Shown one piece after another: positions 1-37,755 of a DNA stretch of 37,755 nucleotides. The position numbers and the translations under genes are program-made. Source of the stretch: Bacteroidales bacterium (GTDB lineage Bacteria; Bacteroidota; Bacteroidia; Bacteroidales; WCHB1-69); assembly GCA_012522535.1 (NCBI GenBank), contig JAAYKF010000012.1, positions 1 to 37,755 on the forward strand, given 5' to 3'. How positions within the stretch are numbered: the stretch's first letter is position 1; each line of letters opens with the position of its first letter. The notes beneath the pieces were generated by a model. It ran no database searches. It was not told the origin of the DNA and was given only the letters and a program-made list of their open reading frames with translations.

Positions 1-230
1 AGTGCATTATACATTATAGTAGCATCATCAAAATACTTATAAATATCTGATGTAGAACGATCTGTGTAGTAATATGTATAAACTGCATAGAAACAAAATG
101 CAGCAAATAGTTTTAACAAAAACACCTTTCGCATGGCTTCGTTTCTGATTCCGTCAAGGCGAAAAAATGAGTGATTGCGAACAACAACCCACAAGATAAA
201 TGATAAAATTAAGGCATAAAAAAGTCCCAT
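1..230 (-). CDS. Membrane protein, N-terminal part (cut by window edge)
   Basis: An open frame of 76 codons starts at an ATG at 228-230 and runs without a stop off the left edge. The visible part begins MGLFYALILSFILWVVV, a first membrane segment, followed by a basic loop and a second hydrophobic stretch (residues about 33-50) rich in Phe and Tyr. Then comes an acidic, aromatic region with DIYKYFDDA. Two N-terminal membrane segments followed by a YF-D-type loop recall large Bacteroidota polytopic proteins of the glycosyltransferase or polysaccharide type, but too little is visible to name a family. The gene lies downstream of the trxB terminator, so it probably has its own promoter. An internal ATG at about codon 30 is a less likely start because it would remove the first membrane segment. 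Confidence 0.6.
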   Translation of the reverse strand, partial: MGLFYALILSFILWVVVRNHSFFRLDGIRNEAMRKVFLLKLFAAFCFYAVYTYYYTDRSTSDIYKYFDDATIMYNA

Positions 231-307
231 GTAACAAAGCTATTTGTCAAAAATAAGAAAAATAAATAAAAGTGGGAATTTTTTTGGTATTTATTGGGAT
301 TTTAAAC

Positions 308-335
308 AAAAAAAAGGGCTACAAAATGCAGCCCT
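308..335 (-). terminator. Intrinsic terminator after trxB
   Basis: Read on the minus strand, AGGGCT, a 9-nt loop and AGCCCT form a 6-bp stem followed directly by a run of seven T. It lies about 36 nt past the trxB stop codon and fits the end of the trx-trxB transcript. Confidence 0.7.
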
Positions 336-371
336 CTTAAAACATTATATTATGAAAAGTTTAAACAGTTT

Positions 372-1292
372 CTATTTTCTCAAATACTCTGCTGCACTCA
401 AGGCAGCGATAGTTCCCTCTGCAACGGCAGTTGTTACCTGTCTATATTTTTTGGCAATACAGTCGCCTGCCGCAAAAACTCCAGGAATATCTGTTTTCAT
501 ATCGGAATCTACAACAATTTCATTTTTCTCGTTCAGTTTCACTATATCTTTAACTTTCAGTGTATTAGGCTCGTAGCCGATAAATACAAAAACTCCATCG
601 GTTTCAATTTCCGAAATTTCGCCATTGAGCATATTTTCGATTCTAACTTTTTCAAGTCTATCTTCTCCAATATATGCACGTGGCTCGGAAGACATAATAA
701 AGTCTATTTTAGGATTATTTTTGACCTCTTCAATGGCATGTTCGAAGGCTTGAAAATGGTCGAATTGGTGAATTATGGTAACTTTTGAAGCAAATTTTGT
801 TAAAGTTACAGCCTCTTCCAATGCTGAATTTCCACCACCAATAACCAGTAATTTTTTATCTTGGAAAAAATCGGCATCGCAGGTTGCACAATAAGAAACG
901 CCTCTGCCTTCAAAATCGTTTTCGCCGGGTATTCCCAGAGCTCTTGGTTTTCCACCCGATGCTATAATTACAGTTTTAGCCTTAAAAACTCTTCCATCAT
1001 CGTTTTCAACTTCTTTTATTTCGCCTTCTAAATTGTAGCGAATCAAGTTCAAACTTGTACGAATAGTGGCACCAAAATCTTTGGCTTGTTTTCGCATTAT
1101 ATTCGAAAGTTCGTAGCCTTTAACTGTCTTTACCCCGGGATAATTGGCGATTTCGTTGGTCAAAACAACTTGACCACCAACCACTCCTTCGTTTAATATT
1201 ATTGTATCTAATTTTGCCCTCGAAGCATAAATACCAGCAGTAAGTCCTGCAGCTCCACCACCCAAAATCATCACATCATATATTTTTTCCAT
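372..1292 (-). CDS. trxB: Thioredoxin reductase-like flavoprotein, atypical nucleotide site
   Basis: A 306-residue flavin disulfide reductase of normal TrxB length. The FAD-binding GGGAAG is at residues 11-16, the redox-active CATC at 135-138, a second Rossmann motif GGGNSA at 152-157, and the C-terminal FAD motif GVFAAGDC near 275. In this family the enzyme passes electrons through FAD and the CxxC to thioredoxin. The HRRxxFRA motif, whose arginines hold the NADPH 2'-phosphate in E. coli TrxB, reads HQFDHFQA here, so all three arginines are missing. I infer that the electron donor is not NADPH; NADH or a reduced ferredoxin or flavodoxin are options. The gene is 72 nt downstream of an atypical thioredoxin gene on the same strand and is followed by a terminator, so the two form one transcript. 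Confidence 0.9.
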   Translation of the reverse strand: MEKIYDVMILGGGAAGLTAGIYASRAKLDTIILNEGVVGGQVVLTNEIANYPGVKTVKGYELSNIMRKQAKDFGATIRTSLNLIRYNLEGEIKEVENDDGRVFKAKTVIIASGGKPRALGIPGENDFEGRGVSYCATCDADFFQDKKLLVIGGGNSALEEAVTLTKFASKVTIIHQFDHFQAFEHAIEEVKNNPKIDFIMSSEPRAYIGEDRLEKVRIENMLNGEISEIETDGVFVFIGYEPNTLKVKDIVKLNEKNEIVVDSDMKTDIPGVFAAGDCIAKKYRQVTTAVAEGTIAALSAAEYLRK

Positions 1293-1364
1293 ATTGTTCT
1301 CCCATTAAGTTTTCATGTTTTGAAACGGCTAAACAGCACTAAATCAAAACATTGTTATGTTATA

Positions 1365-1712
1365 TTACGCAAAATGCTCATCTAAAATATCTGTAATTTG
1401 TTTTCTAGATTGTATGCTTGTTGTAGCTTTTGCTACTTTTCCGTTTTTATAATACATTGTAAATGGCAAGCCCATAAAACCCTGACATTCAGGAGCATTT
1501 CTAATTACCGCAGCCTCTGGCGTATCAAAAGCCATGGAATAGAATTTTATATTTGGACGCTCTTCTTCCAACTCTTCCATGATATCATAAACAGGAATAC
1601 ACATTGGTCCCATACGACCACAGCAAACCATTACATTTTCGTTTTCGCTAATTATTTTTTCCAACTGCTGGGCAGTTTCTATCTCTTCTACGGCTGTTTG
1701 TAAGTACTTCAT
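1365..1712 (-). CDS. Atypical thioredoxin-fold protein (no CxxC)
   Basis: 115 residues, the size of a thioredoxin. It keeps the fold signature: a strand ending VMVCC, a helix starting near IPVYDIMEEL, a strand IKFYSMAFD, and a cis-Pro region GLPFTMYYKNGK (Pro83) matching the usual IPT-loop and following strand. The WCGPC active site is replaced by CCGRMGPMC, so the candidate redox cysteines are C30 or C31 with C38, seven or eight residues apart; C76 is a further one. It is the first gene of a two-gene transcript with the reductase that follows, which points to a dedicated pair. The promoter lies in the region shared with the divergent Crp/Fnr gene. The fold and pairing are clear; the partner proteins and chemistry are not. 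Confidence 0.8.
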   Translation of the reverse strand: MKYLQTAVEEIETAQQLEKIISENENVMVCCGRMGPMCIPVYDIMEELEEERPNIKFYSMAFDTPEAAVIRNAPECQGFMGLPFTMYYKNGKVAKATTSIQSRKQITDILDEHFA

Positions 1713-1755
1713 GATTTTCTTTTTTATTTGTTTTAATAATTAAAATTTGATGATG

Positions 1756-1787
1756 CAAAATTACAGTCAGTGTTGAGAATCTGCAAG
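1756..1787 (-). promoter_or_regulatory. Bacteroidota-type promoter for the trx pair
   Basis: On the minus strand CTTG (3 of 4 match to the -33 TTTG), 20 nt, then TAATTTTG, which fits the -7 consensus TAnnTTTG. Transcription would begin about 35 nt before the thioredoxin ATG. Confidence 0.6.
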
Positions 1788-1824
1788 AAAATGGAGCTGA
1801 CATAATTCAGCTTTTTAACTGACA

Positions 1825-1856
1825 TTTGTCGATATTGAAAATTTGTACTACTTTTG
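1825..1856 (+). promoter_or_regulatory. Bacteroidota-type promoter for the Crp/Fnr gene
   Basis: TTTG at 1825-1828, exactly 20 nt, then TACTTTTG at 1849-1856: a full match to the -33/-7 consensus of the primary sigma factor in this phylum. The start point would be near 1863, leaving a leader of about 12 nt. It lies about 40 nt from the opposing trx promoter, so one bound regulator could affect both. Confidence 0.75.
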
Positions 1857-1874
1857 AAATGTAATAAATAGCTT

Positions 1875-2564
1875 ATGAGTACTTCAAAAAACTTTTCAGA
1901 TGAACTGGAGAATTTGGTCTCTTGCTTTTTGGATTTAACACCGCAAGAGTTAGAAATTATCAACAAAAACAAGACTCGGGTTGAGTATTTGGCTGGCGAA
2001 ACAATTTTTAAACAAGATGCATTTTCGTCTCACGTTTTACTGATTGTAGGTGGTTTGGTGCGGACATATTTGCAAACAGGCAGCGATAAACAATTGAATC
2101 TATTTTTGCATCGCGAGGGCGATTTTCTAGCTTTTTCGACAATTTTTGGAGAAGATAAATATAGTTATTCTGCTGTAGCTGTGGGCAATGCTAGTTTGTG
2201 CATGATTGACAAAGAGATTATGCAAGAAGTTTTGTTGAGCAATCCGAAGTTTGCCATGAGAATTACCAGTCGCAATTTTAGAAAAGAGAAACAATATTTG
2301 AGTATAATACACAATCTCACCACCCGTCAGATGCGTGGTAAATTGGCCTCGGCACTACTATATTTGAGTAGCGACAAATTTTCGGATATAAAAATTTTCC
2401 CTGAACTAAGTCGCCAAGATTTGGCAAACTTCGCCTCCATTGCCACCGAAAGTGCCATCAAATTTCTGAAAGAATTTGAAAAAGAAGAAATAATTTCATT
2501 GGAAGGAAAAGACATTAGTATCCTTGACAGAAAAAAACTTGAACATTTGGAGAAATATTCTTGA
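1875..2564 (+). CDS. Crp/Fnr-family transcription regulator
   Basis: 229 residues with the two-part layout of the family. The cyclic-nucleotide-binding-like beta-barrel covers about residues 20-125 (YLAGETIFKQDAFSSHVLLIVGGLVRTY-type strand pattern), followed by a long dimer helix and a C-terminal winged helix whose recognition region includes LSRQDLANFASIATESAIK (about 178-196). There is no N-terminal cysteine cluster, so it is not an Fnr-type oxygen sensor, and the residues that bind cAMP in Crp are not evident. It is transcribed divergently from the thioredoxin pair with under 170 nt between the start codons; regulation of that pair and of itself is a reasonable inference, since Bacteroidota members of this family often control redox or stress genes. 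Confidence 0.88.
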   Translation: MSTSKNFSDELENLVSCFLDLTPQELEIINKNKTRVEYLAGETIFKQDAFSSHVLLIVGGLVRTYLQTGSDKQLNLFLHREGDFLAFSTIFGEDKYSYSAVAVGNASLCMIDKEIMQEVLLSNPKFAMRITSRNFRKEKQYLSIIHNLTTRQMRGKLASALLYLSSDKFSDIKIFPELSRQDLANFASIATESAIKFLKEFEKEEIISLEGKDISILDRKKLEHLEKYS

Positions 2565-2594
2565 TTTAGAGATGAGAGATGACAAGCTGGCAAC

Positions 2595-2638
2595 AAAAAA
2601 CTCGCTCAAAAAACGACAAATTTAAGGAGCGAGTTTTT
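2595..2638. terminator. Bidirectional terminator between convergent genes
   Basis: A perfect 12-bp stem (AAAAACTCGCTC paired with GAGCGAGTTTTT) with a 19-nt loop, T-rich on both strands. It sits between the convergent Crp/Fnr and amidase genes and can serve both. Confidence 0.8.
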
Positions 2639-2653
2639 GAATATCAACATTGA

Positions 2654-4243
2654 TTAATTTGCAATAAACTTTGGTACTATCCTCTGTTTAGTTTTTTGCT
2701 CGAAGGCGTAGGCTATTTCAATTAAAACACCTTCACTCCATGCTCTTCCAAAAAAGGAAACTCCTACTGGCAAGTCTTCAATTACGCCCATGGGTAATGA
2801 TATAATGGGATATCCAGCTTGTGCCGATGGCGATGATGAGCCTATATGATAACTGTCGCCATTGGTCCAATCGGTTTTCCATGCGGGGCTTCCGGTAGGT
2901 GCAACAATGGCATCTAAATTGTGCTTGTCCATAATTTTGTCAATGCCCTCTTCCCTGCTCTGCTTAATCATAGCTGCAAGTGCTTTTTTATATTCGGGCG
3001 AATCTAAGTCGCCTTTTGCTTGAGCCATTTCCAGATATGCTTGGTTGTAGAACTCCAACTCAATTTCATCATTTTTATTGAACTCTATTAGTTCTTCCAA
3101 ATTCTTTATAGGAGCATCGGGACCTAAGCTGGCGAAATATTTATTTAACCCATCTTTATATTCATAAAGCATCACCTCAAAGGCACTAGCAGCTGTTTCG
3201 GGAATGCTAATTTCATCTATTTCAATAATTTCAACTCCCTCATTTTTAAGCAGTTCAATGGTCTTACTCATCAATTCATCAACCTTAAAGTGTACCCCCA
3301 TAGGCTTTGTGAAAAATCCAATTCTTTTACCCTTTAGTCCATCAATATTTAAGAAGCTTGTGTAGTCGGTAAGAATTTTTCCTTCAGCAAAAGAGGTCTT
3401 TTCATCATCAATATCAACACCTGCAAGTATTCCCAAACCTATTGCCACATCGGCAACACTTCTACCCATTGGACCGGGTGAGTCCATAGTGGATGCAATG
3501 GGAACAACACCGCGGCGACTGATAAGTCCCACAGTGGGCTTAATTCCCACAACTCCGTTGGCATGCGACGGGCAAACAATGGAGCCATTTGTTTCTGTGC
3601 CAATGGATAACATACAAAGGTTTGCCGATACAGCCACCCCTGAACCAGAGCTGGAACCGCAAGGATTTCTATCTAAAAAATAAGGGTTTTTTGTTTGACC
3701 AATAACTCCACCCCAACCACTACTGGAGAGCGAACCCCTGAAATTTGCCCATTCGCTAAGGCTAACTTTTCCAAGGATTATAGCACCTGCATCGCGAAGT
3801 TTTTTAGCCACAAAACTATCGTCCAAAGGATATGAATTTTCCAAAGCTCTTGAGCCTGCCGTTGTGGGCATACCTTTAGCATCGATATTATCTTTTAGTG
3901 TTACAGGAATGCCATGCAAAGGACCACGCACCTTGCCCTCTTTCAACTCTTTATCCAAGGCTCTGGCATCTTCCAAGACATCAGGGTTTAAGCAAATAAA
4001 GGAGTTCAGATTTGGACCATTTTTATCTAAGGCTTCTATCCTATCCAAATAGGCTTGCACAACCTCTTCCACAGTAAAGTCGCCATCTACAAAACCTTGA
4101 TGCATCTCCTCTATGCTATATTCTAAAAATTTAAAATCGTTAAAATCAGTAGCCGTTTCATCTTGCGTTTTAGGCTTACAAGAGCTTAGCGAAATAGACA
4201 AAGCTAAAAATGTTAAACTAAAAACTCTAAATACTTTTCTCAT
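2654..4243 (-). CDS. Amidase-signature family lipoprotein
   Basis: 529 residues. The N-terminus is a lipoprotein signal with the lipidated Cys at residue 22 (ISLSSC), so the enzyme should be anchored in the envelope. The amidase-signature core follows: Lys117 in VTLKDN, the Ser/Gly-rich loop around CGSSSGSG with Ser197 as the cis-Ser, and Ser221 in ETNGSIVCP as nucleophile; the 24-residue gap between the two serines matches characterised members. Family members hydrolyse amides such as peptide C-terminal amides, glutamine-like amides or fatty acid amides. A housekeeping GatA role is unlikely given the export signal and the lack of gatB/gatC neighbours. It is the last gene of a three-gene envelope operon, 35 nt after the preceding lipoprotein gene. 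The substrate is unknown; a peptide amide or cell-wall-derived amide is a guess. Confidence 0.9.
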   Translation of the reverse strand: MRKVFRVFSLTFLALSISLSSCKPKTQDETATDFNDFKFLEYSIEEMHQGFVDGDFTVEEVVQAYLDRIEALDKNGPNLNSFICLNPDVLEDARALDKELKEGKVRGPLHGIPVTLKDNIDAKGMPTTAGSRALENSYPLDDSFVAKKLRDAGAIILGKVSLSEWANFRGSLSSSGWGGVIGQTKNPYFLDRNPCGSSSGSGVAVSANLCMLSIGTETNGSIVCPSHANGVVGIKPTVGLISRRGVVPIASTMDSPGPMGRSVADVAIGLGILAGVDIDDEKTSFAEGKILTDYTSFLNIDGLKGKRIGFFTKPMGVHFKVDELMSKTIELLKNEGVEIIEIDEISIPETAASAFEVMLYEYKDGLNKYFASLGPDAPIKNLEELIEFNKNDEIELEFYNQAYLEMAQAKGDLDSPEYKKALAAMIKQSREEGIDKIMDKHNLDAIVAPTGSPAWKTDWTNGDSYHIGSSSPSAQAGYPIISLPMGVIEDLPVGVSFFGRAWSEGVLIEIAYAFEQKTKQRIVPKFIAN

Positions 4244-4278
4244 TTTCTTATTCTTTAAATTAAAATCGATTTACAATA

Positions 4279-5184
4279 TTATAAATTGGATAATAGACTT
4301 TCCAATGCAGTTTCTGAAATCTCTGTCATTTCAACATCAACTTCCTCCGACTGACTAATAATCAACTCTTTATAAAACTGATATAGTCTATTTTCCGAAT
4401 CAATACCCAAGCAAATAATTTTAGCATTATAACCAAGCGGTAAAATTATAGATTCCATATTATAAACTTGAATTAAACTATTTGTTCCATTCAAATAAAT
4501 AAAAATTCCAATATTTTCTAGTTCGTCAGTTGTGGAAGTGAAAGTTAGTTGTGCACCATTATCACTGGCAATGGGTGCATCGCAAGCAAACCAACCAAGG
4601 CGTGCCAAATGACCTTTGTAGCCAGAATCAATAGTCTCAAAAAATGGACTTAAACTTGAAATAATGCCAAAATCTTGAAGATTTGATGTCCAATTGGGAA
4701 TTCCATTATTTTCGAAACCATAAAACACTCTCATGTATGTTTTGGGGTTTTCATTGGGCAGATGCACCTCACACTGGCAAGGATCGGGTCGCAACAAAAG
4801 TTCTTCATTACCCTTAAAAGCTCGAAGACGAATTTCACCATCGGTTTGCAAAACTCCTTGAGACGAAACCGAAGGCATTTGGTGATAAATCATATCCTTG
4901 GGCGAATATAGCTCTACAAGTTTAATCATGTATGGAAAGTAAACCGAATCGCCATTTTGCCTCATCAAGCAATCTTTAGAAATCAAAATTTTGGTTCCTA
5001 AATTACCTATTATAGGGGTTTCACCCAATGTATCGATGACAAAAACTTGTTCTTGCTGTTTTTTTAAATCTAAGTAAGTAGAAATATTTTCATACTCTTT
5101 TTTCGACTTTTGAATTCTATCTTTTTTACATGAAAAAAGTGAAATACTTACTAAAAGCACAATTGAAATTCTAAATATTTTCAT
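4279..5184 (-). CDS. Putative lipoprotein of unknown function
   Basis: 301 residues starting with a lipoprotein signal peptide (lipidation at the Cys of SLFSC, residue 19). Residues about 60-130 carry a pattern seen repeatedly in Bacteroidota surface lipoproteins: a GTKILISKDCL strand, an NGDSVYFPY turn, a strand ending in VEL, then a segment where a small residue precedes GVLQTDGEIRLRAFKGNEELLL. I read this as a beta-sandwich adhesion or assembly module, without a firm family name. The rest resembles beta-strand-rich sequence with a short acidic tail. It lies 24 nt after the small outer-membrane barrel gene and 35 nt before the amidase, so the three are co-transcribed and probably share an outer-membrane location. 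No catalytic motif was recognised. Confidence 0.65.
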   Translation of the reverse strand: MKIFRISIVLLVSISLFSCKKDRIQKSKKEYENISTYLDLKKQQEQVFVIDTLGETPIIGNLGTKILISKDCLMRQNGDSVYFPYMIKLVELYSPKDMIYHQMPSVSSQGVLQTDGEIRLRAFKGNEELLLRPDPCQCEVHLPNENPKTYMRVFYGFENNGIPNWTSNLQDFGIISSLSPFFETIDSGYKGHLARLGWFACDAPIASDNGAQLTFTSTTDELENIGIFIYLNGTNSLIQVYNMESIILPLGYNAKIICLGIDSENRLYQFYKELIISQSEEVDVEMTEISETALESLLSNL

Positions 5185-5208
5185 CGGTTTTGTTTTTAGG
5201 TTAAAAAA

Positions 5209-5778
5209 TTAATTTCCATAGGCAGGGCAACTTCCACTGCGACGGCGCGACCCAAACACGCTCCAGCCACCACGTCCAGAACTGGCTCCACCACGCTGAT
5301 AAGCCCCCGACTTACAATTAAAAACATATATTACACCCAATTGCACTGGCGATTCCATAAATTTTACATTGTAACGCCATTCCAAAAACGGACGCAAACA
5401 ATGCCAAGTAGAGATTCCGCCACCCACTTCCAGATTCCAATTATTTTTTTTAGCATTTTCCATGGGCGATTCATCAAAATTTTTCCATGAATTGTATCCT
5501 GCATGAGCAAGACCATAAACAAAAAACTGAGGAGTTTTTACAATTTTAAACTCAGCTCCCAAACCCAAAATCCACTCATTAACCTTGTTGAATGACGGAT
5601 AAAACGAAAATTGAGGGACTAAAGAAAAACTAGTATTAGGCATCAAATTGCCACGAAAGCCAAAGCCAAAACCTTCCGACTGAAAATTATAAATCGCAGA
5701 TGCTCCTACGCCAAACTGCTGGGCATTAGCACAAAACAAAAAGCTTAAAAATAGGATTATAAAGGCTGACTTTTTCAT
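5209..5778 (-). CDS. Small outer-membrane beta-barrel protein with Cys/Gly/Arg tail
   Basis: 189 residues. Residues 1-19 form a signal peptide ending in ANAQ. The body shows alternating hydrophobic and aromatic strands (FGVGASAIYNF, GFGFGFRGNL, FSLVPQFSFYP, WILGLGAEF, FFVYGLAHAGY), typical of an 8-stranded barrel. After the last strand (VQLGVIYVFNC) the protein continues for about 34 residues with a Gly/Ser/Arg-rich tail containing two Cys and ending CPAYGN, which would lie outside the barrel. It is the first gene of the envelope operon with the downstream lipoprotein and amidase; the promoter at 5796-5803 is its own. The function of such barrels cannot be read from sequence. Confidence 0.7.
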   Translation of the reverse strand: MKKSAFIILFLSFLFCANAQQFGVGASAIYNFQSEGFGFGFRGNLMPNTSFSLVPQFSFYPSFNKVNEWILGLGAEFKIVKTPQFFVYGLAHAGYNSWKNFDESPMENAKKNNWNLEVGGGISTWHCLRPFLEWRYNVKFMESPVQLGVIYVFNCKSGAYQRGGASSGRGGWSVFGSRRRSGSCPAYGN

Positions 5779-5795
5779 AAATCGATATTATCTTA

Positions 5796-5803
5796 CAAAT
5801 ATA
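5796..5803 (-). promoter_or_regulatory. -7 element for the envelope operon
   Basis: TATATTTG on the minus strand fits TAnnTTTG and lies 18 nt before the barrel protein ATG. No clear -33 TTTG is seen at the right distance. Confidence 0.5.
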
Positions 5804-5863
5804 CAAAATGTTTGGCAATTTGCACTTAGTGTAGCAGAAAAATCCAAGTCGGATATTTTTTAT

Positions 5864-5871
5864 TATTTTTG
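5864..5871 (+). promoter_or_regulatory. -7 element for the DEAD-box helicase gene
   Basis: TATTTTTG fits TAnnTTTG and ends 10 nt before the ATG at 5881, so the mRNA would be nearly leaderless. An in-frame TTG at 5869 lies inside this element and is therefore not a likely start codon. Confidence 0.5.
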
Positions 5872-5880
5872 CAAAACATT

Positions 5881-7110
5881 ATGGATAAAACACTTAGCTT
5901 TCAAGATTTAAAACTCAGAAAAGAGTTGATAAATGCTTTATCAGATTTAGAATTTGACGAAGCTACTCCAATTCAACACCAATGTTTTTCGCACATTGCG
6001 GCAGGGAAAGACCTTGTCGGTGTTGCTCAAACTGGTACTGGCAAAACTATGGCTTATGTTTTGCCAATTCTTCAAAATTTAAAATTCTCAAAACAACGTC
6101 ATGCACGAGTTTTGGTTTTAGTACCCACTCGCGAATTGGTTTTGCAAGTTGAAAAGGAGATTCGAAAAGCTGCAAAATACATATCTGTCCGCACGGTAGC
6201 CGTTTATGGTGGCAGAAATATTCAACGCGACAAAGATGCAGTTTTTGCTGGTAGCGACATTATTATTGCCACTCCGGGAAGAATTTACGACCTGATAATG
6301 GCTGGCGTTATGCGAACTAAAGAACTAAAAATCATTGTGATAGACGAAGTTGACGAAATGTTGAGTTTGGGATTTAGACCTCAAATAACTTCAATTTTGG
6401 AAACGGTACCAGATAAAATTCAAAGCTTAATGTTTTCGGCTACTTTATCAGAAGAGATTGACGAATTTGTGGTGCGTTTTTTCAAAAGTGCTAAAAAAGT
6501 GGAAATTGCACCATCGGGTACACCTTTAGAACAAATTACGCAAAGAGCTGTTTATGCCCACAATTTCAACACAAAAATAAATTTCCTAAATGTAGAACTT
6601 AAAAAAGATGAGTACGAAAAAGTTCTACTTTTTGCACCTACAAAAAAACATGCCGACTTAATAAGCCATGCATTGGAGAAAAACTTCAAAGATCAAGTCA
6701 CTGTTATTCACTCCAACAAATCTCAAAATCAGCGATTGGCAGCCATTAGAAAGTTTAGCGAAGGTGAAGTTAGAATTTTGATTGCCACAGATGTTGTGGC
6801 TCGCGGCATCGACATTGACGATATTTCGCACGTAATTCAGTTTAACATCCCTGAAATACCTGGCGACTTTATCCACCGCTCTGGTCGTACTGGCAGAGCC
6901 ATGAAAGAGGGAATAAACATTTTGCTTATTGGCGAAAACGAAGTGGAGTTTTTCGAAATTATTGAAGGATATATCAAGAGAATTATAGATATTGAAGAAC
7001 TCTCAAAGGATATCCAAGTTTCTAAGGTCTTATTGGAAGATGAAAAGCCAACACCAGCCTACGATATAGACTATTTGAAGGGCTACAAATCTAAAAACAA
7101 AAAGAGATAG
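5881..7110 (+). CDS. DEAD-box RNA helicase
   Basis: 409 residues from the ATG at 5881; an in-frame TTG 12 nt upstream falls in the promoter. All helicase motifs are present in order: Q motif (LSFQDL and ATPIQHQC), motif I AQTGTGKT (49-56), PTREL, GG, TPGR, motif II DEVD (155-158, not the usual DEAD), SAT (186-188), ARGIDI and HRSGRTGR. The protein ends about 70 residues after the last motif with a Lys-rich tail and has no DbpA-type RNA-binding domain. The RecA-like core uses ATP to unwind short RNA duplexes; likely roles are ribosome assembly or mRNA turnover in the cytoplasm. It is transcribed alone, divergently from the envelope operon. RhlE-like is a fair description, but paralogue assignment is uncertain. 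Confidence 0.93.
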   Translation: MDKTLSFQDLKLRKELINALSDLEFDEATPIQHQCFSHIAAGKDLVGVAQTGTGKTMAYVLPILQNLKFSKQRHARVLVLVPTRELVLQVEKEIRKAAKYISVRTVAVYGGRNIQRDKDAVFAGSDIIIATPGRIYDLIMAGVMRTKELKIIVIDEVDEMLSLGFRPQITSILETVPDKIQSLMFSATLSEEIDEFVVRFFKSAKKVEIAPSGTPLEQITQRAVYAHNFNTKINFLNVELKKDEYEKVLLFAPTKKHADLISHALEKNFKDQVTVIHSNKSQNQRLAAIRKFSEGEVRILIATDVVARGIDIDDISHVIQFNIPEIPGDFIHRSGRTGRAMKEGINILLIGENEVEFFEIIEGYIKRIIDIEELSKDIQVSKVLLEDEKPTPAYDIDYLKGYKSKNKKR

Positions 7111-7194
7111 AAGTTCTATTGTTTCGCATAACTTTATAATCAAGCCTTGGAAAAAATAATTGTTCTATTCTTCTTCAAATCAAATTTTATTTCC

Positions 7195-7202
7195 TAAATT
7201 TG
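7195..7202 (+). promoter_or_regulatory. -7 element for nth-bcp-recA
   Basis: TAAATTTG fits TAnnTTTG, 23 nt before the nth ATG. No good -33 element is visible 19-21 nt upstream. Confidence 0.5.
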
Positions 7203-7225
7203 TTTTGAACTAATAAAACAAAAAA

Positions 7226-7879
7226 ATGTCCAAAAGACTTAAAGAAAAATACGCTTTTATTATAGATTATTTTGAAAAAAACATGCCTGTAGCCGAAACA
7301 GAATTGGACTACAATAGCACTTATGAACTCATTGTTGCCGTTATTCTATCGGCTCAGTGTACCGACAAAAGAGTAAACATTATCACACCTCCACTTTTTG
7401 AGCAATATCCTGATATCTATTCACTTGCTGATGCCAAAGTTGAAGATATTTTTATGTTTATAAAATCGTGCTCATATCCCAACAACAAAGCCAAAAGCCT
7501 GCTGGGCATGGCTCAGAAAGTTGTAAACGACTTCAATGGCGAAATTCCCGATACCATAGACAAGCTTCAAACTTTGCCCGGTGTGGGCAGAAAAACTGCC
7601 AATGTGGTGGCATCTGTAGCCTTCGACACGCCAGCTATTGCCGTTGACACCCACGTTTTCAGAGTGGCAAATCGAATTGGACTCACAAAAAATTCAAAAA
7701 ACCCTTTGGAAACCGAAAAAGTCTTAAATAAATATATTCCCGAAGAGAAGTGGGCTATTGCTCATCATTGGCTTATTTTGCACGGCAGATATATTTGCAA
7801 AGCAAAAAACCCATCTTGCTCAAAATGCGGATTAACAGAGACTTGCGACTATTATAACAAAAGTATTAAAACTAAATAA
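7226..7879 (+). CDS. nth: Endonuclease III (DNA glycosylase/AP lyase)
   Basis: 217 residues, the usual length. The helix-hairpin-helix LPGVGRKTANVV contains the catalytic Lys123, and the catalytic Asp141 lies in VDTHVFR. The C-terminal [4Fe-4S] ligands are Cys191, 198, 201 and 207 in the spacing C-x6-C-x2-C-x5-C. The enzyme removes oxidised pyrimidines and cleaves the abasic site in base-excision repair. It is the first gene of a tight operon: 7 nt to bcp and then 6 nt to recA, grouping oxidative damage repair, peroxide removal and recombination. There is no Shine-Dalgarno sequence. Confidence 0.96.
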   Translation: MSKRLKEKYAFIIDYFEKNMPVAETELDYNSTYELIVAVILSAQCTDKRVNIITPPLFEQYPDIYSLADAKVEDIFMFIKSCSYPNNKAKSLLGMAQKVVNDFNGEIPDTIDKLQTLPGVGRKTANVVASVAFDTPAIAVDTHVFRVANRIGLTKNSKNPLETEKVLNKYIPEEKWAIAHHWLILHGRYICKAKNPSCSKCGLTETCDYYNKSIKTK

Positions 7880-7886
7880 TTGAAAA

Positions 7887-8348
7887 ATGAACAATATAGA
7901 AATAGACAAAAAAGCACCCGAAATTGTGGGAATTGACCAATTTGGAAACGAAATAAAACTATCTGATTACTTAGGAAAAAAACTTATTATTTTCTTCTAT
8001 CCAAAAGATAATACGCCCGGCTGTACGGCTCAAGCGTGCAATTTGAGAGACAATTATTCTATATTACAAAAGGCTGGATTTGAAATTATTGGAATTAGCA
8101 TAGATAGTGAAGCTTCGCATCAAAAATTTTCGGACAAACACTCACTCCCTTTTCCGCTCCTACCCGACACTGAGAAAAAAATTGTAAATGATTATGGAGT
8201 TTGGGGTGAAAAAAAATTTATGGGCAGAACGTTTCTTGGAACAAAAAGAACTACTTTTGTAATTGATGAAAATGGCAATATCGAAAAGATTTTTGACAAA
8301 GTTAAAACGAAAGCCCACGCAGAACAGATTTTAGAATCATATAAATAG
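7887..8348 (+). CDS. bcp: Bcp-type thiol peroxidase (peroxiredoxin)
   Basis: 153 residues of the AhpC/TSA fold. The active site DNTPGCTAQAC gives the peroxidatic Cys46 and a resolving Cys51 four residues later, the typical Bcp arrangement with an intramolecular disulfide. The enzyme reduces hydrogen peroxide and organic peroxides using thioredoxin, so the thioredoxin system at 1.4-1.7 kb could be an electron source. It lies between nth and recA with only a few nt on each side, so it must be co-transcribed with them. Confidence 0.95.
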   Translation: MNNIEIDKKAPEIVGIDQFGNEIKLSDYLGKKLIIFFYPKDNTPGCTAQACNLRDNYSILQKAGFEIIGISIDSEASHQKFSDKHSLPFPLLPDTEKKIVNDYGVWGEKKFMGRTFLGTKRTTFVIDENGNIEKIFDKVKTKAHAEQILESYK

Positions 8349-8354
8349 AGAATT

Positions 8355-9356
8355 ATGAGTAAAGAAACAGACAAAATTAAGCAAGAAAAGCTCAAAGCTT
8401 TGCAGCTAACCATTGATAAACTTGATAAAACCTATGGTAAAGGTTCCATTATGAAATTGGGCGATGAGCCTGTTGAAAAAATGGATGCCATCTCCACTGG
8501 TTCCATAAGTTTGGACGTAGCACTTGGTGTTGGCGGGTTTCCACGCGGTAGAGTGGTTGAAATATATGGACCAGAGTCGTCTGGAAAAACCACTTTGGCA
8601 CTGCACGCAATAGCCGAAGCCCAAAAAGCAGGCGGTATTGCAGCTTTCATAGATGCCGAACACGCCTTTGACAGATTTTATGCCGAAAAATTGGGAATCA
8701 ATGTTTCCGACCTTTTGGTTTCGCAACCCGACCACGGCGAGCAAGCTTTGGAAATTACCGAAAACCTTATACGCTCTGGTGCTATCGACATCATAGTGAT
8801 AGACTCTGTGGCAGCACTTACGCCAAAAAGCGAAATTGAAGGCGAAATGGGCGACTCTAAAATGGGTCTGCAAGCCCGACTGATGTCGCAAGCACTTCGT
8901 AAACTTACTGCCACAATTAGCAAAACTGGATGTTGCTGTATTTTCATTAACCAATTACGCGAAAAAATTGGTGTAATGTTCGGAAACCCAGAAACTACAA
9001 CCGGTGGTAATGCTCTAAAATTCTACTCTTCAGTGAGATTGGATATTAGAAGAATTAGCCAAATAAAAACTGGCGACGACCCCACAGGAAACAGGGTTAG
9101 AGTGAAGGTTATTAAAAACAAAGTGGCTCCTCCATTCAAAACTGCCGAATTTGACATTGTTTTTGGCTTGGGAATTTCCAAAGTTGGTGAAATTATAGAT
9201 ATTGGAGTTGAAAAAGATATTATTAAGAAAAGTGGCTCATGGTACTCCTATGGCGAAACTCGACTTGGACAAGGAAGAGATGCCGTTAAGGATATTATCT
9301 TAGACAATCCCGAACTACTTGAGGAGTTGGAAACTAAAATTAGGGAGACTCTATAA
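8355..9356 (+). CDS. recA: Recombinase RecA
   Basis: 333 residues, slightly shorter than E. coli RecA because the acidic C-terminal tail is short. Walker [10 protein letters not shown] is at 72-80, with the Walker B region [12 protein letters not shown] and the L2 region beginning [17 protein letters not shown]. It forms ATP-dependent filaments on single-stranded DNA for homologous recombination and SOS induction. No LexA-box-like dyad was noticed upstream; expression seems to come from the promoter before nth. It is the last gene of the operon and is followed within 3 nt by a very long hairpin. Confidence 0.98.
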
Positions 9357-9358
9357 GA

Positions 9359-9406
9359 TTTTTAAACAATAATAGCGACTAAAAAGTCGCTATTATTGTT
9401 TAAAAA
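9359..9406. terminator. 22-bp perfect hairpin after recA, probable terminator
   Basis: A perfect inverted repeat of 22 bp per arm (9359-9380 and 9385-9406) around an AAAA loop. The GC core AGCGACT/AGTCGCT is followed inside the 3' arm by ATTATTGTTT, which could act as the U-rich tract on the plus strand. There is no separate unpaired T-run, so this differs from the textbook form. Its place 3 nt after the recA stop supports a terminator role. Confidence 0.7.
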
Positions 9407-9447
9407 AGAGTTTTCAATATCGATTACTGAGTTTAGAGATTAATTTA

Positions 9448-9455
9448 TACTTTTG
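9448..9455 (+). promoter_or_regulatory. -7 element for the TMTC-like gene
   Basis: TACTTTTG fits TAnnTTTG and ends 16 nt before the GTG start at 9472, supporting that start. The -33 element is not clear. Confidence 0.5.
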
Positions 9456-9471
9456 AGAAAATTATCAATCA

Positions 9472-11142
9472 GTGAATAAAAACAAGAAGCCTTTTCTGAA
9501 TACAAATCGTGCCTTATTGATTATTATAATTACTACAATAATAGTCTTTATAGGAGTTAAAAACAACACATTTGTAGGTTGGGACGATGAAGTATATATT
9601 ACTCAAAATCCATATTTAAAACTTAGTGTTTCAAATATAAAACACTCATTTCTTGAAGGTGAATACCACAGAATGTATGTACCGCTAACAGCTTTGAGTC
9701 TCTCCATAAATGAACATTTTTCGGGACTTTCGCCCAAGGGATACTTGATTACAAATCTACTTTTACATTTAATAAGTGTTGTTCTTTGCTTTTTCATTAT
9801 CAAAAAACTATCGAACAATTTGTCCATTGCTTTTTGGGTAAGCTTAATTTTTGCCATACATCCCGTTCAGGCAGAAGTTGTTGCCTACGCCGCAGGCAGA
9901 CGCGATGTTTTATATACACTGTTTTTGTTTGCAAGCTATTTTGTCTATTTAAAATATATAAATTCAAAAGAGAGTGGAAAGTATCTAAGTATTTCAATTT
10001 TATTTTTCACTCTTTCCCTATTTTCAAAGACTCAAGGACTGTTATTTCCATTTCTGCTGATTGCCACAGATTATCTCTATAAAAGGAAGATATTTAGTAG
10101 AAAACTAATCTTAGAGAAAATTCCATTTTTTGTTTTAAGTGTAATTTTTGGAATAATTACCATTGCCATTCTTGTAAAACAAAAATCACCCGAATTTCAT
10201 ATCAGTAGGGAGGTGATGGAAACACCCATTGCTGAAAGAATTATTTACGCATTTTTCGGTTTTGTAAATTACATAATCAATGCAATTTTTCCTTTTAAGC
10301 TATCTTTAATCCACCCATATCCACTAAGTGGTGTGCCTTTGATTGCCTATATTTCGGTGCTTTTGGGAGGTGGATTGGGAATTTATGCTCTTATAGCATT
10401 TGTTAAAAAAAGAGAATTGTGGCAATTTGGACTTCTGTTTTTCATAATTTCTATTGTACTAATGCTCCAAATTTTCCCAAACTCATACGGAGTGATGAAC
10501 GACCATTATATGTATGCAGCTCTACCAGGATTAGCCTTGAGCATAAATATTCTAATGAAAAAACTAATTAAAAAAAGTAGTGTTTATACAAGTGTTGTTG
10601 TTTTGTACATCTTAACTTTAAGTGTAATTAGTATAAAAAGAGTTGAAACTTTCAGAACACCATTTTCTGTTTATAGCGATGTAATCAGCAAATATCCAGA
10701 CAGCTACGTTGCCTATAACAACCGCGGAACCGCTTTCTACAATATTGGCAAATTAGTCGAAGCGAAAGCCGATTTTAACAGCTCCATTGAAATATATAGC
10801 GATAACGCATACGCTTACAACAATAGGGCTGTAATAAACATTGCAACTGGAAATTTTCAAGATGCAATTTCGGATTTAAACAATGCCATTTCGCTGAAAT
10901 CAGAATATGCTGATGCCTATTCTAACAGAGCCATAGCAAAGGCAGTTTTGGGCGACAATTCAGCCATTGGCGACCATAATAAAGCTGTGGAATTATCGCC
11001 ACAAGAACCGAAATATCGTTTCAACAGAGGAGTTTTTTATATTCAAAACAACAACATTGAACTTGGTTGCAAGGATATAAAAGATGCCGAAAATATGGGA
11101 TTAGAAATTACAATTCCAGAATTGAAAAATATTTGCAGATAA
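9472..11142 (+). CDS. TMTC-like GT-C membrane protein with C-terminal TPRs
   Basis: 556 residues from a GTG start; no ATG is available near the N-terminus and the promoter lies 16 nt upstream. After the first membrane helix there is a periplasmic GWDDEVYITQNPY loop whose Asp38/Asp39 match the acidic catalytic motif of GT-C glycosyltransferases. The segment IHPVQAEVVAYAAGRRDVL (about 129-147) is the HPVxxE...GRxD signature of the TMTC family, which use a lipid-linked sugar for O-mannosylation in animals. About ten membrane helices follow, then roughly three to four TPR units from about residue 405, with NNRGTAFYNIGK and YNNRAVINIATG. The likely role is protein or lipid glycosylation at the cell envelope; donor and acceptor are unknown. 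It converges on the radical SAM gene, with a single nucleotide between the two stop codons. Confidence 0.8.
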   Translation: MNKNKKPFLNTNRALLIIIITTIIVFIGVKNNTFVGWDDEVYITQNPYLKLSVSNIKHSFLEGEYHRMYVPLTALSLSINEHFSGLSPKGYLITNLLLHLISVVLCFFIIKKLSNNLSIAFWVSLIFAIHPVQAEVVAYAAGRRDVLYTLFLFASYFVYLKYINSKESGKYLSISILFFTLSLFSKTQGLLFPFLLIATDYLYKRKIFSRKLILEKIPFFVLSVIFGIITIAILVKQKSPEFHISREVMETPIAERIIYAFFGFVNYIINAIFPFKLSLIHPYPLSGVPLIAYISVLLGGGLGIYALIAFVKKRELWQFGLLFFIISIVLMLQIFPNSYGVMNDHYMYAALPGLALSINILMKKLIKKSSVYTSVVVLYILTLSVISIKRVETFRTPFSVYSDVISKYPDSYVAYNNRGTAFYNIGKLVEAKADFNSSIEIYSDNAYAYNNRAVINIATGNFQDAISDLNNAISLKSEYADAYSNRAIAKAVLGDNSAIGDHNKAVELSPQEPKYRFNRGVFYIQNNNIELGCKDIKDAENMGLEITIPELKNICR

Positions 11143-11143
11143 C

Positions 11144-12118
11144 TTACAATCCGCAGTTTTGGCAAATATCTATTTGTGATTTGTTTTTTAAGACCCTTTG
11201 TTGAAAAGATTTTCTACTTTCTAATTTCCAAAAATCATTCTCTAACTTACTGTCAATTTTAGCGATAGAATATTTTTTATTTTTGTCCATACAGCAGTGA
11301 ACAACGTAGCCATCACAAGTTACAAGCATATGTGTCCACAATCGGCGACAGGAATTTTTAATCTTTTTGGGTTTTAAATCCTTTATATATCTTCGATATT
11401 TTGGATTTTTGGGAAGTAAATTATTTTGGTCTTCAGAACCAATTATTTGTAATGTTTTTAATCTGAAATTTGCGTTACACTCTTTTGCTAAATTTGAAAT
11501 TTGTTCTATTTCATTTTCATTTTGCTGGGTTACAATTGTCTGAATTTCTAATTTAGGAAATCTATTGTTTCTTATTTTAACAGTTTCAGATAAATTTTTC
11601 AGTTTGAAAATTACATCTTCTAAAGATGCATTTTTACGATATTTTTCGTAGCTATTTTCAGATATTCCATCAATAGAAAAAATCAATAACGAGGGTGGGT
11701 ATTTCAATAATTTATCTATCGTTTCATTATCAAAAGCCACTCCATTGGTAGATATTACTGTCATCAAATTTCTCTTAGAAGCATAATCTATCATCTGAAA
11801 AATATCTTTATGCAGAAAGGCTTCGCCTTGAAAATAGAGGTTAATTATCCATGTCTTTTTGTAAACTTTATCAATTATCGATTTATATAATTCAAAATCA
11901 ATAAAGATAGTTTCTCTTTTTGTAAGCCCTGTACCAGTATAGCATTCAGGACATTTTAATTGACAAACTGAACTTGGCTCAATGCTCAAAACTATGGGCT
12001 GACCCCAATTAAAAGGGCTACGAAATAAAATACTAAAAACATATCCAAACAAGACTTTAACAGCATTAAAAAATCTGTGTATTGTAAAATATTTCAATGA
12101 AATTTTAGTGAAAAACAT
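11144..12118 (-). CDS. Radical SAM protein with SPASM-like C-terminus
   Basis: 324 residues. The radical SAM cluster motif CQLKCPEC places Cys52, 56 and 59 in the order C-x3-C-x2-C, followed by a GEAFLHKD strand-loop and the ISTNG motif of the TIM barrel. The C-terminal part has further cysteines (NSCRRLW, VTCDGYVVHCCMD, and DICQNCGL at the very end), fitting a SPASM or twitch domain that holds one or two extra [4Fe-4S] clusters. Related enzymes modify peptides or proteins, or act in cofactor or polysaccharide synthesis. There is no obvious precursor-peptide gene next to it. It is the last gene of the rsgA operon, 5 nt after the permease gene. The N-terminal 35 residues are basic and aromatic and may hold the protein near the membrane. 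Substrate unknown. Confidence 0.85.
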   Translation of the reverse strand: MFFTKISLKYFTIHRFFNAVKVLFGYVFSILFRSPFNWGQPIVLSIEPSSVCQLKCPECYTGTGLTKRETIFIDFELYKSIIDKVYKKTWIINLYFQGEAFLHKDIFQMIDYASKRNLMTVISTNGVAFDNETIDKLLKYPPSLLIFSIDGISENSYEKYRKNASLEDVIFKLKNLSETVKIRNNRFPKLEIQTIVTQQNENEIEQISNLAKECNANFRLKTLQIIGSEDQNNLLPKNPKYRRYIKDLKPKKIKNSCRRLWTHMLVTCDGYVVHCCMDKNKKYSIAKIDSKLENDFWKLESRKSFQQRVLKNKSQIDICQNCGL

Positions 12119-12123
12119 AAGTA

Positions 12124-13230
12124 TTATTCCATATTAATTGAAGCTGTAAGCCTTTTTACAAGTCTATTATTTTTAATAAATTCCTTAGCTACAATTCTAA
12201 TAAAAGTGTATGCGGGAATTGCTATCATCATACCGATAACACCACCCAAACCTGCTCCTACAAAGATAATTAAGAAAATTTCGAGAGGATGAGCTTTCAC
12301 ACTTTTAGAGTAAATAATAGGTTGAAAAAGGAAGTTATCGACTAAATTTGCAAACAAGAAAGTTCCCAAAACTTTGTAAACAATTATTAATACCTGATAT
12401 CCTGTTTCATATGGTACACCAGATGCTAAAGCTATTATAAGTCCCAAAAATGCAGCCATAAGCGGCCCTAAATAAGGAATAACATTTAGCAAACCTCCTA
12501 AGAAACCAATTAAAAAGGCATTTTCGACTCCTAAAGCCCACAAAATCAGAGCTTCAATGCCACCAACCAAGACCATATCTACAAATAACGAAATAAAATA
12601 TCTGGATAAAAGATTTTTAGAGGTATGTAAAATTCTATCAGTTTCGTCGTGATATTGTTCAGGAATTATGAGTAATAGAGCTCTATAAACGATTCTGTTA
12701 TCGCGAAGAATAAAAAACATGATAAACAAAACGGCAAAAACCCCCACAAAGGCATCAATAATAAAGTTTAGAATATTTGATATAAATGATGAAATTTTAA
12801 TCTTAGAGAAAAGTGCCGAAACTTGATGAAGAACAGTGCTTTTGAGGTCTGTATCACTGTCAATTACACCGTAATTTTTCAAAAAATTCTCAAAATTTAC
12901 AATATATTCTCCCAAAGAGTTGTCAATACTAGAAATACTGATTGACGAGATAGACTTTATTTGGTTTGCAACCAAAGGTGTAATAATAAAAAACAATGCA
13001 ACAATAATTGCCATTACCGAAACCATTCCAATAATTACTGCTGCAAGATGAGGCATTTTTATTTTTCCGATGTGCAAATTGCTTAAAATTGAGACCAATG
13101 GCTGAGCAATCAGGGCTAAAATAGTAGCAATGAAAATATATGCTACAATATTGGAAAAATACCAGATTAAAAAAAGCAGAAACAAGAGACCAAGAGTGGT
13201 TCCAAGTATTTTTTTGTTTTTACTATTCAT
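12124..13230 (-). CDS. AI-2E family (PerM/YhhT-like) membrane permease
   Basis: 368 residues with about eight membrane segments in the family's pattern: two or three N-terminal helices, a soluble section (about 90-150), then a helix-rich second half containing GFLGGLLNVIPYLGPLMAAFLGL, the most conserved stretch of this family, and a final GAGLGGVIGMMIAIPAY helix pair. Characterised members export autoinducer-2 or act as sodium/proton antiporters; the family name does not settle which applies here. It overlaps the preceding MazG-like gene by 8 nt and is followed after 5 nt by the radical SAM gene, so translation is probably coupled. Confidence 0.88.
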   Translation of the reverse strand: MNSKNKKILGTTLGLLFLLFLIWYFSNIVAYIFIATILALIAQPLVSILSNLHIGKIKMPHLAAVIIGMVSVMAIIVALFFIITPLVANQIKSISSISISSIDNSLGEYIVNFENFLKNYGVIDSDTDLKSTVLHQVSALFSKIKISSFISNILNFIIDAFVGVFAVLFIMFFILRDNRIVYRALLLIIPEQYHDETDRILHTSKNLLSRYFISLFVDMVLVGGIEALILWALGVENAFLIGFLGGLLNVIPYLGPLMAAFLGLIIALASGVPYETGYQVLIIVYKVLGTFLFANLVDNFLFQPIIYSKSVKAHPLEIFLIIFVGAGLGGVIGMMIAIPAYTFIRIVAKEFIKNNRLVKRLTASINME

Positions 13231-13549
13231 ATAATTTTGTATTATTTATGTGTCGTTCTTTATCTCTATTAATCTTTTTTTGCAAATTTTGTTCAAAAGC
13301 TTTTTCCATATCTACGTTACACTGATTTGCAATGGCTGTTAGCACCCACAAAACATCGGCAATTTCGTCTTCAAGCGACTGATTTTCACCCTCTTTGAAA
13401 GATTGGTCTCCAAATTTTCGAGCCATAATTCTAGCCAACTCTCCTACCTCCTCTGTCAAAATTGCCATATTAGTCAATGGGCTAAAATAGCGTACACCAT
13501 ACTCTTTAATCCAATCGTCAACCTTATTTTGCATCTCACTGATAGTCAT
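13223..13549 (-). CDS. MazG-like nucleotide pyrophosphohydrolase
   Basis: 108 residues, all-alpha. The metal-binding pattern is present as E34-x-x-E37 in EEVGE and E62-x-x-D65 in EDEIAD, the ExxE(N)ExxD signature of the MazG/dCTPase/HisE superfamily. Short single-domain members hydrolyse (d)NTPs or non-canonical nucleotides to the monophosphate and pyrophosphate, acting as house-cleaning enzymes in the cytoplasm. It sits 12 nt after dtd, another quality-control enzyme, and overlaps the permease gene downstream by 8 nt. The exact substrate cannot be predicted. Confidence 0.9.
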   Translation of the reverse strand: MTISEMQNKVDDWIKEYGVRYFSPLTNMAILTEEVGELARIMARKFGDQSFKEGENQSLEDEIADVLWVLTAIANQCNVDMEKAFEQNLQKKINRDKERHINNTKLYE

Positions 13550-13561
13550 TATACTCTGATT

Positions 13562-14014
13562 TTATTCTCTATTTTTTGTATCAATAATAATTGTAACAGG
13601 ACCATCATTTATGAGGCTTACTTCCATCATTGCTCCAAAAATGCCAGTTTGCACTTTTAGATTAGATTTTTCTTTTAATTTCTTCACAAAAAGTTCGTAC
13701 ATCGGTTCTGCAAATTCGGGTCGGGCAGCACGAATATACGAAGGGCGATTGCCTTTTTTGGTAGATGCATGCAATGTAAACTGACTGACAACCAGAAACT
13801 CGCCTTGTATGTCTGAAATAGACAAATTCATCAAGCCTTGTTTGTCGTCGAAAATGCGAAGTTGCACAATTTTGTTCAACAGCCACTCCATATCTTGCTC
13901 ATTATCTTCGATTTCTATTCCAAGTAGAATTAACAATCCTTTGGAAATTTGTCCTTTTATTTCGCCATCAACTTTCACGTTAGACTCTGATACTCTTTGA
14001 ATTACAACTCTCAT
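13562..14014 (-). CDS. dtd: D-aminoacyl-tRNA deacylase
   Basis: 150 residues, standard DTD length. The two diagnostic motifs are SQFTLHA near residue 78 and NDGPVTIIID near the C-terminus, whose Gly-cisPro element in the dimer gives chiral selection. The enzyme removes D-amino acids and glycine mischarged onto tRNA, preventing their use in translation. It begins 1 nt after the rsgA stop and is followed after 12 nt by the MazG-like gene, so the operon groups ribosome maturation with translation and nucleotide quality control. Confidence 0.97.
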   Translation of the reverse strand: MRVVIQRVSESNVKVDGEIKGQISKGLLILLGIEIEDNEQDMEWLLNKIVQLRIFDDKQGLMNLSISDIQGEFLVVSQFTLHASTKKGNRPSYIRAARPEFAEPMYELFVKKLKEKSNLKVQTGIFGAMMEVSLINDGPVTIIIDTKNRE

Positions 14015-14015
14015 A

Positions 14016-14957
14016 CTAATCTAATTGCCACGACTCTAAATTCATATCTTCGTCGTTTATTATTGCCAAATAATTATTATATCTCTGAATGTTAATTTCG
14101 CCATTTTCAACAGCTTTTTTCACTATGCAGCCCGGTTCGTGCGTGTGTGTGCAATTATTGAAACGGCATTTATTAAGATATTTTCGCATCTCTAAAAAGA
14201 AGTGGCTAATTTCGTCTTTGTTGTAATCTATCAAGCCAAACTCCTTAATTCCGGGCGAATCGACCACAAAACCACCAAAACTCAAAAGATGAATTTGTGC
14301 AAAAGTGGTAGTATGTTTGCCTTTGTCGTGAACTTCGGAAATATCGCCCACACGAATATCTAAATTTTCATCTATAGAATTTATCAGGGCAGATTTTCCA
14401 ACTCCCGAATGACCCGAAAAAAGCACGGTTTTGTCTTTCACAACTTCTCTAAGCTCCTGAATACCAATATCTTCTACTACTGATGTGTAATAACAAGTAT
14501 ATCCTATTTTCTCGTACAAAAGTGCAATTTTCTTTATTTCGAGTTTTTCATCTTCATTGTATATGTCAATTTTATTAAAAACTAAATGGACAGGTATTCT
14601 ATACGCTTCGGCGGCGGTCAGAAATCGGTCTATAAAGCCCGAAGAAGTTCGTGGCGACCTCAAAGTGATGACCAAAAATGCTATGTCGATATTTGACGCA
14701 ATTATGTGCGAAACTTTTGAAAGATTGGTAGATTTACGAATTATATAATTTTTTCTTTCACTGATTTCGATAATAAATGGCGTTTCGTTTTCATTTTTTT
14801 GTTCAATCACTACCCTATCGCCCACCACAACAGGATTTGTAGTTTTTATTCCTTTTATACGAAATTTGCCACGCAAACGGCATTTTACAATGCCATCATC
14901 AGTTAGCACATCGTACCAACTTCCAGTAGAGAGAATAACCAAACCTTCTTTCTTCAT
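14016..14957 (-). CDS. rsgA: Ribosome small-subunit GTPase RsgA
   Basis: 313 residues from the ATG at 14955-14957. An in-frame TTG 18 nt upstream lies inside the TACTTTTG promoter element and is rejected. An N-terminal OB fold comes first (about 1-70), then a circularly permuted GTPase domain with NKID (128-131) preceding GHSGVGKS (182-189) and DSPGIKEFGL, and a C-terminal zinc-binding region with CRFNNCTHTHEPGC. RsgA helps late maturation of the 30S subunit and is released on GTP hydrolysis. It is the first gene of a five-gene operon with dtd, the MazG-like gene, the permease and the radical SAM gene. Confidence 0.96.
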   Translation of the reverse strand: MKKEGLVILSTGSWYDVLTDDGIVKCRLRGKFRIKGIKTTNPVVVGDRVVIEQKNENETPFIIEISERKNYIIRKSTNLSKVSHIIASNIDIAFLVITLRSPRTSSGFIDRFLTAAEAYRIPVHLVFNKIDIYNEDEKLEIKKIALLYEKIGYTCYYTSVVEDIGIQELREVVKDKTVLFSGHSGVGKSALINSIDENLDIRVGDISEVHDKGKHTTTFAQIHLLSFGGFVVDSPGIKEFGLIDYNKDEISHFFLEMRKYLNKCRFNNCTHTHEPGCIVKKAVENGEINIQRYNNYLAIINDEDMNLESWQLD

Positions 14958-14972
14958 AATAAGTTTAAAACA

Positions 14973-14980
14973 CAAAAGTA
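14973..14980 (-). promoter_or_regulatory. -7 element for the rsgA operon
   Basis: TACTTTTG on the minus strand fits TAnnTTTG and lies 15 nt before the rsgA ATG. A TTTC (3 of 4 match to TTTG) lies 20 nt further upstream. Confidence 0.6.
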
Positions 14981-15093
14981 GTGATTTTGGATTTAAATGA
15001 GAAAATTTATTTTATACCGATTGGAAAAATAGTTTAGACTAATTTTTTATTACAACTGGTATAACCTATAGCAAAAAGCCAAAATGACATGAT

Positions 15094-16545
15094 CTAATAT
15101 GAGGTGTTTTTTAGAATTTTCACATCTTCATCTAAAATCAATTCCCAATCTGGGGAATTTCTATAATTTTCTATTTTATTTTCAAACTCATTTTGCGATA
15201 GCGGATAGGTATTATAACCTTCTAAATAGATTATATACTCTGCATCCTTTACAATGGGAAACAGATATATATTGCTCCGCAACGAAAAGTGTGGCACAAA
15301 AGGCGACTGTGCACTTACTGCTGCATTTTTAGGTATTTGCGACAAAACACGATGAACACTTTTTAAGTCGAAATCTCTTTTATAGTGCGACTTCTGATAG
15401 AATCGGATATGCGATTTGCTGGTATGAACCACCGTATTATCCATGGTGCGAAAAGTGCTTATGCCAACCAAAACAATAGCTAAATAGCTAATATATTTTG
15501 CATATTTTGGATTCTTAATCTCCGAAATAACAGTAAAAATTCCAAGAGTAAAAATGGGTGCAAACTCAATATTATACTGTCCAACTACGCTCCACAAAAG
15601 ATAATTATCGTGGAAAAACTTTTGCATATATAATGGAATTAGCATTATCAAAAAATGTGGTTTTTTGAAAAGAAAAAACAATCCAGAAGCAAGAAGTATC
15701 AAATGAGTTTCCAATTTTACAAAATCGCCATGCTCACTTCCATTGTGATTTACAAAAAGCACTTTAATACTTTCTAAGGGGTGAGTCAACAAGGTTTTAA
15801 CGGCATCAAAACCATTGGTTCCCAAATAGGAATAGTTGAAACCACCATAGGCATTATTGTAAGAAAAAAATGGTATAAGCCATGAACTAATTAGAATATA
15901 ATAGAATAGTGAAATGCCCGAAAAACTCAAGGTCAAATATATCTTTTTTCTATCTTTTCTATATCCTACAGCCAAAGCTATTCCTACAAAAAAGAGAAAT
16001 ATAGAAAAATTCTCTTGCGAAATCAGCATAAAAAGTAGCAAAGCTACGGAAAGCATTTTTCTATCTTGCTTTATGGCAACAAAAAACCAAGGCAACACAC
16101 TAGCAGCAACAACCACACTGTGATAGTCGAAAGCTAAGGCTCCATACACTCCAAAAAAGAGATAAAAATATATGGCTGCAAAAAGTGCAATTTTCCTTTT
16201 TTTAATTACAATAAAATATCTATAAACTCCCACTCCACCTGCCAATATAGCAACTATTTGCAACACCAAAAGAGAGTACGTACCAAAAATATATACGAGT
16301 GGCGAAAACAACAAGATATATAAATCGAAATGACCACCCAAAATTGGCTCAAAGTACTCTTTTATCATAGAGTTGTCGGCAAGCTGGAAGTGTGCATACT
16401 TATATGCTGCATTGGTGTATAGCCCAAGGTCTATAGCATTGGTTCTGAAGCAGTAATGATTAACAAAAGAGATAGCCGAATAGATAATAGCAAATATAAC
16501 ACTTGCAATAATAATACCTTTATGTTTCTTTATTCTATACATCAA
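15094..16545 (-). CDS. DUF2079-type polytopic membrane protein
   Basis: 483 residues with about eleven hydrophobic segments. After the first helix there is FRTNAIDLGLYTNAAYKY and then GGHFDLYILLFSPLVYIFG, which match the DLG...Q and HFSP-type motifs of DUF2079 proteins. These are thought to be GT-C-like membrane proteins with the acidic motif in the first periplasmic loop; the family's reaction is unknown. The C-terminal 110 residues are soluble and contain SAQSPFVPHFSLRSNIYLFP, a conserved feature of the family. It is transcribed alone, from a probable -7 box at 16600-16607, and follows no obvious operon. A second Met directly after the first is an equally possible start. Confidence 0.8.
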   Translation of the reverse strand: MMYRIKKHKGIIIASVIFAIIYSAISFVNHYCFRTNAIDLGLYTNAAYKYAHFQLADNSMIKEYFEPILGGHFDLYILLFSPLVYIFGTYSLLVLQIVAILAGGVGVYRYFIVIKKRKIALFAAIYFYLFFGVYGALAFDYHSVVVAASVLPWFFVAIKQDRKMLSVALLLFMLISQENFSIFLFFVGIALAVGYRKDRKKIYLTLSFSGISLFYYILISSWLIPFFSYNNAYGGFNYSYLGTNGFDAVKTLLTHPLESIKVLFVNHNGSEHGDFVKLETHLILLASGLFFLFKKPHFLIMLIPLYMQKFFHDNYLLWSVVGQYNIEFAPIFTLGIFTVISEIKNPKYAKYISYLAIVLVGISTFRTMDNTVVHTSKSHIRFYQKSHYKRDFDLKSVHRVLSQIPKNAAVSAQSPFVPHFSLRSNIYLFPIVKDAEYIIYLEGYNTYPLSQNEFENKIENYRNSPDWELILDEDVKILKNTSY

Positions 16546-16599
16546 CGTGCTTGCTATACTTTAAAAAACAAACAATTTCGTCCTAAAATTTTGTATTTG

Positions 16600-16607
16600 C
16601 AAATATA
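16600..16607 (-). promoter_or_regulatory. Possible -7 element for the DUF2079 gene
   Basis: TATATTTG on the minus strand fits TAnnTTTG, 54 nt before the start codon. It overlaps the palindrome ATTTGCAAAT, so chance is possible. Confidence 0.35.
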
Positions 16608-16654
16608 TGAAATATAAGCTGATAAGAGATGCCTAATGTACATATTAGATAAAT

Positions 16655-19099
16655 CTACATTCCCATACCTTGCTGAGGATTTGTCATATCAGCACCAGAT
16701 TTCTGCTCTCTTTCTAACTCAATTTTTCCTATTCTCCAAGTAATTCCTAAAGATATATATCTACTATTTGACCAAGATTTGGAATTTGAATTTAGAAATG
16801 GCGTATTAACTACAGAAATATGTCGTTGGGTATTAAAAATATCTTGAACTGAGAGACTTGCTGATAATTTTCTCTCAAAGAAATCGGCACGCACTGAAGC
16901 ATTGGTAAAGAAGCTATGCCCTGAACTTCCCGAAAGGGTGGCTGATTTAGAGCGATAAAATCCCATTAGTTGGACATGGAAATTTTTATAAATTTTTGAA
17001 CTAAAACTCACTCTTCCGTCATAACTAAAGCTATTTCGTTTTACGGTGTAGGAGTCCATTTCGGCATAAATATCCTTGTTATAAACATTGGCGTTGAGCA
17101 TCACATTCATATATGGTTTGGGCTGGAAAGTGAAAGTGATATCACCTCCCGTAAAAATATCACGTCCCGAATTGGTCATAAATTGATAGAGTGTGTAGCG
17201 CTGTAAATAGTTGTCGTAAACAGCTTCGGTGGTGAAAGTATGACTTTTTTCGGTTCTACGATGATATAGCGACATACTTAAATATCCAATTTTATTGAAA
17301 TATTTAGAAGCCCCAGCTTCGTATGAATTGGTAAAAGCTGGCTGTAAATCGGCATTACCTTTCCAGATAGACTCTTCGTTTTGATAATTAATAAATGGGT
17401 CTAAAAACCAAATTTGAGGATATTGCACCCTGCGACTATAACTCAAACTATAGCTATAGAACTTTTTGGTTTGATAGCTCAAATGTGCCGAAGGAAACAA
17501 GCCCCAGTATGAGGCATCTACATCTTCATTCATTGGCACAGAGTGCAAAAAATTATATTTATGTTCACTTCTAAGTCCTACTTTATAAGCGAAGGTTTTA
17601 ATTTTGTGTTGCCACGAAATATAGTTATTTATATCTCTAGACTTTCCGTTATTGCTATTGCTGAAAAGTGCTGCATGATACCACATTTCATCAATATAAT
17701 TGAAGCTATCCACAGGGTTGCTATTATTATTATTTCCAAGTCGTAGGGAGCTTCCAGCCTCAAAGGTGTATTTTTCTTTAAAATTATTGAAGTAGCTAAT
17801 ATCGCCACTTGCCCACCTCATATTGGTTTTGGAATCTGATTTAAAACTTCTATCTCTAAAGATATCTCCAGTAGTAGATTCGGTATTTTCTCCCAAATCT
17901 GAACTACCCCACTCCGACACATAAAAATCGAAATCTATGTAATGCAATCTGGGTTTAAACTCATGTTTGAAACTTCCACCCGCATGCCAATTCAGACCAC
18001 CATTTTCAGAATTATTACTTCTTACAATGCTTGACAAAATATCGGCAATAAAATCTTCTTTTTCATTTACACTTGCCGACATTCCATCGCTATTGCTAAA
18101 GCTTCCACCCACATATATATTTGCAGATGTTTTGTCTGAAAACTCATAGCCAACATCAGTATAAAGTGAGTTCCAAGCATATTTTGTTGAATTGGAAGAT
18201 GATCTATTGTAGGCATAAAGACTTAAAGTATCGTCGCTAACAACGCCACGGTTGTAGCTGTACGACTTATACTCTTGCCACGAGCGCGACAAATAGGTGT
18301 TTACTTTCAACTTTTCGTTGGACCAAACAAAGGAGAATGACGGATTGTAGGAGTATTGGGTTGAAGCCCTCCCAGAAAGGGTAAGCAAAAAATTCTCTTT
18401 TATTTTCTGCTTGGTTACAATGTTAATAATTCCGGCTGTTCCCGAAGCACTATATTTCGAAGAAGGATTTGTCATCACCTCTATTCTTTCCAATGAGTTG
18501 GCTGGCAACTGTTGCAGATATGTTTTCAGACCATCAGCAGGGATACGCGAAGGTTTATCGTTTATCCAAATTTCCACATTATCCACACCACGTAAACTGA
18601 TATTTCCTTCCAAATCGACCCATACTCCGGGTGCATTTTGCAAAGCTTCGGAAGCACTACTGGTTAGCACACTGGCATCTTCGGTTACATTATAAATCTT
18701 TTTATCAGCTTCATATTGATACATCAATTTTTCGGCTGTAATCTCCACTGCATCAAGAATTTGTGTAGTTTTTTGAAGCTTCAATTTTCCTATATCATTC
18801 ACAGTGCCCTCTTGCACCCTAACCTCAATTAGCTGTGTGGGATAGCCCATATACGACACTCGTAAAAAATATTCTCCACCACTTAGGTTTCTAAACTCAA
18901 AAGCACCCTTATCATCGGTGGTAGTGCCTTTTACAAAATTAGTATCCTTGGCTGTAAGCAAACCAATATTTGCAAACAACAGAGCTGTATTATCCTCTTC
19001 ATCAACAAGTTTACCTTTCAAAGAGGTCATTAAGTGATTCTGTGAAAAACTACTTTTTAGCAGTAAAACAACAAATAGAGTAAATATGATTCTTTTCAT
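16655..19099 (-). CDS. TonB-dependent receptor-like outer-membrane protein
   Basis: 814 residues from the ATG at 19097-19099; an in-frame TTG 18 nt upstream lies in the promoter. A signal peptide (MKRIIFTLFVVLLLKSSFSQ) is followed by a carboxypeptidase-regulatory-like beta-sandwich (about 25-110, with GKLVDEEDNTALLFANIG and FRNLSGGEYFLRVSYMGY), a plug-like domain (LQNAPGVWVDLEGNISLRG, NDKPSRIP, VMTNPSSKYSASGTAGIIN), and a long aromatic-rich beta-barrel ending in SLGITWRIGKIEL and a short tail rich in Gly, Met and Gln. This layout is that of the Bacteroidota OMP beta-brl receptors that lack a SusD partner. No SusD or transporter gene lies next to it, so the ligand is unknown; peptides, metals or adhesion are all possible. 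It is transcribed from a promoter about 20 nt upstream. Confidence 0.88.
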   Translation of the reverse strand: MKRIIFTLFVVLLLKSSFSQNHLMTSLKGKLVDEEDNTALLFANIGLLTAKDTNFVKGTTTDDKGAFEFRNLSGGEYFLRVSYMGYPTQLIEVRVQEGTVNDIGKLKLQKTTQILDAVEITAEKLMYQYEADKKIYNVTEDASVLTSSASEALQNAPGVWVDLEGNISLRGVDNVEIWINDKPSRIPADGLKTYLQQLPANSLERIEVMTNPSSKYSASGTAGIINIVTKQKIKENFLLTLSGRASTQYSYNPSFSFVWSNEKLKVNTYLSRSWQEYKSYSYNRGVVSDDTLSLYAYNRSSSNSTKYAWNSLYTDVGYEFSDKTSANIYVGGSFSNSDGMSASVNEKEDFIADILSSIVRSNNSENGGLNWHAGGSFKHEFKPRLHYIDFDFYVSEWGSSDLGENTESTTGDIFRDRSFKSDSKTNMRWASGDISYFNNFKEKYTFEAGSSLRLGNNNNSNPVDSFNYIDEMWYHAALFSNSNNGKSRDINNYISWQHKIKTFAYKVGLRSEHKYNFLHSVPMNEDVDASYWGLFPSAHLSYQTKKFYSYSLSYSRRVQYPQIWFLDPFINYQNEESIWKGNADLQPAFTNSYEAGASKYFNKIGYLSMSLYHRRTEKSHTFTTEAVYDNYLQRYTLYQFMTNSGRDIFTGGDITFTFQPKPYMNVMLNANVYNKDIYAEMDSYTVKRNSFSYDGRVSFSSKIYKNFHVQLMGFYRSKSATLSGSSGHSFFTNASVRADFFERKLSASLSVQDIFNTQRHISVVNTPFLNSNSKSWSNSRYISLGITWRIGKIELEREQKSGADMTNPQQGMGM

Positions 19100-19114
19100 A
19101 GCTGTAAATTTTGT

Positions 19115-19122
19115 CAAAAGTA
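19115..19122 (-). promoter_or_regulatory. -7 element for the TonB-dependent receptor
   Basis: TACTTTTG on the minus strand fits TAnnTTTG, 15 nt before the chosen ATG. No convincing -33 element. Confidence 0.5.
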
Positions 19123-19181
19123 ATGTTTAATTTAACAGAAACAGCTGTTTTTTGAAGATTTTCTTCCTGTTGATAAAAAAA

Positions 19182-20033
19182 TCATCTCTTATTTTGAGAG
19201 TGCCATAAATTTACTGCAATCTTTTTAATCAATTCTGTTTTATCTATTTCTTCTTTATATTCAAAACTATCTGGTATACAAGCATTTACAAACTCTGTTA
19301 AGTCAAGATTATGAATATAAAAAGAGAGATTATTATATTCAATTTTCCAAGGAAGTAACCAAACTATTTCTTTATCTTTATTATAAAACTCTCTAATACT
19401 CTCAATCTCTTCTTGGCAATATTTTTTGGATAAAAATAGAGTATCGTTGTTGTTATTAACTACGGAAACATTGGTTAGTAAGGCAACTGCACAATTCATC
19501 CTTGCTGGTTTTGGGGCTAAAATATTTACAATTTCTGAACTCTTTATGCTACTTAATAGTGATGCTACCGAAATTAAGAAATCTCTTTTTTTTACATCTA
19601 AAATTTCACTTTTTTCATCTATAAATCGGAAATAATTTTGAATATCATTATTATCTATCTGAAAATCGTTTAATTGAGATACGTTAAAGGGATTTTGATT
19701 AATATTATTTAAAATGCTCTGCAATAAATTTACATCAAAATTGCTTTCAAGGGGACTTCCAAGAGCATCTCCATCACTTTCACACCTTACAAAATTTGAA
19801 TTATTTTCTCTTTTATAAAGAACCACCTCTTTTTTTATTGTACCATTTATCCATTTTACTTCAACTATCAACTCATTTATATGATGTTTCAGAAATGAGT
19901 TTAAAGGTTTATAAATCTCTGTTTTAGCAGTATCATTTTGTCCAATAATTTGACTACTAGAAAACATTAAAAAGCCTGCAATTAAAAGACTTAGATGCAA
20001 ATAAAACTTATTATTTATTCTTTTGAATTCCAT
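19182..20033 (-). CDS. Exported protein of unknown function
   Basis: 283 residues. A basic N-terminus (MEFKRINNKFY) precedes a hydrophobic stretch LHLSLLIAGFLMFSSS and a likely cleavage near IIGQ, so the protein is probably exported. The mature part shows no motif I recognise. It has a polar, Asn-rich middle, two well-spaced Cys (in ARMNCAV and KKYCQEE) and a third in VNACIPD. Its start codon lies inside the end of the previous gene (19-nt overlap in a different frame), so the two are translationally coupled and likely act together. The overlap argues for a real gene despite the lack of homology that I can name. Confidence 0.6.
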   Translation of the reverse strand: MEFKRINNKFYLHLSLLIAGFLMFSSSQIIGQNDTAKTEIYKPLNSFLKHHINELIVEVKWINGTIKKEVVLYKRENNSNFVRCESDGDALGSPLESNFDVNLLQSILNNINQNPFNVSQLNDFQIDNNDIQNYFRFIDEKSEILDVKKRDFLISVASLLSSIKSSEIVNILAPKPARMNCAVALLTNVSVVNNNNDTLFLSKKYCQEEIESIREFYNKDKEIVWLLPWKIEYNNLSFYIHNLDLTEFVNACIPDSFEYKEEIDKTELIKKIAVNLWHSQNKR

Positions 20034-20833
20034 TTTACACTAATTTTATCACTCTTCCAGTTATAGGTCATATAGGCACCAATTGCTGGTGAATAGACCG
20101 AAAATTCATCTATATCATAAATAGGTGCATAAAGCATAAAGGTACAAATATCTGTCGGTGTAATTAAGGGTGTAGTTGCAAGATGACTATGGGTCATTTT
20201 TGTTACTTTATTTCCCTCATACTCAACTGGTTCAGCTATCAATCGCGAATGAAACTTATGCCAAAACTCCACATTACCATTTTTATCGGATATAAAAATA
20301 TAGTCGTTCCCAAAGGGGATTACATTATTTAAAGATGTACCTGTAATGATGTACAATTTATATTTTTTATGAAAAGGAATAAATATTGGGTTCAATCCAA
20401 AACCTTCAGCAATTCCAATATTATATTTTTCGTCCATCAGGTTTTCCAACAGTTTATCTCTTGCCTTAAAAAGCGTTTTTTCTTTTTTATTTAGCTTTCG
20501 CGTTTTTATAATTTCTGATTTTGGCTTATCAAACCTTTCTTTAAATCTATATTCGGCAACACATTTTTCATAGCTTCTATCTAATATTAAAACTATAATT
20601 TGATCTCTGTTTTCGTACGTAAAAAAACCGCCAAACCTACTTCTTAAATCTTTATTCTCTCTGGCTAAATCAGTGGCAATCCACGCCGATTTCTCATAAC
20701 TGTATAGCAAATGTGCTTCTTTTAAAATAGAGTCCAACTGCATTTGCAAGTCTGATTCTGATATTTCTATTTTCTGTGCAAAAGAGGAAAAAAGAAAAAT
20801 TAAAGAAAAGAAAGTTGTTCCTATAAATCTCAT
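20015..20833 (-). CDS. Exported protein with JAMM-like HSHx7TxxD motif
   Basis: 272 residues from the ATG at 20831-20833; an in-frame TTG 42 nt upstream lies in the TATATTTG promoter element and is rejected. Residues 1-19 form a signal peptide (MRFIGTTFFSLIFLFSSFA). The C-terminal half contains THSHLATTPLITPTD, giving His215, His217 and Asp228 in the spacing H-x-H-x7-T-x2-D. This is the JAMM/MPN+ metalloprotease signature with Thr in place of Ser; upstream acidic residues in LIAEPVEYEGN could supply the glutamate. JAMM proteins bind zinc and cleave isopeptide or peptide bonds, but exported examples are less familiar, so this is an inference from one motif. The next gene overlaps its end by 19 nt, so the pair forms one unit. 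Confidence 0.6.
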   Translation of the reverse strand: MRFIGTTFFSLIFLFSSFAQKIEISESDLQMQLDSILKEAHLLYSYEKSAWIATDLARENKDLRSRFGGFFTYENRDQIIVLILDRSYEKCVAEYRFKERFDKPKSEIIKTRKLNKKEKTLFKARDKLLENLMDEKYNIGIAEGFGLNPIFIPFHKKYKLYIITGTSLNNVIPFGNDYIFISDKNGNVEFWHKFHSRLIAEPVEYEGNKVTKMTHSHLATTPLITPTDICTFMLYAPIYDIDEFSVYSPAIGAYMTYNWKSDKISVKWNSKE

Positions 20834-20872
20834 AATATTATTTTTTAATGATACACCTAAACTTCTAGGCTT

Positions 20873-20880
20873 CAAATATA
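20873..20880 (-). promoter_or_regulatory. -7 element for the exported two-gene unit
   Basis: TATATTTG on the minus strand fits TAnnTTTG, 39 nt before the chosen ATG at 20833. No -33 TTTG in range. Confidence 0.45.
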
Positions 20881-20939
20881 GGCTAATTTAGTATAACTTA
20901 TTAAATCATTGATGCCTTAATCTATTTCAGCAATCGTCA

Positions 20940-22106
20940 TTACAAATCCAAACCAAACTCATTCCATGGCAAAACTGTTGCCTTAGTTCTTCTTTGCTTT
21001 TCTGTTCCACTATATACCAATATAGGATTGAGGTTTTTCAAATTAGAAATTCGCGAGAAATAATTTAATCCTTTAAATACATCAGGCATAATTGTACTTG
21101 TAGATTTGAACTCAATTACATCATATTGATTGGCATTTTCAACTAACAAATCAACTTCATTGTCTGCAGAATCACGCCAAAACCAAACATCTTTTAAATC
21201 ATTATTATGATACATTTGCTTATAATACTCAGCCACCATAGCATTTTCAAACAGAGCTCCCTTTACTGGAAGTTTTTGCAATTGTTCTATGTCAAAAATT
21301 TTCAACAAATAAGAAAGTAAACCTGTGTCATAAAAATATAGTTTTGGAGTCTTAACTATGCGTTTGCTAAAGTTTTTATAATACGGATGAAGCAAAAAAA
21401 GAACATAAGAATTTTCCAATACCGACAACCATGCCTTAGCCGTTGGCTGCGAAATACCACACTCTTTTGCAAGTGCATTCAAATTGAGTAGTTGCCCAGC
21501 ACGACTGGCACAAAGTCCCAAGAAATTTTGAAACAATCTAATATCTTTAACATTTAGCAATTCGGTAACATCGCGCTGAACGTATGTTTGCACATAGTTT
21601 GAATAAAATGTTTTCGAATTTATATCTCGTTGATAAATTGCAGGATAATATCCCCTTAAAATATTAAATAGATAATCTTCTTCATTCAGCCAATTTGCCA
21701 ACTTAAGTTCCTTATTATCAAAAGGAAACAGCTTGAATATTGCAACTCGTCCAGCCAAACTTTGAGTTATATGTTGCATCAAATGAAAATTTTGTGAGCC
21801 TGATAAAATAAATTGCCCCATAATTTTCGACTCATCTACTATGGGCTGTAAATATGAAAACAAAGAAGGCACACGTTGGGCTTCATCAATTACAACATAA
21901 GAGTCGTATTCATTTAAAAAAGCCTTAGTGTCGTTTTCGGCATAAGCTCGAAGATCGGGATTCTCTAAATTCACATATTTATAATCAGAAAACATCTCTC
22001 TCAACATAGTCGTTTTCCCCGACTGTCTCGGACCAGTAACAGCAATAATTGGATACTTTGATGTCAATTTTCTAATTGATGATTCTATATTTCGCTTCTC
22101 TGTCAT
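20940..22106 (-). CDS. AAA ATPase with DUF4143-type C-terminus
   Basis: 388 residues. The N-terminal AAA_14-type ATPase has Walker A GPRQSGKT (25-32), Walker B VVIDEAQ (71-77), a sensor segment ILSGSQNF and LAGRVAIFKLFPF. A winged-helix-like stretch follows (LNLNALAKECGISQPTAKAW with LSVLENSYVL). The C-terminal DUF4143 region ends with NEVDLLVEN...YDVIEFKST, a D...ExK arrangement like the PD-(D/E)xK nuclease fold. This large family is common in Bacteroidota, spirochaetes and archaea; its function is not established. The start codon lies 36 nt from a -7 element and next to a seven-copy 22-bp direct repeat, so self-regulation or site-specific DNA binding through these repeats is plausible. Transcribed alone. 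Confidence 0.88.
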   Translation of the reverse strand: MTEKRNIESSIRKLTSKYPIIAVTGPRQSGKTTMLREMFSDYKYVNLENPDLRAYAENDTKAFLNEYDSYVVIDEAQRVPSLFSYLQPIVDESKIMGQFILSGSQNFHLMQHITQSLAGRVAIFKLFPFDNKELKLANWLNEEDYLFNILRGYYPAIYQRDINSKTFYSNYVQTYVQRDVTELLNVKDIRLFQNFLGLCASRAGQLLNLNALAKECGISQPTAKAWLSVLENSYVLFLLHPYYKNFSKRIVKTPKLYFYDTGLLSYLLKIFDIEQLQKLPVKGALFENAMVAEYYKQMYHNNDLKDVWFWRDSADNEVDLLVENANQYDVIEFKSTSTIMPDVFKGLNYFSRISNLKNLNPILVYSGTEKQRRTKATVLPWNEFGLDL

Positions 22107-22125
22107 AACATTTTGTTTTTCAGTG

Positions 22126-22133
22126 CAAAGATA
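22126..22133 (-). promoter_or_regulatory. -7 element for the AAA ATPase gene
   Basis: TATCTTTG on the minus strand fits TAnnTTTG, about 20 nt before the ATG. The 22-bp repeats begin 7 nt upstream of it, and the first repeat covers the -33 position. Confidence 0.5.
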
Positions 22134-22140
22134 TATATAA

Positions 22141-22294
22141 TTTTGAAATTACACAACATCTATTTTGAAATTACACGTTCTTAACTTTGAAATTACATAA
22201 CTTCTATTTTGAAATTACATGACTTCTATTTTGAAATTACATGCCCTCTGTTTTGAAACTAAATGCTTCCAATTTTTAAATTACAACGATAAAA
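22141..22294. repeat. Seven direct 22-bp repeats (iteron-like)
   Basis: Seven head-to-tail units of exactly 22 bp start at 22141, 22163, 22185, 22207, 22229, 22251 and 22273. The core TTTTGAAATTACA is kept in units 1-5 (unit 3 begins with C); the remaining 9 bp vary, with C(T/C)TCT(A/G) common. Units 6 and 7 are degenerate. A 22-bp period is two helical turns, putting every core on one DNA face, as in iterons or operator arrays. It is not a multiple of 3 and not coding. The array abuts the promoter of the AAA ATPase gene. Confidence 0.9.
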
Positions 22295-22474
22295 AAATCT
22301 AATTTTAACAAGTTGTGTTATTTTAGCGGCAAATAAAATGAGCAATCTATAGTTAGAAAAAGCTTATCCAGCATTAATCTATCAAGCTCCAATTCATTTT
22401 ATTCCGATAGAAAAATTAAAGTCCAATTTTACCCCAATGGATATTGGGATTCAATTTTTCATTAATTTGAGTAC
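22295..22474. other. Non-coding spacer
   Basis: Between the repeat array and the hydrogenase terminator no gene, RNA or promoter is evident. The only structure is a small CCCAAT-GGAT-ATTGGG dyad at 22433-22448 without a T-run. With the repeat array and terminator it makes up the 424-nt gap between two minus-strand transcripts. Confidence 0.6.
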
Positions 22475-22507
22475 AAAAAAACAGCGACAATATATGTCGC
22501 TGTTTTT
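22475..22507 (-). terminator. Terminator of the hydrogenase operon
   Basis: A perfect 13-bp stem (AAAAACAGCGACA with TGTCGCTGTTTTT) around a 5-nt loop. On the minus strand it ends in a run of seven T. It lies 24 nt past the hydC stop. Confidence 0.88.
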
Positions 22508-22530
22508 ATTTTTTTGAAGTACGTTATTAC

Positions 22531-23013
22531 TTATTCTTTGTATTCAGCAATGATTTTCTTAACGTCTTCTGTAGATACTCTACCATAGACTTTTTCTCCA
22601 ACCATAACTACAGGAGCCAGACCGCAAGCACCAACACAGCGAAGGCTGCTAAGTGAAAACTGTCCATCTTCTGATGTTTCGCCGGGTTTAATTCCCAGTT
22701 GTTTTTTGAATTCGTCTAAAACTTTTTCTGCTCCACGCACATAACATGCTGTTCCCATACAGATTGATACTGGATATTTTCCTTTTGGTATCATTGTAAA
22801 GAAAGAGTAGAATGTTACTACGCCAAAAACTTTAGCAACGGGTATTCTAAGCTCGTGAGCTATAACCTCTTGTACTTCAGCTGGCAGATATCCAAAGTGA
22901 TCTTGTGATTTATGAAGAACATTAATCAATTCACCTGGATCGTTATTAAATGAGCTACATATATCTCTTATGGCTTTTATATGCTCTTCTTTTAAAGCTA
23001 TTTTAACTGACAT
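22531..23013 (-). CDS. hydC: [FeFe]-hydrogenase HydC subunit (NuoE-like [2Fe-2S])
   Basis: 160 residues, the size of NuoE. The thioredoxin-like [2Fe-2S] domain has its four ligands at Cys85, Cys90, Cys126 and Cys130 (SICMGTAC and RCVGACG). In trimeric HydABC hydrogenases this subunit passes electrons between the flavin subunit and the hydrogenase subunit. It is the last gene of the ten-gene operon, 30 nt after hydA, with a strong AAAGGAGG ribosome-binding site 7 nt before the ATG. In some relatives (HndABCD) this subunit is encoded first; here it is last. Confidence 0.93.
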   Translation of the reverse strand: MSVKIALKEEHIKAIRDICSSFNNDPGELINVLHKSQDHFGYLPAEVQEVIAHELRIPVAKVFGVVTFYSFFTMIPKGKYPVSICMGTACYVRGAEKVLDEFKKQLGIKPGETSEDGQFSLSSLRCVGACGLAPVVMVGEKVYGRVSTEDVKKIIAEYKE

Positions 23014-23020
23014 TATTATG

Positions 23021-23028
23021 CCTCCTTT
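23021..23028 (-). promoter_or_regulatory. Strong Shine-Dalgarno of hydC
   Basis: AAAGGAGG on the minus strand, 7 nt before the ATG: a near-perfect anti-16S match, unusual for this phylum and for this window. Confidence 0.85.
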
Positions 23029-23043
23029 GATTTAATTATTAAA

Positions 23044-24822
23044 TTATTTTTCTAAATCTATAACGATATCACTTCTTCTATCGAAATAGTGCGTATGTAG
23101 AAGTTTGTGTGAAAGTTCACTCATTGGTTCTCCTAGATACTCTTCGTACATGCGAATAACTTCTGGGTTTTCGTGCGATTTACGAATTGGCTTATTAGCG
23201 TCTTCTTCGTAAATAGCTTTCCAGCGTGCTTTCACAACGTCAAAGTTACCATGGTGTAATGGTTGTCCACCGCCGTTAATACATCCGCCGGGGCAAGCCA
23301 TTATTTCGATGGCGTGATATTCACTCCTACCAGCTTTAATATCTTCAAGAAGTTTTCTTGCATTTCCTAGACCGTGAGCAATACCGATTTTAATTTCTAG
23401 TCCGTCAAAGTCGATTGATGCAGAACGTATTCCTTCTAATCCTCTAAGCTCTTCGAAATCGATTTTTGCTAGAGGTTTCTTAGTGAACACTTCGTAAGCT
23501 GTACGACAAGCTGCTTCTATAACTCCACCAGTGGCACCAAAAATAACACCAGCACCTGTTGACTCTCCAAGAGGTCTGTCGAAGTCTTCTTCTGGTAACG
23601 ATCTGAAGTCGATATTGTGTTGACGAATCATAGCTGCTAATTCACGAGTTGTAAGTGCGAAATCCACATCTGGGTTATCGTCAACTGCAAATTCTGGGCG
23701 CGATGACTCATATTTTTTAGCAACACAAGGCATAATTGAAACAACAACCATCTCTTCTCTTGTAATTCCTAATTTTTCAACGAAGTATGATTTAGCAATT
23801 GCACCAAACATTTGTTGTGGCGATTTTGCTGTTGATGGTATTTTGCTCATTTCGGGGAAGTGATGCTCAAAGAATTTAACCCATGCAGGGCAGCATGATG
23901 TCATAAGTGGCAATGGTACGTCTTTGTCGCCATTTAAGAATCTTGTTAATCTATCAAGAAGCTCTGCTCCTTCTTCCCAAATTGTAAGGTCGGCAGCCCA
24001 GTCTGTATCAAATACATAGTCGAATCCTATTTCGCGAAGTGCTGCTGCCATTTTTCCAGTAACAAGTGTTCCAGGTTCATAACCGAACTCTTCACCTAAA
24101 GCTGCACGAACAGCTGGTGCTGTTTGAACGATAACTTTTTTGCGTGGGTCGGCAATTGCACGGATAACTCTACCTGTATGGTCGTTTTCTGTTAGTGCAC
24201 CCACTGGACAAACTGCAATACATTGACCGCAATAAGTACAGGGCGATTTTTCTAATAATTGTTCGAATGCTGTTGAAACTACTGCGTCAAAACCACGGTT
24301 TATGGCAGAAAGTGCTCCAACTGTTTGGAAGTCGTTACACATCATTTCACAGCGACGACACATGATACATTTGTCTATATCACGGATAATTGATGGTGAG
24401 AAATCTTTAATAAAGGTTGATTTTTCTCCGTCGTATGGTATTTCTCTAACTCCCATTTTAATTGCTAAGTCTTGCAAGTCGCAATTTCCGCTTTTTGCAC
24501 AAACCAAACAATCGAATGGGTGGTCAGAAAGTATAAGTTCTAGAACTGTTCTACGAGCATTTAGTACTCTAACATTGTGAGTGTGAACTACCATTCCTTC
24601 TGTACATTCAGTAACACAAGCTGGCGCTAAGTTTCTTCTACCTTCAACTTCAACAACACAAATACGGCATCCGCCTGGTTTGTTTTTAATGTTTAGATCT
24701 TCTAGTTCAAGATAGCACAATGTAGGAATTTCAATGCCAATTTGACGAGCAGCTTTAAGGATAGTAGTTCCTTTTTCTACTTCTATCGTCTTTTTATCTA
24801 TGGTTAATTTTATCATTTCCAT
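23044..24822 (-). CDS. hydA: Catalytic [FeFe]-hydrogenase HydA
   Basis: 592 residues. An N-terminal [2Fe-2S] domain has Cys36, 52, 55 and 69; a His-ligated cluster has His101, Cys105, 108 and 114; two [4Fe-4S] clusters have Cys152/155/158/162 and Cys195/198/201/205. The H-cluster domain has all three signatures intact: TSCCPAW (307-313), MPCVAKKYE (364-372) and EIMACPGGC (506-514). A small-subunit-like tail closes the protein. The proton-transfer Cys310 and the H-cluster methionines 364 and 508 are present, so it should be fully active. With HydB and HydC it fits the trimeric group A hydrogenases that couple H2 to NADH and ferredoxin, often by electron bifurcation. An AAGGAG site sits 7 nt before the ATG. 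The gene lies 23 nt after hydB. Confidence 0.97.
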   Translation of the reverse strand: MEMIKLTIDKKTIEVEKGTTILKAARQIGIEIPTLCYLELEDLNIKNKPGGCRICVVEVEGRRNLAPACVTECTEGMVVHTHNVRVLNARRTVLELILSDHPFDCLVCAKSGNCDLQDLAIKMGVREIPYDGEKSTFIKDFSPSIIRDIDKCIMCRRCEMMCNDFQTVGALSAINRGFDAVVSTAFEQLLEKSPCTYCGQCIAVCPVGALTENDHTGRVIRAIADPRKKVIVQTAPAVRAALGEEFGYEPGTLVTGKMAAALREIGFDYVFDTDWAADLTIWEEGAELLDRLTRFLNGDKDVPLPLMTSCCPAWVKFFEHHFPEMSKIPSTAKSPQQMFGAIAKSYFVEKLGITREEMVVVSIMPCVAKKYESSRPEFAVDDNPDVDFALTTRELAAMIRQHNIDFRSLPEEDFDRPLGESTGAGVIFGATGGVIEAACRTAYEVFTKKPLAKIDFEELRGLEGIRSASIDFDGLEIKIGIAHGLGNARKLLEDIKAGRSEYHAIEIMACPGGCINGGGQPLHHGNFDVVKARWKAIYEEDANKPIRKSHENPEVIRMYEEYLGEPMSELSHKLLHTHYFDRRSDIVIDLEK

Positions 24823-24829
24823 TTTATAA

Positions 24830-24835
24830 CTCCTT
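24830..24835 (-). promoter_or_regulatory. Strong Shine-Dalgarno of hydA
   Basis: AAGGAG on the minus strand with a 7-nt spacer to the first ATG; this favours that ATG over the one two codons later. Confidence 0.8.
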
Positions 24836-24845
24836 ATGATTCTAT

Positions 24846-26639
24846 TTATTTAATAACAATTGCGTTGAATTTACATTTATCGTAGCACACACCACATTTT
24901 ATACATAGGTCTTGGTGTATAAAGTGTACTTGTTTGCGTTCGCCTTCGATGGCATTAACGGGACAATTACGTGCACAAACTGTACATCCAGTACAATTTT
25001 CTGGGACTACAAAGTATTGCATCAAACTTGTACAAACTCCAGAACGACATTTTTTATCGTTTACGTGTTCTTCATACTCTTCTATAAAGTTATCAAGGGT
25101 TGACAATACTGGGTTTGGTGATGTTTGTCCAAGTCCGCAAAGCGATGTATCTTTAATTGTAACGCTTAGATTTCTTAAAATTTCTAAGTCTTCTGCTGTT
25201 CCGTTACCTTCGGTTATTTTCTCAAGAATTTCGTATAAGCGTTTGTTACCTATACGGCATGGATTACATTTTCCGCACGACTCTTCTACTGTAAATTCAA
25301 GGTAGAATTTTGCAATTGCAACCATACAGTCATCTTCGTCCATAACAATCATACCACCTGAGCCCATCATTGAGCCAGAAGCTAAAAGGTTGTCATAGTC
25401 GATGGGTGTATCTAGATGTTTTTCAGTTAAACAGCCACCAGATGGTCCACCTGTTTGTACTGCTTTAAACTTTTTACCATCTTTAATTCCACCACCAATT
25501 TCGTAAATAATTTCACGAAGTGTGATTCCCATTGGAACTTCAATAAGACCAACATTGTTTACTTTACCTGCAAGGGCAAAAACTTTTGTTCCTTTTGATT
25601 TTTCTGTACCAATTTTCGAGAACCATTCCCAACCTTGGTTAAGGATTACTGGGATATTGGCGTATGTTTCAACGTTGTTCACATTTGTTGGTTTTCCAAG
25701 ATAGCCTGATTCTGCTGGGAATGGAGGTTTAAATGTGGGTTCTCCACGGTGTCCTTCCATTGAGTGTATTAGTGCAGTTTCTTCACCGCAAACAAATGCA
25801 CCTGCACCATATTTCAGTTCGATATCGAATGAGAATCCTGAATCAAGGATATTTTCTCCCAATAGACCATACTCACGAGCTTGGTCGATGGCTATTTGAA
25901 GTCGTTTTATCGCCAATGGATATTCAGCACGGATATATATTAGACCAACATGCGATCCAATTGCGAATCCGTTTATTGCCATTGCTTCTAACACTGTATG
26001 TGGGTCTCCCTCAAGGATTGAGCGGTCCATAAATGCACCGGGGTCGCCCTCGTCAGCATTACACACTACATACTTTTCGTCGCCTTTGCTTTTGGCTGCA
26101 AATTCCCATTTCAAACCCGTTGGGAAACCACCGCCACCACGCCCGCGAAGACCTGATTTTTTCAAAGTATCGATAATCTCAGCTGGATTATTTCTTTCAA
26201 GAGCTGTAGCTAAAGCAACATATCCATCTTGTGCTATATATTCATCTATATTTTCGGGGTTAATAAAACCACAGTTACGCAATGCAACGCGTAATTGTTT
26301 TTGGTAGAAACCCATATGTTTTGAGTCCTCAACATGTTCTTTTGTTTCTGGATTTTCGTAAAGTAACCTATTAACTCTACGTCCTTTGATAATGTGTTCT
26401 TCTACAATTTCCAAGCAATCGTTAGGTGTTACTTGTGTGTAGAATGTGTTGTCGGGCATAATTTTTACGATAGGTCCTTTTTCGCAAAAGCCAAAACAAC
26501 CAGTTTTAATAACTTGCACATCGTCATCTAAACTTTTTTCTTTAAGGATACTGTTAAAGTTATCAATAATGCCCAGAGCATTTGATGCGTTACACCCAGT
26601 ACCTCCGCATATCAAAATATGATATTTGTAATTTGCCAT
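24846..26639 (-). CDS. hydB: Hydrogenase HydB subunit (NuoF-like, FMN/NADH)
   Basis: 597 residues in three parts. An N-terminal thioredoxin-like [2Fe-2S] domain has Cys11, 16, 48 and 52. A NuoF core contains the FMN/NADH loop GLRGRGGGGFPTGLKWEF (about 166-183) and the [4Fe-4S] motif ESCGKCNPCRIG. A C-terminal pair of [4Fe-4S] clusters lies in CTGCTVCARNCP and CIKCGVCYDKCK. This is the standard HydB/HndC layout; the subunit oxidises or reduces NAD(P)H and, in bifurcating members, handles ferredoxin as well. It follows the small [2Fe-2S] protein gene by 19 nt and has an AAGGAGG site 7 nt before the ATG. Confidence 0.96.
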   Translation of the reverse strand: MANYKYHILICGGTGCNASNALGIIDNFNSILKEKSLDDDVQVIKTGCFGFCEKGPIVKIMPDNTFYTQVTPNDCLEIVEEHIIKGRRVNRLLYENPETKEHVEDSKHMGFYQKQLRVALRNCGFINPENIDEYIAQDGYVALATALERNNPAEIIDTLKKSGLRGRGGGGFPTGLKWEFAAKSKGDEKYVVCNADEGDPGAFMDRSILEGDPHTVLEAMAINGFAIGSHVGLIYIRAEYPLAIKRLQIAIDQAREYGLLGENILDSGFSFDIELKYGAGAFVCGEETALIHSMEGHRGEPTFKPPFPAESGYLGKPTNVNNVETYANIPVILNQGWEWFSKIGTEKSKGTKVFALAGKVNNVGLIEVPMGITLREIIYEIGGGIKDGKKFKAVQTGGPSGGCLTEKHLDTPIDYDNLLASGSMMGSGGMIVMDEDDCMVAIAKFYLEFTVEESCGKCNPCRIGNKRLYEILEKITEGNGTAEDLEILRNLSVTIKDTSLCGLGQTSPNPVLSTLDNFIEEYEEHVNDKKCRSGVCTSLMQYFVVPENCTGCTVCARNCPVNAIEGERKQVHFIHQDLCIKCGVCYDKCKFNAIVIK

Positions 26640-26646
26640 TAGTAAG

Positions 26647-26653
26647 CCTCCTT
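26647..26653 (-). promoter_or_regulatory. Strong Shine-Dalgarno of hydB
   Basis: AAGGAGG on the minus strand, 7 nt before the hydB ATG; same sequence and spacing as at hydC. Confidence 0.85.
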
Positions 26654-26658
26654 ATAAT

Positions 26659-27054
26659 TTATTTTTCAATTGATTGATAATTCTTAGGAATAATTCCTTC
26701 AACAAGTTCACCTTTTTGAACATACCTTTCTACTATTTCGATAGCTTTTTCTTTGTTAACATAACCAAAAACGATAGGTTCTTCGCCTGGCTTTGTAATC
26801 TCAATTGTAGGTTCTGCGAAGCAGTATCCCATACAACCTGTTTGAGTAACAATAGCATCTATTTGACGCTGTTGGAACTCTTCAATTAAAACATCCATTG
26901 TGTGCTTTGCTCCTGAGGCAATACCACAAGTTGACATTGAAACTTTAACTTGAACGTGCGACTCGGGGTCGTTTGCTCTTTCTCTCAAGTCAATTTTAGC
27001 CTTCAAAGCTTTTTGCTTTTTCTTTAGGTCGGCTAGTGATTTAATTTTTTCCAT
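26659..27054 (-). CDS. Small [2Fe-2S] thioredoxin-like protein (HndB-like)
   Basis: 131 residues. An N-terminal Lys-rich helix (about 1-25) precedes a thioredoxin-like [2Fe-2S] fold with STCGIASGA and TQTGCMGYC as the cysteine motifs and a strand pair ending EEPIVFGYVN. The family matches the separate small subunit found beside NADH-linked [FeFe] hydrogenases, named HndB in Desulfovibrio. Only three Cys are visible at the usual sites (Cys in STCG and the two in GCMGYC), so one ligand is missing or replaced and a cluster may not assemble in the standard way. The gene is 31 nt after the kinase-like ATPase gene and 19 nt before hydB. No Shine-Dalgarno is seen. Confidence 0.85.
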   Translation of the reverse strand: MEKIKSLADLKKKQKALKAKIDLRERANDPESHVQVKVSMSTCGIASGAKHTMDVLIEEFQQRQIDAIVTQTGCMGYCFAEPTIEITKPGEEPIVFGYVNKEKAIEIVERYVQKGELVEGIIPKNYQSIEK

Positions 27055-27085
27055 TTTCTTACTTTAAGTTATTACTTTGTATTAA

Positions 27086-27628
27086 TTAATTATTTATTTC
27101 ATCTAAATTATTTTCTATAAACTCTTTCAGCATCAGAACTACCTCTGGCGACTGCACCGAAATGCCTTCCAAAAGTTCGTAAACTTCTTGGGTGTCAAAA
27201 ACAAAGGTTTTATCGTCAACTGTGTGTGTGTACACAAATCTGACATCGGGATATGAAGTGGCTGTAAGTACTACGGCACCTGCAATGTCGCCAAATGGCT
27301 GACGGTCGATATGTGCATGACCAAACTCTGCATCTATTTTTGTACCAACTCCCTCTTTCGAAACAATTTTGAAACTTCCTCCCGTTGATTCGGCATTTTG
27401 TTTAAAAAGAGGAATACCCAAACCAACTTTTCTCGTTGTGCGGGTGGTGTAGAAAGGATCAACTACCTGAGCTACAACCTTTTCGCTCATTCCAACGCCA
27501 TCATCATAAATTGATATACGCAAAATATCATTTATTCGGTCTTCAACTATTATAAGCTCTATCTTGTGAGCTTTAGCTGAAACTGAATTCTGGAATATAT
27601 CAATTATATGTAAGGATAGGTTTTTCAT
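27086..27628 (-). CDS. Histidine-kinase-type ATPase without phosphoacceptor domain
   Basis: 180 residues. The GHKL ATP-binding fold is complete: N-box DIFQNSVSAKA (10-20), G1 DDGVGM (42-47), the DPFYTTR loop and G2 GLGIPLFKQNAE (69-80). There is no upstream dimerisation helix with a phosphorylatable His and no membrane segment. About 65 extra residues follow the ATPase core. It therefore looks like a stand-alone kinase or ATP-dependent switch acting on another protein. Genes of this type recur in [FeFe]-hydrogenase clusters of clostridia and Thermotogae, next to PHP and hydrogenase-like sensor genes. It starts at the same nucleotide where the PHP gene ends, so the two are coupled. Confidence 0.88.
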   Translation of the reverse strand: MKNLSLHIIDIFQNSVSAKAHKIELIIVEDRINDILRISIYDDGVGMSEKVVAQVVDPFYTTRTTRKVGLGIPLFKQNAESTGGSFKIVSKEGVGTKIDAEFGHAHIDRQPFGDIAGAVVLTATSYPDVRFVYTHTVDDKTFVFDTQEVYELLEGISVQSPEVVLMLKEFIENNLDEINN

Positions 27629-28377
27629 TAATTTACTGTTAGACTTGTTCTTAAATTATTTTTGTCGATATTTCTTATTACTTCAAAAAATGCTTCAATA
27701 CTATTATCTTTCATATATAAAGATGTAGTTTCGTCTCCAATATTTTCAGGAAAGTGAGCATCTGAATTTGCCAGCACAAAATAATCTTTATTTCCAACCC
27801 ACTGTTGCCATGAATTATCTCTAACTCGTCTGCTTACTTCAATAGCCGAAAATGCTGAACCATGTGGAATAAATCCCAACTGGCTTAAAATGCTATTTTT
27901 GGGCTTATTTATATGTGCTGGAACAGGCACTCCATTGTGATTGTTTATAGCTTCTACCACTTGTTCAAAATTGCTGTCGATGGCTGATATTAAGAGTTTA
28001 GGTTCTTCGTAAACTATTTCATCATTTTCATCTACAACTACCTGATAACCAAAAAAATCTGGGTTATTTTCGATATTTGGTAAGCGTTCATCTAAGTATT
28101 TTTGGAAAGATTGAGCATCTTCGTCATTTTGGAAATATGCCAACACATGAATCTCTTCTTTGGTTGTAACTTCGATTCCTGTTACAACTAAAAGCTCATG
28201 TTTTTGTGCCACCTTTCTCACATATTTAGCCTGCAATGTGCTGTTGTGATCGGTGATGGCTATAATTTCCAATTCTTTGTCTAAAGCAGACTGCACTATA
28301 TTCTTGGGACTCATATCCAAGGAGCCACAAGGCGAAAGTACCGAATGTATGTGTAAATCTGCTTTATACCACTTCAT
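27628..28377 (-). CDS. PHP-domain phosphoesterase
   Basis: 249 residues with the metal-binding motifs of the PHP family in order: DLHIHS (His9 and His11), ITDHN (His44), GIEV (Glu69), HVLAY (His77), PAHINKP, and NSDAH near the C-terminus. These would hold two or three metal ions. Related proteins (TrpH/YciV) hydrolyse 3',5'-bisphosphonucleotides or act as 5'-3' exonucleases on short RNA; the substrate in hydrogenase operons is not known. A nucleotide second messenger removed or made in response to H2 is a possibility I cannot support further. It lies between the DRTGG gene (7 nt) and the ATPase gene (1-nt overlap). Confidence 0.9.
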   Translation of the reverse strand: MKWYKADLHIHSVLSPCGSLDMSPKNIVQSALDKELEIIAITDHNSTLQAKYVRKVAQKHELLVVTGIEVTTKEEIHVLAYFQNDEDAQSFQKYLDERLPNIENNPDFFGYQVVVDENDEIVYEEPKLLISAIDSNFEQVVEAINNHNGVPVPAHINKPKNSILSQLGFIPHGSAFSAIEVSRRVRDNSWQQWVGNKDYFVLANSDAHFPENIGDETTSLYMKDNSIEAFFEVIRNIDKNNLRTSLTVN

Positions 28378-28384
28378 ATTTTAC

Positions 28385-28720
28385 TTATTTTATAAGCTCA
28401 TAAATTTTTGCCGAAATATCAAAGGCTGTGTCTTCAGTTACCAAAAGAGGAATATCTTCTGCATTGCTTTGCTCAATTAGATCATCTTCGGGTGCATAGC
28501 CATTTACTATTACTACTGCCGAAACATCTTTTAATGATGCCACAGCCATTACATTTTTGTGAGTTTGCATTGTTACCCACACTGATTGAGATTTGATGTT
28601 ACCCATTACATCACTCAATAGGTCGCTGGTGTAGCCTGTGGTGATTACATTTTGCAATCCCTCATTTCCTGCCACCAACTTCAAGTTTAGTTTTTCTACA
28701 ATTTCTGCTACTTTTGCCAT
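28385..28720 (-). CDS. DRTGG-domain protein, copy 2
   Basis: 111 residues with the small alpha/beta DRTGG-like fold. The pattern starts VAEIVEKLNLKLVAG, followed by GYTSDLLSDVMGNI, VWVTMQTHKNVMAVA and VSAVVIVNG, and ends with LLVTEDTAFDISAKIYEL. It is a paralogue of the first gene of the operon (30542-30886). DRTGG domains occur beside CBS domains in regulatory phosphotransferases and bind ligands, possibly nucleotides; stand-alone copies in hydrogenase clusters are presumed sensors or adaptors. It is separated from the sensory hydrogenase gene by only 2 nt, so the two are likely partners. Confidence 0.85.
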   Translation of the reverse strand: MAKVAEIVEKLNLKLVAGNEGLQNVITTGYTSDLLSDVMGNIKSQSVWVTMQTHKNVMAVASLKDVSAVVIVNGYAPEDDLIEQSNAEDIPLLVTEDTAFDISAKIYELIK

Positions 28721-28722
28721 AA

Positions 28723-30108
28723 TTATATAATATCTTTTAATTCTTCTCTTAAACTATTTTTGTCCAGTTTTTTATCTCCCCAAATAGATTTCATCACCTC
28801 TACTGATTTTTTACTGTCTATTTTTTCGTTTTGTTCCAATATTTTTTGAACAAAAATACATTGAACTATATCTGCTTTATTTCTGACTATATCCTCAGCA
28901 AACGACTGACACGATGGGGCTCCGCATATACCACAATCTACCTGCGGCAAAGCTCCATTAATTTCAAACATACGCTTCATTTTGCTCATTGCTTCTGCCA
29001 CCTCATCGGCAAGCTTAACAATCGACCTTGCGTTGATTTTGCCTACACCTGCATTTTGAATAAGATAGTCGTCATAACTTCTCAATTTTTTAGCTGGAGT
29101 TTTGCCAGTGTTTTCAATTTTCTTCTGACAAAAATCTGCCCTGTTTTTAAGTTTTTCAACGGTTAAAAATCTATTTCCCGGACATAAAATTCCACCAGCA
29201 CAACCCTCGTCGCAAGCTCTCATTTCTAAGAACTCAACACCTTCAATTTCATCGTCTTCAAGAAGTTCCAAAAACTCAACAACATTATTTATACCATCAA
29301 TTGCCAACGAGCGAACATTGGGAAAATTGTTAGTTTCGCCACCTGTTAAACTCCAATTTATGGCATTTTTTGATAGTGCCTTATGGAAGTCGTCCCTATC
29401 TTTACTCACACCACTTTTAATGGCTTTGAATGATTTGTTGAAAACAAAATTCATATTCAAAACACCATCGATTACAGATTTTTCTTCGCCAATGGGACTT
29501 TTAATGGCTACAAATTTTGCCGCACAAGGCGAAATGTAGAAAACCCCAATGGAATCTGCGTCTAAGCCTTTATCTATAAGACTTTTTTTGGCATACATGG
29601 CTGTAAAATCCAATGGTGCTTTTATTCGCATTAGGTTATGAATAAGCGTAGGAAATTTAACCTGTATCAGACGTATAACGGCTGGGCAGAAGGTTGAAAT
29701 AAATGGCTTTTCATGATCTTCATCCTTGAAATATTCCAAATATTGTTCACTCAAAAAATCAACGCTATATTCTATTTCATAAACATCGTCAAAGCCTATA
29801 TCATATATCGATTGCAATATTTCATCGCGGGTGATATTGTTGGGAAATTGTCCTGTAAAAAGTGCTGGCACAAGGGCTACCTTATGTTCAAATTTTTCGA
29901 TACATGAAAAGTCGTCTTGCTCAACCACTATGGCACCCACTGGACATACTTTGTAGCATGCACCACAGTCGATGCAATGGTCGTCCATCATTTGTGCTTT
30001 ACCATCCTTCACTCTTATAGCCTCTGTGGGGCATACCATCATGCAGTGAGAACACCCTATGCAGATGTCGTCTCTAAATGTTAGTGCATGATAATATGTC
30101 GTTCCCAT
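28723..30108 (-). CDS. Sensory-type [FeFe]-hydrogenase (group C/D-like)
   Basis: 461 residues. Two N-terminal [4Fe-4S] clusters (Cys16/19/22/26 and Cys45/48/51/55) precede a hydrogenase large domain and a C-terminal CGICGAPSC...C cluster (Cys392/395/400/417). The four H-cluster cysteines are kept: Cys141 in TFCP, Cys195 in SPC, Cys299 and Cys303 in ACDEGC. Residues needed for fast turnover are changed: the proton-transfer Cys of TSCCP is Phe140, the Met of MPC is Ser193, and the Met two before the third ligand is Arg297. There is no PAS domain. This combination matches putative sensory hydrogenases, so I expect slow H2 chemistry used as a signal. Its neighbours (ATPases, DRTGG, PHP) suggest the output. 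The usual start spacing is 3 nt after the RsbT-like gene. Confidence 0.88.
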   Translation of the reverse strand: MGTTYYHALTFRDDICIGCSHCMMVCPTEAIRVKDGKAQMMDDHCIDCGACYKVCPVGAIVVEQDDFSCIEKFEHKVALVPALFTGQFPNNITRDEILQSIYDIGFDDVYEIEYSVDFLSEQYLEYFKDEDHEKPFISTFCPAVIRLIQVKFPTLIHNLMRIKAPLDFTAMYAKKSLIDKGLDADSIGVFYISPCAAKFVAIKSPIGEEKSVIDGVLNMNFVFNKSFKAIKSGVSKDRDDFHKALSKNAINWSLTGGETNNFPNVRSLAIDGINNVVEFLELLEDDEIEGVEFLEMRACDEGCAGGILCPGNRFLTVEKLKNRADFCQKKIENTGKTPAKKLRSYDDYLIQNAGVGKINARSIVKLADEVAEAMSKMKRMFEINGALPQVDCGICGAPSCQSFAEDIVRNKADIVQCIFVQKILEQNEKIDSKKSVEVMKSIWGDKKLDKNSLREELKDII

Positions 30109-30111
30109 AGT

Positions 30112-30531
30112 TTATGCTTTAAAGTAGTTTACAAATTTCAAAACAGTACCAACACCCATCTCGCTTTTCAAGTCGAAATCATCTGTGTTGTTTTTTATAT
30201 TTGGCAAGCCCATTCCAGCACCAAAGCCCATTTCTCTAACCTCGGGCGATGCTGTTGAAAAGCCCTGCGTCATAGCTTTTTCAATATCTGGTATTCCAGG
30301 ACCACTATCAGTAATGTTGATTTTTATGCAGTCGTCAAAAATGTTTACAACAACCTCTCCTCCGTGGGAGTGGGCTACTACATTCACCTCCGACTCGTAC
30401 AAAGCCACTACCGTTCTTTTAATAACTGACCCGTCAACATTAAGTTGTTTCAATGCTCTTTTAACAGAACTCGAAATTGAGCCTGCGTTTGTGAAGTCTC
30501 CACTTTCTATTTTAAAATTAAACTCCATCAT
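30112..30531 (-). CDS. RsbT/anti-sigma-type ATP-binding protein
   Basis: 139 residues (or 138 from the second Met). It has the GHKL fold of SpoIIAB/RsbT-type serine kinases: E46-x-x-x-N50 in YESEVN, G1 DSGPGIPD (75-82) and a glycine-rich lid FGAGMGLPNIKNN. The catalytic Glu of the serine-kinase subgroup is present. Such proteins phosphorylate or bind partner-switching proteins; no STAS-domain or sigma-factor partner is encoded nearby, so the partner could be a DRTGG protein. A TAGGAGG ribosome-binding site overlaps the stop codon of the first gene, so translation is coupled to it. Confidence 0.88.
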   Translation of the reverse strand: MMEFNFKIESGDFTNAGSISSSVKRALKQLNVDGSVIKRTVVALYESEVNVVAHSHGGEVVVNIFDDCIKINITDSGPGIPDIEKAMTQGFSTASPEVREMGFGAGMGLPNIKNNTDDFDLKSEMGVGTVLKFVNYFKA

Positions 30532-30537
30532 AAGCAG

Positions 30538-30544
30538 CCTCCTA
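30538..30544 (-). promoter_or_regulatory. Shine-Dalgarno overlapping the upstream stop codon
   Basis: TAGGAGG on the minus strand; its TAG (30542-30544) is the stop of the first operon gene and it lies 6 nt before the first ATG of the next. Confidence 0.85.
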
Positions 30545-30886
30545 ATATAATGGTTTTAGTACTGTATCATACAGAATACCAACGGTTTTAAACATAGAGT
30601 ATTTACATTTGATTAGCGTAATGTCGCACTCTTCCGCCAATTCAATCATCTCTTCGTTGAGCTCTTTGTTGCGAACAACTATAATGCAGTGTATATCAGA
30701 CATTTCAGCAGTACGAATTGCCTGAATATTTGCTAAACCAGTAATTAATAATACATTGCTCTGCTTTACAGTTAAGACATCACTCATCAAATCGGAGGCA
30801 AATGCAAACTCAAATTTATGATCTAAATTATCAAAGCCACTCTTTATCTCTCCGTCAATTAATTTTGCTATTTCACTTATTTTCAT
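30542..30886 (-). CDS. DRTGG-domain protein, copy 1
   Basis: 114 residues, first gene of the hydrogenase operon. It shares the layout of the 111-residue copy: an N-terminal helix ISEIAKLIDGEIKSG, FAFASDLMSDVLTV, a VLLITGLANIQAIRTA segment, IHCIIVVRNKE, and a final helix with VGILYDTVL. The matching SDLxSDVx motif marks the two as paralogues. Three cysteines (in IHCIIV, EECDIT and IKCKY) are not shared with the other copy. The role is likely ligand sensing within the regulatory part of the operon. The 5' region holds a -7 element and several small dyads. Confidence 0.82.
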   Translation of the reverse strand: MKISEIAKLIDGEIKSGFDNLDHKFEFAFASDLMSDVLTVKQSNVLLITGLANIQAIRTAEMSDIHCIIVVRNKELNEEMIELAEECDITLIKCKYSMFKTVGILYDTVLKPLY

Positions 30887-30927
30887 ATCAAACTAAATAT
30901 TCTTCTGTTAGTCGGTTCAAAGTGATG

Positions 30928-30935
30928 CAAAAATA
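30928..30935 (-). promoter_or_regulatory. -7 element of the hydrogenase operon
   Basis: TATTTTTG on the minus strand fits TAnnTTTG, about 42 nt before the first ATG. No -33 TTTG is seen at 19-21 nt; a TTTATT/AATAAA dyad occupies that place, which might indicate an activator-dependent promoter. Confidence 0.5.
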
Positions 30936-30939
30936 AATC

Positions 30940-31040
30940 TTTATTTGTGAATAAAATAACGTAAACCATATAAAATGGTAATTTAGCTTTATTCTAAATT
31001 AACTTAGTGAACATGCATTCGCATTTACACACTACGTTAA
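30940..31040. repeat. Four consecutive inverted repeats upstream of the hydrogenase operon
   Basis: Tiled dyads: TTTATT-4-AATAAA (30940-30955), ACCAT-5-ATGGT (30965-30979), ATTTAG-7-CTAAAT (30981-30999), and TTAACTTAGTG paired at 10 of 11 positions with CACTACGTTAA (30999-31009 with 31030-31040). None is followed by a T-run. They lie just upstream of the -7 element and could be operator sites; the AT-rich context means some may be chance. Confidence 0.45.
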
Positions 31041-31224
31041 AAAACAAAAAACAGCCTAATTATCATCAAATAAGAACTGATTATCAAGCTATTGCAAGCA
31101 AATATACAAATACAACTTTTTGAGTACATTAAAAATAACCACTCAATTTTCAAGCATTATTTAACAATTAAGCATAGCGAAATAAAATTGTTATCAAATT
31201 CACAACAAAAACAAATTGAGTGAT
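31041..31224. other. Non-coding spacer
   Basis: AT-rich sequence between the dyads of the hydrogenase promoter and the terminator of the next gene. I see no gene, RNA or repeat in it. Confidence 0.6.
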
Positions 31225-31258
31225 AAAAAAATAGCCCCTGGAACTATCCAAAGGCTAT
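31225..31258 (-). terminator. Terminator of the secreted coiled-coil protein gene
   Basis: On the minus strand ATAGCC ... GGCTAT form a stem with an inner TGG/CCA pairing, followed by a run of seven T. It lies 24 nt past the stop codon at 31283. Confidence 0.75.
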
Positions 31259-31282
31259 ATAATTATGTTGATTGCTTTTTCT

Positions 31283-31894
31283 CTATTTTATGGATTCTAA
31301 TTTTTCTTTTTCACGCTCCAACTCTTTTGCCAAGCCCTCTTGAGCTTTTGTGTTTTTCACAATTCGATTTTCTATCTTCTCTTTTTCTTTAGCCAAATTC
31401 TTACCCTCTTTCACCAATTTGTTGTACTTCTTTTCTACTTTTCCCAATACTTTTTTCTGGTCTGCTTTTCTACTTTCTGTATATTCTTTCTCGGCAATTA
31501 CATTCAATCTCTGAAAAACATCATTAAACTTGGTATATACATCAGAATCTTGGCTCGACAAGAAGTTATCATACCCCTTAGAGGCCATAACAGTTACCTT
31601 TGAACGCTCTTTTTTTCCTGAAACTCCCACATAAATATCCAACATTTCAGTGGCAACGGCATTGTACAATGATTTTTCGTACAATAAATAACCACTTTTT
31701 TTGCCTGGCTTGGGCAAACCTTCGCTGGCAAAAAAGTCTTTCACAATGTTTGTCATCATCTTGGCTGGAACCTCAAATTCAGCAACCACAGACTCGCGTT
31801 TGTCTTTTAAAAATTTTGTTCTTTCAAAAGATACTTTTTGAGCCTGAGCATATGTTAGACTCAAAAAAATAATAAAAATTGATAATTTTTTCAT
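31283..31894 (-). CDS. Secreted protein with C-terminal coiled coil, unknown function
   Basis: 203 residues. A signal peptide (MKKLSIFIIFLSLTYAQA) is followed by a compact domain of about 110 residues with strand-like segments (VVAEFEVPAKMM, GYLLYEKSLY, MLDIYVGVSGKKERSKVTVMASKGYDNFL). From about residue 120 to the end the sequence is a charged heptad-like helix rich in Lys and Glu, a likely coiled coil. No catalytic motif is visible. The layout suggests a periplasmic or outer-membrane-associated scaffold. It is transcribed alone with its own terminator. I do not recognise the family. Confidence 0.65.
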   Translation of the reverse strand: MKKLSIFIIFLSLTYAQAQKVSFERTKFLKDKRESVVAEFEVPAKMMTNIVKDFFASEGLPKPGKKSGYLLYEKSLYNAVATEMLDIYVGVSGKKERSKVTVMASKGYDNFLSSQDSDVYTKFNDVFQRLNVIAEKEYTESRKADQKKVLGKVEKKYNKLVKEGKNLAKEKEKIENRIVKNTKAQEGLAKELEREKEKLESIK

Positions 31895-32054
31895 AATAGA
31901 ATACTCTCTTTTTGTATATTATACTTCTTTAAAATTGAATTTATTTCAATCATATATACAATTGAAAACTATAATTGTTTGAAGCAATAAAATAATTTCA
32001 CACAATTTGGAATTGAAAATCAAAAATTTGGAGTTTAAATTGATATTAAATCCC

Positions 32055-32062
32055 TAAATTTG
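32055..32062 (+). promoter_or_regulatory. -7 element for the UbiD-family gene
   Basis: TAAATTTG fits TAnnTTTG, 12 nt before the ATG at 32075. The nearest TTTG upstream is 24 nt away, longer than usual. Confidence 0.5.
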
Positions 32063-32074
32063 TAAAAAAAAGAG

Positions 32075-33928
32075 ATGAACACTACCTCAAAATTGGTCGA
32101 TGAGCTTATTTTACGTAATGATATTCACATAATTGACGAATATGTTTCAACAGAATTAGAGATTACGGAAATTTACGAAAGAATACTGAAAAAAGGAGAT
32201 AATAAAGCCATTTTATTTAAGAATAATGGAACAAATTTCCCTTTGCTAATCAATGCCTACGGCTCGGAAGAGAGAATGAATTTAATTTTAGACACCCAAT
32301 CTTTGGACGAAATTGGTAAACGCATTTTGGTGATGCTAAATGAAGCCACAAAGCCTGCCACAAAGATGATGGAAAAACTCTCGAAACTACCCCTGTTAAA
32401 GGATGTTGCATCGTGGCTTCCATCTCGCTCTGCCTATCGAGCAGCTTGTCAGAAAGTTATTATGACAAATGTTGATTTGGACCTCTTACCAATTTTGAAA
32501 TGCTGGCCCTACGACGGCGGAAAATTCATCACCCTACCTTCGGTGCATACCTTAAATCCTGAAAATGGGGTTACAAATGTAGGGATGTATCGAATGCAGC
32601 AAATCGACAAAAAGTCCACTGCCATGCACTGGCATCTGCATAAAGATGGGGCAAAACATTACGAGATGTACAAAAAAAGAGGTGAAATAATGCCCGTTAC
32701 CGTTACCCTTGGTGGCGACCCAATTTTTGCCTATTGTGCCTCTGCTCCGCTTCCCGAAAATATTGATGAATATCTGCTGGCTGGCTTTTTAAGAAAAAAG
32801 AGGGTTAACCTTGTAAAATCTCTCACCAATGATATTTGGATTCCCTCCAACGTTGATATTGTAATTGAGGGCTACATCGACCCCCAAGAGGAACTTTTCT
32901 ACGAGGGTCCATTTGGTGACCACACTGGCTACTACTCTTTGGCCGATTTTTACCCAAAATTTCATGTAACAATGATAACGCACCGCGTTGATGCCATATA
33001 CCCTACCACCGTTGTAGGCGTGCCTCCGCAAGAGGACCGCTGGTTGGGTAAAGCCACCGAAAGGATATTTTTAACACCCCTCAGAATTGCCATTGCTCCC
33101 GGTGTGATAGATATGAATTTGCCCTATCAGGCTGGTTTTCACAATTTGGCAATAATACAGATAGAAAACAGCTTCCCATCGCAGTCGTATTCGGTGATGA
33201 GCTCGCTGTGGGGTGCCGGACAAATGATGTTCAATAAAATAATGTTAGTAGTGCCTTCGGATGTTAATCCACATGATGAAGAGGCTGTTTGGAACTCCCT
33301 AAAAAATGTTTTGATTGAGAGAGATATAATGTTCACACGCGGTCCTGCCGACGTTCTGGATCACGCTGGAAGAAGATATGCACAAAGTGGGAAAATTGGC
33401 ATCGATGCTTGCAACGAAAATCCATATTTCCAGAAACCAATATTTAAAAGCGAAGTTTTTGAAAAAGAGTTCCCCAATATTACATATGACGACAGTTTGT
33501 GCCAAAGGGGAATTCCTGCAATATTTTTTGGTATTGAAGAAGAAACCCGCAACAACCCCCATAAAGTTTTGGCTGATATTATGGAGACAGATTGCATGGA
33601 AAATATATCATTTATAATATTTTTCGACAACAATTTCCCTCTTACAAATAGAGACATTTTAATTTGGCAATTGGCAGGCAACATCGACCCACAATACGAT
33701 TGCACCATTGTTGAAACCGACGACAATTTTATGCTTCTGATAGATGCTTGCTCAAAAGTTGACCACTCCGACTTCACCCGAAACTGGCCCAATGTTATTG
33801 CCATGGACGATAAAACCATAGAGAGCATAAACGATAAATGGAAAATAATTTTTGGCGAAGAAGCACCCTCCTCACCCTCTTTGGAGTTGAAACGGATGGT
33901 AAAGAATGAAGGAGCCGTCGCAAAGTAG
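32075..33928 (+). CDS. UbiD-family prenylated-FMN decarboxylase
   Basis: 617 residues, longer than E. coli UbiD (about 497) and close to the large Bacteroidota members often annotated as menaquinone-pathway decarboxylases. The prFMN site is clear: Asn168 and Arg173 in TNVGMYRMQ, the phosphate-side MHWHLHKDGAKHY stretch, and Glu277 and Asp282 in YEGPFGDHTGYYS; Arg173, Glu277 and Asp282 form the expected catalytic group. Such enzymes remove or add carboxyl groups on aromatic or unsaturated acids with the cofactor supplied by a UbiX prenyltransferase, which is not in this window. A menaquinone (futalosine pathway) role is plausible but not shown here, as no other mqn gene is near. It is separated from the next gene by a promoter and a TPP riboswitch, so it is not in that unit. 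Confidence 0.92.
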   Translation: MNTTSKLVDELILRNDIHIIDEYVSTELEITEIYERILKKGDNKAILFKNNGTNFPLLINAYGSEERMNLILDTQSLDEIGKRILVMLNEATKPATKMMEKLSKLPLLKDVASWLPSRSAYRAACQKVIMTNVDLDLLPILKCWPYDGGKFITLPSVHTLNPENGVTNVGMYRMQQIDKKSTAMHWHLHKDGAKHYEMYKKRGEIMPVTVTLGGDPIFAYCASAPLPENIDEYLLAGFLRKKRVNLVKSLTNDIWIPSNVDIVIEGYIDPQEELFYEGPFGDHTGYYSLADFYPKFHVTMITHRVDAIYPTTVVGVPPQEDRWLGKATERIFLTPLRIAIAPGVIDMNLPYQAGFHNLAIIQIENSFPSQSYSVMSSLWGAGQMMFNKIMLVVPSDVNPHDEEAVWNSLKNVLIERDIMFTRGPADVLDHAGRRYAQSGKIGIDACNENPYFQKPIFKSEVFEKEFPNITYDDSLCQRGIPAIFFGIEEETRNNPHKVLADIMETDCMENISFIIFFDNNFPLTNRDILIWQLAGNIDPQYDCTIVETDDNFMLLIDACSKVDHSDFTRNWPNVIAMDDKTIESINDKWKIIFGEEAPSSPSLELKRMVKNEGAVAK

Positions 33929-34006
33929 TTTTTTCAGACTGCCTCATTTTACTCTGCAGAAAAAAATCTTTTTTCCCAAAAGGAGTGCTATCTCAATAAT
34001 TATTCC

Positions 34007-34014
34007 TAATTTTG
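34007..34014 (+). promoter_or_regulatory. -7 element before the TPP riboswitch
   Basis: TAATTTTG fits TAnnTTTG. The predicted start near 34021 coincides with the 5' edge of the riboswitch aptamer, which supports both calls. Confidence 0.65.
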
Positions 34015-34019
34015 CAACA

Positions 34020-34101
34020 CTTAAAAGGGGTGCCCTAATATTACGGGCTGAGAACAAACCCATTGAACCTGATACGGGTAGTGCCGGCGTAGGGAGCTTT
34101 G
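34020..34101 (+). ncRNA. TPP riboswitch (THI element)
   Basis: All conserved blocks of the thi-box are present in order: GGGGTGCC (34027-34034), GGGCTGAGA, ACCCATTGAACCTGAT, and GGGTAGTGCCGGCGTAGGGA, closed by an AAAG/CTTT P1 stem. The aptamer binds thiamine pyrophosphate. About 72 nt separate it from the receptor ATG. A T-run with an upstream TCCC (34127-34135) could pair with the GGGA of the aptamer, but this would compete with ligand binding, so I do not assign a mechanism. Repression of the downstream receptor at high TPP is the expected outcome. Confidence 0.95.
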
Positions 34102-34172
34102 GTAATTTTAAATATCTGAATGGTTTTCCCTTTTTAGCTATTCTTATGTTTAATCGAAAAATGAGAAAACTC

Positions 34173-36578
34173 ATGAAAAAATTAATTTTAACCTGCATCT
34201 TTGCTACTGCTTTGTGGCATATTGGTGCTCAATCAAACCTTAGAGGTAAGGTCTATGACAAACAAAACAACGAAACTCTTGCTGGTGCCCATGTGGTGGT
34301 TGAAGAGTCGTACAAAGTGGCCAGCAGCGACAAAAATGGCTACTTCGAAATTAAAGGTTGCAAAACTGACAGCCTAATTGTAAAAATCAGTTTTCTTGGG
34401 TATCAAACTTTGGTGAAAAGTATATCCATCAACGACAACATCGAACACAAATTCTACTTGGAGCCCACCACAATTATGAATGAAGAGATTATAATTCTCT
34501 CCACACGTTGGGGCGAAAACACTCCAACCGCACACACCAACATCAACAAAGCCGAAGTGCAAAAACTTGTAGATGCCCGAAACATTGGCTCCATGATTGA
34601 ATTTACACCTTCGGTTGTAACCACTTCCGACGCTGGAACAGGCATTGGAAATATTGGATACAGAATTAGAGGTACTGACGAAACCAGAATTAATGTTACT
34701 ATAAATAATGTCCCCCTCAACGACCCCGAATCGCAGGGTGCATGGTTTGTAAATTTGCCCGATTTTGGCTCATCAGTGGACAATATTCAAATTCAGCGTG
34801 GCGTTGGAACCTCAACCAATGGAAGCGGTGCCTTTGGCGGAAGTATAAATTTTCAAACTACAAAACTGAACAACAAAGCTTATGCCGAAATAAACGAATT
34901 TGTTGGCTCATACAACACCTTTAAGCACAATTTAAACTTCGGAACTGGACTTATTGCAGATAAATTTGCCTTCGATGGAAGAATCTCCAAAATCACCTCC
35001 GATGGCTATATCGACAGGGGTTATGCCGACCTAAACTCATCTTATTTTTCGGGTGCATATTATGGCAAAAAAACAATGATAAAGGCATTGGCACTCCTTG
35101 GTTCTCAAGAGACTTACCAAACTTGGGACGGAATTCCTTCCCAGATATTAGATACAAACAGAACCTGGAACGGAATTGGAATGTATAAAGATAGCGAGGG
35201 CAACACCAAATTTTATGACAATGAAACCGACAACTACAAACAAAATCACTTCCACTTACTTATTTCGCACGATATTACCACTCAACTAAATATCAATTCA
35301 ACTATATTCTACACCCGTGGAATTGGGTATTATGAACAATATAAACAGAATAGAAAATATTCAGAATATGGTTTCGAAAATCAAATTGTGGGTAGAGACA
35401 CCATAAAAAGAACCGATTTTATTAGACGTAAGTATTTGGACAACAACTACTACGGTGCAAATATTGCCCTTACATATCAATCGCAAAAAATACCACTACA
35501 AATTGTGTATGGAGTTTCTGGAAGTCAGTTTGACAACGACCACTACGGCGATGTTATTTGGATGAAAATTGCTGGAGATATCGACAATAATACCCGATTT
35601 TATGAAGGCAATGGCCTGAAAACAGAAGCATCTACCTTCCTGAAAACCAATTATATGCCCACAAAAGAGCTTAATCTGTGGTTAGATTTACAAGGTCGTT
35701 TTGTAAATTATAAAATTGATGGAATTAATGATAAGTTATTGGATATAACCCAAGAACACAACTGGAATTTCTTCAATCCCAAAGCTGGAATTAGCTATAA
35801 TATAAATTCATCAAATACAATTTTCACATCATTTGCAGTGGCACAACGCGAGCCTACAAGAACAAATCTTGTGGATGCTCCCTATGGCGAAACTCCTACA
35901 TCTGAAATGCTTTACGACTACGAGATTGGGCATCAATTGAGACTAAACAAATTTAGCCTGCAAAGCAATTTATACTATATGGACTACAAAAACCAACTAG
36001 TCTTGACAGGTGAAATAAACAATACTGGTGCTGCCATTATGACCAATGTTGACAAGAGTTATAGAACTGGTATTGAGATAGTTGGACAATATAAGCCCAT
36101 TAAAAACTTAGCTTGGAATTTTAATTTCACACTAAGCAGAAACAAAATAGAAAACTTTGTAGAATATGTTGACGATTGGGACACTGGCATTCAAAGAGTT
36201 ACAGAATTAGGCACTACTGATTTGGCTTTTTCACCCGAAATTATTGCATCACACTCATTGGAATATTATATCACCAAACAATTGAGTGTTAGCTATATAC
36301 AAAAATATGTTGGCAAACAATATATTGACAATACCTCCAACGAAGACCACAAACTAAATCCATACTTTTTGAATAATATCCAAGTTAGATATGGAATTAG
36401 CAAAAACTGGCTCAAAAATGCAAGTTTAGTCTTTATGGCAAACAATATTTTTAATTATAAATATGAAACCAATGCCTGGATTTATAGATATTATTCAGGC
36501 AACGAACATAAGTTTGAAGATGGATATTTTCCACAAGCCGGACGAAATTTTATGCTGGGAATAAGCTTGGCAATATAA
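34173..36578 (+). CDS. TonB-dependent receptor, probably for thiamine
   Basis: 801 residues from the ATG at 34173, the start that gives a clean signal peptide (MKKLILTCIFATALWHIGAQ). Two in-frame ATGs lie 12 and 27 nt upstream; a longer frame reaching into the riboswitch and the end of the UbiD gene is not real. A carboxypeptidase-regulatory-like domain (about 23-105, LRGKVYDKQNNETLAGAHV) precedes the plug (SMIEFTPSVVTTSDAG, YRIRGTDETRINVTINNVPL, IQIQRGVGTSTNGSGAFGG) and a 22-strand-type barrel that ends FPQAGRNFMLGISLAI with the aromatic-last pattern. Control by a TPP riboswitch marks the ligand as thiamine or a precursor, as for the outer-membrane thiamine receptor of Bacteroides. No PnuT-type inner-membrane transporter follows; a terminator ends the transcript. 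Confidence 0.92.
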   Translation: MKKLILTCIFATALWHIGAQSNLRGKVYDKQNNETLAGAHVVVEESYKVASSDKNGYFEIKGCKTDSLIVKISFLGYQTLVKSISINDNIEHKFYLEPTTIMNEEIIILSTRWGENTPTAHTNINKAEVQKLVDARNIGSMIEFTPSVVTTSDAGTGIGNIGYRIRGTDETRINVTINNVPLNDPESQGAWFVNLPDFGSSVDNIQIQRGVGTSTNGSGAFGGSINFQTTKLNNKAYAEINEFVGSYNTFKHNLNFGTGLIADKFAFDGRISKITSDGYIDRGYADLNSSYFSGAYYGKKTMIKALALLGSQETYQTWDGIPSQILDTNRTWNGIGMYKDSEGNTKFYDNETDNYKQNHFHLLISHDITTQLNINSTIFYTRGIGYYEQYKQNRKYSEYGFENQIVGRDTIKRTDFIRRKYLDNNYYGANIALTYQSQKIPLQIVYGVSGSQFDNDHYGDVIWMKIAGDIDNNTRFYEGNGLKTEASTFLKTNYMPTKELNLWLDLQGRFVNYKIDGINDKLLDITQEHNWNFFNPKAGISYNINSSNTIFTSFAVAQREPTRTNLVDAPYGETPTSEMLYDYEIGHQLRLNKFSLQSNLYYMDYKNQLVLTGEINNTGAAIMTNVDKSYRTGIEIVGQYKPIKNLAWNFNFTLSRNKIENFVEYVDDWDTGIQRVTELGTTDLAFSPEIIASHSLEYYITKQLSVSYIQKYVGKQYIDNTSNEDHKLNPYFLNNIQVRYGISKNWLKNASLVFMANNIFNYKYETNAWIYRYYSGNEHKFEDGYFPQAGRNFMLGISLAI

Positions 36579-36604
36579 AGATAGACTGTGTATAACTTAA
36601 AATG

Positions 36605-36630
36605 GGCTTTGCAATTGCAAAGCCTTTTTT
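36605..36630 (+). terminator. Intrinsic terminator after the thiamine receptor
   Basis: A perfect 8-bp stem GGCTTTGC-AATT-GCAAAGCC followed by six T. It lies 26 nt past the receptor stop codon. Confidence 0.92.
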
Positions 36631-36694
36631 ATAATTTAATTTGTCAGTCGTAGCATCAAAGACTTAAACAAATTTAAAAGGTTAACAACCTCCA

Positions 36695-37258
36695 CTAATC
36701 GTCAGCATCCTCAAGTATAGATAACATCTCTTTATACACCTCGTAAGAGTACACACCCCCATTGGAGAAATAGACTATTGAGTCGTTTTTTATGATAAGT
36801 GCCACAGTTACATAATCAACATCATTGAAATTATTTTCAACATACAAATTGACAAGTGAAGCTCTTAAACCATGTACTTCAAAGAAGTTATCAAACTTAT
36901 ATGTGCAACTATCCAAATCTTTTTTAATTCTAGCATCCCAACTAGAACACTCTAATGAATCATATATTGTTATTGCCATCCAATTGTAATTATCACGCGA
37001 TTTTTCCCACAAATTATTAATTAGTCGAACTCTACCACAAGATTGGCAATACGCATCATACGAAATAATACAAAAATTTTTGTTTCCAATATCTACCTCC
37101 GGTAGGTACATCTTTATAAGTTCAGATGGCTTTGTATTGAGGTCAACTTTATAGTCAGCATACTGTTCATACTTCCCTCTGGGACTAATAATTATTAATC
37201 CACAGCCTGTCAATAAAAATAATAAAACAAAAACCAGATTTAAGTTAAATCTATTCAT
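36695..37258 (-). CDS. Lipoprotein with thioredoxin-like CQSC motif
   Basis: 187 residues from the ATG at 37256-37258; an in-frame TTG 18 nt upstream adds a non-signal-like stretch and is rejected. A lipoprotein signal is present (VFVLLFLLTGCG, lipidated Cys at about residue 19). After about 45 residues the sequence runs FCIISYDAYCQSCGRVRLINNLWEK, followed by WMAITIYDS and a strand-helix pattern with FFEVHGLRASLVNLYV. This is the order of a TlpA/redoxin-type fold with a CxxC site, and two further Cys follow. I infer an envelope thiol redox or thioredoxin-like protein; the fold is not certain. It follows the edge gene by 25 nt on the same strand, so the two are probably co-transcribed. Confidence 0.6.
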   Translation of the reverse strand: MNRFNLNLVFVLLFLLTGCGLIIISPRGKYEQYADYKVDLNTKPSELIKMYLPEVDIGNKNFCIISYDAYCQSCGRVRLINNLWEKSRDNYNWMAITIYDSLECSSWDARIKKDLDSCTYKFDNFFEVHGLRASLVNLYVENNFNDVDYVTVALIIKNDSIVYFSNGGVYSYEVYKEMLSILEDADD

Positions 37259-37283
37259 AAAACATATATTTTGCAACTTTTAT

Positions 37284-37755
37284 TTAATAAACATCAAAGG
37301 ATACAAAAAACAGTTCAGCATTGTCAAAGTTTATTGAATATCTTCCACTCTTAACAAAAACTTCTTTTTTAAATCCTAAAGCTATCGCCATATCGTACTC
37401 TACCTCAAAATCAGAATCTACAATTAGTTCGTTATTTAATATTAACACACCCCCATCTTCTTCAATAAAATCTTGGGTAAGGAAGAATAACAACTCGTTT
37501 TCCGCACTAGGATTCTTAAGCAAGTATCCTTTATATGCGTACATTGGTGGATACTCGACACATTCATCTCCTGCCATACATAAACCATTACCAGAATTGC
37601 AGTCCAACACACATTTCTTAATGCCCCATTTTTTATCTTTAACGACTACAATACCCTGTAAACCACCTGGATTTGCTTCTTTTTTATTATATAAAAAACC
37701 ATCATTATTTTCGTAGACAATATCTGAAATTAATGATTCTTCTTTTACGCAGGAC
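37284..37755 (-). CDS. Putative lipoprotein, C-terminal part (cut by window edge)
   Basis: The frame is open from the stop at 37284 to the right edge, 157 codons; the GTG at 37608-37610 is internal, because the frame continues upstream. The first visible residues are SCVKEESLISDIVYENND, which look like a lipobox Cys and the start of a mature lipoprotein, so only about 20 residues are missing. Four more Cys lie in KKCVLDCNSGNGLCMAGDEC (about residues 49-68), possibly two disulfides. The segment GGLQGIVVVKDKKWGIKKCV is strand-like, and the rest alternates acidic loops and hydrophobic strands. I do not recognise the family. Its neighbour downstream is a CxxC lipoprotein, which may be related to the disulfide-rich character of this one. 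Confidence 0.55.
   Translation of the reverse strand, partial: SCVKEESLISDIVYENNDGFLYNKKEANPGGLQGIVVVKDKKWGIKKCVLDCNSGNGLCMAGDECVEYPPMYAYKGYLLKNPSAENELLFFLTQDFIEEDGGVLILNNELIVDSDFEVEYDMAIALGFKKEVFVKSGRYSINFDNAELFFVSFDVY

What the first reader, a model, noticed from the sequence alone, without database searches (positions are those of the whole stretch)
22107..22294. Seven 22-bp iteron-like repeats next to an AAA ATPase with a nuclease-like C-terminus
Seven units at exactly 22-bp spacing sit directly upstream of the promoter of a DUF4143-type ATPase gene, with the core TTTTGAAATTACA nearly invariant in units 1-5 and decay in units 6-7. Two-turn spacing puts all cores on one helix face, as in replication iterons and multi-site operators. 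The neighbouring protein combines an ATPase, a winged-helix-like middle and a D...ExK motif near its C-terminus, so it may bind its own repeats. The pair could be a small self-regulating or mobile unit; I know of no described function.
Basis: partly seen in the sequence, partly recalled or inferred. Interest (0 to 1): 0.78.

Follow-up and report, generated by a model that had tools for sequence, protein, structure and literature searches.

The report
ATPase-nuclease gene with private DNA-site array
Many genes of a very common but unexplained family of bacterial and archaeal ATPase-nucleases carry, next to their start, a private set of repeated DNA sites that the protein itself most likely reads, which gives a direct handle on how a widespread suspected anti-virus gene is controlled.

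Summary
The seven 22-bp repeats are real and are one case of a wider rule. The neighbouring gene (AAA_14 + DUF4143, PADLOC candidate PDC-S01) belongs to a family in which 66 of 96 genes, against 45 of 344 control genes, have phased direct repeats (about 2 or 3 helical turns) or one long inverted pair at the promoter; in a fresh set 49 of 55. The window's motif, searched without regard to genes, gave 86 loci; 55 hold the ATPase, 54 with the array upstream in the same orientation. The site follows the protein: Lys at residue 221, in the recognition helix, goes with GGAWT sites (hold-out 15/15 against 6/40, one of the 15 partly seen before) and is the best protein column tested. Most likely the ATPase binds its own array and represses its own gene. 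Binding was not measured; covariation is not significant on strictly independent pairs; a broader scan ranked residue 221 eighth of 326. Firmicutes show the rule weakly, archaea partly. A 1.26-kb copy inside a plasmid ara operon suggests that gene and site travel together.

The parts
22139..22293 (-). Array of seven 22-bp units; in gene sense the core is TGTAATTTCAAAA. Cores start at 22141, 22163, 22185, 22207, 22229, 22251, 22273 (+ strand TTTTGAAATTACA)
   Evidence: the same motif array in the same orientation upstream at 54 of 55 ATPase-bearing loci elsewhere
22126..22133 (-). Bacteroidota-type -7 box TATCTTTG of the ATPase promoter (box consensus TANNTTTG recalled)
   Evidence: sequence; in 41 of 53 relatives a TANNTTTG box follows the last unit, in 36 of the 41 at 18-22 nt from the unit's start
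20940..22106 (-). DUF4143 ATPase gene (P0001, 388 aa; PADLOC PDC-S01)
   Evidence: Pfam AAA_14 and DUF4143; PDC-S01 E 5.8e-95
21705..22061 (-). NTPase domain (AAA_14; Walker A GPRQSGKTT, Walker B VVIDEAQ)
   Evidence: invariant K31, T32, D74, E75; fold
21333..21542 (-). Winged helix-turn-helix, residues 189-258, the proposed reader of the array
   Evidence: helices 189-201, 209-216, 220-232 and strands 236-239, 255-258; residues 204-223 among the most conserved stretches of the clade
21411..21458 (-). Recognition-helix region, residues 217-232 (GISQPTAKAWLSVLEN); residues 219 and 221 covary with the site sequence
21087..21260 (-). PD-(D/E)xK-like nuclease core, residues 283-340, with E287, D319, E332 and K334
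   Evidence: conservation; fold of the domain alone

Best explanation
The pair is a one-gene, self-reading regulatory unit. The DUF4143 ATPase (a STAND-like NTPase with a winged helix and a PD-(D/E)xK nuclease domain, PADLOC PDC-S01) most likely binds its own array through the winged helix. The units sit on one face of the helix and run into the -33/-7 promoter, so cooperative binding would exclude RNA polymerase and keep the level of a potentially harmful nuclease low. Paralogues have different site sequences, so each copy would control only itself. Shown by sequence: the array, its family-wide association, fixed register to the promoter, and covariation with the recognition helix. Inferred: physical binding, repression rather than activation, oligomerisation on the array, and a defence role.
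For: Motif-only scan: 86 loci, 55 with the ATPase, 54 with the array upstream and all 54 in one orientation, none antisense. The home genome has eight DUF4143 matches, six above Pfam's cut-off; I read a different repeat set by eye before seven of them and no clear one before L012. Repeats or inverted pairs upstream in 66/96 family genes against 45/344 control genes, 37/210 when the control has 100 bp or more of intergenic DNA (Fisher 1e-25 and 5e-18). Best lags cluster at 21-23 and 31-33 bp: 48/59 against 18/45 in controls (bands chosen after seeing the lags), then 31/38 in the fresh set. Lag class follows the protein tree (50 labelled genes, 7 changes, shuffled mean 14.4, minimum 10). Fresh genes: 49/55 by either criterion. 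Lys221 predicts GGAWT: 15/15 against 6/40 in the hold-out; 221K and 219D are the best two of the column-residue pairs tested. -7 box at 18-22 nt from the last unit's start in 36 of 41 arrays with a box, 53 arrays examined. No neighbour gene is widely conserved, at most 10 of 54 loci and these all Spirosomataceae, so no other regulator travels with it.
Against: No binding or expression data. Phylogenetically independent pairs favour Lys221-GGAWT (4.4 pairs against 0.2, 4.4 undecided) but do not reach significance, median p 0.125. A general scan of site similarity ranks residue 221 eighth and 224 sixteenth of 326 columns, with nuclease-domain residues 313 and 314 on top, so relatedness is not fully removed. 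30 of 96 family genes and 36 of 60 archaeal genes meet neither criterion; Firmicutes are weak, 10 of 25 by either criterion. Over all 155 genes 9 of 39 with Lys/Arg lack GGAWT and 17 of 116 without it have it. One locus (L112) has the array at the 3' end of the gene. Position alone cannot exclude activation.
Confidence: 0.66

Rival explanations
1. The ATPase binds its own array, but as an activator, or as a parked complex whose release switches on the nuclease: the array is an assembly or sensing site for a STAND oligomer rather than a plain operator.
For: STAND relatives oligomerise to act (recalled); the model's best PDB matches include NLR, CED-4 and Avs5 assemblies besides the archaeal ATPases 2qen and 2fna. 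Arrays of up to 18 units exceed what simple repression needs.
Against: The last unit adjoins the -7 box, and many relatives have only one inverted pair ending at or near the ATG, which reads as occlusion.
Confidence: 0.17
2. The array plus ATPase is a compact mobile or selfish unit: the nuclease acts at its own kind of site and the unit spreads as about 1.2 kb without a transposase.
For: Several homologous pairs without flank similarity in the DNA held align from the array to near the stop codon. On an Emticicia plasmid the gene with its inverted site lies between araA and araD, which abut in 4 congeners. Decayed copies leave the array behind (L067, L115, L131). Relatives of P0001 occur on 373 of 72,556 plasmid records.
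Against: Syntenic, vertically inherited copies in Dyadobacter; few excess order changes on the tree (11, minimum 6, shuffled mean 22.2). No terminal repeats or target duplications were defined; alignments that end near the stop codon are expected for diverged genes anyway.
Confidence: 0.1
3. A separate host regulator reads the repeats.
For: Arrays near promoters are usual targets of dedicated regulators; RptR is a separate small repressor that binds three direct repeats (PMC12255303, abstract and passages read).
Against: The sets differ between paralogues in one genome, the site follows the ATPase's recognition helix across genera, and no neighbour gene is widely conserved.
Confidence: 0.04
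4. Replication or partition iterons, or a neutral minisatellite made by slippage.
For: Exact head-to-tail units and decaying outer units.
Against: No Rep gene next door; several different arrays in one genome; cores conserved across genera with fixed register to the promoter; inverted-pair forms that slippage does not make.
Confidence: 0.03

Closest known systems
PDC-S01, phage defence candidate (PADLOC; NAR 2026, PMC12988326, passages read)
   Same: Same protein family: P0001 matches seven PDC-S01 models, best E 5.8e-95. The paper describes an ATPase fused to a PD-(D/E)-X-K member.
   Different: Cognate repeats or operators are not mentioned in the passages found: 'operator', 'autoregul', 'promoter' and 'winged' occur 0 times in that text, 'repeat' 4 times in other senses. 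Defence activity is unproven there and here.
RptR repressor of a Type I R-M defence island (PMC12255303, abstract and passages read)
   Same: Works like it: direct repeats that overlap a defence promoter and are bound for repression.
Archaeal arCOG03166: AAA+ ATPase fused to HTH and RecB nuclease domains, 'likely involved in defense' (PMC4158269, passage read)
   Same: Same domain combination as described in the table entry.
   Different: No DNA site is described in the passages read; whether arCOG03166 covers P0001 was not tested.
Archaeal STAND-like ATPases 2qen (P. abyssi) and 2fna (SSO1545)
   Same: Same NTPase plus winged-helix fold, Z 15.5 and 14.6 over 245 and 243 residues.
   Different: The alignment stops at model residue 269; the C-terminal domain was matched separately.
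BrickBuilt MITE of Porphyromonas gingivalis (PMC4596501, abstract and passages read)
   Same: 23-nt head-to-tail repeats in a Bacteroidota genome.
   Different: Other repeat sequence, IS5-like terminal repeats; 'ATPase' occurs 0 times in that text.

Membership tests
PDC-S01 / DUF4143 ATPases | Whole-protein match to the family models | tested here: met
   PADLOC PDC-S01 E 5.8e-95; Pfam AAA_14 and DUF4143 above their cut-offs
PDC-S01 / DUF4143 ATPases | Anti-phage activity | not testable with these tools
PD-(D/E)xK nucleases | E, D and E-x-K catalytic residues on the core fold | tested here: met
   E287 invariant, D319, E332, K334 at 90% or more in 42 sequences; the domain alone models at pLDDT 91 and its best Foldseek matches are Cdn1, Hjc, BspD6I, McrBC and Can2, best E 3.5e-4, TMq roughly 0.4-0.6, a moderate match
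PD-(D/E)xK nucleases | Nuclease activity | not testable with these tools
   none
STAND / archaeal ATPase fold | NTPase domain followed by a winged helix in the arrangement of 2qen and 2fna | tested here: met
   Z 15.5 and 14.6; other AAA rows lie at about 10-12
Self-regulated operator array | Repeats overlap or adjoin the gene's own promoter | tested here: met
Self-regulated operator array | The gene product determines the site sequence | tested here: inconclusive
   covariation supports it, but independent pairs are too few (median p 0.125) and binding is untested
Replication iterons of plasmids | Neighbouring replication initiator gene | tested here: not met
   the gene behind the array is an AAA_14 + DUF4143 protein, the next on the other side a 2Fe-2S thioredoxin-like protein
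BrickBuilt MITE | 23-nt unit AGAYCATARTATCCTCTCRTRTG | tested here: not met
   compared by eye: the unit here is TGTAATTTCAAAATAGAAGTCA with 22-bp spacing

The most novel reading that the evidence does not exclude
PDC-S01-type ATPase-nucleases are a self-addressed gene family across Bacteria and Archaea: each gene carries its own DNA address (a helically phased array or an inverted pair) that its winged helix reads by a decipherable recognition code. The address is not only an operator but the assembly site on which a STAND oligomer forms and gates the nuclease, and gene plus address travel together as a minimal 1.2-kb unit whose specificity diverges to avoid cross-talk between copies.
Probability: 0.16. 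Interest if true: 0.92.

Novelty: new variant of a known kind. Interest (0 to 1): 0.74.

Why it matters
PDC-S01 is reported as the fourth most common defence (candidate) across prokaryotes, with 29,494 bacterial and 9,986 archaeal cases, and validation of most such candidates is pending (PMC12988326, passages). A cognate site per gene gives a concrete biochemical handle: a predicted ligand for the winged helix, a testable recognition code (Asp219/Lys221 with GGAWT; SQPT with TGTAATTTCAAA), a promoter assay, and a way to ask whether array occupancy gates the nuclease. Self-regulation by the ATPase-nuclease itself, rather than by a separate repressor, would be unusual for a defence gene (my judgement). 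It may also yield many orthogonal DNA-binding domains with readable sites.

Tried and rejected
Literature: DUF4143 occurs in one paper of the library, a Thermus expression table. Searches on DUF4143 with repeats (9), phage defence candidate (39), PDC-S01 (45, 86), guilt-by-embedding (69), AAA_14 with operator/promoter/repeat (84) and archaeal ATPase with winged helix/direct repeats (85) showed no account of cognate repeats in the rows listed; only listings, apart from the passages of the papers cited, were seen. The library lacks most subscription papers and bioRxiv, so this is no proof of absence.

MITE idea: orphan arrays with the ATPase C-terminus (L067, L115, L131) first looked like non-autonomous elements; reading the DNA suggests decaying genes (array, C-terminus, in L131 also a scrap of the middle). 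BrickBuilt has another unit and IS5-like ends.

Unbiased co-variation scan: operator similarity against each column did not put the recognition helix first (221 eighth, 224 sixteenth of 326; 313 and 314 first). The directed test for GGAWT did. Both are told because the first is less favourable.

Independent pairs test: right direction, not significant (9 pairs on starred branches).

Choices made after looking: the lag bands; the inverted-repeat criterion, added; the cut-offs 15 and 12. Other cut-offs point the same way (direct score 12: 59/96 against 45/344; 30: 13/96 against 7/344). Controls were scored by the same rules.

Rows: the 96 family genes include two dubious long branches (L212_15, L165_20), kept. 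The 80 stretches were picked by hand from the match list, not every row was taken. One search examined 88 loci (8 own, 80 fetched); one search had usable genes in 55 of 56, 20 of 22 and 60 of 65 loci; in 39 of 40; in 75 of 80. One hold-out gene, L351, is the gene of L225, whose upstream DNA I had seen; without it the hold-out is 14 of 14 against 6 of 40. Several archaeal starts are probably misplaced (first in-frame ATG); not curated. 'Archaeal' and 'Firmicutes' rest on the record titles of L057 and L079 (plus L109, L124), from whose genomes the orders were drawn. In the 86-locus scan the profile hit in L078 looks like another AAA protein and is not counted. L110 and L124 run off the held DNA before a gene could be seen.

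PDB search by sequence found nothing for P0001 at E 0.1; NCBIfam nothing.

On re-checking I mended: the title length, the L351 overlap, the wording on neighbours (Spirosomataceae), and the note that four of the 54 loci have interrupted frames.

Full report
What is in the window. Seven units with cores at exactly 22-bp spacing (22141 to 22285) lie upstream of the - strand gene 20940-22106. The core TTTTGAAATTACA is exact in four units, one letter off in two and two letters off in one. In gene sense the unit is TGTAATTTCAAAATAGAAGTCA. A -7 box, TATCTTTG, lies at 22133-22126, between array and ATG. In the whole genome (2.45 Mb, 194 contigs) an exact pair of cores 21-23 bp apart occurs nowhere else.

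The protein. P0001 (388 aa) is AAA_14 + DUF4143 and matches seven PDC-S01 models of PADLOC. With 42 aligned sequences AlphaFold2 gives pLDDT 93. The first 270 residues match archaeal ATPases 2qen and 2fna (Z 15.5, 14.6), ahead of NLR, CED-4 and Avs5 STAND proteins at Z 11-13. Residues 189-258 form a winged helix. The best Foldseek matches of the C-terminal domain alone are PD-(D/E)xK nucleases (Cdn1, Hjc, BspD6I, McrBC, Can2; moderate scores), with E287 invariant and D319, E332, K334 at 90% or more. Such a domain combination was already in print (PMC4158269, table entry arCOG03166; PMC12988326; passages read).

Motif first, genes second. A scan of one genome for each of 84,980 species for two exact cores 21-23 bp apart gave 86 loci. 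55 hold a confident family ATPase (profile built from P0001 relatives, E < 1e-15). In 54 of these 55 the array stands upstream of the gene in the orientation of the window, and in none is it reversed; the last exact core lies 13-153 nt before the first in-frame ATG in 50 of them, and the other four (L061, L087, L126, L129) have interrupted or decayed frames. The exception, L112, has the array at the gene's 3' end. Of the 31 loci without a confident ATPase, tblastn finds the ATPase N-terminus running off the held DNA in two (L117, L128) and fragments in four (L067, L115, L131, L132). The other 25 show no trace or cannot be judged. In 53 arrays there are 2-18 units; 196 of 209 spacings are 22 or 23 bp; a TANNTTTG box follows in 41, in 36 of these at 18-22 nt from the start of the last unit. 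So the last unit lies where the -33 to -7 stretch of the promoter should be (promoter geometry recalled). No other gene travels with the pair widely: the largest shared neighbour cluster covers 10 of 54 loci, nine named Dyadobacter and one other Spirosomataceae.

A family rule, not a single case. The home genome has eight DUF4143 matches, six above Pfam's cut-off. By eye seven have their own repeats, all different: 22 bp x7, 33 bp x3.5, 31 bp palindromic x2, GGGAGAAAAGTGTA with the last copy on the ATG, TTTTCGAGTAT with the last copy on the ATG, about 33 bp x3, and a pair ending at the ATG; the eighth (L012) is unclear. I then fetched 80 stretches with family genes from relatives, chosen by protein and not by repeats (39 genomes besides the home genome searched, 28 with a match). 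Scoring the 300 bp before and 30 after the ATG for self-similarity at lags 15-60, 45 of 96 family genes reach 15, against 24 of 344 other genes in the same stretches. Lags of the family concentrate at 21-23 and 31-33 bp (48 of 59 with score 12 or more; controls 18 of 45), about two and three turns of DNA, and follow the protein tree (7 changes against a shuffled mean of 14.4, minimum 10). Many of the remainder carry one long inverted pair: with either criterion 66 of 96 family genes against 45 of 344 controls, or 37 of 210 controls with at least 100 bp of intergenic DNA. In 55 fresh genes drawn by protein from another bacterial family it is 49 of 55, 31 of the 38 with score 12 or more have lags in the same bands, and in 275 shuffles 0 pass the direct and 2 the inverted criterion. 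Archaeal members: 24 of 60 by either criterion; 24 of 60 reach direct score 12, 19 of them at 32-34 bp, against 2 of 300 shuffles. Firmicutes: 10 of 25 by either criterion, 2 of 7 with direct score 12 or more at 32-33 bp.

The site follows the protein. Among 40 relatives with 41-63% identity (39 usable; 31 of 39 by either criterion), helix SQPT goes with TGTAATTTCAAA at 22 bp, S(L/I/V)PT with TGTAAA(A/T)C.GAAA-like units at 23 bp, SSPT and similar with one inverted pair of TTTATGTAAATTTAAA, and D-x-K-T with inverted GGAAT (read by eye, with some looser cases). From this and the first set I wrote down a prediction (note): Lys or Arg at residue 221 gives at least two GGAWT in -150..+10. In the fresh genes it held in 15 of 15 with Lys, against 6 of 40 without (p 5e-9); one of the 15 (L351) had been seen before as DNA. 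In a second set whose upstream DNA I had seen but not the helices it was 4 of 6 against 1 of 14. Over 155 genes (discovery and hold-out together) the best column and residue for GGAWT is 221K (p 4e-13), then 219D (9e-11), both at the start of the recognition helix; the next is 8e-6 (columns at least 85% filled, residues in at least 8 genes). Against this: independent pairs on the tree agree in direction but are too few (median p 0.125), and a general similarity scan puts 221 eighth of 326 columns. Within the clade that shares the window's site, residues 204-223 are as conserved (0.91) as the best ATPase stretch, while the nuclease core (0.64) is below the average of 0.70.

Mechanism. The reading that fits best is self-recognition by the winged helix with autorepression: units on one face of the DNA, last unit in the promoter, inverted pairs at or near the ATG in sister clades, private sites for paralogues. 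Binding, repression and any role of oligomerisation are inferred. A defence role rests on the PADLOC label and literature only.

Mobility. Several homologous pairs without flank similarity align from the array to near the stop codon, but the tree shows mostly inheritance within orders (11 changes, minimum 6, shuffled mean 22). On plasmid pEMTOL02 of Emticicia the gene with its inverted site lies between araA and araD. Of 8 araA loci (11 genomes of that genus searched), 4 have araD directly abutting araA, 2 have about 0.6 kb between them, 1 shows no araD in the held DNA, and 1 is the carrier itself. So the gene can arrive as a unit of at most 1.26 kb; how is unknown.

Verdict. The larger finding is that a very common candidate defence family carries cognate, gene-specific, helically phased sites, with a partly readable recognition code.

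Noticed in passing
window 34016-34114 (+): TPP riboswitch (Rfam RF00059, 66.4 bits). It lies within the first 210 bases of ORF 33906-36578, so the true start of that gene is probably downstream of the riboswitch.
   Followed up: no
L415 1226-4685 (Emticicia plasmid pEMTOL02): A DUF4143 ATPase with its inverted site sits antisense inside an arabinose operon, between araA and araD, which abut in four congeners.
   Followed up: partly
G117 and G112 (genomes of the order of G040): 31 and 21 DUF4143 matches in single genomes of an archaeal order; what keeps so many paralogues apart is unexplained.
   Followed up: no
L112 3470-3560: 22-bp array at the 3' end of the ATPase gene instead of upstream, the only such case among 55.
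   Followed up: partly
L418 1812-1992 (Ruminococcus albus plasmid): A Firmicutes member with the same ISQPT helix has CTTTGAATT(A/G)CA-type repeats about 23 bp apart, close to the Bacteroidota site but in the other orientation.
   Followed up: no
L056, L122, L068, L095, L097, L120: Arrays without any ATPase trace in Pedobacter and Dyadobacter, by their neighbours at places where other species (L067, L129, L131) keep decayed ATPase remnants; probably relics.
   Followed up: partly
window 22477-22507: Perfect 13-bp hairpin between the 2Fe-2S protein gene and the array, probably that gene's terminator.
   Followed up: no
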